Position numbers and translations under genes: made by a program. A stretch of DNA of 47,804 nt from Ignavibacteria bacterium RIFOXYB12_FULL_35_14 (GTDB lineage: Bacteria > Bacteroidota > Ignavibacteria > Ignavibacteriales > Ignavibacteriaceae): contig MHAR01000004.1 in the NCBI GenBank assembly GCA_001803045.1, forward strand, positions 1 to 47,804. The letters are read 5' to 3'. Positions within the stretch are counted from its first letter, which is position 1; each line of letters opens with the position of its first letter. The notes under the pieces are model-generated. The model saw only the letters and a list, made by a program, of their open reading frames with translations. It was not told the origin of the DNA and searched no databases. Of the stretch, positions 1-47,804 are shown one piece after another.

Positions 1-222
1 ATTAGATGATTTATTTAAATCCAATATATCTAATTTGCAGAAAGGATGCCGCTGTTATTTTTTAAACATAATATCTTATCAGTCATAATGTGATTTTAAC
101 AGTCAATTTTGCTCGTTACTTATGGCTAACCTGCTGAACTAGGTAAAAAAATATTTTCTTTCAATAACAAACACCGATGAACATTTAGATACACGATGTA
201 AATATAAAATTATTTTCTGATT

Positions 223-1812
223 CTAAGCATTCTTCAAATCAGGATGCAGAAGTTCTCCTTCAGAAGAAGCAACTGCAACTGCAACTGCAGCATCTCCGGT
301 AATATTTGTGATAGTTCTGCACATGTCAAGAATCCTATCAACACCTAAAATTAATGCAATTCCCTCCTCTGGAATTCCAACTGATTTTAAAACTATGATC
401 AGCATTATTATTCCAACTCCGGGCACAGGCGCTGTTCCTATTGAAGCAAGTGTTGCAGTTAACACAATCGTAAGCTGCTGCATGAAATTTAAATCCATTC
501 CAAAAACTTGAGCAATAAACACTGCCGCTACTCCTTGATAAAGTGCAGTGCCATCCATGTTAATTGTTGCACCTAATGGAAGCACAAAGCTTGTTATTGA
601 TTTTGACACACCAAGATTTTCTTGGCAACACTCCATGTTCACAGGCAATGTCGCAGCACTTGAACTTGTACTGAATGCAATTGTTTGTGCTTTCCTCATT
701 CCTTTAAAGAAAGTAGACAGTTTTATTTTGCTAAATAATTTTACTATCAGAGTGTAAGTACCGAGCGTATGCGTAAATAATCCAAATAGAACAGCAGCAA
801 CATACCAAAAAAGTGTTTGGAGAATATCGAAACCAAATTCACCTACGGTTGCCGAGATTAGTGCAAAAACACCAATGGGTGCAATCAGCATTATGAGATC
901 AACCATTTTTATCATGGCTTCACTTAATCCATCAAAAAATTTAATTACTGGTTCACCCTTTGATTTTGGGATGAGACTGAGAACCAATCCTAACATTAAA
1001 GCAAATAAAACTATTTGAAGCATCTCAGCATTTGCAATTGCAGCAAATGGATTTTTGGGAATGAGCTTCACAATTTCATCTATGAAATTATATTCTTCAG
1101 CCGTACCGATCTTTACTTCAACATCCTTACTGTAAACTGAAAGTAACCTTTCCTTAGTTTCAACATTCATTCTCTTACCCGGTTGAATCAGATTTGCTGC
1201 CACTAAGCCTATGCTGATCGCAATTGAAGTTGTCACCAGATAGAATGAAATTGTTTTTCCACCAATTCTTGCAAACTTTTTTATATCTCCTAAGCTTGCG
1301 GCTCCAACTGTAAGCGACCCCAAAACCAATGGAATTGCAATCATAGTCAGCAGTCGAATGAAAATGTCTCCGAGCCATTTTATTTTGGTTGCAATGGTTT
1401 TTTCTTTATTAACTAAAATTACATTTGGGAGAATCGAGAAATCAAATTTTCCATCCGCTTCGGTTGAAAAATATTTTTCAAGAATTATCGAAACCTTTCT
1501 ATCTGATGCTTGAACTTTTTTAAAGTAATTGATAATTTCAATTTGCTGATGAGCTTTAAATGATATTGAGTCGAAAGTCATTCCTTCAGATACAAACGAA
1601 AATTTTTTCCAATCTCTAATGCTTATGGTTTTTGTTTCATCGATTGCTTTGTAAGAAATAATAAGTGCTGTACGGCTTACATTAAAAATGGATCCGAAAA
1701 TTGCTCCTGCTATCAAAGCAATTAAAATCTGATTGTGAAGTTTTGGCAGTTTGATTTTCATGACGGCGGTTAAAATATAAAAAATGAGTAATATTTCCTT
1801 TCTGAAAATCAT
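223..1812 (-). CDS. Dicarboxylate/amino acid:cation symporter (SDF/DAACS family)
   Basis: This is probably a sodium- or proton-coupled uptake carrier for glutamate, aspartate or C4-dicarboxylates in the inner membrane. The family landmarks of GltPh/GltP are present in order: a serine-rich HP1 loop (SSSAATLP), the NMDGT motif of TM7, the HP2 loop (GTAPVPGVG), and TM8 with DRILDMCRTITNITGD, which holds the Asp, Arg and Asn substrate and cation ligands. The protein is long for the family (529 against about 420 residues). The excess is a hydrophilic insert of roughly 110 residues after TM1 (about residues 45-150). The start is uncertain: a second Met at residue 18 (position 1761) precedes a typical KLPKLHNQILIALIAG first helix and may be the true start. 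No clear ribosome binding site marks either one. It is transcribed divergently from the operon at 2051. The family is secure; the substrate is inferred. Confidence 0.9.
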   Translation of the reverse strand: MIFRKEILLIFYILTAVMKIKLPKLHNQILIALIAGAIFGSIFNVSRTALIISYKAIDETKTISIRDWKKFSFVSEGMTFDSISFKAHQQIEIINYFKKVQASDRKVSIILEKYFSTEADGKFDFSILPNVILVNKEKTIATKIKWLGDIFIRLLTMIAIPLVLGSLTVGAASLGDIKKFARIGGKTISFYLVTTSIAISIGLVAANLIQPGKRMNVETKERLLSVYSKDVEVKIGTAEEYNFIDEIVKLIPKNPFAAIANAEMLQIVLFALMLGLVLSLIPKSKGEPVIKFFDGLSEAMIKMVDLIMLIAPIGVFALISATVGEFGFDILQTLFWYVAAVLFGLFTHTLGTYTLIVKLFSKIKLSTFFKGMRKAQTIAFSTSSSAATLPVNMECCQENLGVSKSITSFVLPLGATINMDGTALYQGVAAVFIAQVFGMDLNFMQQLTIVLTATLASIGTAPVPGVGIIMLIIVLKSVGIPEEGIALILGVDRILDMCRTITNITGDAAVAVAVASSEGELLHPDLKNA

Positions 1813-1947
1813 TTTTAATATTTATTCTATTTAATAATTATACAGCTGACGGTAATATTCATTCTAAATCCCTTTACTTTTTACATTATTTTTTTATATT
1901 GCAGTTAGTTTAATTATGCGGCAGCAACGATTTTCAAATTTTTATAT

Positions 1948-2050
1948 CAGACGGTTACGGGTATAATTGCCGCAAGGCTTGCTGTTCAATCAGCCAACCT
2001 GTGCTGAATAAAAAATCTTCTTTTCATCTCCATAAATAAGGAGGTCACAA
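1948..2050 (+). promoter_or_regulatory. Structured leader and strong RBS ahead of the opine-type operon
   Basis: Positions 1948-1956 can pair with 1996-2006 as a nine-pair stem with two single-base bulges. Two small inner hairpins are possible (1958-1960 with 1970-1972, and 1976-1979 with 1992-1995), giving a three-way junction shape. A near-consensus Shine-Dalgarno (AAGGAGGT, 2038-2045) follows, at good spacing from the ATG at 2051. The fold was worked out by hand. I recognise no named riboswitch class and see no cobalamin-riboswitch B12 box. It could be a regulatory leader or a chance fold. Confidence 0.35.
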
Positions 2051-3175
2051 ATGAATTCTGGTAATTCATCCGAATTAAAATCGCCTATAGCGGTTCTTGG
2101 TGCAGGTCATGGTGGAATGGCTATGTCTGGGCATTTAGCATTAATGGGTTTTGATGTTAGGTTATTTAATAGAAGCGAGGAGCGACTCTGGGGTGTTAAA
2201 TCAACGGGTGAAGTTGAAGTGGTTGGAGAAATTGAAGGACATGGAAAAATTTCATTGGCAACAACTTCAATTAAAGATGCAATAGAAGATGCTGAACTAA
2301 TTATGGTTGTAGTACCTGCTACCGGTCATAAATGGATGGCTGAACATATTGCTCCATTTCTAAAAGATGGTCAAATAATAGTCCTTCATCCCGGGAGAAC
2401 TTTTGGTGCTTTAGAGGTTAAACAGGTGCTTGATAGTAATGGCGTAAGTGCAGATGTTATTGTGGCGGAAGCTCAAACATTTATTTATGCTTCTAGAGTC
2501 GTAGGTCCCGCTCAGGTAAGAATATTCCGAATCAAAAATTCAATTCCGGTTGCTTCCATTAGAGCTCATCTCATCCCAAATGTTCTAAAGAAATTGCGAA
2601 TTGCCTATCCCCAATTCGTTGCAGGCGACAATATCTTTAAGACAAGTTTAGAAAACATTGGCAGCATTTTTCATCCGGCACTTACCATTCTAAATGCCGG
2701 TTGGATTGAAGATGATGCTGAGTTCCAATTTTATCACGAAGGCGCTACTCCTTCAGTAGTTAAAGTCTTAGAATCAATTGATAAAGAAAGAGTTTCAGTA
2801 GCTGAATCATTAGGTATAAGAGCGTTAACTGCAAAAGAATGGCTTTATTTAGCATATGGTGTTACTGGAGAAAATTTGTTCGACGCAATGCGTAGAAACG
2901 CTGGTTATCGAGGTATCATGGCACCTCGAACATTATCAGTTCGGTATCTTACTGAAGATGTTCCAACAAGTCTGGTTCCAATAGCTTCTATTGGGAAAAA
3001 ATTTGGAGTCGATACACCCGTTATGAATTCCTTAATTGAATTAGCTTCCAGACTTAATGGATGTAATTATTGGGAAGAGGGTCGAACAGTTCAAAAACTT
3101 GGCATTGAAAATCTTTCATTAAAAGAATTAAGACTTTTAGCTATTGGAGAGTACGATGCTAAAATTAAATCTTGA
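2051..3175 (+). CDS. NAD(P)-dependent octopine/nopaline (opine) dehydrogenase family protein
   Basis: The family reductively joins the amino group of an amino acid to a 2-oxo acid, or runs the reverse oxidation, using NAD(P)H. The N-terminus is a Rossmann fold with VLGAGHGGMAMSGHLALMG (about residues 15-33). The second half matches the helical octopine/nopaline dehydrogenase domain, including NIGSIFHPALT (about residues 206-216), whose His is the expected catalytic base. The length (374) is normal. The start is fixed by the strong AAGGAGGT upstream. It is the first gene of a tight plus-strand cluster with a cobalamin mutase, an asparagine-synthetase-like enzyme and a MarC-type membrane protein. 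That suggests biosynthesis of a modified amino acid rather than simple opine catabolism, but the substrates cannot be read from the sequence. Confidence 0.85.
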   Translation: MNSGNSSELKSPIAVLGAGHGGMAMSGHLALMGFDVRLFNRSEERLWGVKSTGEVEVVGEIEGHGKISLATTSIKDAIEDAELIMVVVPATGHKWMAEHIAPFLKDGQIIVLHPGRTFGALEVKQVLDSNGVSADVIVAEAQTFIYASRVVGPAQVRIFRIKNSIPVASIRAHLIPNVLKKLRIAYPQFVAGDNIFKTSLENIGSIFHPALTILNAGWIEDDAEFQFYHEGATPSVVKVLESIDKERVSVAESLGIRALTAKEWLYLAYGVTGENLFDAMRRNAGYRGIMAPRTLSVRYLTEDVPTSLVPIASIGKKFGVDTPVMNSLIELASRLNGCNYWEEGRTVQKLGIENLSLKELRLLAIGEYDAKIKS

Positions 3176-3205
3176 TCATTCACCTTACGCAAAGGTGCAG
3201 AGTGC

Positions 3206-3254
3206 GAACCGAGTTCCTGACGCATAGTTCTAAAAATCAAAGGAACGGGGTTTG
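3206..3254 (+). repeat. Diverged copy of the first-hairpin repeat family between operon genes
   Basis: A left arm at 3206-3218 (GAACCGAGTTCCT) pairs imperfectly with 3241-3253 (AGGAACGGGGTTT). It is followed by TTTGTTTGCA, the same flank seen after the hairpins at 16366, 17565 and 19077. The 142-base spacer also has two tight hairpins, CACCTT/AAGGTG at 3181-3197 and CTCGCG/CGTGAG near 3275-3289. They could attenuate or process the operon mRNA between its first and second genes. Relationship to the repeat family is inferred from arm and flank similarity. Confidence 0.4.
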
Positions 3255-3317
3255 TTTGCAAATTTTCATCTTTGCCTCGCGTAACGTGAGTTAATCAATT
3301 AAAGAAAGGAGCTTCGT

Positions 3318-4952
3318 ATGAAAAAAATATTAGGAGCTGCACTCGGTAATTGTGTGCATGTTGGGGGCTTACATCATTTCTTAAAGATAGCAGAATCTGA
3401 AGGTTTTAATACAGCATCCTTAGGTCCAGCAGTTTCAATCCAAAGAATCGTTGAGGGCATAAAATCCGAGAAACCAGATTTAGTGGCAATTAGTTATAGG
3501 CTCACACCAGAAGTTGCAAAAAATCTTTTTGAGGAATTGAAATCTACGCTGCGAGTAGAAAACTTATTAAAAATTAAATTAGTTTTTGGCGGCACTCCGC
3601 CTGTAGCATTTGAAGCGGAAAAATCTGGAATATTTGAAAAAGTATTTTCAGGCGGTGAATCCATCAATGAAATCAAATCTTATCTGAGAGGTTCTAAGGG
3701 AAAAGCAGATCAATTTTCGTTTCCGGATAATCTTTTAGATCGTATAAAACAAAAATACCCGTATCCCCTGCTGCGACATCATTTTGGAAGACCTTCGGTA
3801 GAAGAAACGATAAATGGTGTTAAGCAAATTGCGGAGGCAGAAGTATGCGATATAATATCGCTTGGCACCGATCAGAGTGCTCAAGAATATTTTTTTCATC
3901 CTGAACGAATGGATCCACAGGAAGATGGTGCTGGTGGAGTGCCTGTTCGCACACCTGTCGATCTCAAAGCTATTTATTCAAACTCTCGAACCGGTAACTA
4001 TCCTTTGCTGAGATGTTATGCAGGAACAAACGATCTGCTCAAATGGGCTGAGATGAGCGTTGACACTATTAAGAATGCTTGGGCAGCAATTCCCTTGTGC
4101 TGGTACAGCGTAATAGATGGAAGATCAAATAGATCTATTTCTGAAGCTATCCGGGAAAACCAAAGCGTAATGAAATGGTATGCGGAAAAAGGAATACCCG
4201 TAGAGGTAAATGAATCACATCAATGGAGCTTGCGTGATGCACATGATTCGCTTGCCGTTACGATGGCATTTCTTGCTGCATACAACGCTAAACATATGGG
4301 AGTAAAAGATTACGTTTCACAATTCATGTTTAATACTCCTCCTGGTACATCGCCTCAAATGGATATTGCCAAAATGCTAGCAAAGAAGGAATTGATTGAA
4401 GAATTAGAAGACGATAACTTCAATGTCATTCGAGAGGTTCGTGCAGGAATAGCCCACTTCTCTTCGATACCATCAGTAGCTCAAGGGCAATTGGCTGCAT
4501 CTGCTTTGATAAGCTTAGCATTAGATCCGCATATCCTTCATGTAGTCGGTTTCAGCGAAGGAGATCATGCTGTTTATGCTGATGAACTAATCAATAGCTG
4601 TAACATCGTACATGGCGTTCTCCACAATTGTCTTTATGGTTTACCAGATATGAGTATAGACCCGATTGTCATCAAACGAAAAAATGAATTAAAGCAGGAT
4701 GCTCAGATTTTATTAAACTCACTTAAAAAACTTGATACAGATGGTTATGGAGATTCTTGGATGAATCCAGATTTAATTGAGAAGGCAGTCAAAATAGGAT
4801 TATTAGATGCGCCCCACTTCAATGGAAATCCACATCTTTGCGGAAAGATTCTTACAAGATTAATTGATGGAGCATGGTACGCTATCGAAAATAATTCTGG
4901 AAAACCGATTAACGAAACTCAAAGAATCAAAAGTATCTTAAACAATTTATAA
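3318..4952 (+). CDS. Cobalamin-dependent mutase, one-chain B12-binding domain plus glutamate-mutase-E-like barrel
   Basis: The first ~130 residues look like a B12-binding Rossmann domain. They start with a GNCVHVGG segment that resembles the DxHxxG base-off/His-on motif, but with Cys in place of the Asp. The remaining ~400 residues resemble the TIM barrel of methylaspartate (glutamate) mutase E chain. The shared features are a YAGTNDLLK stretch, a SISEAIRENQSVMKWYAEKG helix, a NESHQWSLRDAHDSLAVTMA block and a later PPGTSPQMDIAKM block. Glutamate mutase normally keeps these parts in two subunits (MutS and GlmE), so a 544-residue fusion is unusual. It has a good ribosome binding site (AAAGGAG, 3304-3310) and lies 11 bases from the next gene. 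A carbon-skeleton or amino-group rearrangement of an amino acid is expected. The exact substrate is unknown, and a non-mutase B12 role cannot be excluded. Confidence 0.6.
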   Translation: MKKILGAALGNCVHVGGLHHFLKIAESEGFNTASLGPAVSIQRIVEGIKSEKPDLVAISYRLTPEVAKNLFEELKSTLRVENLLKIKLVFGGTPPVAFEAEKSGIFEKVFSGGESINEIKSYLRGSKGKADQFSFPDNLLDRIKQKYPYPLLRHHFGRPSVEETINGVKQIAEAEVCDIISLGTDQSAQEYFFHPERMDPQEDGAGGVPVRTPVDLKAIYSNSRTGNYPLLRCYAGTNDLLKWAEMSVDTIKNAWAAIPLCWYSVIDGRSNRSISEAIRENQSVMKWYAEKGIPVEVNESHQWSLRDAHDSLAVTMAFLAAYNAKHMGVKDYVSQFMFNTPPGTSPQMDIAKMLAKKELIEELEDDNFNVIREVRAGIAHFSSIPSVAQGQLAASALISLALDPHILHVVGFSEGDHAVYADELINSCNIVHGVLHNCLYGLPDMSIDPIVIKRKNELKQDAQILLNSLKKLDTDGYGDSWMNPDLIEKAVKIGLLDAPHFNGNPHLCGKILTRLIDGAWYAIENNSGKPINETQRIKSILNNL

Positions 4953-4963
4953 GGAGAACAAAA

Positions 4964-6304
4964 ATGGCTGGTATAGTTGGAATTAAAAGAAAAGGTGAAA
5001 AAGGATTAGTAGAAAAAATGCTCAATAAAATTTCGCACAGAGGGAATACTGGAAAGAGAATTATTGAAACTGATGAAGCAACAATTGGAGTTGTTTGGAC
5101 TTCTCCACAAAAAGATTCTGCTTTTAGCTCTTTAGAAAAAGTTTTTATTCAAGATACTGCTGGTAATGGTCATCTTGCAAAGGCTGAAATACTGAACGGC
5201 AATCTTTTTCTTGAGAGGGATGAATTAGGAATAGCACCGCTTTACTTTGGAAAAACAAAAGACGATGTCCCATGTTTTGCTTCGGAAGTAAAATCTTTAT
5301 TAACTGCAACAAATGATATAAATGAATTGCTTCCCGGATATAAATTTTCTGATGGAATACTTACTAAATATTTCATCCTACAAAAAAAGCAAGAAATTAA
5401 AGACAATCCTGAAGCAATTGCAAAAGTGTTAAGGAAGCTTCTTGAAGACTCTATTTCAAAAAGAATTAAAACGGATTTGTTTGGTTCATGGTTATCCGGT
5501 GGGTTAGATTCAAGTACAATTGCCGCGATTGCACGACCTTTTGTAAAAACATTCCATACATTTTCAGCAGGTTTGAAAAACGCAACTGATCTGGCTTATG
5601 CCAGAGAAGTTGCATCTCACATCAAGTCAACTCACCATGAAATAATCGTTAACTTTGATGAAATGCTTAAGCAACTGCCAACCGTTATTTATCATCTTGA
5701 ATCGTTTGATGCATTATTAATAAGATCCAGCATAATAAATTATATTGCAGCAAAAGCAGCATCAGATTATGTTCCGGAAATATTTTCCGGTGAAAGCGGC
5801 GATGAACTTTTTGCCGGATATGAATACATAAAATCGCTGCCACCAGAATCCATTCCCGACGAATTGATTGACATAACTGCCCGTTTGCACAATACAGCTT
5901 TTCAAAGAGTTGATAGATGTGCCTCAGCGCATTCAACAATTCCTCATGTTGTTTTCGCTGATCCAAATGTATTTAGCTATGCATTTACTATTCCCTCAAA
6001 ATATAAATTGAAAGATGGTGTAGAAAAATGGATACTAAGACAAGCCGTTAAAGATGTACTCCCCTCCTCTGTTCTTAACCGAACAAAAGCTAAATTTTGG
6101 GAAGGTGCCGGAGTTTTTGAATTAATTTCAGATTATGCTTCAAAAAAAATTAGTGATAAAGATTTCTCAAACGAAAGAATCCTCCCTAACGGTTGGAATT
6201 TAAGTTCAAAAGAAGAATTAATGTACTACAGAATTTTTAAAGAACATTTCGGAGAAGCTTCGAATTATAATTGGATGGGAAGAACAGAAGGAACAACTAA
6301 TTAA
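4964..6304 (+). CDS. Asparagine-synthetase-like amide ligase lacking the glutaminase cysteine
   Basis: Architecture is a reduced N-terminal class-II amidotransferase domain (about residues 1-130) plus a C-terminal ATP-pyrophosphatase synthetase domain. The PP-loop SGGLDSS is intact (about residues 180-186), followed by SGESGDELFAGYEY and KAKFWEGAG, equivalents of the AsnB SGEGSDE and KEQFSDGVG motifs. The N-terminus reads MAGIVGI where active enzymes read MCGIVGI. The nucleophilic Cys2 is Ala, and the NGEIYN glutaminase motif is also missing, although RDELGIAPLYFG survives. Glutamine hydrolysis should therefore be dead. The same loss occurs in beta-lactam synthetase and carbapenam synthetase, which make an intramolecular amide; use of free ammonia or another amine is the alternative. 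A good RBS (AAGGAGAA) sits 11 bases after the mutase gene. The carboxylate is presumably adenylated, but the substrate is unknown. Confidence 0.8.
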   Translation: MAGIVGIKRKGEKGLVEKMLNKISHRGNTGKRIIETDEATIGVVWTSPQKDSAFSSLEKVFIQDTAGNGHLAKAEILNGNLFLERDELGIAPLYFGKTKDDVPCFASEVKSLLTATNDINELLPGYKFSDGILTKYFILQKKQEIKDNPEAIAKVLRKLLEDSISKRIKTDLFGSWLSGGLDSSTIAAIARPFVKTFHTFSAGLKNATDLAYAREVASHIKSTHHEIIVNFDEMLKQLPTVIYHLESFDALLIRSSIINYIAAKAASDYVPEIFSGESGDELFAGYEYIKSLPPESIPDELIDITARLHNTAFQRVDRCASAHSTIPHVVFADPNVFSYAFTIPSKYKLKDGVEKWILRQAVKDVLPSSVLNRTKAKFWEGAGVFELISDYASKKISDKDFSNERILPNGWNLSSKEELMYYRIFKEHFGEASNYNWMGRTEGTTN

Positions 6305-6305
6305 T

Positions 6306-6908
6306 ATGGATATAATTAAACAAATTTTGCATGACTATCTAGTTCTATTCAGCATGGTGAATGCCTTTGGCAATTTACCAATATTTGCTGATTTAACTCA
6401 CGATATGGATACAGGACTGCGCAATACGATTTATAGAATTGCTGTGTTAACAGGCGGCAGCATTGTGTTAGTGTTTGCACTATTTGGGGATTTTATGCTA
6501 GATAATATCTTTGATGTCAACACAAATTCTTTTAAAATCGCCGGGGGAATTTTAGTCTTCATTGTTGCTGCTAAAGGCGTTATGTCCAACTCCAAAATTT
6601 TTAGTCCTCACGTTTCTGGTGATAAAAGTATAGCAATTTTCCCGCTTGGATTTCCATATTTAGCTGGACCAGGTACAATACTCACAACCATATTATTGTT
6701 TAGAAACAGCGAAATTCTAATTACAGTACCATCTGCTGTTTTAGTTTATCTATCCATTTTACCAATTTTGCATTTAGCACCGCTTGTGACTCGTGTTTTC
6801 GGTCAATTGGGGATCTCAGTCATATCTCGAATTCTCTACATATTTATTAGTGCTAAAGCAGTCGAGTTTGTACTTCAAGGATTAAGCGGTTTTTTGAAAA
6901 CACAGTAA
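6306..6908 (+). CDS. MarC family (UPF0056) integral membrane protein
   Basis: This is a 200-residue protein with about six hydrophobic helices. It shows the family signatures NAFGNLPIFADLT near the N-terminus, FKIAGGILVFIVAAKG in the middle and the conserved FPLGFPYLAGPGTI stretch (about residues 116-129). MarC-type proteins are inner-membrane proteins of poorly known function; some annotation calls them neutral amino acid transporters. Its ATG begins one base after the stop codon region of the amide-ligase gene, so it is almost certainly translated as the last cistron of that operon. That position makes it a reasonable exporter for whatever the three upstream enzymes make, but this is inference from context only. 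Confidence 0.85.
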   Translation: MDIIKQILHDYLVLFSMVNAFGNLPIFADLTHDMDTGLRNTIYRIAVLTGGSIVLVFALFGDFMLDNIFDVNTNSFKIAGGILVFIVAAKGVMSNSKIFSPHVSGDKSIAIFPLGFPYLAGPGTILTTILLFRNSEILITVPSAVLVYLSILPILHLAPLVTRVFGQLGISVISRILYIFISAKAVEFVLQGLSGFLKTQ

Positions 6909-7112
6909 AAAATATGAGGTTATACAATCATTTAACTCATCATTCGCCGTGGTTTTTGATGCTTTGATATTCCCATTTAATAAAATCATTTCCAATTTCG
7001 GATTCTCCGTTGCAAAAAAAAATATATTCTGCATAAAACTAACTTACACCTTGCTATTAAATGAATAATCTCGAAGAGTTCTTTATCTTTGGAGTAATTG
7101 ATATTTTAAAAA

Positions 7113-8915
7113 ATGAAATTTCGTATTAAATATTTTAAGGTAAATTTAAAATTAATTCTAAGGGAAGTATTAACATTCCTTCGGCAGCGAGTTGAGTTTA
7201 AGACTTTTATCATTCTTTCGAGTATTATCGTTGGTATCGCTTCAGGACTGGCGGCTGTACTGCTAAAAAATATAGTGCATTTTTTTCAACAAGAACCAAC
7301 AAAATTCTTAAATGAAATAGGATTCGATTATTTTCTACTATTCACTCCTCTGTTAGGAATTATTTTATCCGTAGCTGTAGTCCAACTATTTTTCAACGGA
7401 AAAATGACTACGGGGCTTAGCAACGTCATATACACTATTCTAAGAAAATCCTCAGATATTCCAAGGCGGGATTTACTTTCTCATATTTTTACTAGCGGAA
7501 TTACAATTGGTTTAGGCGGGTCTGCAGGTTTGGAGGCTCCAATTGTAGTTACGGGGGCAGCCATAGGTTCAAACGCTGCCAAGGAAGTTCGTTTCAATTA
7601 TCAGACACGAACTTTGTTGCTTGCATGTGGATCGGCAGCAGGAATTTCAGCAATATTTAATAGCCCAATTGCCGGAGTTATTTTTGCATTTGAAGTTCTT
7701 CTTCCCGAATTTTCAATCGCTTCTTTTATACCATTGTTAATTGCTTCAGCTTCTTCAGCGGTCTTATCAAAATTTTTATATAGCGGACAGTTATTTTATT
7801 TAGTTACTAAAACATGGCAGCTTGAATCGATACCTTACTATATCATTTTAGGCATTCTGTGCGGTCTAGTTTCATTGTACATTATAAAAATCACTCATTT
7901 TACCGATAATAAGTTTAATAGGTTCTCCAATAAAATATTAAAAGCTTTCGTAGGTGGGTTCATTTTGTGTGTATTGATATTTCTCATTCCTCCACTTTAT
8001 GGAGAAGGATACAACAGCATAATGGATCTACTATCCGGGAATTATGAAACAATAATAAATAATAATTTGTTACTAAAAATTCTTGATAAGGATATTGCAA
8101 TAATTTTGTTTGCTGTTCTAATTGTGTTGTTCAAAGTTATTGCAACCGCTCTTACAATAAACTCCGGCGGAAACGGCGGCATTATCGCTCCATCTTTATT
8201 TACTGGAGCATTTACCGGTTTCCTTCTTGCTAATTTGATGAAATATTTTGGTATTATCGATCTCAACCATCCGAACTTTATAGCAGTTGGCATGGCTGGA
8301 ATACTTAGTGGAGTATTGCATGCACCATTAACAGGTATTTTTCTAATTGTAGAAGTTACGGGTGGTTATAACTTGATAGTACCATTAATGATTGTAAGTG
8401 CATTATCATTTTTTATTTCAAGATATTTTCATCCTCACTCGATTTATACTGCATCTTTAGCTAAAAAAGGAATTGAGTTCAGGTCGGAAAAAGAGAAGTA
8501 TTTTATTCAACAAATTGATATAGTTGAACTCGTTGAAACGGATTTTATTAAGATTTCTCCAAATATGACTATCGGAAACCTCATGAAAAATATTGCCGCC
8601 ACCAAAAGAAATATTTTTCCGGTTGTAGATGAGAATGAGAAGCTTTTAGGTGTAATAACTCTAAATGATATTAGAGAAGTGATGATGAATTCCGAAGTAT
8701 ATAATGTTCTATTAGCTTATGAAATTATGAATCCCAATTTTTATTCCATTGAACTTAATTCCGACATCAATAAAATTCTTGACATTTTTGAAGACCAGCA
8801 AATTTGGAATGTTGCAGTAACTCAAAAGGGCAAGTATCTGGGTTTTATATCTAAATCAAATTTGTTTAACAAGTATATCTCCGCTTTGTCGGAAAATGAA
8901 AAAGAAAAAATTTAA
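7113..8915 (+). CDS. ClC-family chloride channel with C-terminal CBS pair
   Basis: A voltage-gated-chloride-channel type membrane domain (about residues 20-430) is followed by two CBS domains (about 460-595) that usually bind adenine nucleotides. The GSAGLEAPIV segment is the GREGP-type gate with its glutamate kept. GGNGGIIAPSLFTGA is the GxFxP-type motif near the second half. The position equivalent to the internal proton glutamate of E. coli ClC (IIEEMRP) reads AFEVLLPE, so the second glutamate is Val. Channel-like anion conduction is more likely than proton-coupled exchange. The start is the only good ATG, without a strong RBS. It is separated from the upstream operon by 204 bases without recognisable features and probably has its own promoter. 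Confidence 0.93.
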   Translation: MKFRIKYFKVNLKLILREVLTFLRQRVEFKTFIILSSIIVGIASGLAAVLLKNIVHFFQQEPTKFLNEIGFDYFLLFTPLLGIILSVAVVQLFFNGKMTTGLSNVIYTILRKSSDIPRRDLLSHIFTSGITIGLGGSAGLEAPIVVTGAAIGSNAAKEVRFNYQTRTLLLACGSAAGISAIFNSPIAGVIFAFEVLLPEFSIASFIPLLIASASSAVLSKFLYSGQLFYLVTKTWQLESIPYYIILGILCGLVSLYIIKITHFTDNKFNRFSNKILKAFVGGFILCVLIFLIPPLYGEGYNSIMDLLSGNYETIINNNLLLKILDKDIAIILFAVLIVLFKVIATALTINSGGNGGIIAPSLFTGAFTGFLLANLMKYFGIIDLNHPNFIAVGMAGILSGVLHAPLTGIFLIVEVTGGYNLIVPLMIVSALSFFISRYFHPHSIYTASLAKKGIEFRSEKEKYFIQQIDIVELVETDFIKISPNMTIGNLMKNIAATKRNIFPVVDENEKLLGVITLNDIREVMMNSEVYNVLLAYEIMNPNFYSIELNSDINKILDIFEDQQIWNVAVTQKGKYLGFISKSNLFNKYISALSENEKEKI

Positions 8916-8968
8916 TAACACATGACAAATAATGATTCTTAGTTCCTTTCAGAAAATCGTGATTCATA

Positions 8969-9106
8969 TTCCTCTTCTTTTGAATTCACTCAACTAATTT
9001 TTATTTTCATTTCAACAAAATGCGGAAAATATTGATGAAATCTCCCCAAAAGAAAACGCAGCTAATTCGCGGATTAGAATTAATAGCCGTGATGATGATA
9101 GTCTAA
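8969..9106 (+). pseudogene. Degenerate copy of the 5' end of the amino acid permease gene
   Basis: These 138 bases align without gaps to 10795-10932, the leader and first codons of the permease, at a constant offset of 1826 bases. From the ATG at 9020 the frame reads MRKILMKSPQKKTQLIRGL, continues to MMIV and stops at 9104-9106. The real gene reads MQSILMKSPQQKTQLIRGL there and carries on. The rest of the 8916-9263 gap holds only a 20-base stretch (TCTAAATCCCTTTACTTTTT, 9140-9159) also found at 1863-1882, possibly a promoter element for the next gene. The copy is a non-functional duplication, not a gene. Confidence 0.85.
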
Positions 9107-9263
9107 TTACGATGCCCACAACAATCAAACAATCGACTTTCTAAATCCCTTTACTTTTTCTATTTTAACATAACATGAGAATGATTTGGATTTGGAAATA
9201 ACAGCTAAATATTTTAATCGATGGTCAAACTTTTAATTAAATCTTGGTGTCTAATACATTTTT

Positions 9264-10544
9264 ATGTATGAAATAGTAATTATTTTAATTCTTGTATCAC
9301 TGAATGGTTTTTTAGCAATGAGTGAAATTGCTTTTGTATCTGCTAAGCGTTTTAAATTAGAAGAAAAAGCAAAAAAAGGTAATGTGGCTGCTAAAAAAGC
9401 GTTGATACTACTTCAAGAACCTGAAAAATTTTTATCGGCGGTTCAAATCGGAATTACTTTTATCGGAATTATTGCCGGTGCTTTCGGTGGATATGCCATG
9501 GCTGAAGATTTAACTCCCTATCTAGAAAAGTTAGAATTTCTGAAACCGTATTCTGAAGAAATATCTTTTGCTCTTATAGTTATTTTAATCACATACTTAT
9601 CCTTAGTAATAGGTGAACTTGTTCCTAAAAGTATTGCCATGAATAATCCAGAAAAAATTACTTTACTTACAGCACCGCTAATGTATTCTATTACAAAAGC
9701 ATTTACTCCACTTGTTGGTTTTTTAAGTATAACAACAAAGTTATTATTGATTCTTATCGGTGTTAGAAAGAACGAAGAACCACCTGTTACCGAGGATGAA
9801 TTAAAATCACTATTGGAGCTTGGAGCATCGCACGGAACATTTGAGAAAGAAGAATCTGAAATGATTAAAAAGATTTTTAGTTTTAATGACAAAAGAGTTG
9901 CTTCGATAATGGTTCCAAGAACAGAAATTGAATGGATTGATTCCTCAAAGACACAACATGAAATCTTTAATTTTATTTCATCACATCATTATTCCAGATA
10001 TTTTGTATGTGAGAATAACATCGATAATGTATTGGGAGTTGTTGATGCGAAAGAATTCTTAGTAAAATATTATAATGATCCTTCTTTTGATATACGCAGT
10101 ATTTTAAATCAAGCCTTGGTAATTCCGGAATATATTTATTCAATCAACCTAGTTGAAAAATTTCGCAGCCACAAAACAAACATTGCATTAATCGTTGATG
10201 AATATGGTGGTACTCAAGGACTTATTACCTTGCACGATTTGATTGAGAATATTTTTGGAGATCTACCAGAAAAATTTGAAGAATCGGAACAAAGAATTAT
10301 CAAGAGGAGCGATGGTACATTTCTAGTTGACGGCTCAACGGAAATAATTAAAATATCTGAGTTCTTTTCGATTGAATTTAATACTGGGGATTATGCTACG
10401 TTGAACGGCTTTATCATGCATCAACTTGGCAGGATATCAAAAGAAGGAGACATAATAAATTATGGTTCCTATCAATTTGAAGTGATAGACATGGATGGTA
10501 ACAGGATAGATAAAGTTTTAGTCAAAAAACTCGACGAGATATAG
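9264..10544 (+). CDS. CNNM/CorC-type hemolysin-family membrane protein
   Basis: The order is typical: an N-terminal DUF21 membrane domain (about residues 1-185, with SLNGFLAMSEIAFVSAKR and GELVPKSIAMNNPE), a CBS pair (about 205-335, with VPRTEIEWID and VDEYGGTQGLITLHDL), and a C-terminal CorC_HlyC domain (about 345-425). Family members are linked to magnesium or cobalt efflux and resistance; the hemolysin name is historical. The 426-residue length is normal. It lies between the two copies of the permease 5' end, so the whole gene may have arrived with, or been moved by, that duplication. Confidence 0.92.
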   Translation: MYEIVIILILVSLNGFLAMSEIAFVSAKRFKLEEKAKKGNVAAKKALILLQEPEKFLSAVQIGITFIGIIAGAFGGYAMAEDLTPYLEKLEFLKPYSEEISFALIVILITYLSLVIGELVPKSIAMNNPEKITLLTAPLMYSITKAFTPLVGFLSITTKLLLILIGVRKNEEPPVTEDELKSLLELGASHGTFEKEESEMIKKIFSFNDKRVASIMVPRTEIEWIDSSKTQHEIFNFISSHHYSRYFVCENNIDNVLGVVDAKEFLVKYYNDPSFDIRSILNQALVIPEYIYSINLVEKFRSHKTNIALIVDEYGGTQGLITLHDLIENIFGDLPEKFEESEQRIIKRSDGTFLVDGSTEIIKISEFFSIEFNTGDYATLNGFIMHQLGRISKEGDIINYGSYQFEVIDMDGNRIDKVLVKKLDEI

Positions 10545-10845
10545 TGTGGCATTAATAAACCACTCGACACAAGCAGCATTCCTCAGTATGAAATTTATAA
10601 TTATCTTCACGATGCATAATAATATCTGGGGATGAGTTTACAGGCACTGCGCAATAAAAAACACTACTATCCAAAATAAAATTGATGGGAATAAAAAAAT
10701 TGAAAAATCCTTTATGTTGAACATATTTCATGAGTTTGTACAATTTTATGTGGTTTCTGAATAGACACAAAAACAATACAACATGAATAACTATCCCCCT
10801 TTCTTTTGAATTTACACATCTAATCTTTATTTTCATTTTAACAAA
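10545..10845. other. Intergenic region ahead of the amino acid permease
   Basis: This gap has no convincing gene. A 107-residue minus-strand frame crosses into the permease start and has no family features, so it is treated as chance. The right end (from 10795) is the parent of the duplicated leader at 8969-9019. Conservation of that non-coding leader between the copies shows the duplicated unit began upstream of the start codon. Confidence 0.5.
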
Positions 10846-12291
10846 TTGCAGAGCATATTGATGAAATCTCCTCAACAGAAAACGCAGCTAATTCGTGGTT
10901 TAGGTTTAACAGCGGCAATGATGATCGTTGCCGGTTCAATGATTGGTTCCGGTATATTCAGAAAACCCGCTACAATGGCTGGTCAACTGATGTCACCCGA
11001 ATTATTAATTCTTGTTTGGATTGTTGCCGGATTAATTACATTTATCGGCGCATTGACTAATGCCGAGATTGCAGGAATGATAGATGCAACAGGCGGACAA
11101 TACGTTTACTTTAGAAAAATGTATGGAGACTTCACTGCGTTCTTGTACGGCTGGTCAATCTTTGCAGTCATTCAAACCGGCAGTCAAGCTGCAATTGCTT
11201 ATGTCTTCGCAGAATATCTTGGATATTTCTTCAAGTATCCTCAGTTGCCTCAATCACTTCAAGATTTTTCTGTCTTCATGCCATTCGTTGGCAAGATTTA
11301 TCCATTTCTTGATTTCGGAACCAAAGCGGTTGCTATTCTTTGCATACTATTTTTAACAGGAGTAAATTATTTGGGAGTAGTGTTTGGAGGAATAGTACAG
11401 ACCATCGTTACATTTATCAAAATAGCTTCAATCATTATTTTGTCTTTTCTTCTTTTCACATTCGGACAAGGCAGCTTTGCGAATGTTTACTCTGGTTTTC
11501 ATATTCCAGCCGAAACGATGACGAATTTAATTTCCGTAATTGGCTTGGCATTGGCTGGGGCTTTCTGGGCTTATGATGGATGGAACAATGTAACATTTGT
11601 CGCCGGCGAAGTTAAAAATCCGCAGCGAAATGTTCCATTAGCTTTGCTTTATGGAACATTGATTGTTATGGCAGTTTACGTACTTATTAACATTGCTTTT
11701 CTCTATATTCTCCCAATTGATGAAATGTCAAAGTCTCCATTAGTTGGAGCAACAGCAGCAGAGAAAATTTTTGGAGTGAATGGTGCATCGATAATTTCAA
11801 TTGCTGTTATTGTCTCAACCTTTGGTGCATTGAACGGAAGCATTCTTGCTACAGCGCGAGTTCAATTTGCAATGGCAAGAGATAAATTATTCTTTTCCCC
11901 CCTTGGAAAAATTCACCCTAAATTTGGGACACCACATGTTTCCTTAGTTATTCAAGGAGTGTGGTCATGTGTTCTTGTTTTGTCAGGCTCATTCGATACA
12001 ATTACCGATTATGTAATTTTTGCTGCCTGGTTATTCTACTTGCTCGGAGCGGCTGGAGTTTTTGTTCTCAGAAAAAAAATGCCGGAAGTTAATCGTCCCT
12101 ACAAAGTTTGGGGCTATCCCTATACTCCGATTATCTTTGTTGTGTTCTCTCTTTTATTCTTGATTAACTCAATAGTATCTGATACCCAAGATGCGGCAAT
12201 GGGTACTATTCTAATTTTACTAGGATTGCCGATTTATCTTTATTGGAAGTATTACGGAAAAAATAATTCACAAAATAAATTTTCAGCATAA
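10846..12291 (+). CDS. APC-superfamily amino acid permease
   Basis: This is a 12-helix amino acid/polyamine/organocation transporter. The first helix carries the canonical VAGSMIGSGIFRKPATMAG, whose unwound GSGIF segment binds substrate. Later blocks such as GAFWAYDGWNNVTFVAGEVK and GALNGSILATARVQFAMARD match the LAT/SteT-like branch. The first codon here is TTG; an ATG in frame at 10861 (MKSPQQKTQLIRG) is a good alternative. The degenerate copy upstream has ATG at the TTG position, which keeps the longer start plausible. Neither has a clear RBS. The substrate is probably a neutral amino acid, but that is a family-level guess. Confidence 0.92.
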   Translation: MQSILMKSPQQKTQLIRGLGLTAAMMIVAGSMIGSGIFRKPATMAGQLMSPELLILVWIVAGLITFIGALTNAEIAGMIDATGGQYVYFRKMYGDFTAFLYGWSIFAVIQTGSQAAIAYVFAEYLGYFFKYPQLPQSLQDFSVFMPFVGKIYPFLDFGTKAVAILCILFLTGVNYLGVVFGGIVQTIVTFIKIASIIILSFLLFTFGQGSFANVYSGFHIPAETMTNLISVIGLALAGAFWAYDGWNNVTFVAGEVKNPQRNVPLALLYGTLIVMAVYVLINIAFLYILPIDEMSKSPLVGATAAEKIFGVNGASIISIAVIVSTFGALNGSILATARVQFAMARDKLFFSPLGKIHPKFGTPHVSLVIQGVWSCVLVLSGSFDTITDYVIFAAWLFYLLGAAGVFVLRKKMPEVNRPYKVWGYPYTPIIFVVFSLLFLINSIVSDTQDAAMGTILILLGLPIYLYWKYYGKNNSQNKFSA

Positions 12292-12302
12292 GGGTGTTAT
12301 TT

Positions 12303-12360
12303 TTCTTAGCGTCTTCGCGTCTTGGCGAGAAACACATTTCACGCAAAGCCGCAAAGTTAA
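12303..12360. repeat. Intergenic repeat of the GCGTCTTnGCG type
   Basis: The stretch reads TTAGCGTCTTCGCGTCTT, then after GGCGAGAAA and a short loop TTTCACGCAAAGCCGCAAAG. The two halves can form an imperfect hairpin (GGCGAGAAA with TTTCACGC). Such GCG-TCTT / CGCAAAG motifs are common dispersed intergenic repeats in this bacterial group, as far as I know. Here it lies between the permease stop and polA and may act as the permease transcript end. Confidence 0.45.
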
Positions 12361-12405
12361 AGTTGAGAATTCCACTAGGTATGGTTAAATATTTAAAGGA
12401 TTTAC

Positions 12406-15207
12406 GTGTCTAAAAAATTTGTAATAATTGATGCAATGGCTTTAGCGTACAAAGCTTACTTTGCATTCATCAACCGCCCGTTATCGACAGCCAAAGGTGA
12501 ACCTACATCTGCAGTGTTTGGATTTGTAAGTCAGCTAATAAAAATATTGGAAGATACAAAACCAGATTACCTTGCCGTTGCTTTCGATTCAAAAGAAAAA
12601 ACTTTTCGGCACGAAGAATATAAAGAATACAAAAGCTCCCGCGCAGCAATGCCCGATGATATGATTCCACAAATCGGCAGGATTAAGGAAATCATCGAAG
12701 CAATGAATATTCCCCTTTACATTCTACCGCGATATGAAGCAGACGATCTGATTGGGACGGCTGTTCGAGAAGCGAGGGAACTCGGATATGATTCGTATGT
12801 TATCACTCCAGACAAAGATATGAACCAGCTAGTAAACAGCAAGGTTAAAGTGTTGAAACCGGGAAAGAGCAGCGATGATTTTGTAGTGTTCGATGAAGAC
12901 AAAGTAAAGGAAGAATTCGGTTTCGAACCAAAGCAAATGATCGACTACCTTGCACTCGTTGGTGATGCATCTGATGATATTCCCGGTGTTGCAGGGGTTG
13001 GTCCGGTAACTGCAACTCCTCTCATTCAAAAATATGGATCTATTGAAAATTTGTACAAGCACATTGATGAGATTGAAAAAGAATCTGTAAAAAATAAACT
13101 GGCTCAGAATAAAGAGAATGCTTTTCTCTCCAAGCGACTTGCAACGATCAATTGTGAAGTTCCCATTCAATTTGATTTTGAACACGCAAAACTTACTCCT
13201 CCTAATTTCGATAAGCTTAAACCGATTTGCCTGGATCTCGAGTTCAAGACTTTTTACAGCAAGGTTACTAATTTCTTCTCAACCGATAAACCGCAAACCG
13301 AAAAAAAAGTTCAAGAGGAGAAGAAAGTAGTTGAGAGGAAGGAAGAAAAATTTGAAGGTAACTATGAATCCTTCGACAAAAAGAAAGTGAAATATGAGTT
13401 AATAAAGGAATCCAAAAGTGCCAATTCACTCGCAGAAAAATTAATTAAGACAGAACTTTTCGTTTTCGATACTGAGACTGATGGACTCAACCAGTTTCAA
13501 CTTAAGCTTGCCGGAGTTTCATTCTCAACCAAACCCAATGAAGGATTTTTTATTCCAATAAATCCATTCGAGCAAGCTGAAGGATTATTTGCCAATAATC
13601 TTCCCGATCGGTTGCATGTGAATGATTTTGTGAAATTGTTTAAGCCGGTTTTAGAAAACAAAAAAATCAAAAAGGTTTGCCAAAATGGAAAATATGATAT
13701 TGCTGTAATGAAAAGTATCGGCATTGATGTAAAGAATTTTTACTTCGACACAATGCTTGCAAGCTATTGCTTAGATCCCGACCAAAAGCATGGAATGGAT
13801 GACCTGTCTCAAAAATATCTTGGTTACAAACCAATTCCGTTTTCAAGTATGCTCGATGTTAAAAAAGATTCCGACAAAATCTTCGAAGTTGATCTCACTT
13901 CCCTTTCCAATTATTCTGGTGAAGATGCAGACATAACGTTTCGTCTTTATGAAAAGTTGAGCAAAGAAATTGAAAAGGAAAATCTAACCAAACTTGCCTA
14001 TGAAGTTGAATTTCCGCTTGTCGAAGTGCTTCAGGATATGGAACAAAATGGTATAAAGATTGACACTGGAGCATTGAGTGTTCTCAGCAAAGATTTGCAA
14101 ATCCTTCTTGATAATTACACAGCTCAGATTTACAAAGTCAGTGGTGTAGAATTCAATATCAATTCTCCAAAACAGCTTCAGGAAATTCTTTTTAATAAAT
14201 TAGGACTGCAATCCAGCAGGAAAACTAAGACAGGATTTTCAACCGATGCACGTTCACTTGAAAATTTACGAGGTGAACACGAAGTAATTGATCTGATTCT
14301 CGATTACAGGCAAGTATCAAAATTAAAATCAACTTACACCGATTCGTTGCCAACTTTAATCGAGCCATCAACAGGCAGAATTCATACAAGCTATAACCAA
14401 ACGGTTGCCTCTACGGGAAGATTATCAAGCATTGATCCTAATCTTCAAAACATTCCGATAAGAACAGAACGAGGAAAAGAAATTAGGAAAGCTTTTATTC
14501 CAAGAGATAAAAATCATCTGATACTCAGCGCCGATTACAGCCAAATCGAATTAAGGATTTTAGCGAGTCTTTCTCATGATGAAGGATTGATCAAAGCTTT
14601 CAAAAATAACGAAGACATTCATCGAAGCACTGCTGCACAAGTTTTTATGGTTCCTCCTAAAGATGTTACCGCCGACATGAGAAGGAAAGCTAAAGAAGTA
14701 AATTTTGGAATTCTGTATGGCATTGGTCCATTTGGTTTGAAGACACGGCTCAGTATAACTCAAACTGCTGCAAAAGAAATTATTGAAAAATATTTTGCTA
14801 CATACAAACAAGTAAAGAATTTCATGGATGATTCTATCGCCAAAGCAAAAGAAAAAGGATATGCCGAAACCTTGTTGAATCGAAGAAGATTTTTAAGAAA
14901 CATAAACAGCAACAATCGAGTTGTTCGTCAGTTTGAAGAGCGTGTTGCGATCAATATGCCGATTCAAGGAACAGCGGCTGATATGATTAAGCTTGCTATG
15001 ATAAATATCCACCACGAATTGAGGAAAGGTAAATACAAAACTAAGATGGTTCTTCAAGTTCATGATGAATTAGTTTTTGATGCACATAAAGATGAAATTA
15101 AGGAAGTTACTCCGATGGTAAAGGAATTGATGGAGAATGCATTGCCTTTAAATGTTCCTGTTCATGTTGATACCGGAGTTGGTGATAATTGGCTGGATGC
15201 GCATTGA
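12406..15207 (+). CDS. polA: DNA polymerase I
   Basis: This is the repair and Okazaki-fragment-processing polymerase, with all three domains. The 5'-nuclease spans about residues 1-290 (DAMALAYKAYFAF, EADDLIGTA, DKDMNQLV, GDASDDIPGVAGVGPVTA). The 3'-5' exonuclease (about 335-520) keeps its metal ligands (FDTETDGL at about 350, and CQNGKYD), so proofreading looks active. The polymerase domain (about 540-933) has DYSQIELRILA, the O-helix EVNFGILYGIGPFGL and the palm motif VHDELVFD. The start is GTG at 12406, preceded at proper spacing by AAAGGA (12395-12400). The length of 933 is normal. A charged Glu/Lys linker lies at about 300-330 between the nuclease and exonuclease domains. Confidence 0.98.
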   Translation: MSKKFVIIDAMALAYKAYFAFINRPLSTAKGEPTSAVFGFVSQLIKILEDTKPDYLAVAFDSKEKTFRHEEYKEYKSSRAAMPDDMIPQIGRIKEIIEAMNIPLYILPRYEADDLIGTAVREARELGYDSYVITPDKDMNQLVNSKVKVLKPGKSSDDFVVFDEDKVKEEFGFEPKQMIDYLALVGDASDDIPGVAGVGPVTATPLIQKYGSIENLYKHIDEIEKESVKNKLAQNKENAFLSKRLATINCEVPIQFDFEHAKLTPPNFDKLKPICLDLEFKTFYSKVTNFFSTDKPQTEKKVQEEKKVVERKEEKFEGNYESFDKKKVKYELIKESKSANSLAEKLIKTELFVFDTETDGLNQFQLKLAGVSFSTKPNEGFFIPINPFEQAEGLFANNLPDRLHVNDFVKLFKPVLENKKIKKVCQNGKYDIAVMKSIGIDVKNFYFDTMLASYCLDPDQKHGMDDLSQKYLGYKPIPFSSMLDVKKDSDKIFEVDLTSLSNYSGEDADITFRLYEKLSKEIEKENLTKLAYEVEFPLVEVLQDMEQNGIKIDTGALSVLSKDLQILLDNYTAQIYKVSGVEFNINSPKQLQEILFNKLGLQSSRKTKTGFSTDARSLENLRGEHEVIDLILDYRQVSKLKSTYTDSLPTLIEPSTGRIHTSYNQTVASTGRLSSIDPNLQNIPIRTERGKEIRKAFIPRDKNHLILSADYSQIELRILASLSHDEGLIKAFKNNEDIHRSTAAQVFMVPPKDVTADMRRKAKEVNFGILYGIGPFGLKTRLSITQTAAKEIIEKYFATYKQVKNFMDDSIAKAKEKGYAETLLNRRRFLRNINSNNRVVRQFEERVAINMPIQGTAADMIKLAMINIHHELRKGKYKTKMVLQVHDELVFDAHKDEIKEVTPMVKELMENALPLNVPVHVDTGVGDNWLDAH

Positions 15208-15230
15208 AATCAGTCTGCAATTATTAAATT

Positions 15231-15264
15231 GTCATTCCGAAGGAGTGAAGCGACTGAGGAATCT
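15231..15264. repeat. Short intergenic repeat-like element after polA
   Basis: The segment begins GTCATTCCGAAGGAGTGAAG and ends GAGGAATCT. This form, with CATTCCGA at one end and GAGGAATCT at the other, resembles a widespread intergenic repeat of Bacteroidota relatives. It is seen once clearly in this window, so the assignment rests on prior knowledge. Confidence 0.35.
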
Positions 15265-15354
15265 AATCTTAGATTATCCAAAAGACTTCTCTTCCTATTC
15301 ACTATGTAAAACAGATTGAATCAAGATCGAGATGACTATCAGCGCTCAAAAAAA

Positions 15355-16365
15355 ATGAAGATTAATAATAACGAAATAAATAAAATTCTTTGCGTGAAAC
15401 CCCGCGGCATTGGAGATATAGTCCTCTCGACGATTATTCTTGATGATCTTAGAAAAAATTTTCCTTCCGCTGAAATTCATTACTTAACGGAAATCTTTGC
15501 GAAAGATGCTTTAGCGAATAATCCTCTAGTCTATAAAGTACACACAATGGAAAAGACCGGGTTTGTTTTGAAAGTTGCTGCAAGATTGAGAAATGAAAAG
15601 TATGACATGATAATTGACCTTTGGTCAAATCCACGTTCTGCTCAGATTACATTTTTAACTCATGCTAAGTTTAGAGTCGGATTTTCCTACCGAGGCAGAA
15701 AATATGCTTATAACATTTTAGGCACTTCCGAAAAAGGTGAACATCACTCAGCGGAACACAATTTGGAATTGCTGAAAGCCTTGGGAATCGAAATCACTTC
15801 AAAGAGAATTCATTTTTACGTTAGCGAAGAAGATAACAGTTGGGCAAAACAATTTATTAAAACGAATTTGCCTGAAGGAAAAAAGATCGTTGGAATTATT
15901 CCCTCGGGTGGCTGGGCATCTAAAAGATGTGATGCAAGCAAATGGGTAGAAATTTGTAAAGCAATAAAACAAAAGTATGATGTAGTTTTTCTAATTCTCT
16001 GGGGACCTGGAGATGAAAACGATGTGAACTTCATAAAAAATAATTTAGGTAATAATGCAGTTCTTATTCCCGAGGTTAAAATTGGAAAGCTGAGCGCATT
16101 AATAAAGAATTGCAATATGGTGATTGCCAACGATTCCGGTCCAATGCACATAGCTGCTGCTTTGGGAATTCCAACTCTCGGAATCTTCGGACCTACAAAT
16201 CCCAAAGCGCACGGTCCCTATTCACCAAATTCAGATTATGTTATTAAACAAGATTTACATTGCATCATTTGTAATAAGCTTGTCTGTCCCTACAAGCATG
16301 AGTGTATGACGCAGTTGCCAGTTGATGTGATTTTACAGAAGGTTAAGATTATGTTCAAGAACTAA
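15355..16365 (+). CDS. Glycosyltransferase family 9 (heptosyltransferase-like)
   Basis: This probably transfers a heptose or related sugar to lipopolysaccharide core at the cytoplasmic membrane face. The N-terminus (KILCVKPRGIGDIVLSTIIL) and the donor-site block DSGPMHIAAALGIPTLGIFGPTNP are GT9 signatures. A frame extension back to TTG at 15316 adds 13 hydrophilic residues; the ATG at 15355 is preferred because it abuts the conserved domain. The C-terminus carries a cysteine cluster, CIICNKLVCPYKHEC, like the second GT9 enzyme at 20541. Its last 90 bases (16276-16365) are the parent of three fossil copies downstream. Two hairpins begin directly after the stop codon. Confidence 0.88.
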   Translation: MKINNNEINKILCVKPRGIGDIVLSTIILDDLRKNFPSAEIHYLTEIFAKDALANNPLVYKVHTMEKTGFVLKVAARLRNEKYDMIIDLWSNPRSAQITFLTHAKFRVGFSYRGRKYAYNILGTSEKGEHHSAEHNLELLKALGIEITSKRIHFYVSEEDNSWAKQFIKTNLPEGKKIVGIIPSGGWASKRCDASKWVEICKAIKQKYDVVFLILWGPGDENDVNFIKNNLGNNAVLIPEVKIGKLSALIKNCNMVIANDSGPMHIAAALGIPTLGIFGPTNPKAHGPYSPNSDYVIKQDLHCIICNKLVCPYKHECMTQLPVDVILQKVKIMFKN

Positions 16366-16482
16366 CAAACCCAGTTTCTTGGGACTGACATGAGGTATGG
16401 AGAAACTGGGTTTGTTTGCATTAAACAGATATGCCGGATTTAAGAATCGCTCTTCCCGTATAAAATCTGGCATACCTTTTTT
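16366..16482 (+). repeat. Paired-hairpin repeat, copy A (ends as a probable intrinsic terminator)
   Basis: Hairpin 1 has perfect 14-base arms, CAAACCCAGTTTCT (16366-16379) and AGAAACTGGGTTTG (16401-16414). After TTTGCATTAAACAGA comes hairpin 2: TATGCCGGATTT (16430-16441) with AAATCTGGCATA (16463-16474), followed by CCTTTTTT. Hairpin 2 plus the T run looks like a rho-independent terminator for the glycosyltransferase. The same pair recurs at 17565 and 19077, and single or diverged forms occur at 17359, 3206 and 41332. Confidence 0.85.
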
Positions 16483-16486
16483 ACAC

Positions 16487-16561
16487 AAGCTTTTCAGGCC
16501 CTCTAAGCATGAGTGCATGATACAGTTACCGGTTGAAATTGTTTTAGCAAAGTTGGAATGA
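16487..16561 (+). pseudogene. Fossil copy 2 of the GT9 gene 3' end
   Basis: These 25 codons keep the reading frame of the GT9 C-terminus (KLFRPSKHECMIQLPVEIVL, then a stop), against KLVCPYKHECMTQLPVDVIL in the real gene. Two of its cysteines are lost. It begins four bases after the T run of the hairpin repeat, at the same junction (ACACAAGCTT) seen at 17689. Confidence 0.8.
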
Positions 16562-16580
16562 ATTGGACTCAAATCGGCAG

Positions 16581-16892
16581 CTAATTGAATCGAATGCCAG
16601 TTCGAATTATTTCCTCAACGAAAGGATCATCTGTAGTAAAATAGTCAGTTTTGAATGGATGAAGCTGAATGTCGGTATTCACTTTAACTATATACTTAAT
16701 TAAACGTTTTCTATCAAAAAACCGTATGCCTTCAAAATCTCTTGACACAATTGCTAAATCAATGTCACTATATTTCGAAGGTGTTCCCTTGGCATAAGAA
16801 CCAAATAAGTATACTCCATCAACGTGTATTTCATTTTGAATAGCTTCTAAAAAACTGCGAATGATTGTCTCTACATTTTCTTTAGAGTACAT
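16581..16892 (-). CDS. MNT-domain nucleotidyltransferase (probable antitoxin of a HEPN/MNT pair)
   Basis: This is a 103-residue minimal nucleotidyltransferase. The active-site pattern GSYAKGTPSKYSDIDLAI (about residues 31-48) has the GS motif and the DxD metal pair. In studied HEPN/MNT toxin-antitoxin systems the MNT protein modifies a tyrosine of the HEPN partner with AMP and so neutralises it. The ATG lies inside the end of the HEPN gene (22-base overlap), so the two are co-translated. Both genes run opposite to the surrounding glycosyltransferases and sit inside the duplicated cassette region, which suggests horizontal arrival. Confidence 0.85.
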   Translation of the reverse strand: MYSKENVETIIRSFLEAIQNEIHVDGVYLFGSYAKGTPSKYSDIDLAIVSRDFEGIRFFDRKRLIKYIVKVNTDIQLHPFKTDYFTTDDPFVEEIIRTGIRFN

Positions 16893-17260
16893 TTAATAAA
16901 TTCCTTTATTTCACTAAGATATTTTTCTGCAAAATCACGAGTACATTTTTGTACGAAAAGATTTTTGTAATCAGGATACCGCACCTCAATATTGAAAGTT
17001 GAAACTTCAGCCAAAAATTCTTTTTCTGCATCAGAAAAATTCAACTTAGTTTCATTAGCAATTCTGTTTAGGTCATGAGTCCTTGGGGGAAAGTTTGATT
17101 GATTATCCCGAATCCAAAACGCCTTCAATAGCTTTTCGAGAGATAATTGTGCAACAAATAATGACCAAATGAATTTTCCGGTCTTTAAAATTGACTGTGC
17201 TGATCCTAAATCAGCATTGGAACTAGATAACCAGTAATCAATGTGTTCTTGCTTAGTCAT
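16871..17260 (-). CDS. HEPN-domain protein (probable toxin partner)
   Basis: This 129-residue all-helical protein carries the signatures of the PF05168-type HEPN family: WLSSSNADLGSAQSIL near the start, FPPRTHDLNRIA (about residues 60-71) and the late NIEVRYPDY segment. The classic RNase motif RX4-6H of HepT is not obvious; there is only an RTH triplet, so nuclease activity is uncertain. It is the first gene of a minus-strand pair with the MNT nucleotidyltransferase. The pair is bracketed by fossil GT9 3' ends. Confidence 0.82.
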   Translation of the reverse strand: MTKQEHIDYWLSSSNADLGSAQSILKTGKFIWSLFVAQLSLEKLLKAFWIRDNQSNFPPRTHDLNRIANETKLNFSDAEKEFLAEVSTFNIEVRYPDYKNLFVQKCTRDFAEKYLSEIKEFIKCTLKKM

Positions 17261-17358
17261 TCAGAAATTATTTTTAAAGAAATTTTGATACTAACATATT
17301 ATTTTTTAGCTGAATATCAAATTGAGTCCTCATCTAACCACATACTGCATTAATCAAA

Positions 17359-17410
17359 TATGCCAGATTTAAGAATTGGTTCTTCACGTAAAAAATCTGT
17401 ATATCTTTTT
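17359..17410 (+). repeat. Paired-hairpin repeat, copy B (hairpin 2 only)
   Basis: The arms are TATGCCAGATTT (17359-17370) and AAATCTGTATA (17393-17403), followed by a T run. Hairpin 1 is missing; only a trace of the linker (CATTAATCAAA) remains ahead of it. It faces the HEPN gene promoter side and directly precedes fossil GT9 end 3. Confidence 0.8.
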
Positions 17411-17415
17411 TTCAC

Positions 17416-17505
17416 AAGCTTGTATGTCCCTACAAGCATGAGTGTATGACGCAGTTACCTGTGAAGATTGTGTTGAGAAAGGTTGAAGCCCTTGTTAAAT
17501 TCTAA
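17416..17505 (+). pseudogene. Fossil copy 3 of the GT9 gene 3' end
   Basis: This copy is exactly 30 codons, the same length as the matching tail of the real gene (16276-16365). It keeps all motif residues (KLVCPYKHECMTQLPVKIVL, then RKVEALVKF and a stop). The frame is intact but there is no start or upstream domain. It is nearest to a functional GT9 tail, so it may derive from a paralogue rather than from the present neighbour. Confidence 0.82.
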
Positions 17506-17564
17506 CCAAACCGCATAAATATCCTTACTAAATTTTTACATATAGGTAAAAATTCACAAACTGA

Positions 17565-17684
17565 CAAACCCAGTTTCTCCACGAAAGCATTTTAAATCCT
17601 TAAGAAATTGGGTTTGTTTGCTTTCAACAGATATGCCAGATTTCAGAATCGCTCTTCCCGTATAAAATCTGGCATATCTTTTTT
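17565..17684 (+). repeat. Paired-hairpin repeat, copy C
   Basis: Hairpin 1 arms are CAAACCCAGTTTCT (17565-17578) and AGAAATTGGGTTTG (17603-17616). Hairpin 2 arms are perfect: TATGCCAGATTT (17632-17643) and AAATCTGGCATA (17665-17676), followed by TCTTTTTT. The loop of hairpin 2 (CAGAATCGCTCTTCCCGTAT) is nearly identical to copy A, so loops are conserved as well as arms. That points to recent copying rather than convergent terminators. Confidence 0.88.
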
Positions 17685-17688
17685 ACAC

Positions 17689-17754
17689 AAGCTTGTCTGT
17701 CCCTACAAGCATGAGTGCAGAACGCAGTTGCCGGTTGAAGATGTTTTGAGGTAG
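17689..17754 (+). pseudogene. Fossil copy 4 of the GT9 gene 3' end
   Basis: These 22 codons read KLVCPYKHECRTQLPVEDVL, then R and a stop. It starts right after the T run of hairpin copy C at the same ACACAAGCTTG junction as copy 2. About 140 bases without recognisable features separate it from the ATPase gene. Confidence 0.82.
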
Positions 17755-17893
17755 GTTGGCACTATTGTTAATTTTAACCAAATCTCATAATAATCCCGCC
17801 TAACTGTTTTGCTTTAAAGCAAAAATTTTAGCGAAGATTTTTGCTTATAGGCAAAAATATAAGTATGTTTTCAACACTAAAAGTGGTGATTTT

Positions 17894-19066
17894 ATGCAAA
17901 AAGAAAGATATTTAACACAAAATATTATCTCCGAACTTACTGATAAAATGGTTTTCGTCGGTGGAGCAAGACAAGTCGGCAAAACAACTTTAGCCAAAGA
18001 AATAATTGCGCAGAAATACTCCAGCTCAACCTACTATAATTGGGACTATCAACCTGATAGAAAAAGAATTACATCGAATGAACTTCCCGGTGAAAGCGGG
18101 CTGCTCATTTTTGATGAGATACACAAATTCAAAAAATGGAAAAACTTAATCAAAGGAATTTATGATACTCACAAAGACAAATATAAGATTCTTGTAACCG
18201 GAAGTGCCAGATTAAATGTTTACCGAAAAAGCGGAGATTCGCTGCAAGGTAGATATCATTACTACACGCTTCATCCATTCTCCTTGGCAGAATTGGAGTT
18301 AATTAAAAACCAGTTTGAGCCATTTAAGGAATTGAATTTCCATTCTCAATCTTCTCAAGATAATTTAGAGACTTTATTTCAGTTCGGAGGATTTCCTGAG
18401 CCATTTATAAGGCAAAATATAAGAACCTTACGAAGATGGCATAATGAAAAGCTTGAGAGGTTGTTCCGAGAAGACATAAGAGACCTTGAACATATCAGAG
18501 ATATAAATAGCATGAAACTATTGGGTGATCTGCTTCCATCCAAAGTAGCAAGCCAATTGTCCTTAAATTCAATCAGAGAGGATTTGGAAATTAGTCACCG
18601 GGCAATTACTAGCTGGTTAAACATCCTGGAATCATTTTATTATCATTTCAGAATTTATCCTTACACATCTAAAAAAATACGATCATTAAAAAAAGATGCA
18701 AAACTGTTTTTAGTTGATTGGTCAGAAATTGAAAATGAAGCGGTGAGATTTGAGAATTTAATTGGTTCACACCTGTACAAATTCACAAGCTATTTAAATG
18801 AGCATGAAGGATATCGCAGTAATTTACATTACCTAAGAAATGTAGATAAAAAAGAAGTTGATTTTTTAGTGACAATTGATAACAAACCTTGGTTTGCAGT
18901 GGAGGTTAAGCTATCTGATACTACCGTCTCTAAAAATCTCTCTTATTTTAAAGAACGGCTTAACATTCCTTTTGTTTACCAAGTAGTTAAACAAAAAGAT
19001 ATTGATGTGCTTAAAGAAAATGTTAGAATAATGTCTGCTGATAAATTTTTAAGCGGATTGGTTTAA
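17894..19066 (+). CDS. AAA_14 ATPase with C-terminal DUF4143 domain
   Basis: The protein has a Walker A (GGARQVGKTTLAKE, about residues 22-35), a Walker B (LLIFDEIHKFKKW, about 70-82) and a sensor-like LVTGSARLNVYRKSGDSL. A DUF4143 region with a nuclease-like fold follows (VDFLVTIDNKPWFAVEVKL, about 325-343). The DFLV...VEVK pattern resembles the PD-(D/E)XK core. These proteins are frequent accessory genes of unknown cellular role. It starts at an ATG with GTGG upstream. It is the cargo of the fourth cassette unit, framed by GT9 fossil 4 and hairpin copy D. Confidence 0.88.
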   Translation: MQKERYLTQNIISELTDKMVFVGGARQVGKTTLAKEIIAQKYSSSTYYNWDYQPDRKRITSNELPGESGLLIFDEIHKFKKWKNLIKGIYDTHKDKYKILVTGSARLNVYRKSGDSLQGRYHYYTLHPFSLAELELIKNQFEPFKELNFHSQSSQDNLETLFQFGGFPEPFIRQNIRTLRRWHNEKLERLFREDIRDLEHIRDINSMKLLGDLLPSKVASQLSLNSIREDLEISHRAITSWLNILESFYYHFRIYPYTSKKIRSLKKDAKLFLVDWSEIENEAVRFENLIGSHLYKFTSYLNEHEGYRSNLHYLRNVDKKEVDFLVTIDNKPWFAVEVKLSDTTVSKNLSYFKERLNIPFVYQVVKQKDIDVLKENVRIMSADKFLSGLV

Positions 19067-19076
19067 TGTAGCGTTA

Positions 19077-19192
19077 CAAACCCAGTTTCTCACGATTAAG
19101 ATAACGAGCAAAGAAACTGGGTTTGTTTGCATTAAACAGATATGCCAGATTTAAGAACTGGTCTTCCGGTATAAAATCTGGCATATCTTTTT
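19077..19192 (+). repeat. Paired-hairpin repeat, copy D
   Basis: Hairpin 1 is CAAACCCAGTTTCT (19077-19090) with AGAAACTGGGTTTG (19112-19125). Hairpin 2 is TATGCCAGATTT (19141-19152) with AAATCTGGCATA (19174-19185), then TCTTTTTT. It begins 10 bases after the ATPase stop and can terminate that gene. No GT9 fossil follows, so this is the outer end of the array. A further partial arm (CTGGGTTTATTTAG) lies near 19206; the rest up to 19335 shows nothing. Confidence 0.87.
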
Positions 19193-19335
19193 AACTCCTT
19201 GGGAAGCTGGGTTTATTTAGAATGAAGATTTACATTGCAGCATTAGGGATCTACTGAGTAACCTTACATTCAGGTCACATAACGCAACAGCACATGAAAA
19301 AAACAGTGAAGCCGGATTCAAGAATATGATTTATA

Positions 19336-20442
19336 TCAAAGCCACACAATATCTGCGCGAATATTTTTAATGAACTCCTCCAGCTTCTCCCCCAAATGCT
19401 TCACCAAAAAATTTCCCATCACCGCCTGGTAGGCATGCTCTGCTAGTTGTTTTGCGAGAACTCTATCTGTCGCAAGTATATGAATATTTTCAACAAGATC
19501 GATTGGGTTTTCAATGTCGAATAAAACTCCGTTCTTTCCATCCTCAATAAACTCATCGTTACCGGGAATGTTGGAAGCAATAAGCGGCAGTTTTGCAGCA
19601 GCAGCTTCGAGAAGTGCGAGAGAAAATCCTTCCGATCTCGATGGAAGAAGGAAAATATCCATTGCTTTGTAGTACTCCCAAATGTTATCAACGTAACCGG
19701 GCATAAAAATTCTTTTCCGGTTTATTCCAAAACTTTCCGCATATTGATTTACTTCTTCCTGCATCGTTTCCGGAATTCCGATAATCAGCAATACAAATTT
19801 TTCATCAAGCTTAGAAAATGCTTTGAACAGTATATCAAATCCCTTCCGCTCTTTGTGAAACCAGGTAGAGAGTCCAAGTACTATCTTTCTTTCAAAAGAA
19901 TATTTTTGCCTAATTGCACTTCCGCTAATCGAATCGATATCCTCCGGCACTTCAATGCAGTTATGAATTACTTTGACTTTCTTCTTTCGAATTCCAGATT
20001 TAATCAAGCTCTTCGCTACTCCGTTGCTGCATGCTAACACATAATCATTGTAGAGATTGTAAATTATCGCACCAATGATTGGGGCACTTTCAGATACATT
20101 GTGTCTGTAACTAATGTTAATAATTTTCTTCCCATATTTTCGCTTAAGTGCAATACCAACTTTCCTATCCAACGAATGGTGGGAAATAACAACAACGGGT
20201 TTTTCAACTTCGACAAAATCAATTATTTGCGTCCGAAGCAGATTAAAATTCTGAGAAGAATCCATCTCAATGAGCGGAAGATTTTTAGATTTTGCTCTCG
20301 ATGCAGTGAAAGAATTTTTTGAAGCAATAAGAGTGATATCAATATTTTTTTTTAGCAAAACTCTTGAAATCAGCAAAGCCATCTTAGCACTCCCCGCGAA
20401 GCCATCACCAAAACTAAACTGGAATACTCTAATTCGATCCAC
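19336..20442 (-). CDS. Glycosyltransferase family 4 (GT-B fold)
   Basis: This is probably a nucleotide-sugar-dependent transferase for surface polysaccharide or lipopolysaccharide. The N-terminal FSFGDGFAGSAKMALLISRVL acceptor-domain start fits the family. So does the C-terminal donor-binding block LPSRSEGFSLALLEAAAAKLPLIAS (about residues 275-299), with the EX7E-like glutamates and the closing GNDEFIEDGKNGVLF. The length (368) is normal. It is divergent from the second GT9 gene across about 100 bases that must hold both promoters. Confidence 0.92.
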   Translation of the reverse strand: MDRIRVFQFSFGDGFAGSAKMALLISRVLLKKNIDITLIASKNSFTASRAKSKNLPLIEMDSSQNFNLLRTQIIDFVEVEKPVVVISHHSLDRKVGIALKRKYGKKIINISYRHNVSESAPIIGAIIYNLYNDYVLACSNGVAKSLIKSGIRKKKVKVIHNCIEVPEDIDSISGSAIRQKYSFERKIVLGLSTWFHKERKGFDILFKAFSKLDEKFVLLIIGIPETMQEEVNQYAESFGINRKRIFMPGYVDNIWEYYKAMDIFLLPSRSEGFSLALLEAAAAKLPLIASNIPGNDEFIEDGKNGVLFDIENPIDLVENIHILATDRVLAKQLAEHAYQAVMGNFLVKHLGEKLEEFIKNIRADIVWL

Positions 20443-20540
20443 TGAAGATGAGCTTAATTATGCTTTTGAAATAATTTATTTTGTAGATTTGATAGTAGAA
20501 CTTATTAAAATTAACTCTTTCAATCAATTTTTAAGAAGCT

Positions 20541-21695
20541 ATGCTCAAAGAAATTCCTTCATGCAAAAGATTTACCGGTTATAAACCTTGCTACCCCGAT
20601 CATAATTGCTGGATTGACGGCTGTAAAGACAACATTGCTATCGGAATAAAAATTTTAATCATAAATTTTGATGCAATGGGCGATGTGCTTATGACAACCG
20701 CTCAACTGCCCGCACTCAAACGAAAATATCCTAAATCAGCAATTCACTGGATTACACTTAGCATTTCTGCACCGTTACTAAAAAATAATCTGTTAGTTGA
20801 TCAAGTGTTTATTTACAATGCCGAGTCTTTATCTATCATTTCACAGATCGAGTATGATTTGGTCTTGAATGTTGATAAGTCTCAGCGTTCTTGTGCTTTG
20901 TTAAATTCTGTGAATGCAAAAAGGAAACTCGGTTTCGGAATGGACAAAAATGGAAAGATAATTCCAATGAATAAAGGCGCTTACTACAATTATAATTTGG
21001 GAATGGATGATAATCTTAAGTTCAAAGTCAACAAGAGAACGAGACAAGATTATCTTGCAGAGACTTTTGAGATCGATTATAAACGGGATGATTACATTTT
21101 CAATTTCACAGATGAGGAATTGAATTTCATCAATTTGTACAAAAAAGAGAATGGCATTGGAGAAAATGATTTTGTTGTTGGATTTAACACTGGATGCTCC
21201 CTCCTTTATCCGAACAAAAAAATAACGATTAAGCAGCATATTTATTTGATTGAAAAGCTGCTCACATTTAACAAAGGAGTTAAGATTGTTTTGCTTGGCG
21301 GACCCGAAGATGCTGAACGAAATGATCAAATTTATTCTAAATTCAAAAATAAAATTATTAACACGCCAACAAATCTTGGTGTGCGAAGAGGTGCGTGTTT
21401 TGAAAATCTTGCAGACATTGTTGTAACCGGTGATTCTTTCGGAATGCACTTGGCAATCGCGTTAAAGAAATATGTAATCGCTTGGTTTGGGGTAAGCTGT
21501 TGGACAGAGATTGATTTGTATGATCGCGGTGTAAAGCTTTATCAAGAAGATCTTTTTTGTTCACCATGCTGGAAGAAGTCATGTCCGTATGATCTTGAGT
21601 GTATTAAGATGATTGACCTTGATAGAATAGTTGAGGCAATCGTTATCTATAAACATAAGCAATTAATGGCACCACATAGTGACAGGCACAGATAA
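20541..21695 (+). CDS. Second glycosyltransferase family 9 enzyme with cysteine-rich ends
   Basis: The core GT9 landmarks are KILIINFDAMGDVLMTTAQLP (about residues 33-53) and VTGDSFGMHLAIALKKYVIA. It has an N-terminal extension with four cysteines (CKRFTGYKPC, then HNC and DGC, residues 8-28). A C-terminal cluster (FCSPCWKKSCPYDLEC) has the same spacing as in the enzyme at 15355. These clusters look metal-binding, but no metal role is known to me here. The first ATG is used because the FTGYKPC segment looks conserved rather than random. It probably acts in the same polysaccharide pathway as its neighbours. Confidence 0.87.
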   Translation: MLKEIPSCKRFTGYKPCYPDHNCWIDGCKDNIAIGIKILIINFDAMGDVLMTTAQLPALKRKYPKSAIHWITLSISAPLLKNNLLVDQVFIYNAESLSIISQIEYDLVLNVDKSQRSCALLNSVNAKRKLGFGMDKNGKIIPMNKGAYYNYNLGMDDNLKFKVNKRTRQDYLAETFEIDYKRDDYIFNFTDEELNFINLYKKENGIGENDFVVGFNTGCSLLYPNKKITIKQHIYLIEKLLTFNKGVKIVLLGGPEDAERNDQIYSKFKNKIINTPTNLGVRRGACFENLADIVVTGDSFGMHLAIALKKYVIAWFGVSCWTEIDLYDRGVKLYQEDLFCSPCWKKSCPYDLECIKMIDLDRIVEAIVIYKHKQLMAPHSDRHR

Positions 21696-21777
21696 CACTA
21701 ATGCAACTGATTATCCCAGATTTCAATCAGTGTAAATCCTCTCAATCTGCGTCATCAGCGTTCTATTGACAAAAATT

Positions 21778-22659
21778 ATGAGTTTTAACATTTTCACATT
21801 CGCTCGAAAGATAAATCGCCCGCTTCTGCTCGATGGGGCAATGGGCAGCTTGCTTCAGCAGAAAGGAATAAAATCTGAAGGTGAATTGTGGACTGCAAAG
21901 GCGAACCTTAAGAATCCCGAAGTTGTTTATGACATTCATTTAAGCTACATCAAAGCCGGTGCAGATATTATCACCACAAATACCTTTCGGACAAATCCAG
22001 TTGCAGTCAATTCACAAAGTAAAATTAAATTTGAGAAGCTCGTAAAGGCATCTGTTCAATTAGCAAAGGATGCAGCTAAGGGTCAAAATGTTTTGATTGC
22101 CGGTTCAAATGCGCCCGCGGAAGATTGCTATCAAGTTGAAAGAAGGATTTCCAAAAAGGAATTGGAAAGAAATCATAAACGTCATATTGATGAGCTTACG
22201 AAAAATGAATGCGACTTTGTGCTTAATGAAACTCAAAGTCACTTCGATGAAATAAAAATTATTTGTGATTATTGTTACAGCAAAAATGTTCCATTTGTTA
22301 TAAGTTTGCTGGTGAATGAAAAACTAACTTTGCTTTCTGGAGAAAATATTTTGGAAGTATTAAAATACTTGCTGAATCGAAGTCCTCTCTGCATTGGATT
22401 TAACTGCATAACACCAAAAGTATTTAGAAAAATATTTTTCAAATTAAATTTAGATTATAATTGGGGAATGTATCTTAATCTTGGCGGAGGAAAGTATCAC
22501 GATAAGAAATTTAACACTTCTCTTTCACCTATCAATTATGCGAAAATCATAACCAATTATTTGAACGAAAGGCCATCATTTGTTGGTGGCTGCTGCGGCT
22601 CAAATCCTAATCACATTAAAAAATTAAGACAGGTGCTGGATGGAAAACTTAACAATTAA
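21778..22659 (+). CDS. Homocysteine S-methyltransferase family protein
   Basis: This is a zinc-dependent thiol methyltransferase barrel. LLDGAMGSLLQQKG marks the N-terminus and TTNTFRTNP the substrate loop. The three zinc cysteines are visible as GFNC (about residue 205) and GGCCG (about 273). At 293 residues it has only the homocysteine-binding domain and no B12 modules, so it would use S-methylmethionine, S-adenosylmethionine or a corrinoid partner, not necessarily homocysteine. A TTG at 21766 would add four residues; the ATG is preferred. The gene end overlaps ispE by 20 bases. Confidence 0.88.
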   Translation: MSFNIFTFARKINRPLLLDGAMGSLLQQKGIKSEGELWTAKANLKNPEVVYDIHLSYIKAGADIITTNTFRTNPVAVNSQSKIKFEKLVKASVQLAKDAAKGQNVLIAGSNAPAEDCYQVERRISKKELERNHKRHIDELTKNECDFVLNETQSHFDEIKIICDYCYSKNVPFVISLLVNEKLTLLSGENILEVLKYLLNRSPLCIGFNCITPKVFRKIFFKLNLDYNWGMYLNLGGGKYHDKKFNTSLSPINYAKIITNYLNERPSFVGGCCGSNPNHIKKLRQVLDGKLNN

Positions 22660-23476
22660 TACGCCGGCAAAAATAAATTTGGGATTGAATATCCTTCGTA
22701 AGCGTGATGATGGATATCATGACATCGAAACATTTTTTTATCCCATAAATTTATTTGATACACTCACTTTCTCGGAATCAACAGAATTCAAATTCATTTG
22801 CAGCAATCAGGAGTTGAGTAATGGGAAAAATCTTGTTGTTAGAGCAAAAGAATTTTTGGAAAATGAATTGCATGTTAAAATAAAGATTAAAATAAAATTA
22901 GAAAAAAGAATTCCTGTTGGAGCTGGATTAGGCGGTGGAAGTTCAGATGCCGCCGCTGCATTATTGGGAATTACAAAGTTTCTGAGTCTTCAAGTGGATA
23001 ATTCCGTATTGTTTAACTTAGCTGTAAAGCTTGGAGCCGATGTTCCGTTTTTTTTGAATCCTCATCCATCGTATGCTGAAAGCAAAGGAGATTATATTAC
23101 ATCTCTAAATTGTAAACTTCGCTATCCAATTCTGATTGTTAACCCTGGAATCCATATTTCTACTAAATGGGCATATGAACATGTAGTTCCCTCAACACCA
23201 ACTTATCAATTAAAAAAATTGATTGATGATTGCGAGCTAGATTTTTTATTTATGCAGAATAAAATAAAAAATGATTTTGAACCAATTGTTTTGAAGGTAT
23301 ATCCCGAAATAGGGTACATAAAAAAAGAATTCTATAAGCTTGGGGCTATGTTCAATCTCATGTCTGGCAGCGGTTCAAGTGTTTACGGAATTTTTCCAAA
23401 CTATGAAAAAGCTGTTCATGCACTAGAAATATTTCAAAATAAATATTTCACATTTTTACATCATGAACCGAATTAA
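22640..23476 (+). CDS. ispE: 4-diphosphocytidyl-2-C-methyl-D-erythritol kinase
   Basis: This GHMP kinase phosphorylates the 2-hydroxyl of 4-diphosphocytidyl-methylerythritol in the non-mevalonate isoprenoid pathway. It opens with the typical TPAKINLGLNILRKRDDGYH (about residues 8-27). The ATP loop PVGAGLGGGSSDAAAALLG lies at about 92-110, and the C-terminal motif LMSGSGSSVYGIF at about 238-250. The length of 278 is normal. It overlaps the preceding methyltransferase gene by 20 bases and the following amidase gene by 14, so the three form one operon. Confidence 0.96.
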   Translation: MENLTINTPAKINLGLNILRKRDDGYHDIETFFYPINLFDTLTFSESTEFKFICSNQELSNGKNLVVRAKEFLENELHVKIKIKIKLEKRIPVGAGLGGGSSDAAAALLGITKFLSLQVDNSVLFNLAVKLGADVPFFLNPHPSYAESKGDYITSLNCKLRYPILIVNPGIHISTKWAYEHVVPSTPTYQLKKLIDDCELDFLFMQNKIKNDFEPIVLKVYPEIGYIKKEFYKLGAMFNLMSGSGSSVYGIFPNYEKAVHALEIFQNKYFTFLHHEPN

Positions 23477-24053
23477 ATTATTACTTTGCTCGGCACTTTC
23501 GTTAGTTCTCATCAATTGTGCTTCAACTAAAGAGATCAGAATCAATCCTCGTTCTACATGGAATGCGACTGATCCGAAACCATTTAAACAGCATATTCCC
23601 GAAAGAATAACCATTCACCATGAGGGCACAAGATTTGAGCAAAGTGATAACGCATTGAAGCACATTAAAAATGTTCAGACTTGGGGAATGGGAAAAGACA
23701 GAAATTGGAATGACATTCCTTATCATTTCTTGATTGATCCGAAAGGAAATATTTATGAGGGCAGAAATATATTCACGGTTGGTGAAACTGCAACTGAATA
23801 TGATCCCACAGATCATTTACTAATTACATGTATGGGAAACTTTGAGGAACAAGAAGTGAGCGAGGAACAATTGGAATCGCTCATTCATTTAATTGCTTAT
23901 TGCTGCCATAAGTTTCAGATTCCTCCAGAAACCATTGCCTCTCACAAGGACTATTCAAATCAAACAGTTTGCCCGGGAAAAAATCTTTATAAATATCTTG
24001 AGAATAATTATATTAAAGAAGAAGTGATTAAGCTGCTAGATGAAAATCCTTAA
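23463..24053 (+). CDS. N-acetylmuramoyl-L-alanine amidase (amidase_2/PGRP), probable lipoprotein
   Basis: This cleaves the bond between muramic acid and L-alanine in peptidoglycan. A lipoprotein signal is seen (MNRIKLLLCSALSLVLINC, with Cys19 as the lipidation site). The zinc ligands fit the family: the first His in RITIHHEG (about residue 50), then SHKDYSNQTVCPG (about 160-172) with its His and Cys. The NWNDIPYHFLIDPKGNIYEGR segment is the classic amidase_2 middle. Threonine occupies the position of the catalytic Lys of T7 lysozyme, as in some related PGRPs. It overlaps ispE by 14 bases. Confidence 0.92.
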   Translation: MNRIKLLLCSALSLVLINCASTKEIRINPRSTWNATDPKPFKQHIPERITIHHEGTRFEQSDNALKHIKNVQTWGMGKDRNWNDIPYHFLIDPKGNIYEGRNIFTVGETATEYDPTDHLLITCMGNFEEQEVSEEQLESLIHLIAYCCHKFQIPPETIASHKDYSNQTVCPGKNLYKYLENNYIKEEVIKLLDENP

Positions 24054-24176
24054 AGTCAAAAGACAATCCGTCTATGTCGGAAAAATAAATTCCAAATATC
24101 ATTAGTCAATTCAAAAACCCTATTTTGAATTTTATTTTTGAAGGTTATTTGCTTTTTGAAACTTGTTAATTGGAAT

Positions 24177-25118
24177 TCAACTCACTGCACTTTCAACTAT
24201 TTCCATAAATCCGCGTGTGGCATTCAGTTTAACTTTAATCCCAAAAGGAATAGTAACATTATCCTTTATGTGTCCATGCTGAAAATTATAAACCGCTGGC
24301 TTTTTAAGCTTAGTGAAATAATCTTCAATGACTTCACCTAAGGTTAAACTCTTTTTATTCGGATCTAATTCTTTACAATCGGTAAAAGCACCGAGTACAA
24401 CTCCCTTCACTTTATCAAACACATTCGCGATTCGTAATTGGTTAATTAGTCTATCCAATCTGTAAGGTGCTTCACCATTATCTTCAAGCAAGAGAATTTT
24501 ATTTCTAACATCGGGAAAATATTGTGTGCCCATAAGTGAAACGAGTAACGCTAAATTCCCCCCAACAATTTGACCTCTCGCACTTCCTTTTCTTAAAAAA
24601 TACATTTTTTCGTTATTGGGATTTTTAATTCTGCCAATTTTTTTATTTGATGTAACAAGCCGCCAGAAAAATTCTTCTGTGAATGTGCTTATTTCATCGT
24701 GAAAATCTACGGCAAGCATCGGACCCGCAAAAGTTACAAGATTTGCTTTCTGAAGAAACGCCATCTGAAGCGCAGTAATGTCACTGTAACCAACAAATAT
24801 CTTCGGATTTTTTTTAATTAGCTTATAATCAATCTTATCCAGCAATCTTGGTGAACCGTATCCGCCGCGGACACACATAATTGCTTTAACATTTTTATTC
24901 TTGAACATGCTGTGAAGATCGGAAACTCGTTCCTCATCTGAACCAGCTAAGTAACCGTGATTTTTTCCGACGTTTGAGCCGACAAGCACCTTGTATCCCA
25001 ATTTTTCAAGATACCTTACACCGGAATTTATTCTTGATAAATCATCAGGTGTTGAAGCAGGAGAAATTATTCCGATTAAATCTTCCTTGTGGAGCCGTTT
25101 TGGTTTGATGTATCGCAT
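24177..25118 (-). CDS. ldcA: LD-carboxypeptidase (S66 family)
   Basis: This trims the terminal D-alanine from tetrapeptides during cytoplasmic peptidoglycan recycling. The Ser/Glu/His triad can be placed: GYSDITALQ (nucleophile Ser, about residue 115), LLLEDNGEAPYRLDR (Glu, about 216) and FQHGHIKDN (His, about 285). The N-terminal IGIISPASTPDD and the CVRGGYGSPRLL loop are also typical. It is convergent with the amidase gene across 123 bases. The two peptidoglycan enzymes are functionally related neighbours but on opposite strands. Confidence 0.95.
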   Translation of the reverse strand: MRYIKPKRLHKEDLIGIISPASTPDDLSRINSGVRYLEKLGYKVLVGSNVGKNHGYLAGSDEERVSDLHSMFKNKNVKAIMCVRGGYGSPRLLDKIDYKLIKKNPKIFVGYSDITALQMAFLQKANLVTFAGPMLAVDFHDEISTFTEEFFWRLVTSNKKIGRIKNPNNEKMYFLRKGSARGQIVGGNLALLVSLMGTQYFPDVRNKILLLEDNGEAPYRLDRLINQLRIANVFDKVKGVVLGAFTDCKELDPNKKSLTLGEVIEDYFTKLKKPAVYNFQHGHIKDNVTIPFGIKVKLNATRGFMEIVESAVS

Positions 25119-25297
25119 AGATGTAAATCCGAACTTTGTTAATTTAGGGTAAGAAAATAATTAGAGTAAAACTGTGTGTCAAATTTAAAGAAGCTAAATG
25201 AAAATATATTTTTTGATTCAGCGAATTTTATTGTCGCCCGATATCCTAGCGTTAAAAATCAAAATGTTTATTTATTTGCAATAATCGAAGGAAATTC

Positions 25298-25837
25298 ATG
25301 AAATCTAACCCGCACAAGTCTCGTTCTGTATCATTTCAAAGTAAAATAACCAAAATCAAGCTGGTGCTCACAGATTGCGATGGAGTGCTTACGGACACAG
25401 GAGTTTACTATTCCAATCGAGGTGAAGTTATGAAAAGATTTTCTATTAGAGACGGAATGGGTGTAGTAAGACTAAGAAAATTAGTGGGCATTGAAACAGG
25501 AATTGTTACCGGGGAATTATCCGGTTCAGTTAAAAAGAGAGCTGAGAAATTAAAAATCAAAGAACTGCATCTTGGTACTAAAGACAAGGTTTTAATTTTG
25601 AATGAGATCATAAAAAGAAAAAATCTTAAAGCAGAGAACATCTCTTTCATCGGTGATGATTTGAATGATTTGGAGATAATGAAGCTCGTTGGGTTAACAG
25701 CATGCCCTTCTGATGCAATTGATGAAATAAAAAATATCTCAGATTTTGTGTGTACGAATCGCGGAGGTCATGGAGCATTCAGAGAGTTTGCGGAGCTGAT
25801 AATCAATTGGCATTTAAAAAATAAAATTATCCTGTAG
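25298..25837 (+). CDS. kdsC: 3-deoxy-D-manno-octulosonate 8-phosphate phosphatase (HAD family)
   Basis: This releases phosphate from KDO-8-phosphate for lipopolysaccharide synthesis. The HAD nucleophile motif is TDCDGVLTDTG (about residues 28-38), with motif III at FIGDDLNDLEIM (about 126-137) and motif II near IVTGE. It is a cap-less C0 phosphatase of 179 residues. Its start has AAGGAAATT upstream (25289-25297). A role in another 2-keto-acid sugar pathway cannot be excluded, but KdsC is most likely given the surrounding envelope genes. Confidence 0.92.
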   Translation: MKSNPHKSRSVSFQSKITKIKLVLTDCDGVLTDTGVYYSNRGEVMKRFSIRDGMGVVRLRKLVGIETGIVTGELSGSVKKRAEKLKIKELHLGTKDKVLILNEIIKRKNLKAENISFIGDDLNDLEIMKLVGLTACPSDAIDEIKNISDFVCTNRGGHGAFREFAELIINWHLKNKIIL

Positions 25838-25908
25838 TATTAACTCAATAAAATTTAACATGCCGTCACTGAGTTTCACTCAAAGTGCAATTTTATAAAT
25901 TCATTATT

Positions 25909-28494
25909 TCACCGCATCAATACCATCTTGCCTGTTGTTAGTTTATCTGCAACTTTAAGATGATAAAAATAAACACCGCTGCTCACATCTTTTCCTTTTG
26001 CATTTTGACCATTCCACTTTACAAGATAATTTCCGGAAGGAAGAACATCGTAAACCAAAATATTAATTAGCGCTCCATTTACATCATAAATAGCCAATTC
26101 AGTATATGAGTTTGTAAGATTCGACGGAATCTTAAACCAAATAATTGTTGCCGGGTTAAAGGGATTAGGATAATTGCCCACAGTTACAAAATCATTTGGA
26201 CTATTTACATCATTGTTTTCATCCTGAATATCGGTAATCAAACTTGGACCACTTCCCTTCGAGTTACCCGAACTATCTGCCAAATAAATATTAACCCAAT
26301 TGGGTCGCAACGCAGATTGCAAATAAGTATTATGCCATTCTTGATCTGTCAGACGCAAAAAATTATATGTTATATAATCATGATAACTGGAAACTGGACC
26401 AATAAAAGCTATATCCTGATTATCATAAGCTTTTGCGATAAAAACTCCAAGATTAACATCTCCGGTTCCAGCATGTGGAATTGCACCGAGTAAGCTTCCT
26501 CCACAATCTGCAGGAACAGTATGAATATCTGCAACGATATGATCTTCCTTCATTAATCCATCGAACATATGATTATGATCAGAGTAGAATAATTTTGCAT
26601 ACCAGCCATTATAACCTGGAGCACAACCAAATGCTTCTTCGTATATCATTTTTTTAAGGAAATGTTTTTCAGCATCAGATAACAAAATAACATCAAGTTC
26701 TTTTTGAGCAATATTCTTTAAAGTATCCATTATTGAATAGAAGGAATTAAAGTATTCCATTATCTCTGTTTTTGTGATAGGATTAATGAAACTGAAATTT
26801 TGAATTTTGCTTCGTGCAACCACTGAAAGATTTTTTAGATTTGCATAAAACTCCGGAAATGGTTCAACATAACTATAAGGAAAAGAGCATATCGGAACTC
26901 CAGTGTAGGATTGTTTAGCATATAGTAAATTATCATGCCGTAACTGTGCCCAGGATGTAAGTTGTGTGTTAATTTTTTCCTGCCAGTAAGCTGCAGTTTG
27001 CATGAATTGAGGTAGATTATTTCTCTCCGAAGGTGGATTTAATTTCCTGATTGAGTTAAGCCACAAGTTATAAAGTGTGCTATCCCAAAAATCAGCACCA
27101 TAAGAATTTATCAAATACCTTAAAGCAGCAAGGTTGGATGAATACTTGAACAGATCAAGCTCTGGCTTTAGTAATTGTCCGACAGCATCATTGCCCAAAG
27201 CAAAAAGTGGATCAAGAGTCGAAGGATACAATCTGCAAATAATCTGATTGTTGAAAGAGATCCTATCAAATACTACACTTCCGGTTACATAAGAATCAAT
27301 CACAAACCTTTGACCGAACAATAAAAATGCAGATGCAGGTACAATACTGTCAGGTCTCATTGTAGAGTAGTTCGCAAGTATTTGCGAAAGAATCAGTTGG
27401 TAAGCATATGGTTGGTTTTTAAGCGAGTCTTGAAAAGCTAATAAAACATTATCATCTAAAAGCTGTGATGTATTCGTTACTTGAACAGATGATGCAAGTG
27501 AAATAATATTTTGCAGCGTTACATTATCCTGCTCACCAACAAATATTTTTATTATGCCTTCGATTTCATCATACATCGAACTTGCATTTGCTAGATCGAA
27601 CAATTCTTTTATGAGGAAGGCATCAATAGTTTGTCTTCTAATATCTTCAAATGATGGGGGTGGACAAATTGCATCAGAAACTGGAGCTAATAAACAAATT
27701 TCTGTCCTTCCAAGCCACATCATAGCTCTAAAATATTTTTCAAGAATAGGATTCTGTGGATCAACATAATGACCGCGAGGTTTAAACTGACTCCAATCAT
27801 ATACAACACAATTGCTATCAGAAAATAAAGTGTATGGTATGAACCCTTGTTCTTGTGAGATTAAAGTTAAAACTTCATTTAACTTGGTTGAGTTATCAGC
27901 ATAGTACAAATTTGCTGAAGGATTAAGTAATCGTCTCGGAACTGTTAAGTATAAATCAACATCCTTAAGCATTTTGTGCATTTGGGGATATGCCGCATAC
28001 TTTGCAGCTAACTGCGGCATTTTTGAATGTAAGGAATTTAGTAGACCGGTTACTCGATTAATTAAAATCTCAAGCTCTACTGTTTTTAATATTCGATCAT
28101 AGGATACATGGTAAGCATGAAGAATTGCATCCGCAGAAACAAACACAGGCAAATCTTTATGGTAGATGTCAAGCATTGAAGTTCCATAAGAAGGAAACTT
28201 TAATCTCTCTGTTGCCATGAATCCATGTTTTTGGATTAATAGCTTTTCATAGTTTGTAAGATTGTACTTCGCAGCAATTGTATCAAAGTATAAAACATCT
28301 TCATAATTCAAATTTAAATTTCCTTTGAAAATTCCAGCAGAATGCATTTCAAGCAACTGTGATGTTACCATGTTTTGATTTGATTGAAGGAATTGTTTAA
28401 AAGTATTTATATTAAACTGCGTGGGTTGTGCTTGAATTCTTTGAGGAAGGAAAGTTAGTAAGAGTGTGAAAAAGTATAGTTTGAGGATTTTCAT
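25909..28494 (-). CDS. Secreted DUF3160 protein with type IX secretion sorting domain
   Basis: The start is the ATG at 28494, because an upstream in-frame ATG at 28506 itself contains the GAGGTG ribosome binding site. A signal peptide (MKILKLYFFTLLLTFLPQ, ending near RIQA) is followed by the DUF3160 region, recognised by FVSADAILHAYHVSYDRIL and DHNHMFDGLMKEDHIVADIH. About 90 C-terminal residues form a Por/type IX sorting domain: NYPNPFNPATIIWFKIP, LAIYDVNGALI, GNYLVKWNGQNAKG, SSGVYFYHLKV, GKMVLMR. The protein is thus exported and anchored or released at the surface. The biochemical role of DUF3160 is unknown. This gene is the best taxonomic marker in the window. Confidence 0.92.
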   Translation of the reverse strand: MKILKLYFFTLLLTFLPQRIQAQPTQFNINTFKQFLQSNQNMVTSQLLEMHSAGIFKGNLNLNYEDVLYFDTIAAKYNLTNYEKLLIQKHGFMATERLKFPSYGTSMLDIYHKDLPVFVSADAILHAYHVSYDRILKTVELEILINRVTGLLNSLHSKMPQLAAKYAAYPQMHKMLKDVDLYLTVPRRLLNPSANLYYADNSTKLNEVLTLISQEQGFIPYTLFSDSNCVVYDWSQFKPRGHYVDPQNPILEKYFRAMMWLGRTEICLLAPVSDAICPPPSFEDIRRQTIDAFLIKELFDLANASSMYDEIEGIIKIFVGEQDNVTLQNIISLASSVQVTNTSQLLDDNVLLAFQDSLKNQPYAYQLILSQILANYSTMRPDSIVPASAFLLFGQRFVIDSYVTGSVVFDRISFNNQIICRLYPSTLDPLFALGNDAVGQLLKPELDLFKYSSNLAALRYLINSYGADFWDSTLYNLWLNSIRKLNPPSERNNLPQFMQTAAYWQEKINTQLTSWAQLRHDNLLYAKQSYTGVPICSFPYSYVEPFPEFYANLKNLSVVARSKIQNFSFINPITKTEIMEYFNSFYSIMDTLKNIAQKELDVILLSDAEKHFLKKMIYEEAFGCAPGYNGWYAKLFYSDHNHMFDGLMKEDHIVADIHTVPADCGGSLLGAIPHAGTGDVNLGVFIAKAYDNQDIAFIGPVSSYHDYITYNFLRLTDQEWHNTYLQSALRPNWVNIYLADSSGNSKGSGPSLITDIQDENNDVNSPNDFVTVGNYPNPFNPATIIWFKIPSNLTNSYTELAIYDVNGALINILVYDVLPSGNYLVKWNGQNAKGKDVSSGVYFYHLKVADKLTTGKMVLMR

Positions 28495-28643
28495 AAAACA
28501 CCTCATTTTTAGTTAGTATATTTTAACAAATTTTTGTGAAAATGCAAACATCTTCTTGAGTATGGTTAGTTTAAAACTGATAGTTGAAATAAAGATGTTT
28601 AAAAATAAGAAGTCTCGCAATTATTATTCTGCGAGACTTAAAG

Positions 28644-28715
28644 TGACTCCAAGGGGATTCGAACCCCTATTACCGCCGTGAAAGGGCGAGGTCCTAACCA
28701 TTAGACGATGGAGCC
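28644..28715 (-). tRNA. tRNA-Glu (anticodon TTC)
   Basis: Read on the minus strand, the acceptor GGCTCCA pairs with TGGAGTC, with A as discriminator. The anticodon loop is CTTTCAC with stem CGCC/GGCG, and the T loop is TTCGAAT. CCA is not encoded. It is the last gene of the tRNA cluster, about 150 bases before the DUF3160 start. Confidence 0.97.
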
Positions 28716-28833
28716 ATTCACCAAATAACAAAATTCAATAAACAAATTATAGATAAATCTCAATTTTCAAGCTCCAAATTCTTGAAGCATTTGGAATTTG
28801 ATATTTGCTATTTGGGATTTGCTTTATGCTTGG

Positions 28834-28908
28834 GGTGAGCGATGGGATTTGAACCCACGACCCCCAGGGCCACAACCTGGTGCTCTAACCAACTGAGCTA
28901 CGCTCACC
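28834..28908 (-). tRNA. tRNA-His (anticodon GTG)
   Basis: The acceptor GTGAGCG pairs with CGCTCAC. The anticodon stem is CCAGG/CCTGG around TTGTGGC. The genome encodes G at position -1 (28908) and the discriminator is C (28834), the identity pair expected for bacterial tRNA-His. Confidence 0.97.
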
Positions 28909-29028
28909 ATCAATAAAAACATCAAAACAACAAAAAAAAATTTCAAATATATTCCAAAATCAAATCTCAAAATTCAAAACCATATAGTCCTCTGGAATTT
29001 GTGTTTTGGGATTTGTCATTTACCCGTG

Positions 29029-29102
29029 TACGCCCGAGTGGAATCGAACCACTAACCTACAGCTTAGAAGGCTGTTGCTCTATCCGATTGAGCTACGGGC
29101 GC
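29029..29102 (-). tRNA. tRNA-Arg (anticodon TCT)
   Basis: The anticodon stem is ACAGC/GCTGT around CTTCTAA, which reads AGA and AGG codons. The acceptor is GCGCCCG with CGGGCGT (first pair G-T wobble), and the T arm is TTCGATT. Confidence 0.95.
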
Positions 29103-29246
29103 TCAATATAAAAATCACAAAAGGCAATTCTCAAAAAACAAACAAACCGCAAATACAAACCTTCAATAAGTCCTATTTCATTATTTAGGATTTTGAAATT
29201 GTTATTTATTTGTCATTTGTCTACTGAAATTTGAGATTTAACCAAG

Positions 29247-29322
29247 TCGGGGCGGCAGGATTCGAACCTGCGACCTCCTGCTCCCAAAGCAGGCGCGATG
29301 AACCGGGCTACGCTACGCCCCG
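29247..29322 (-). tRNA. tRNA-Pro (anticodon TGG)
   Basis: The acceptor CGGGGCG pairs with CGCCCCG and the anticodon stem CCTGC/GCAGG encloses TTTGGGA. It is the first intact tRNA of the minus-strand cluster Pro-Arg-His-Glu. Spacers between the four genes are AT-rich, with repeated ATTTGnnATTTG-like words. Confidence 0.97.
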
Positions 29323-29520
29323 AATTATTATTATAGTCTGTTCAACTAAATATAGTGGCAGATTAACCAGATGTCAAAAAGAATTTCAATGAACAAAATC
29401 AAACTACTAATAAGTTTCAAATCTTAAAATTCAAATACATTGTTTATGATTTGTTCGCTTAAGGTGTACTGTTTTTTGTTTGTTATTTGATGCTTATAAC
29501 TTAGAACTTAAATCAGTCTA

Positions 29521-29601
29521 GGTGGTAGTTCACCTTAATTGGAGAACCTGTGACCTTCCCACTCAAGCGGGACGCGATGAACCGGGCTACGCTACGCCCC
29601 G
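29521..29601 (-). pseudogene. Degenerate tRNA-Pro copy (5' half intact, 3' half broken)
   Basis: The 29 bases at 29573-29601 are identical to the 5' part of tRNA-Pro (29294-29322), covering the acceptor 5' strand and D arm. Beyond it the anticodon stem is remodelled (TCCC/GGGA around GCTTGAGT). The T arm and the 3' acceptor strand no longer pair with the 5' strand. No functional tRNA can form. The remaining sequence of the 29323-29766 gap is AT-rich, shows nothing else and must hold the promoter of the permease operon. Confidence 0.8.
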
Positions 29602-29766
29602 TTTTTCAAAATTTAGAGTACAAATATATTGTTTGGCGTCTTAATAAGCAATGAATCCGCTATGATTTAAATTTATTTGACAAGTTTTTCATTGTGAATC
29701 CAAAAGGTTTTAATTGATAATGAGGATACTTAAATTTGACTCAAATTTAATTCAAAAAAATTAGCA

Positions 29767-30987
29767 ATGTCTTTTCCTTATTTTATATCTAAAAAATTCA
29801 CACTATCTAAAAAAGACTCCCGTTTCATTACTCTCATTTCATCAATTTCGGTTATTGGAATTTCCTTGGGAGTTGCAACGTTGATTATCGCACTAAGTAT
29901 TTTGGAGGGATTTGAAGAAACTATTCGAAAAAAAATTATTGATTTTGATGCCCACATTCAGATTAGTTCTTATCAAACTATATTACCGAATTATAGACGC
30001 ATACTGCCAAACATTTATAAAATGCTAAATCCTTTTGTGGAAGATGTCAATCCTTACGCATCAAATCTGGCCATCATCAGCAGCAAGTATGTTCAAGAAG
30101 GAGTTAATATAAAAGGTATATTGCCTGAGAATAAAAGCTTAAAGATTAAAGAAAATATAATCTCAGGTGAGTATAGCTTTGAAGACGCTGAAAATTCCGC
30201 AATAATTATCGGCAAAAAATTAGCCGATAAATTATTCGTAAATGTTAGAGATAGAGTTACAATTTTTGCTTTGAATAATAACCAAATACCATCACCGGAT
30301 AATTTGCCTAACATTCAAAAATTTATTGTGACGGGAATATTTGAAAGCGGTATGGCTGAATACGACGATTTAAATGCTTACACAAACATCAAAGCGGCGC
30401 AAACTCTTTTTAATTTTGGAGATAATATAACCGGTTATGATATTAAACTCAGTAACATCTCTAAAATTGACAGTTTGACTACCTTATTATCTAAAAATTT
30501 GAGATACCCACACTCAATAAGATCTATTTTTCAGAAACATAGAAATATTTTCACCTGGATTGAACTTCAGAAGAAACCGATCCCGATTGTCTTGGGTCTA
30601 ATAATTTTAGTTGCAGTTTTCAATATTATTGGTAGTCTGCTGATGATAGTACTCGAAAAGACTAATGCCATTGGAATATTAAAATCATTAGGCGCACTCA
30701 ATAGTCATATCTCCAGAATATTTGTGTATCAAGGATTTTTCTTGGCGGTAATAGGAATATTTTTCGGGAATCTCTTGGCATATGTGCTCATGAGTTTACA
30801 GTTAAAGTATAATATTATTTCTCTGCCATCATCAGTTTACTTCACTTCAACTGTTCCAATATTTTTAACATTAAAAATATTCGTTGGTGTTTCACTCATC
30901 ACTTTAATTCTTTGCTTGACTGCTTCTTTTGTACCTAGTTACATTGCATCTAGAGTAAAACCAATAAGCTCTCTGAGGTTTAGCTAA
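29767..30987 (+). CDS. LolC/LolE-like ABC transporter permease, first subunit
   Basis: This is an FtsX/MacB-type permease with four expected membrane helices: one near the N-terminus (FITLISSISVIGISLGVATL) and three at the C-terminus from about residue 275. A MacB-type periplasmic domain lies between them. The FISKKFTLSKKDSRFIT opening resembles LolE. In the Lol system the pair extracts outer-membrane lipoproteins from the inner membrane. Its stop overlaps the next start as TAATG, so the subunits are translationally coupled. General lipoprotein release is the likely role. Confidence 0.88.
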   Translation: MSFPYFISKKFTLSKKDSRFITLISSISVIGISLGVATLIIALSILEGFEETIRKKIIDFDAHIQISSYQTILPNYRRILPNIYKMLNPFVEDVNPYASNLAIISSKYVQEGVNIKGILPENKSLKIKENIISGEYSFEDAENSAIIIGKKLADKLFVNVRDRVTIFALNNNQIPSPDNLPNIQKFIVTGIFESGMAEYDDLNAYTNIKAAQTLFNFGDNITGYDIKLSNISKIDSLTTLLSKNLRYPHSIRSIFQKHRNIFTWIELQKKPIPIVLGLIILVAVFNIIGSLLMIVLEKTNAIGILKSLGALNSHISRIFVYQGFFLAVIGIFFGNLLAYVLMSLQLKYNIISLPSSVYFTSTVPIFLTLKIFVGVSLITLILCLTASFVPSYIASRVKPISSLRFS

Positions 30988-32219
30988 TGGGTTTTGAATC
31001 CTTTATTTCTAAAAGATATTTAGTATCAAAGCACAAAGTGAATTTTATTACAATCATTTCATTAATTTCGATTTCTGGAATCACAATTGGAGTGGCCGCA
31101 TTGATTGTTGTTCTCTCCGTGTTTAATGGATTCGGCAGCTTAGTAACTTCTTTCTTGATTAGTTTTGATCCTCATATCAGAATAGTATCTGCAACACCTT
31201 ACGAAGGCTTAAGCCAGGAAAAAGTTAAATCAATACTTCACGAAATTGAAAACGTAAAAGGAATTTCTCCATTTGTTTCGGGAAAAGTACTAGCATATTC
31301 TGCCGGGTTGAATCAAGTTGTGAATTTAAAGGGGATCGACAGCTTGTCCGGTAATGATGTTTACGATATTAAACCTAACATTATTTTCGGTGATTATTCT
31401 TTCACAAGCGAAAATGGAACAGCAAAAGTGATTGTTGGATTGAGGCTTGCAGACAAGCTTCAAACAATTATTGGTGATACGTTAACGCTGATATCACCTT
31501 CTGGAATAGAAAAAGCGATCACTCAATTATCACTCCCATCAATGCAAAAGTTTATTGTTGCCGGAATTTTTAGCTCTAACAATAATGAATATGATGGGCT
31601 GTTTATTTTTTGTTCTCTAGAAGAATCACAAAAGTTATTCAATTATAAAAATCGAATTCAGGGTATTGATGTTAGATTAAGTTCGTTAAATTCTTCTTTC
31701 GATGTCCAGAAAAAATTAAAAGCCAAACTCGATGAAAATATATACTTGGTGAATACATGGTATGATTTTCACAAAGAATTATATTCTGTTATGCAGATTG
31801 AAAGGTGGACAGCTTACATAATTTTATCTTTGATTGTGGCAGTCGCATGCTTTAACGTCCTTGGTTCTCTATCAATGTCTGTGATTGAGAAAAAACGGGA
31901 TGTTGGTGTGTTAAGAGCCATGGGAATTACGGAGAAATCAATCCTTAAAATATTTATGTATGAAGGTCTGTTAATTGGCATTGTGGGAACAATTCTAGGT
32001 TCTATCTTAGGATACTTAGTTTGTTTCCTGCAGCTTAGATATAAGATTTATCCGTTGGATCCTATGCAGTACAAAATTGATGCTCTGCCTGTCGAAATTC
32101 AAATTACAGATTTCTTTTTTATTGCTGGCGTTTCAATGCTGTTATCCTTCTTGGCTTCATTATATCCGGCACAAAAAGCAGCAAAGCTTAATATTCTTGA
32201 AGCAATCAAATGGGAATGA
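30987..32219 (+). CDS. LolC/LolE-like ABC transporter permease, second subunit
   Basis: Like its neighbour it has one N-terminal helix (FITIISLISISGITIGVAALIVVLSVFNGF), a MacB-type periplasmic domain and three C-terminal helices. It ends with the typical PAQKAAKLNILEAIKWE. It is closer to canonical LolE than the first subunit: the EKKRDVGVLRAMGITEKSILKIF coupling region is well kept. The ATG overlaps the previous stop by one base. The two paralogues presumably form a heterodimer with the ATPase that follows. Confidence 0.9.
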   Translation: MGFESFISKRYLVSKHKVNFITIISLISISGITIGVAALIVVLSVFNGFGSLVTSFLISFDPHIRIVSATPYEGLSQEKVKSILHEIENVKGISPFVSGKVLAYSAGLNQVVNLKGIDSLSGNDVYDIKPNIIFGDYSFTSENGTAKVIVGLRLADKLQTIIGDTLTLISPSGIEKAITQLSLPSMQKFIVAGIFSSNNNEYDGLFIFCSLEESQKLFNYKNRIQGIDVRLSSLNSSFDVQKKLKAKLDENIYLVNTWYDFHKELYSVMQIERWTAYIILSLIVAVACFNVLGSLSMSVIEKKRDVGVLRAMGITEKSILKIFMYEGLLIGIVGTILGSILGYLVCFLQLRYKIYPLDPMQYKIDALPVEIQITDFFFIAGVSMLLSFLASLYPAQKAAKLNILEAIKWE

Positions 32220-32259
32220 TATTTAAAATTTAATTCATAGTATTAATCCAAGCAAAGCA

Positions 32260-32943
32260 ATGTCAAATGTAATATTGAAAACTGAAAACTTAGTTAAGAC
32301 TTTTACAAACACAAAAGATATTAAGCTGGAGATTTTAAAATCCATTTCGCTTGAAATTTTAGAAGGTGAAATAACTTTAATAGTTGGTGCTTCCGGTGCG
32401 GGTAAAAGTACTCTATTGCACCTTCTTGGAGGATTAGACAGACCGGATGAGGGGCAAATTTATTTTAATCATGAAAATATTCTAGCTTTCTCGGAAGATA
32501 AGATGGCAAAGTTTCGGAATAAGAATATTGGATTTGTTTTTCAGTTTCATCATTTATTACCTGAATTTACAGCAGTAGAAAATGTTGCAATTCCACAAAT
32601 GATTATGGGGACATCACATGAGTACTCACTGAAGAGAGCAAATGAATTGTTAAACGAAGTTGGTATGATTGAACGAAAGCATCATAAGCCTGCTGAACTT
32701 TCCGGTGGGGAGCAGCAGCGAGTTGCGGTAGCACGAGCATTGGCTAATGATCCCGCAATTATCCTCGCAGATGAACCAACTGGAAATTTAGATTCGGCAA
32801 ACAGCCAGATTATCTCCGACTTGATTGTTCATCTAAACTCCAATTTCAAAAAGACATTTGTAGTTGTAACTCATAATAAAGAAATGTTGGGAATTGCTAA
32901 CCAAGTTTATGAAATGAAAGATGGTAAAGTACTCAACAAGTAA
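32260..32943 (+). CDS. lolD: LolD-like ABC transporter ATP-binding protein
   Basis: All ABC motifs are present: Walker [10 protein letters not shown] (about residues 43-51), Q-loop [14 protein letters not shown], signature [16 protein letters not shown] (about 146-161), Walker [14 protein letters not shown], and the H-loop VTHN. The PEFTAVENV segment is typical of the LolD/MacB branch. It is the third gene of the operon with the two permeases, and drives lipoprotein release. Confidence 0.93.
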
Positions 32944-32984
32944 CATTTGTAATTCTTTTTATCATAATGTACTAACAGAATTAC

Positions 32985-34040
32985 TTACTTTTTTCTCAAG
33001 TATTCATAAAATAATCTCACACCATAACCTGTCATATATTTTTTAGAGTAGTTATTGTAACTATTTGCCATCGCCGGACCAGCTATATCTAGGTGAGCCC
33101 AAGTAATTTTCTTATCGACAAAATTTTCTAAAAATTTAGCGGCAGTAATTGCTCCGCCCCATTTGCCACCAACATTTTTAACATCTGCAACATCGCTTTT
33201 ATTTAGGGTATGATATTCATCCCACATTGGTAACGCCCAGACTCGTTCATGAGTTTGAAGACCTAATTGAAACAACTCTAATAACAAGTCATCGTTCTTC
33301 GTAAATAATCCTCCGACAAATTCACCCAATGCAACAACACAAGCACCGGTTAAAGTTGCAAGATCAATAATTACATCTGGATTTAGTTTACTCGCATAAT
33401 TTAAAGCATCAGCAAGAATCATTCTCCCCTCCGCATCGGTGTTATCAACTTCAATGGATTTACCTGAAGAAGTGACAACGATGTCACCAGGTCTCATCGA
33501 TGTTCCTGATAGCATATTCTCGGCTGCAGGAATAATTCCAATAATGTTTATAGTAAGTTTTGATTTAATGGCTGCTAGAATTGTTCCGGCAACAACTGCA
33601 GCTCCCGACATATCGGCTTTCATTTCCGACATATCGGTGTAAGGCTTAATAGATATTCCACCTGAATCAAAAGTAACGCCCTTACCTACAAGAGCAATGG
33701 TTTTGTTGATATTCTTCTTAACTTTTAAATGTTTGTCAGCGCCCTTGTACTCAATCACAATAAATCGAGGCATGTTACTGCTGCCCATTCCAACAGCTAG
33801 CAAACCGCCCATTTTTTGCTTACGAATTTCTTTTTCATCAAAGATTTTAACTTTGGCACCTACTTTATTCAAAACGTTTTTTATTCTCCTGCTCAATTCG
33901 TCGGGAGTTAAAACTCCTCCCGGTTCATTTTGTAAATCCTTAGTGAAGTTAACACCTTGCATTAAGTTTTGGGCTGAGGTCAAGGCATTTTTCAATTTCT
34001 TTTCATTCTCTGAATAAAAAGTAACCTCGAGTGATTTCAA
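32985..34040 (-). CDS. pepA: Leucyl aminopeptidase (M17), catalytic part of a frameshifted gene
   Basis: The metal and catalytic motifs of the M17 catalytic domain are complete: VGKGVTFDSGGISIKP, then MKADMSGAAVV and the signature NTDAEGRMILADAL. The frame stays open upstream of the first ATG to about 34122. There it encodes the expected linker (TFAEGLFLGNYEF, then RNYKSDKKKLKS), which marks the join to the N-terminal domain. The N-terminal half lies in another frame at 34082-34498. One missing base near 34105 would account for the split. If translated from 34040 alone, the protein would lack its N-terminal domain. A sequencing error is as likely as a real mutation. Confidence 0.9.
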   Translation of the reverse strand: MKSLEVTFYSENEKKLKNALTSAQNLMQGVNFTKDLQNEPGGVLTPDELSRRIKNVLNKVGAKVKIFDEKEIRKQKMGGLLAVGMGSSNMPRFIVIEYKGADKHLKVKKNINKTIALVGKGVTFDSGGISIKPYTDMSEMKADMSGAAVVAGTILAAIKSKLTINIIGIIPAAENMLSGTSMRPGDIVVTSSGKSIEVDNTDAEGRMILADALNYASKLNPDVIIDLATLTGACVVALGEFVGGLFTKNDDLLLELFQLGLQTHERVWALPMWDEYHTLNKSDVADVKNVGGKWGGAITAAKFLENFVDKKITWAHLDIAGPAMANSYNNYSKKYMTGYGVRLFYEYLRKK

Positions 34041-34081
34041 TTTCTTTTTATCTGATTTATAGTTTCTGAATTCATAATTTC

Positions 34082-34498
34082 CTAAAAATAATCCCTCTGC
34101 AAAGGTTGATAGAAGTATTCTTCATCATTAAAATATTTTTTGAAATAAGTATAATTTGGAATGAATATGTGAAGTGATTTAACCTCTTCTTTTTCAAGGG
34201 TTGATATAAATCCAGCAAGATGATTTCTGAAATAATCGTTATTGAATTTTTCATCTAATTTCACTTTTACAAGGAGTATTTCATCTGGTTTACCGTTAGC
34301 TCTCGAAACTCTGATTTCAGTTGAGTCGCTGAAAAGAAAATTTTTCCTTTGAAGCTCGGATAATCTTGTCTTTGAAATCCTTTCAAAGTTCTTAAGACTG
34401 TCTTTTAATTTTTTTTCATCAATGAAATACCTAATACTCACAGATAGATTCTTATATGCTATTTTTTTACCACCGCTTTTTATTGAGAGCTTAAACAT
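34082..34498 (-). CDS. pepA: Leucyl aminopeptidase (M17), N-terminal domain half
   Basis: These 138 residues fit the position and length of the non-catalytic N-terminal domain of M17 aminopeptidases. They end in YFYQPLQRDYF by running out of frame. In the other frame the same DNA reads TFAEGLFLGNYEF, the family's usual domain junction. Together the halves would make about 500 residues, the normal size. It follows nrnA by only four bases, so pepA and nrnA form an operon. Sequence alone shows weak identity to the family; the assignment rests mainly on context and the junction. Confidence 0.75.
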   Translation of the reverse strand: MFKLSIKSGGKKIAYKNLSVSIRYFIDEKKLKDSLKNFERISKTRLSELQRKNFLFSDSTEIRVSRANGKPDEILLVKVKLDEKFNNDYFRNHLAGFISTLEKEEVKSLHIFIPNYTYFKKYFNDEEYFYQPLQRDYF

Positions 34499-34502
34499 TT
34501 AA

Positions 34503-35501
34503 TTACCCGTTATATTTTTCTAAATATTTTTCTGCTTTTTTTACTATTATAGGAATCATATCACTCATTTTTTCTTTATGAAACCTTGCCCCGGCGGCGT
34601 TTATGTGTCCTCCACCATTAAATTCAGCCGCTAACTTATTCATTGGAATATTTCCTTTTGAACGAAAGCTCACTTTAAATCCTTCACTCAATTCGATAAA
34701 GAGCAAACCAATTTTGACGTTTTGCACTGAAAGAGAAAAATTCACAAAATTTTCTGTGTCCGATTCTATTCCGTTGCATTTACGAAAATCCTGCCTAGTT
34801 AAAGTCATGTATCCAATTTCGTTTTTATCACCAAATAGCTGGAGTGATTCAAGAGCTGCTCCAAGCAATTTTACTTTGCTCAAATAACTCTGATCATAGA
34901 TTTTGTCAAAGACTTCACCCGGAATTATACCAAGCTCAAGAAGCTCTGCAGCAATCTTATGAAGCTCAGATGAGGTTCTTTCAAACCTGAATGAACCCGT
35001 ATCAGTCATTATAGCTGCATAGATTGGATAAGCCAAATCATAATCAAGTTTAACAATTCCGGTTTTTCTAATAAAATCATAAATGATATGAGCGGTTGCA
35101 CTGTAATTTGTATCTATAAATTGATGATCAACAAAGTCCTCCTCATCCTGATGGTGATCAACGCAAATCTTTAACTTGCTTGAATTGCGGAAATCGTCAC
35201 TCATTCGAACCATTCTATCCGAGTGGTTAAAATCCAAAGCCATTAATACATCAACTTCATTAAAAATTTTTGAGTGTATGTTTTTATCGAATTTTTTGAT
35301 TACGTCATCTTTATCTAAAAATTTAAGATTATATGGTGTTTCACTATGATTGATAATGTAAGTTTCTTTGCCAAGCTTTTTTAAGATGAGTTGAAAAGCG
35401 ATTTCAGAACCGATTGCATCCGCATCGGGATTTACGTGAGTTGTGATAAGGAATTTATCATTGTTTAAGATTACTGATTCGAGAGTTTTAAAGTCTATCA
35501 T
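34503..35501 (-). CDS. nrnA: DHH-family phosphoesterase, NrnA-like nanoRNase/pAp phosphatase
   Basis: Domain order is an N-terminal DHH domain and a C-terminal DHHA1 domain. Metal-binding motifs are THVNPDADAIGSE (about residues 20-32), MALDFNHSDR and CVDHHQDEED (about 113-122). The substrate-binding glycine motif FNGGGHINAAGARF lies near the end (about 290-303). Family members degrade short oligoribonucleotides and dephosphorylate 3'-phosphoadenosine 5'-phosphate. The 332-residue length is normal. pepA follows after four bases. Confidence 0.92.
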   Translation of the reverse strand: MIDFKTLESVILNNDKFLITTHVNPDADAIGSEIAFQLILKKLGKETYIINHSETPYNLKFLDKDDVIKKFDKNIHSKIFNEVDVLMALDFNHSDRMVRMSDDFRNSSKLKICVDHHQDEEDFVDHQFIDTNYSATAHIIYDFIRKTGIVKLDYDLAYPIYAAIMTDTGSFRFERTSSELHKIAAELLELGIIPGEVFDKIYDQSYLSKVKLLGAALESLQLFGDKNEIGYMTLTRQDFRKCNGIESDTENFVNFSLSVQNVKIGLLFIELSEGFKVSFRSKGNIPMNKLAAEFNGGGHINAAGARFHKEKMSDMIPIIVKKAEKYLEKYNG

Positions 35502-35512
35502 CTTAATATTTT

Positions 35513-35541
35513 AAAATAAAAAGGCGAAGAAAATCTTCGCC
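35513..35541 (-). terminator. Rho-independent terminator after korB
   Basis: On the minus strand the stem GGCGAAGA / TCTTCGCC (35534-35541 and 35523-35530) is perfect, with a three-base loop, and runs into TTTTTATTTT. It ends the korA-korB transcript just before the nrnA gene. Confidence 0.9.
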
Positions 35542-35581
35542 ATGAATTGAGAATTTATGAAACCAAAATGATCATTACTTA

Positions 35582-36622
35582 TTAATTTACTTCCCAGGTA
35601 TTCGAAGTAAACATTAGCTTCTTGTAATCGCCAACACCTTTGGTTGATTTCAAATGTTCAATCTGATGAACATAATCGTCATCGTAAGTCGGTTTATTAA
35701 ATTGACGAAAGATACCGATCGGTGTCGGGAAACCCGGAAGATCCGTGAACCTTGCCAATAAAAATACACGTGTAGGATTGTCATCAAATTCATCATGTAT
35801 CCAGCAATCCTTGATGGAATGTTTTCCATCGTTCAAATCGATAATCACAGGATTCAATCCATCAAGCATAATTCCTCTATCTTTATTCGCACCAAATATA
35901 AGCGGCTTACCATGCTCTAGAACAATTACATTGTCAGGCTTAGTTTCTTTCTCTGTAAGAATAGAAAAAGCGCCATCATTAAATATTGGGCAGTTCTGAT
36001 ACACTTCAATAAATGCCGCACCTTTATGCTTTGATGCTCGTGAGATCATCTCTTGCAAATGTTTTGGATCTCGATCTAAAGATCGAGCAACAAAAGTGGC
36101 TCCGGAACCCGTAGCAAGCTTAATAGCGTTGAACGGAAAATCTACAGTTCCATACGGTGATGACTTTGTGACTTTACCTTTTTCCGATGTGGGAGAATAC
36201 TGACCTTTTGTTAATCCATAAATTCTATTGTTGAACATTAAAATTTTAATGTTGATGTTTTTCCTGCACATGTGAATGAAATGATTTCCACCGATGCTGA
36301 GCATATCACCATCTCCGGTTGCAACCCAAACTTGCAGTTTATGATTTGCTAACTTAACACCGGTAGCAATTGCTGCTGCCCTCCCGTGAATTCCATGAAA
36401 ACCATAAGTATTCATGTAATAAGGAAAACGGCTTGAGCAGCCAATCCCGGAAACCCATACTATATTTTCTCTTCTCTCACCAAAATCCGGAGAAGTTCTT
36501 TGAACCTGAGCAAGAATAGAATAATCACCGCAGCCGGGACACCATTTTACATCCACATCCGATGAAAAATCCTTCGCAGTATATTTAACATCTGTTACCA
36601 TTTCATTCACTTTAGTTTCCAT
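35582..36622 (-). CDS. korB: 2-oxoacid:ferredoxin oxidoreductase, beta subunit
   Basis: This is the thiamine-diphosphate-binding subunit that oxidises or, with low-potential ferredoxin, carboxylates a 2-oxo acid; 2-oxoglutarate is most likely. It has the iron-sulfur-type CPGCGDY start (about residue 28) and the TPP motif GDGDMLSIGGNHFIHMCRKN (about 98-117). The NNRIYGLTKGQYSPTS loop and a later NCPIFND cysteine are also present. A strong AGGAGG precedes the ATG, which lies inside the end of korA (11-base overlap). Confidence 0.94.
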   Translation of the reverse strand: METKVNEMVTDVKYTAKDFSSDVDVKWCPGCGDYSILAQVQRTSPDFGERRENIVWVSGIGCSSRFPYYMNTYGFHGIHGRAAAIATGVKLANHKLQVWVATGDGDMLSIGGNHFIHMCRKNINIKILMFNNRIYGLTKGQYSPTSEKGKVTKSSPYGTVDFPFNAIKLATGSGATFVARSLDRDPKHLQEMISRASKHKGAAFIEVYQNCPIFNDGAFSILTEKETKPDNVIVLEHGKPLIFGANKDRGIMLDGLNPVIIDLNDGKHSIKDCWIHDEFDDNPTRVFLLARFTDLPGFPTPIGIFRQFNKPTYDDDYVHQIEHLKSTKGVGDYKKLMFTSNTWEVN

Positions 36623-38459
36623 TATGTCCTCCTAAGACTTCAATAATTTTATTTTCAATTTCAGCAACTTTGAATGCTTGACCTTGCACTTTATTAAATT
36701 GAACAATATCTCTCAAGAAAGTACTGCGAATAACTGTTGCCATTTGTCCCATATTTAGCTCTGGTAAAAGTACTTTTTTAAAGCGGCTTAAAACATCTCC
36801 TAAATTTTGGGGGAAAGGATGGATGTAACGAAGATGTGCTTGTGAAGCATTGAAACCTTGAGCTTGAATATGTCTGATAGCCTCTTTAATCGCTCCGTAA
36901 GTACTTCCCCATCCTAATAGCAATAATTCGCCTTCTTGATCACCTTCCACCATAAGATCAGGAACATCTTTCTGAACATTATCAATTTTCTCTTTTCTTT
37001 TATTCACCATTATCTGATGATTATCAGGTTCGTAACTGATGTTTCCGTAAACATCTTTCTTTTCTAATCCGCCAATTCTGTGTTCTAATCCTGGTGTGCC
37101 TGGAATTGCCCAAGGGCGAGCAAGATTTTCATCTCTTGTATAGGGATGAAAACCATCGACTTCTTTTCTAAAATGAACCGGGATTTCCGGAAGTTCATTT
37201 AGCTCCGGAATTTTTAATGGTTCAGAACCAAAAGCGAGATAACCATCTGTAAGCAGAATAACCGGTGTCATATACTTGACAGCAATCTTTGCAGCTTCAA
37301 CAGACATAAAGAAACAATCTGCAGGACTTTGAGCACTCAATACAACAACAGGTGCTTCACCATGTCTGCCATACATTGCCTGAAATAAATCTGCTTGTTC
37401 GGTTTTTGTAGGAAGTCCTGTGCTTGGTCCGCCTCGCTGAACATCAACCACCACAAGCGGAAGCTCAGTCATTACTGCTAAACCGAGAGCTTCTGTTTTA
37501 AGTGATAAACCAGGACCCGATGTAGTTGTGATTGCAAGCGAACCGGCAAATGATGCACCAATTGCTGACGCAATACCGGAAATTTCATCTTCAGCTTGAA
37601 ATGTTACGACTCCAAAATTTTTGTATTTACTTAGCTCTTGCAAAATTTCTGACGCAGGAGTAATTGGATATGAACCAAGAAAAAGATTTAGTCCGCTTCT
37701 CAACGAAGCAGCAATGAATCCAAGTGCTACAGCCTCATTACCAGACACATTTCTATAAATGCCTTTTTCAAGCTTTGCCGGTTTAACATCATAACGGGTT
37801 GTAAATATTTCTGTCGTATCGCCATAATTATAGCCTGCTATTAGAGCACGTTTATTTGCTTCAAGTACTTCGGGTTTTTTAGCAAATTTGCTTTCAAGCC
37901 AGTTTAATGATAATTCTAATGGACGATTGTAAATCCAATACATTAATCCCAATGCAAAAAAGTTTTTACATTTTTCTTTTTCTTTTATGGAAAGTGTAAG
38001 ATCCTTCAGCGCAGTCATAGTTAGTTGAGTTAAATCTACAGGAACAACATTATAAGCTGCAAGTGATCCATCTTCTAATGGATTGCCATCATAATTGGCG
38101 AGCTTTAAGTTTTTTACATCAAATGCGCTGCTGTTTGCAATAATAGTTGCATGAGGTTTTAAATCCCTCATGTTCACTTTTAGAGCGGCAGGATTCATCG
38201 CTACTAAAACATCGGGAGAATCTCCCGGAGTTTGTATGTCTGTACTGCTAAAATGCAATTGAAATCCGCTGACCCCAGCTAAAGAACCGGCAGGAGCACG
38301 TATTTCTGCTGGAAAGTCCGGCAGAGTGCTTACGTCAGTGCCTAATGCTGCTGTTGTTTCTGTAAATTGTGAACCGGTTAATTGCATTCCATCCCCGGAA
38401 TCTCCGGCAAATCGAACCGTTACTTCCGAAAGGGGTTTTACTTCTTTTTGTTTACTCAT
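36612..38459 (-). CDS. korA: 2-oxoacid:acceptor oxidoreductase, fused gamma-alpha subunit
   Basis: The first ~190 residues are the gamma domain (VRFAGDSGDGMQLTGSQF, PDFPAEIRAPAGSLAGVSGF). The rest is the alpha pyrimidine-binding domain (SYPITPASEILQELSKY, FQAEDEISGIASAIGASFAG, TTTSGPGLSLKTEALGLA), with a C-terminal transketolase-like part (LLLGWGSTYGAIKEAI). The 615-residue fusion is the KorA form paired with a separate beta subunit. With KorB this could serve the oxidative citrate cycle in ferredoxin-linked form or a reductive direction. The sequence does not decide direction. Confidence 0.94.
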   Translation of the reverse strand: MSKQKEVKPLSEVTVRFAGDSGDGMQLTGSQFTETTAALGTDVSTLPDFPAEIRAPAGSLAGVSGFQLHFSSTDIQTPGDSPDVLVAMNPAALKVNMRDLKPHATIIANSSAFDVKNLKLANYDGNPLEDGSLAAYNVVPVDLTQLTMTALKDLTLSIKEKEKCKNFFALGLMYWIYNRPLELSLNWLESKFAKKPEVLEANKRALIAGYNYGDTTEIFTTRYDVKPAKLEKGIYRNVSGNEAVALGFIAASLRSGLNLFLGSYPITPASEILQELSKYKNFGVVTFQAEDEISGIASAIGASFAGSLAITTTSGPGLSLKTEALGLAVMTELPLVVVDVQRGGPSTGLPTKTEQADLFQAMYGRHGEAPVVVLSAQSPADCFFMSVEAAKIAVKYMTPVILLTDGYLAFGSEPLKIPELNELPEIPVHFRKEVDGFHPYTRDENLARPWAIPGTPGLEHRIGGLEKKDVYGNISYEPDNHQIMVNKRKEKIDNVQKDVPDLMVEGDQEGELLLLGWGSTYGAIKEAIRHIQAQGFNASQAHLRYIHPFPQNLGDVLSRFKKVLLPELNMGQMATVIRSTFLRDIVQFNKVQGQAFKVAEIENKIIEVLGGHNGN

Positions 38460-38882
38460 GGTTAATCTTAAAATTTATTTTAAAATATTTATTAGGGCGA
38501 TTATTTTAACAATAATTTTCAATTTTTGTTATTCAAATATAAATAATTGCACACTTAAGAACATTACCTAAAACGCTCACCAAATATTTTTTCGCCAAAT
38601 TCACTTATTGTTAAATGTAGCTAAAGCCATTTGACCTTTTCTCTTATTGAGGGTGACCCAAAAGTAATTATTCAATTAAAAAATCTACGAAAATCATTTA
38701 AAATCTACGTCATCAGTGCCTGCCACTATGTGGTTCTATTCACTAATAAATGTTACTTTTTCATCAGCCTCAATGAAAAACCCCAATCAAAAAGAACTTT
38801 AGTCCAAAGATTTTCCATAAATATAAAGTAAAATATTGAACAAGGGATAACGAATAATGAATTATAGGCAATGCTAAAGAAT
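38460..38882. other. Intergenic region between nadE and korA
   Basis: I see no gene here. Short frames on either strand lack family features; one minus-strand frame runs out of the nadE end in another phase and is judged chance. The right part follows the nadE stop and the left part must contain the korA promoter. No inverted repeat or terminator strong enough to name was found. Confidence 0.5.
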
Positions 38883-40520
38883 TTACTTTCTCCAACCTTG
38901 AACGATTGGGTATCGCCTTCCATAACCAAATGCTTTTGTAGAAATCCTAAGAACCGGTGCAGCTTGTCTACGCTTGAATTCATTTATATCAACCATTCTC
39001 AGTACTTTCTTAACTACATTGTTGTCACCAATCGCCTCTGAAATTTCCAGGTACTCTTTATTCTGTTCAAGGTACATTTTAAGAATTTTATCCAATAGAT
39101 TGTAAGGAGGTAAAGTATCTTGATCAGTTTGATTATGTTTTAACTCAGCAGATGGAGGTTTAGATATAATTTCGTTTGGAATTATTTCTTCATTCCGGTT
39201 TATAAACTCTGCAATTTTATAAACTTCAGTTTTATAAACATCGCCAATCACAGCTAAGCCGCCGCACATATCACCATAAAGAGTGCAATATCCGGTGGCT
39301 AATTCAGATTTATTTCCCGTATTTAAGAGCAAGTAATAAAATTGATTTGCAAATGCCATAAGGTATACGCCGCGAACCCTTGCTTGAATATTTTCTTCAG
39401 TTAAGCTCTTGGGAGTCAAGTTGAATGGTTCTGCAAGAGTAAATGAAATTTCATCTACAACATTCTGAATTGAAACTTGGTTATGAGAGATTCCAAGGTT
39501 TTTGATAAGCTTAAACGAATCGTTAATACTTCCTTCGCTGGAATATTTCGAGGGCATCAGTACTACATGAACATTTTCTTTGCCCAAAGCTTTAACAGCA
39601 ATGTAGGTTACTAATGCAGAATCCATTCCACCGCTCAACCCAATAAGAACTTTATTAAATTTTAACTTCGCACAATATTCTTTTAGTCCGAAAATTAATG
39701 CATTAAGAACTTCGCTCTCAAAAATATTTTCAACATTAGTAACTACTGGATAAGATTGCTTAGTATCGAAAATAAAATAATCCTCTTCATAAGCATTACC
39801 TTGAAGTACTAATTTTCCATTTGCATCAAAGCACATGCTTGCACCATCAAAAATTAATTCAGTTTGTGCGCCTATGGTACAAACATAAACCAAAGGAACT
39901 TTGTCATTTTTAGTTAGAACTGAAAGCATTTCGCAACGATCTTTTCTTTTTCCAAAAGCATAAGGACTTGCAGAAATGTTAATCAAAATTGTGCTTCCAT
40001 TATTTACAAGTTCTTGCACAGGGTCCTTCACGTAACGACGACGATACCAATAATCCGCATCGTTCCAGATGTCCTCACAAATGGAGATCCCTAACTTTTC
40101 ACCTTTAAACTCATGCACCGATACTTCCTTAGCTGAATCAAAGTATCGCATCTCATCGAATACATCGTAATTTGGAATGAGAGTTTTATGTTGGATGAAT
40201 TGCACTTTACCATCGTAACAAATAATGGCAGAGTTGTGAATGTCAGTACCGATTTTATCATTATCTTCTGTAATGGATCCGAAAATCAATCCCACATCAG
40301 TTGTGATAGAAGCAATTTCTTCTGCAGCTTTTACAACTGCCTGGCGAAATTCTTTTTTTTCCACTAAATCCAATGGAGGATAACCAACGAGAGATAATTC
40401 GGGAAAGATTACCAGGTCAACTTTATCAGCGACTCCCCTTTTGTATCCATCGATAATTTTAAATTTGTTGATTTCAATGTCGCCAACGATTGTGTTAATT
40501 TGGCAGATAGCTATTTTCAT
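38883..40520 (-). CDS. nadE: Glutamine-dependent NAD+ synthetase
   Basis: This is the last step of NAD synthesis, amidating deamido-NAD with ammonia from glutamine. The N-terminal nitrilase-type glutaminase domain (about residues 1-255) keeps Glu in FPELSLVGYPP, Lys in HKTLIPNYDVFDE and Cys in GISICEDIWND. The C-terminal synthetase domain carries the ATP loop GLSGGMDSALVTY (about 292-304) and TGNKSELATGYCTLYGDMCG. The length (545) fits the two-domain class. There is no clear RBS. Its first codons and upstream region are duplicated at 41169-41328. Confidence 0.97.
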   Translation of the reverse strand: MKIAICQINTIVGDIEINKFKIIDGYKRGVADKVDLVIFPELSLVGYPPLDLVEKKEFRQAVVKAAEEIASITTDVGLIFGSITEDNDKIGTDIHNSAIICYDGKVQFIQHKTLIPNYDVFDEMRYFDSAKEVSVHEFKGEKLGISICEDIWNDADYWYRRRYVKDPVQELVNNGSTILINISASPYAFGKRKDRCEMLSVLTKNDKVPLVYVCTIGAQTELIFDGASMCFDANGKLVLQGNAYEEDYFIFDTKQSYPVVTNVENIFESEVLNALIFGLKEYCAKLKFNKVLIGLSGGMDSALVTYIAVKALGKENVHVVLMPSKYSSEGSINDSFKLIKNLGISHNQVSIQNVVDEISFTLAEPFNLTPKSLTEENIQARVRGVYLMAFANQFYYLLLNTGNKSELATGYCTLYGDMCGGLAVIGDVYKTEVYKIAEFINRNEEIIPNEIISKPPSAELKHNQTDQDTLPPYNLLDKILKMYLEQNKEYLEISEAIGDNNVVKKVLRMVDINEFKRRQAAPVLRISTKAFGYGRRYPIVQGWRK

Positions 40521-40630
40521 ATAGTTAATTCTTTTGTCAAAAATAGAAAAGTTGGGGGGGTTTTACAATGTTAACATTATAACAGCGTTCAATGTCAGCC
40601 GTAATTAAAACAAGTCGCTTGTGCAGCTGA

Positions 40631-40762
40631 CCTTAGTAACAAAAATCCCCATTAGATTAGAAACCTTATCACCTTATTGAATCATACTCTGATTTTTATA
40701 TACGGACAGTAACAAATAAGGTGATAAGGTCGATGAGTCATTGTAGTTGAGCGTTACTAAGG
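40631..40762. repeat. Nested inverted repeat upstream of nadE
   Basis: Outer arms are CCTTAGTAAC (40631-40640) and GTTACTAAGG (40753-40762). Inner arms are ACCTTATCACCTTATT (40663-40678) and AATAAGGTGATAAGGT (40715-40730), a perfect 16-base pairing. The 132-base, gene-free, AT-rich unit has the size and symmetry of a small non-autonomous mobile element, but no flanking target duplication was identified. It sits between the nadE start and a solitary MNT gene. Confidence 0.75.
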
Positions 40763-40798
40763 TTAGTAATCTTAACAATCGCTTTCAACGAATTTTTT

Positions 40799-41092
40799 TC
40801 ATCTTGCAAAAATTACTTCCCCAGATGCAATTTCATTTCTGAAAAAATTATTTCTGTTGTTAACCATTACAGGAAAAATATCAACCGCTATTTCTTTTGT
40901 AATACTTCTAATCAATCTTCGATACTTAAGCGAAAGAGTCATGTAATTATCATTACTGTTTTGAACAACAGCAATATCTATATCATTTGGGGAATCACTT
41001 TGATTGAAAGAACCAAATATTATAATTCGTTCAATTTCCTTTTGTCCTTTAAGCGATTCAATTATTTTGTTTTTTAATTCTCCTTTATTCAT
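40799..41092 (-). CDS. Solitary MNT-domain nucleotidyltransferase
   Basis: This 97-residue protein has the minimal nucleotidyltransferase pattern IIIFGSFNQSDSPNDIDIAV (about residues 22-41): the GS motif followed by the DxD metal pair. Unlike the pair at 16581/16871, no HEPN partner is adjacent, so it may be an orphan antitoxin or act on a distant partner. A shared weak GGAG lies a few bases before the ATG. The gene lies between the real nadE 5' end and its duplicated copy, so it appears to be part of an inserted segment. Confidence 0.8.
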   Translation of the reverse strand: MNKGELKNKIIESLKGQKEIERIIIFGSFNQSDSPNDIDIAVVQNSNDNYMTLSLKYRRLIRSITKEIAVDIFPVMVNNRNNFFRNEIASGEVIFAR

Positions 41093-41168
41093 GATTTATC
41101 TCGCTTTTGCTTATTTAAAAATAGAAAAAGAACTTTCTATTTACTATTAGACTATGATTTATCTGGCT

Positions 41169-41328
41169 GATTACCACGTTAGTTTTATCAGCGACTCCCC
41201 CTGCATCCCTCGATAATTTTTGATGTGTTGATTTAAATGTCGCCAACGATTGTGTTAATCTGGCAGATAGCTATTTTCATATAGTTAATTCTTTTGTCAA
41301 AAATAGAAAAGTTAGCCTGGTTTTACAA
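41169..41328 (-). pseudogene. Duplicated 5' end of nadE with its upstream region
   Basis: This stretch aligns to 40407-40569 with a few substitutions and small gaps; several blocks of 30-50 bases are identical. On the minus strand the ATG at 41280 opens MKIAICQINTIVGDI as in nadE and then meets TAA at 41233-41235. The match extends across the start codon into about 45 bases of upstream DNA, so the copied unit includes the leader or promoter. It lies about 760 bases from the parent, across the MNT gene. Confidence 0.88.
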
Positions 41329-41331
41329 TTT

Positions 41332-41408
41332 GCTAAACAACCCAGGTTCGTCTAGATAAGCCAGATTTAAGAGCACACTTACTCGGAGAGAAAATCTGGT
41401 ATATCTTG
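41332..41408 (+). repeat. Diverged paired-hairpin repeat next to the nadE duplication
   Basis: CCAGATTTAAGAG (41361-41373) and AAATCTGGTATATCTT (41392-41407) match hairpin 2 of the array at 16366-19192, with CCAGATTT/AAATCTGG as the stem. Just ahead, AACCCAGGTT (41338-41347) resembles the left arm of hairpin 1 and can also pair with CCTGG at 41317-41321. The T run is shortened. The copy is clearly older than copies A-D. The remaining gap to 41527 shows nothing beyond promoter-like AT-rich DNA. Confidence 0.65.
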
Positions 41409-41527
41409 CTGTAAAATAATCCTAATTCCTTGTCCTTATGTCAACACTTAGAGGAATTGAGATTGTATATTCCACGCAAATTAAATCATAATATTATTTA
41501 TATTTAATACCAAAATTAAATGTACGA

Positions 41528-42343
41528 ATGAAAAAAAATCTTATTGCTCTCGTTCTACTTCTTGCACTATCCTACATCTTAATAAAGCAATTCACAACCT
41601 CACGCGAAGTTTACTCATCTTGTTTCAATGATTATCTAGTATTTGTGCCCAGTGATTACAACTCTGAAAGTGAATATCCTCTGCTTTTCATGCTTCATGG
41701 ACGTGGGGCGGATTACACTCAGTGGAATGATATTATTGATCTTAAATCTTATGCAACCAAATATGGTTTCATCATCGTTTGTCCTGATGGGCTTTATGAT
41801 AGCTGGTACGTTGACAGTCCGATATTGACTAAAAGCAAATTTGAAACTTATTTTTTCAACGATTTGGTACCAGAAATTTTCCAGAAATATAAAATTGACT
41901 CAACTAACGTTTTTATTACAGGACTAAGCATGGGCGGACATGGGGCGATGAATTTGTTTCTCAACCACCCGCAATTTTTTAAGAGCGCGGGAAGTACAAG
42001 CGGAATACTTGATCTTCTTCCCTTCTCAAATAATTGGAGCATTAAAAATTTACTGGGTGATCAGCTAAACAATCGTGAAAATTGGATCGAACGTTCAGCG
42101 ATTTACAATATTGATAAAATTAAAAGCCTAAATAAGAAATTTATTGTTGATTGCGGAACCGAAGATTTTGCTTTCGATGTGAACCGGAGATTTCGCGACT
42201 CATGTGTGACTCAAGGTATAAATATTAATTACATTCAAACTACTGGAGACCATACATACGATTATTGGGCAAAATCAATCATCAAACATTTTGAATTTTT
42301 TGCGGATTTAGTAATGCAAAGTAAACCAAACCAAAATCAATGA
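41528..42343 (+). CDS. Exported alpha/beta-hydrolase esterase (esterase D/PHB depolymerase-like)
   Basis: An N-terminal hydrophobic segment (MKKNLIALVLLLALSYILI) suggests export or membrane anchoring. The hydrolase core shows LLFMLHGRGADYTQW (oxyanion hole, about residues 53-67), the nucleophile elbow TGLSMGGHGAMN (Ser about 135), GTEDF as acid-residue region (about 217) and GDHTYDYW with the catalytic His (about 239). It fits the putative esterase family that includes feruloyl esterases and esterase D. The substrate is unknown. Confidence 0.9.
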   Translation: MKKNLIALVLLLALSYILIKQFTTSREVYSSCFNDYLVFVPSDYNSESEYPLLFMLHGRGADYTQWNDIIDLKSYATKYGFIIVCPDGLYDSWYVDSPILTKSKFETYFFNDLVPEIFQKYKIDSTNVFITGLSMGGHGAMNLFLNHPQFFKSAGSTSGILDLLPFSNNWSIKNLLGDQLNNRENWIERSAIYNIDKIKSLNKKFIVDCGTEDFAFDVNRRFRDSCVTQGININYIQTTGDHTYDYWAKSIIKHFEFFADLVMQSKPNQNQ

Positions 42344-42420
42344 ATCACAGTTTCCAACGGTTCATTTGCTAACTCTTTGGGATTGGGTTTGTAATATAGA
42401 TGTTGTTTTTTTAAGCTTGA

Positions 42421-42450
42421 GTATATACATTATATATATACAATTAGAGG
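42421..42450 (+). promoter_or_regulatory. vapBC operator palindrome and RBS
   Basis: GTATATACATTATATATATAC (split here as GTATATACAT and TATATATATAC, 42421-42441) is a near palindrome ending 13 bases before the vapB ATG. GAGG at 42447-42450 is the RBS. VapB antitoxins typically bind such palindromes with VapC to repress their own operon, so this is a likely operator overlapping the promoter. Confidence 0.5.
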
Positions 42451-42454
42451 TTTT

Positions 42455-42685
42455 ATGGAAACTGCAAAATTATTCGATAGTGGGAATAGCCAGGCAATCA
42501 GATTGCCTAAAAAATATCAAATTAAAGGCAAGGAGGCATACATTACAAAGGTTGGAGATGCGATTGTCATTATTCCCATGAAACAAAAATGGAATTTATT
42601 CATTGGAAGTCTTGATAAATTTTCCGATGATTTTTTATCTGACAGAACACAGCCGCTTTTGGAAAAAAGAGATGAGATTTTCTGA
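42455..42685 (+). CDS. vapB: VapB-type antitoxin (AbrB/SpoVT DNA-binding domain)
   Basis: This 76-residue protein begins with the swapped-hairpin AbrB-like domain (AKLFDSGNSQAIRLPKKYQ, about residues 4-22). Its C-terminal tail (SLDKFSDDFLSDRTQPLLEKRDEIF) is expected to wrap and block the VapC active site. Its stop overlaps the vapC start as TGATG. This is a type II toxin-antitoxin module. Confidence 0.93.
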   Translation: METAKLFDSGNSQAIRLPKKYQIKGKEAYITKVGDAIVIIPMKQKWNLFIGSLDKFSDDFLSDRTQPLLEKRDEIF

Positions 42686-43086
42686 TGAGATATTTACTTG
42701 ACACTAACATCTGCATTTACATAATTAAAAAAAAACCTGAACCTGTCATAAAAAAATTCACGAAACTGCGGCCAGGCAGTGTTGCAATTTCTTCAATCTC
42801 ACTTTCAGAATTGTACTATGGAGTTGTTAAAAGCTCAAAACCAAATGAAAATATGATCGCTTTACAGGAGTTTATTTCGCCACTCATAGTACTAGATTTT
42901 ACAGATCAAGATGCATTATTTTACGGTAAAATTAGAGTTGATTTGGAAAGGAAAGGTAAGCCAATCGGTGCAATGGATTTACTGATTGCTGCTATTGCAA
43001 AAAGTAGGGAACTTGTTTTAATTACTAATAATGTTAGAGAATTTTCTAGGATATCCGACCTTAAAATTGAAAACTGGGTTGAATAG
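42685..43086 (+). CDS. vapC: VapC-type PIN-domain toxin ribonuclease
   Basis: The PIN domain keeps its acidic metal ligands: MRYLLDTNICIYI (Asp6), SELYYGV (Glu near residue 45), GAMDLLIAAIAKS (Asp near 99) and ITNNVREFSRI with its Asn/Asp region. The closest style is the tRNA(fMet)-cleaving VapC group (DTNICIYI), which cuts the initiator tRNA anticodon. It is translationally coupled to vapB by a one-base overlap. Confidence 0.94.
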   Translation: MRYLLDTNICIYIIKKKPEPVIKKFTKLRPGSVAISSISLSELYYGVVKSSKPNENMIALQEFISPLIVLDFTDQDALFYGKIRVDLERKGKPIGAMDLLIAAIAKSRELVLITNNVREFSRISDLKIENWVE

Positions 43087-43308
43087 CTGGGTACAACCTC
43101 TCCATTATTTGAAGAATTTGACTGCCACATTTATGAACCAGTTTTCTCGGTGAGATAATATTGCATATTTAAACGCACAAGTTGAAAATAAAGCTTCACC
43201 ACAAACCACTCCTCAACTCATTTTACCGATTAACCAAATAAACTTCATACTTAGCTTTTTTAAACTAATATTTCGACTGAAAGAATTTATAAAAGCGGAG
43301 GTAGTACA

Positions 43309-43761
43309 ATGAATAAAAAATTAAATCGCTCAGTTAAGGACAAAGTTATCGGCGGAGTTGCCGGAGGAATTGCAGAGTATTTTGAAATAGATCCGGTTAT
43401 TGTGAGAGTCCTATTTGTAGTTAGCTTATTTTTCCATGGGGCTGGCTTTATCGCTTACATAATTCTATGGTTAGCTGTACCAGAAGCCCCTTACGTTTTT
43501 GAAACTGCTTCTAACGCTGGTACAACAGGCTCAACTGGAACAGAAACTAACTCTAAGACGGATGATCCTGCTGCCGCTTATTTCAAAAGTTTAGAAGAAA
43601 AAAAAATGAAGAGAAATAGAAATATAGGCATAGTATTAATGGTAATTGGATTTATTTTTCTTGCGGATAATTTTATACCAAGAATTCACTTTGGAGATTT
43701 TTGGCCACTCATTTTAATTGCACTTGGAGTTAGTTTGCTATTAAATTCAAAAAAAGTATAA
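43309..43761 (+). CDS. PspC-domain envelope stress protein
   Basis: The N-terminal PspC domain (NRSVKDKVIGGVAGGIAEYF to YIILWLAVPE, about residues 5-64) holds one or two membrane helices. A Gly/Thr-rich linker follows, and then two short helices of the LiaI/LiaF type (IGIVLMVIGFIFLADNF, FWPLILIALGVSLLLNS). PspC proteins sense envelope stress in phage-shock-type responses. GGAGGT upstream (43297-43302) fixes the start. It is followed after 18 bases by a LiaF-like gene, making a two-gene operon. Confidence 0.9.
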   Translation: MNKKLNRSVKDKVIGGVAGGIAEYFEIDPVIVRVLFVVSLFFHGAGFIAYIILWLAVPEAPYVFETASNAGTTGSTGTETNSKTDDPAAAYFKSLEEKKMKRNRNIGIVLMVIGFIFLADNFIPRIHFGDFWPLILIALGVSLLLNSKKV

Positions 43762-43779
43762 TTTTTTAAGGATTCAACC

Positions 43780-44715
43780 ATGAAACCAAAACATGTTTTT
43801 TGGGGATTACTTCTCGTAACTCTCGGAACACTGATCTTAATAAGTAATTTCTCGCTGGTTAATTTAGAACTGGCAAGATTATGGAAACTCTGGCCGGTAG
43901 TTTTAATTTTGTGGGGTATGTCGTTCATAATAAATAAGGATTTTGTTAAAGTATTATTTGCAGGAGTAATAGCAATTGTGCTTTCTTTATCCATTTATGG
44001 CGCGGGTCAGTCTTTTTTAAATATTTTCGATAAGGATATTGATTTCGAATTTGCTAATGGCGATTATCATTCTAGTGCTGACACTACAAATTATATTGAG
44101 CACTATCAACAAAACATTAAAACCGTAGATTTTAAAATTGATGCCGGAGCTGGGTCCTTTAAAATTCTTGAACCATCAAAAGATTTAATCTCTGTTCAGG
44201 CAATCGGATTAAAGAACAACTACATTTTTAATAAAATTGTTTCTGAGAATTCGACATCAATCGACTTAAAGATGAAGAAAACAAAAATTAAGCTTCACAA
44301 AGGCAGCTATAAAAATAAAGTGGAGATAGGATTAAACACTGAACCCATTTGGAATATGAACTTTGACCTTGGCGCTGCTGCAATAGATTTCGATTTAAGT
44401 CCTTATAAGATTAGCACATTGAAGCTTGATATCGGTGCTGCATCATTAGGACTTAGATTAGGAAATAAATATCCCGAAACAATGGTAGGTATTGATGCAG
44501 GTGCATCATCAATTAAAATATTAGTGCCGGACTCATCGGGTTGTGAAATTAGAAGTGATGCCTCCCTGTCCTCGAAACATTTCGAAAGATTCAAAAGGAT
44601 TCATTCTGATTTATATAGGACTGAAAATTTCGAAACGGCTAAAAACAAAATTTTTATTCGCTTAGATGCTGATGTTTCCTCAATTAATGTGGAGAGATAT
44701 ACTAACGAGTGGTAA
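43780..44715 (+). CDS. LiaF-like membrane protein with C-terminal beta-rich repeat domain
   Basis: The N-terminus has hydrophobic helices of the DUF5668/LiaI-LiaF type (VFWGLLLVTLGTLILISNF, KLWPVVLILWGMSFIIN, VLFAGVIAIVLSLSIYGAG). The rest is a soluble domain with recurring motifs ending in GAGSFKI, GAAAIDFDL, GAASLGLRL and GASSIKILV. This periodicity suggests a right-handed beta structure, as in the DUF4097/toastrack group. Paired with PspC, it likely belongs to an envelope stress response. The exact role is unknown. Confidence 0.85.
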   Translation: MKPKHVFWGLLLVTLGTLILISNFSLVNLELARLWKLWPVVLILWGMSFIINKDFVKVLFAGVIAIVLSLSIYGAGQSFLNIFDKDIDFEFANGDYHSSADTTNYIEHYQQNIKTVDFKIDAGAGSFKILEPSKDLISVQAIGLKNNYIFNKIVSENSTSIDLKMKKTKIKLHKGSYKNKVEIGLNTEPIWNMNFDLGAAAIDFDLSPYKISTLKLDIGAASLGLRLGNKYPETMVGIDAGASSIKILVPDSSGCEIRSDASLSSKHFERFKRIHSDLYRTENFETAKNKIFIRLDADVSSINVERYTNEW

Positions 44716-44723
44716 ACATATTG

Positions 44724-44820
44724 GAACGCTGATCGTTATGATTATCATGATTAATTAAGATCATAGTTAATCATAACAAATCATGATCCGTTAGCTAACG
44801 GATCAGCGTTCTATTTTTTT
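44724..44820. repeat. Nested inverted repeat, probable bidirectional terminator
   Basis: Outer arms GAACGCTGATC (44724-44734) and GATCAGCGTTC (44801-44811) are perfect. Next inward, GTTATGATTA (44735-44744) pairs with TAATCATAAC (44768-44777), and short ATCATGAT words fill the centre. TATTTTTTT follows on the plus strand. The last base of the right arm lies in the stop codon of the minus-strand gene. It separates convergent genes and may serve both, but its length is greater than a simple terminator. Confidence 0.6.
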
Positions 44821-45227
44821 CTTGATTTTCTCTTTCCCGTCTTCGGCATCCAAAGGTATTTTTCCATCATCACATTTCCATTCTTATCAAACTCAACACC
44901 TTCTGAGCGAAGCAGCTCCTCCATCAAGAATGAACTTCCAAAATGAAGCTTTCCGGTTAATGCACCAAATCTATTCACTACTCTATGGCATGGCAGACCC
45001 GAATCCTTAGCTCCATTCAATGCCCAGCCAACTGTTCGAGCTGATGATTTTATTCCACATACTTCTGCAATATGTCCGTATGTAGTAACTTTCCCATAAG
45101 GAATTTTTTTAACAACAGCATAAACACGGTCGAAGAAATCCTTTTTTCTTTTTTCCTTTGGAATTACTATAGAGGGAGTTTTTCTTCTCTTCTTTACTTG
45201 TTTTGTTAATTTTTTCTTTTTCATCAA
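44811..45227 (-). CDS. MGMT-family O6-alkylguanine DNA alkyltransferase-like protein
   Basis: This 138-residue protein has the DNA-binding and alkyl-acceptor domain only. KIPYGKVTTYGHIAEVCG is the helix-turn-helix region and SARTVGWALNGA the arginine-finger helix. The active-site PCHRVVNRFGALTG has the Cys retained, so it is not of the Trp-substituted ATL type. The N-terminus is a Lys/Arg-rich tail of about 30 residues. With the short form and no N-terminal Ada/Ogt domain, it may be a true repair protein or an alkyl-damage sensor. Confidence 0.9.
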   Translation of the reverse strand: MMKKKKLTKQVKKRRKTPSIVIPKEKRKKDFFDRVYAVVKKIPYGKVTTYGHIAEVCGIKSSARTVGWALNGAKDSGLPCHRVVNRFGALTGKLHFGSSFLMEELLRSEGVEFDKNGNVMMEKYLWMPKTGKRKSRKK

Positions 45228-45294
45228 TCTTAAAAATCCATATTTTATAATGAAAGATAGAGCATTATTTTTTTATCACAAAAAGTAATTCATC

Positions 45295-46299
45295 ATGAAG
45301 CTGATCACTTTAATTATTTATTGGTTTGTTGAAGTATTCAGATTTTGTCCCCGCATCCGTCGAAAGAAACTTATTGAGAGACCTTTTTTAATTATAGGGC
45401 ATAGAGGATCACCTGCTGCCGAAGTTGAAAATACTATTCCTTCATTTGAAAAAGCCTTAAGCGAAAATGCAAATGCTTTAGAAATGGATATTTGTCTGAC
45501 CAAAGATAAAATTCCTGTTATTTATCATGATTGGGATCCTGACTCTATGGTTTCGATTCTTCGGCAAAATGGATTTGAACCATTCATGAAATACAAACCT
45601 CTTCCACCTTCATTTTCAAATGATTTTAGAAGACCAATCAACCAGCTAGCATTAAACGAGTTGAGACAACATTATCACTTCACTTTGAAAGAAGATGGAA
45701 ATAGAGAATCAGTTGAAGTAGTGATTCCAACATTAGAAGAATTTTTCGCTTGGAGTAAAGATAAAGTGAATTTGAAATATATTTTTCTCGATATAAAAGT
45801 TCCCGATGATGAAGCTAATTTAGTTCTGGCCATCTCACAAAAGGTACAGGAATTCAAGCAGAAATATGAAACGAAGTTTGAAATCGTTCACGAAACTGCT
45901 GAACCTAAAGTTTTGGATGTAATGAAAAAACACTATCCGCAAAATATTTATCTTCTAGATACAGATATACCTCCAGGGCTGATCTTGAATCCTAAAAAGC
46001 ACAGTGCAGTTAAAATTGCTGTCGAAAAGAAAAATCAATTTGCTTTAATGATGAGACCAAGACAAGTTACCGTTGGTAGCTGGGCAACCTATCGCAGAGT
46101 TATAAAGAATGATATGAAGCTTATCACAAAGATGTTGAAGCAAGATCTGCATAGTTCAATTAACTATCTTATTTGTGCTACAATAAGTGATAAGTCTGAA
46201 ATGAAATGCTTAATTAAAATGGGAATAAACGGAATAATGACAGACTATCCAGCAACTCTGCGATCAGTTGTTGAGAGATATAAAAGACAAATTGCTTAA
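45295..46299 (+). CDS. Glycerophosphodiester phosphodiesterase
   Basis: This hydrolyses glycerophosphodiesters to glycerol-3-phosphate and an alcohol. The family signature IGHRGSPAAEVENTIPSFEKAL (cut here: IGHRGSPAAEVENT, then IPSFEKAL), metal-binding EMDICLTKDKIPVIYHDW and a later FLDIK segment are in the expected order. It starts with a hydrophobic N-terminus that could be a signal anchor (LITLIIYWFVEVFRF). The 334-residue length includes an insert near residues 85-145. It directly abuts a truncated P-type ATPase. Confidence 0.92.
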   Translation: MKLITLIIYWFVEVFRFCPRIRRKKLIERPFLIIGHRGSPAAEVENTIPSFEKALSENANALEMDICLTKDKIPVIYHDWDPDSMVSILRQNGFEPFMKYKPLPPSFSNDFRRPINQLALNELRQHYHFTLKEDGNRESVEVVIPTLEEFFAWSKDKVNLKYIFLDIKVPDDEANLVLAISQKVQEFKQKYETKFEIVHETAEPKVLDVMKKHYPQNIYLLDTDIPPGLILNPKKHSAVKIAVEKKNQFALMMRPRQVTVGSWATYRRVIKNDMKLITKMLKQDLHSSINYLICATISDKSEMKCLIKMGINGIMTDYPATLRSVVERYKRQIA

Positions 46300-47171
46300 A
46301 AACTTTTAATTACGATGCTAAAAAAATATTAAAATATGCAGCAACTGTTGAATCTGAATCCGAGCATCCCATCTCTCAGGGAATAGTTAAATCATCCAGT
46401 GATAAATATGATTTAAAAGAATTTAATTCCATCCCGGGCAGAGGTGTCGAAGGTAAAGTAAACGGTAAAGAGGCTAAGATCGTTAGTCCGGGATATCTTG
46501 AAGAAATTAAAATTGAGATTCAACAAAAAGAAAAGATTGAAAAATTATCCGGACAGGGTAAAACAGTTATATTTCTTCTGATTGATAATAAACTAACAGG
46601 TGTAATTGCTTTAGCTGATATCATCAGGGAAGAATCGAAAGAAGCGATAGAGGAGCTTAAAGAGATAGGAATTAAGTCGATGATGCTTACAGGAGATAAC
46701 AAGCAAGTTGCAAAATGGGTTGCAGATGAACTCGGACTCGATGATTATTTTTCTGAAGTCCTTCCCGATAAAAAAGCAGAGAAAGTAAAAGAAGTTCAGA
46801 ATCGCGGAATGATTGTGGCAATGACGGGCGATGGAGTAAATGATGCCCCGGCTTTAGCTCAAGCAGATGTTGGTATTGCCATCGGTGCAGGAACTGATGT
46901 TGCTGTTGAATCTGCAGATATAATTCTTGTGAAGAATAATCCGAAAGATGTGGTTTCATTAATAAAATTTTCACGAGCCACTTATAAAAAGATGATTCAG
47001 AATTTAATTTGGGCTACAGGTTATAATATCATTGCTATTCCTCTTGCTGCCGGAGTTTTATATTCAGCAGGAATAGTTTTAAGTCCGGCATTAGGTGCAG
47101 TATTAATGTCTGCAAGTACGGTTATTGTTGCAATAAATGCAAAACTGTTAAAGTATAGCTTAGAAGATTAA
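46299..47171 (+). pseudogene. 5'-truncated copper-type P1B ATPase
   Basis: The reading frame is open from the phosphodiesterase stop onward, with no start codon until 46680. It encodes the end of a P-type ATPase: the nucleotide-domain motif ESEHPIS, the GRGVEGKV loop, MLTGDN, TGDGVNDAPALAQADVGIAIG (hinge) and the last two helices ending MSASTVIVAINAKLL. The DKTGT phosphorylation motif, metal-binding domains and first six helices are missing, so it cannot transport. The HP motif and final helices resemble CopB/CopA copper or silver pumps. The breakpoint coincides within a few bases of the phosphodiesterase stop. Confidence 0.85.
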
Positions 47172-47286
47172 ATATGGATACATCACAATTTCTTCCGTTT
47201 TGTCTCTGCTTGCTGGCACGATAAAACTGTGGAATATTTAATGGAGAGATGATTGCATGTATTTTGATTTTTGACACAGTATCTTT

Positions 47287-47640
47287 TTAAAATACAATCA
47301 CTTTATCAGCGTCAACAGTCCATGCAGTTAGTTCAGCCATTGTGCTAATATGAGCGCCTTCGATTAAAGGAAGATTCTTGATTCCGCGTGCATCTGCACA
47401 TGTGCCGCAAATTTTTACTTGCCCGCCTTTCAGCAAAACAGATTTTAACATTCGCTCTATATTGTAGTAACCGTTGGGCGTATTTTGATTTTGCAAAGCA
47501 CAAGTTGCAGCATCAGCCATAAGAAAGATTCTTACTTCATTTTCTGGAAAGTCTTTTTGAATCTGCATTGCAAGGCGTAGGGCATTGTATGCTTTTTCTG
47601 TCCCATAAGGTGCATCGTTTATGATGAATAAGTATTTCAT
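47287..47640 (-). CDS. DsrE/DsrF-like small sulfur-relay family protein
   Basis: This 117-residue protein has the alpha/beta DsrE fold pattern: YLFIINDAPYGTEKAYNALRLA at the N-terminus, VRIFLMADAATCAL, then GGQVKICGTCADARGI with a CxxC-like cysteine pair (about residues 77-80), and a C-terminal AELTAWTVDADKVIVF. Such proteins often bind sulfane sulfur or act in thiol chemistry. A strong AAGGAG lies upstream of the ATG. Confidence 0.9.
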   Translation of the reverse strand: MKYLFIINDAPYGTEKAYNALRLAMQIQKDFPENEVRIFLMADAATCALQNQNTPNGYYNIERMLKSVLLKGGQVKICGTCADARGIKNLPLIEGAHISTMAELTAWTVDADKVIVF

Positions 47641-47712
47641 ATTTCTCCTTGTTAAAAAATATTGATTGCCAGATTATTACAGCTCAGATTGCACCGAAAA
47701 TACTTCCCGGCG

Positions 47713-47804
47713 CTATTCAATTACCTTTAAAATCACCTTACGTTCAAAGTAATTTCCAAGCATACCGATTTTAGCATTTCCTTTTACGGACTCTCCTTTT
47801 GTAA
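47713..47804 (-). CDS. Partial gene at right edge (C-terminal 30 codons), unidentified
   Basis: A minus-strand frame enters from beyond the window and ends at TAG (47713-47715). It reads TKGESVKGNAKIGMLGNYFE, then RKVILKVIE. The fragment is charged and lacks a recognisable family. Its end lies 73 bases before the DsrE-like start, so the two may share an operon. Confidence 0.5.
   Translation of the reverse strand, partial: TKGESVKGNAKIGMLGNYFERKVILKVIE

What the first reader, a model, noticed from the sequence alone, without database searches (positions are those of the whole stretch)
2051..6908. Four-gene operon joining opine-type dehydrogenase, one-chain B12 mutase, amide ligase and MarC exporter
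The genes are tightly packed (spacings 142, 11 and 1 base), each with its own good RBS or overlap-level spacing. The combination is an opine-type reductive coupling enzyme, a glutamate-mutase-like isomerase, a synthetase with a dead glutaminase, and a membrane protein of a family proposed to move amino acids. I know of no named pathway with this set. A plausible reading is synthesis and export of a modified amino acid or opine-like metabolite. The order of steps is inference.
Basis: partly seen in the sequence, partly recalled or inferred. Interest (0 to 1): 0.78.

Follow-up and report, generated by a model that had tools for sequence, protein, structure and literature searches.

The report
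Opine-enzyme/B12-mutase operon, perhaps for osmolytes
A small gene set that couples an opine-making enzyme with an unusual vitamin-B12 enzyme recurs in distant bacteria and archaea, sometimes beside genes for salt and turgor control, so it may make an undescribed protective solute, although its product is unknown.

Summary
The four genes and their spacings are as described. The conserved core is not the four-gene set but a pair: opine dehydrogenase (ODH) and a single-chain B12 mutase, together on one strand in 46 of 52 loci (chosen by the mutase) from at least seven phyla. An asparagine-synthetase-like gene without catalytic Cys (ASN) joins them in Ignavibacteriota, Omnitrophota and a few archaea; five other loci have a D-Ala-D-Ala-ligase-like and a racemase gene instead. 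MarC was found in none of 70 other stretches. The mutase folds like glutamate mutase, but the substrate arginines are replaced by other invariant residues, so free glutamate is probably not its substrate. New clue, from relatives: a c-di-AMP riboswitch upstream (3 of 20 loci of one class, one clade), MscS channels within two genes (3 of 23 lineages, about 0.03 expected; chosen after looking), trehalose genes, CLC channels, a V-type ATPase operon. Best reading: synthesis of an opine-type, partly amidated solute for osmotic and ion balance. The window itself has no riboswitch match and no MscS neighbour; chemistry and product are unknown. Searches of a partial library listed no description.

The parts
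2051..3175 (+). ODH: opine-dehydrogenase family protein, 374 aa; nearest solved relative N-(1-D-carboxylethyl)-L-norvaline dehydrogenase (1bg6)
   Evidence: PF02317 155.8 bits; 1bg6_A 240.8 bits over residues 13-361; H208, R298, D303 in columns at least 95% conserved among 45 ODHs
3176..3317 (+). 142-base spacer with a possible hairpin; Shine-Dalgarno-like AAAGGAG near its end
   Evidence: fold z -1.96; no Rfam match near
3318..4952 (+). single-chain B12 mutase, 544 aa: B12-binding Rossmann domain (about 1-126) fused to a glutamate-mutase-E-type barrel (about 134-542)
   Evidence: AF2 pLDDT 84.0, pTM 0.71; Foldseek 1cb7_B E 3e-15; VIA Z 32.0, rmsd 3.4, 374 residues; hhalign with a GlmE profile E 6e-6, probability 85
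4964..6304 (+). ASN: asparagine-synthetase-B-like amide ligase, 446 aa, shortened N-terminal domain without catalytic Cys, intact SGGLDSS loop
6306..6908 (+). MarC/NAAT family membrane protein, 200 aa; seen in the operon in this window only
   Evidence: PF01914 123.2 bits; 0 of 70 other stretches
7113..8915 (+). CLC chloride channel with CBS domains, 204 bases after MarC; a neighbour, not a proven member
   Evidence: PF00654 272.5 bits; CLC also near the pair in L091 and L122

Best explanation
The operon makes a small opine-type acid, partly amidated in this lineage, that serves osmotic and ion homeostasis. Proposed working: (1) ODH reductively couples an amino acid with a 2-oxo acid using NAD(P)H (inferred from family and conserved catalytic residues); (2) the single-chain adenosylcobalamin enzyme isomerises the carbon skeleton of the amino acid or of the opine itself, in a pocket rebuilt for something other than free glutamate (fold by prediction, substrate unknown); (3) ASN uses ATP and free ammonia, or another amine, to turn a carboxylate into an amide, which would lower the net negative charge as one expects of a compatible solute (inferred); (4) MarC here, MscS-type channels elsewhere, would release the solute (inferred). 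Shown: the genes, their linkage, the predicted fold, the missing ASN cysteine, the riboswitch, MscS, CLC and V-ATPase contexts in relatives. Inferred: all chemistry, the order of steps and the osmotic role.
For: Linkage: ODH and mutase on one strand in 46 of 52 loci; of the 44 with both ORFs called, 40 are direct neighbours and 19 show a 4-base overlap; pairwise identities of the two proteins correlate over 43 loci (Mantel r 0.78, 0 of 5000 permutations; Spearman 0.48; deep branches and shared ancestry contribute). Context in relatives: c-di-AMP riboswitch RF00379 (cut-off 38 bits) upstream of ODH-mutase in L012 (81.7), of ASN-mutase in L121 (79.0) and of a decayed ASN, ODH and mutase in L122 (88.0); the L012 aptamer is followed by a hairpin with a T run (sequence). 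c-di-AMP in osmotic and potassium control: PMC5919688 (passages). MscS (PF00924) within two genes in L019 (Ignavibacteriota), L088 (Omnitrophota group) and L007/L090 (Sifarchaeum group); 52 such genes in 37 genomes, one each in G330 and G705, and that one is the neighbour; 0.034 expected in 71 flank genes of 23 lineages, 3 seen, P about 7e-6 (rough and not corrected for choosing the family after looking). Trehalose genes (GT20, trehalose-phosphatase, TreT) follow the MscS gene in L019. CLC near the pair in the window, L091 and L122. V-type ATPase genes follow ODH-mutase in 13 of 20 Bacillota-class loci. MutL, partner of B12 mutases, is over the cut-off in 11 of 37 carrier genomes and in 0 of 12 others.
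Against: The window has no Rfam riboswitch, and the single PF00924 gene of its genome is on another contig (C47); MutL is not in its genome. Riboswitch: 3 of 20 loci of that class, all in one clade, so perhaps one event; 0 of 11 other bacterial loci scanned; archaeal loci not scanned. The V-ATPase neighbourhood is also one clade. In most archaeal loci I recognised no osmotic neighbour by eye. ASN of this type is in only 8 of 148 genomes of the archaeal phylum, 2 of them (G741, G823) without a mutase match. L121 and L124 have no ODH beside the mutase. Loci were chosen by the mutase, so whether such ODHs occur without it was not tested. The distant mutases of L124 and L125 lie among glycosyltransferase or capsule genes (by eye). 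No substrate, product or expression is known.
Confidence: 0.42

Rival explanations
1. Envelope building block: the pair makes an opine-type or rearranged amino acid that is attached to surface polysaccharide or cell wall; the amide ligase or ATP-grasp enzyme performs the attachment.
For: Divergent relatives L125 and L124 lie among polysaccharide genes (by eye); five loci carry a D-Ala-D-Ala-ligase-like gene (L008: PF07478, 90.3 bits) and a racemase gene (L089: ornithine racemase model 421.8 bits, cut-off 480). A c-di-AMP riboswitch controls a wall peptidase in Corynebacterium (title in listing).
Against: In the window and in most loci I recognised no polysaccharide or wall genes among the nearest genes (by eye, not searched). 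MscS, CLC and trehalose neighbours do not fit. L123-L125 form a separate deep branch.
Confidence: 0.2
2. Fermentation or redox balancing: ODH regenerates NAD+ by forming an opine from a 2-oxo acid and an amino acid, as in anaerobic marine invertebrates (recalled), and the mutase feeds or drains the amino acid pool.
For: ODH is of the opine type; many carriers are uncultured lineages that I recall as anaerobic.
Against: No need for a dedicated B12 mutase or an amide ligase; the riboswitch, MscS and V-ATPase contexts are explained only loosely.
Confidence: 0.14
3. Glutamate route: the mutase converts glutamate to 3-methylaspartate, ASN amidates it to 3-methylasparagine, and ODH turns that into an opine.
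For: Fold is that of glutamate mutase; MutL lies beside the mutase in L011 and L100; a Methylobacter plasmid joins a GlmS-like and a GlmE protein with asparagine synthetase A and an EamA transporter. ASN keeps the aspartate-side Arg of AsnB (R254, invariant in 9 rows) but has LL for TT before it in the window (roles recalled).
Against: GlmE R66, R100, R149, E171, Y177, Y181 and K326, identical in 8 GlmE-type proteins, map to H155, Q189, Y234, A256, W262, R269 and V410. No MutL in the window's genome.
Confidence: 0.14
4. Exported specialised metabolite or signal, with MarC as exporter.
For: MarC follows ASN by one base; the family is named for amino-acid transport.
Against: MarC not found in 70 other stretches; the mutase is present in 20 of 29 genomes of one class and 57 of 148 of one phylum, more like a general trait than a strain-specific product.
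Confidence: 0.1

Closest known systems
Glutamate mutase (methylaspartate mutase) GlmS/GlmE, Clostridium cochlearium, 1cb7
   Same: Same kind of B12-binding domain and barrel: Z 32.0, 374 residues aligned, hhalign E 6e-6; E330 kept as E414
   Different: One chain instead of two, B12 domain in front; DxHxxG has Cys for Asp in 38 of 50; substrate arginines and further pocket residues replaced by other invariant residues; MutL in 11 of 37 carrier genomes only
N-(1-D-carboxylethyl)-L-norvaline dehydrogenase (1bg6) and octopine dehydrogenase (3c7a)
   Same: Full-length match to 1bg6, 240.8 bits; catalytic His, Arg, Asp positions kept
   Different: Linked to a B12 mutase in 46 of 52 loci chosen by the mutase; substrates unknown
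Asparagine synthetase B (1ct9) and beta-lactam synthetase (1jgt)
   Same: Asparagine synthase domain with SGGLDSS; 146.2 bits to 1ct9, 67.1 to 1jgt
   Different: No catalytic Cys in 10 of 10 shortened ASN, about 50 residues of the glutaminase domain missing; full forms with Cys stand near the mutase in L117 and L121
N-acetylglutaminylglutamine amide pathway (osmolyte made with an AsnB-like amidotransferase)
   Same: Works alike in outline: an AsnB-like enzyme amidates a small solute (recalled); its model TIGR03104 matches ASN with 104.1 bits
   Different: Far below that model's cut-off of 570.1; no B12 enzyme or opine dehydrogenase in that pathway (recalled)

Membership tests
Opine dehydrogenase (PF02317 type) | NAD-binding domain plus Octopine_DH domain | tested here: met
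   PF02317 155.8 bits, cut-off 30; 1bg6 full-length
Opine dehydrogenase (PF02317 type) | Catalytic His, Arg, Asp (roles recalled from octopine dehydrogenase) | tested here: met
   H208, R298, D303 in columns at least 95% conserved in 45 rows
Opine dehydrogenase (PF02317 type) | Reductive coupling of amino acid and 2-oxo acid | not testable with these tools
   needs assay
Glutamate mutase | Rossmann B12 domain and GlmE barrel fold | tested here: met
   (predicted model)
Glutamate mutase | Arginine claw R66/R100/R149 and E171 (roles recalled) | tested here: not met
   H155, Q189, Y234 in 50 of 50; place of E171 variable and never Glu; distant alignment, so the residue mapping is tentative
Glutamate mutase | B12 motif DxHxxG | tested here: inconclusive
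   H14 and G17 in 50 of 50; Asp in 12, Cys in 38 of 50, window Cys
Glutamate mutase | Reactivating partner MutL/GlmL in the genome | tested here: not met
   none in the window's genome; over the cut-off in 11 of 49 genomes searched
Ornithine/lysine aminomutase (PLP and B12) | PLP lysine 11 residues after the B12 histidine in ornithine aminomutase (recalled) | tested here: not met
   Ala in 43 of 50, Leu, Val or Ser in 7, never Lys
Asparagine synthetase B (glutamine-dependent) | N-terminal catalytic Cys and full glutaminase domain | tested here: not met
   Ala in the window; no Cys in 10 of 10 shortened forms
Asparagine synthetase B (glutamine-dependent) | Synthetase domain with ATP loop SGGLDSS | tested here: met
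Beta-lactam synthetase | Intramolecular amide formation, catalytic Tyr in place of the AsnB Glu (recalled) | tested here: inconclusive
   ASN has SGE at that place, as in AsnB; activity untested
MarC/NAAT transporters | MarC domain | tested here: met
   PF01914 123.2 bits, cut-off 23.9; TIGR00427 116.9 bits, cut-off 99.2
c-di-AMP riboswitch regulon | RF00379 aptamer upstream | tested here: not met
   no match in the window; present in relatives L012, L121, L122
Compatible-solute biosynthesis | Product accumulates with osmolarity | not testable with these tools
   needs metabolomics

The most novel reading that the evidence does not exclude
A widespread, horizontally spread pathway of bacteria and archaea in which a new class of single-chain B12 mutase rearranges the carbon skeleton of an opine or its precursor to give an undescribed family of compatible solutes, put under c-di-AMP control in some bacteria.
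Probability: 0.28. Interest if true: 0.86.

Novelty: new variant of a known kind. Interest (0 to 1): 0.64.

Why it matters
If right, B12-dependent radical chemistry would be tied to osmotic adaptation, opines would join the list of microbial osmolytes, and a mutase present in 57 of 148 sampled genomes of the Sifarchaeum phylum and 20 of 29 of one Bacillota class would get a function. Even if the osmotic reading fails, an opine dehydrogenase/B12-mutase pair with a non-glutamate pocket is a defined target for finding a new carbon-skeleton rearrangement, and the riboswitch-bearing loci give a testable handle on its regulation.

Tried and rejected
Rejected: plain glutamate mutase (pocket residues replaced); ornithine or lysine aminomutase (no PLP lysine), although Z 26.1 and 29.2 show a related barrel; opine metallophore (I recognised no metallophore genes in the neighbour lists, by eye); a conserved four-gene unit with MarC. 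A barrel-only profile found no glutamate mutase among PDB sequences, and hhalign with the single GlmE sequence gave only probability 1 and E 0.05; with a GlmE profile the link reached E 6e-6. RNA scans of the window gave nothing near the operon; the spacer motif is not repeated in the window. tblastn of plasmids with the mutase gave only 5 weak partial matches. PF06368 did not reach E 0.001 in the five genomes tried, G000 included, although some family members match it weakly. The promoter scan of 1800-7200 found fewer sites than shuffles and was not used.

Literature: searches were seen as listings (titles and starts of abstracts, lists cut: 20 of 28, 15 of 1,625, 12 of 16, 8 of 37; two returned none); only PMC5919688 was opened, in passages. 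No listed title or abstract start described this gene pair. Most subscription papers are not held, so this is weak evidence of absence.

Limits: the MscS test assumes one gene per kilobase, counts lineages at under 70% mutase identity, and was made after the neighbours had been seen. CLC, trehalose and V-ATPase neighbours were not tested against a background. ORFs were called by my own script, which missed the mutase of L117 and the ODH of L122 (found by tblastn). L013 (split mutase ORF) and L117 are not in the mutase alignment; L123-L125 were left out of the hhalign profile but are in the counts. Roles of GlmE, AsnB, aminomutase and octopine dehydrogenase residues are recalled, not from a call. 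Neighbour genes without a Pfam call were named by eye.
Full report
What is there. Four + strand ORFs at 2051-3175, 3318-4952, 4964-6304 and 6306-6908 with gaps 142, 11 and 1. ODH matches Octopine_DH (155.8 bits) and CENDH 1bg6 nearly over its length (240.8 bits). The second protein has a B12-binding domain and a barrel that Pfam does not recognise in the window's sequence; of 11 family members, 4 match Met_asp_mut_E weakly (best E 1.9e-6). ASN is AsnB-like with Ala at the cysteine position. MarC is a NAAT-family membrane protein.

Conserved unit. The mutase was sought in several genome groups. Relatives: 4 of 59 match, 3 of them the true family and one in the B12 domain only. Phylum: 8 of 296 at E 0.001, of which G000 and G043 are the family, G266 a distant relative and 5 match in the B12 domain only. 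At E 1e-30: 5 of 124 genomes in the group of the Cloacimonadota locus (two of them, G404 and G446, the distant type), 4 of 35 Omnitrophota, 2 of 199 Neomarinimicrobiota, 57 of 148 in the phylum of Sifarchaeum (some are fragments) and 20 of 29 in a Bacillota class. A scan of named genomes gave 9 loci: Ignavibacteriales, Omnitrophota, Sifarchaeum, Armatimonadetes, Neomarinimicrobiota, Cloacimonadota (two), Bathyarchaeota, Bacillota; the Armatimonadetes genome falls into the Cloacimonadota group, hence 'at least seven phyla'. I fetched 52 loci including the window. ODH is on the same strand within 3.6 kb in 46 (44 with both ORFs called, plus L117 and L122 by tblastn); of the six others L007, L009, L093 and L101 are cut by the contig end and L121 and L124 show none. 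Among the 44, 40 are direct neighbours and 19 overlap by 4 bases. The loci were chosen by the mutase, so this does not say how often ODH occurs alone. The tree puts the window with three Ignavibacteriota sequences (support 99), next to Omnitrophota (81) and Bacillota (98), and mixes Sifarchaeum with bacterial phyla. Horizontal spread as a unit is the likely reading, supported by the correlation of identities (Mantel r 0.78, Spearman 0.48).

Amide step. ASN stands with the pair in 12 of 52 loci and near it in two further archaeal loci, L144 and L145; L142 and L143 carry ASN without the pair on the contig shown. In the archaeal phylum it is found in 8 of 148 genomes at E 1e-90, six of them with the mutase, so most archaeal carriers lack it. 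Ten shortened forms have no Cys; L117 and L121 keep a full glutaminase domain with Cys. In L008, L009, L013, L089 and L123 a D-Ala-D-Ala-ligase-like and a racemase gene accompany the mutase. A change of ligase type around a constant pair suggests that bond formation to an amine is a real step where such genes occur; that is inference.

Mutase. AF2 model with pLDDT 84.0 and pTM 0.71; best solved relatives are glutamate mutase E (Z 32.0), lysine 5,6-aminomutase (29.2) and ornithine 4,5-aminomutase (26.1). A profile of eight GlmE-type sequences aligns over most of the barrel at E 6e-6, probability 85. The eight keep R66, R100, R149, H150, E171, Y177, Y181, E214, K326 and E330; the window has H155, Q189, Y234, A235, A256, W262, R269, N298, V410 and E414. 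H155, Q189, Y234, W262, R269 and E414 are identical in 50 of 50 family members, as are R153, R232, R306 and R375. R153 and R232 lie two residues before the places of R66 and R149, so the claw may have moved along the strands, or the alignment may be off there. The aminomutase lysine is absent. MutL is over the cut-off in 11 of 37 carriers and 0 of 12 other genomes, not in G000. So: a carbon-skeleton mutase by fold, with a substrate that is probably not free glutamate.

Osmotic context, all from relatives. (a) c-di-AMP riboswitches at L012:355-523, L121:12661-12898 and L122:12881-13024, each on the coding strand upstream of the operon: 3 of 20 loci of the class, none in L116-L120 and L157-L168, none in 11 other bacterial loci; the three form one clade. 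In L122 a decayed ASN lies between RNA and ODH. (b) MscS genes (PF00924): L019 (second gene after ASN), L007 and L090 (directly before the mutase; L090 by blastp relation to L007 and), L088 (second gene after ODH); MscS-helix proteins (PF05552) directly after ODH in L006 (22.2 bits, cut-off 22), L086 (20.5, below it) and L088 (49.4), and a blastp relative in L087. (c) GT20, trehalose-phosphatase and TreT genes behind the MscS gene of L019. (d) CLC channels in the window, L091 and L122. (e) V-type ATPase genes behind the mutase in 13 of 20 Bacillota-class loci (subunits named by Pfam in L116 and L157); three of the other seven (L012, L167, L168) are cut at the mutase. A membrane pyrophosphatase stands before ODH in L165. 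Each line alone is modest, (a) and (e) rest on one clade each, and (b) was tested after the neighbours had been seen; together they point to turgor and ion balance. The reading is carried over to the window by homology; its own neighbours are an SDF symporter, MarC and a CLC channel.

Novelty. Families known; the combination and the mutase subfamily were not described in the listings I could see. I rate it a new variant of a known kind.

Noticed in passing
L129 (Methylobacter sp. YRD-M1 plasmid NZ_CP091425.1), 1-5267: Asparagine synthetase A, a GlmS-like B12 protein, a 505-aa protein with a PP-loop-like AYGGGKDS stretch, a GlmE homologue (PF06368, 294.6 bits) and an EamA transporter in a row: another mutase plus amide-forming cluster.
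   Followed up: partly
L125:8627-11559 (G266, same phylum as the window): Distant B12 mutase (621 aa, about 30% identity over the barrel) with ODH and an ATP-grasp gene among what look like polysaccharide genes.
   Followed up: no
L116, L118, L120, L157-L166: ODH-mutase genes stand just before V-type ATPase genes in 13 of 20 loci of one Bacillota class; the K subunit carries a TQG motif that I recall from sodium-type V-ATPases.
   Followed up: partly
L145:1716-2474, similar in L109, L110, L142: ArsR-type winged-helix regulator recurring near archaeal ODH-mutase or ASN genes (Pfam for L145; L109 and L110 by clustering, L142 by eye).
   Followed up: no
window 28644-29322: Four tRNA genes on the minus strand.
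   Followed up: no
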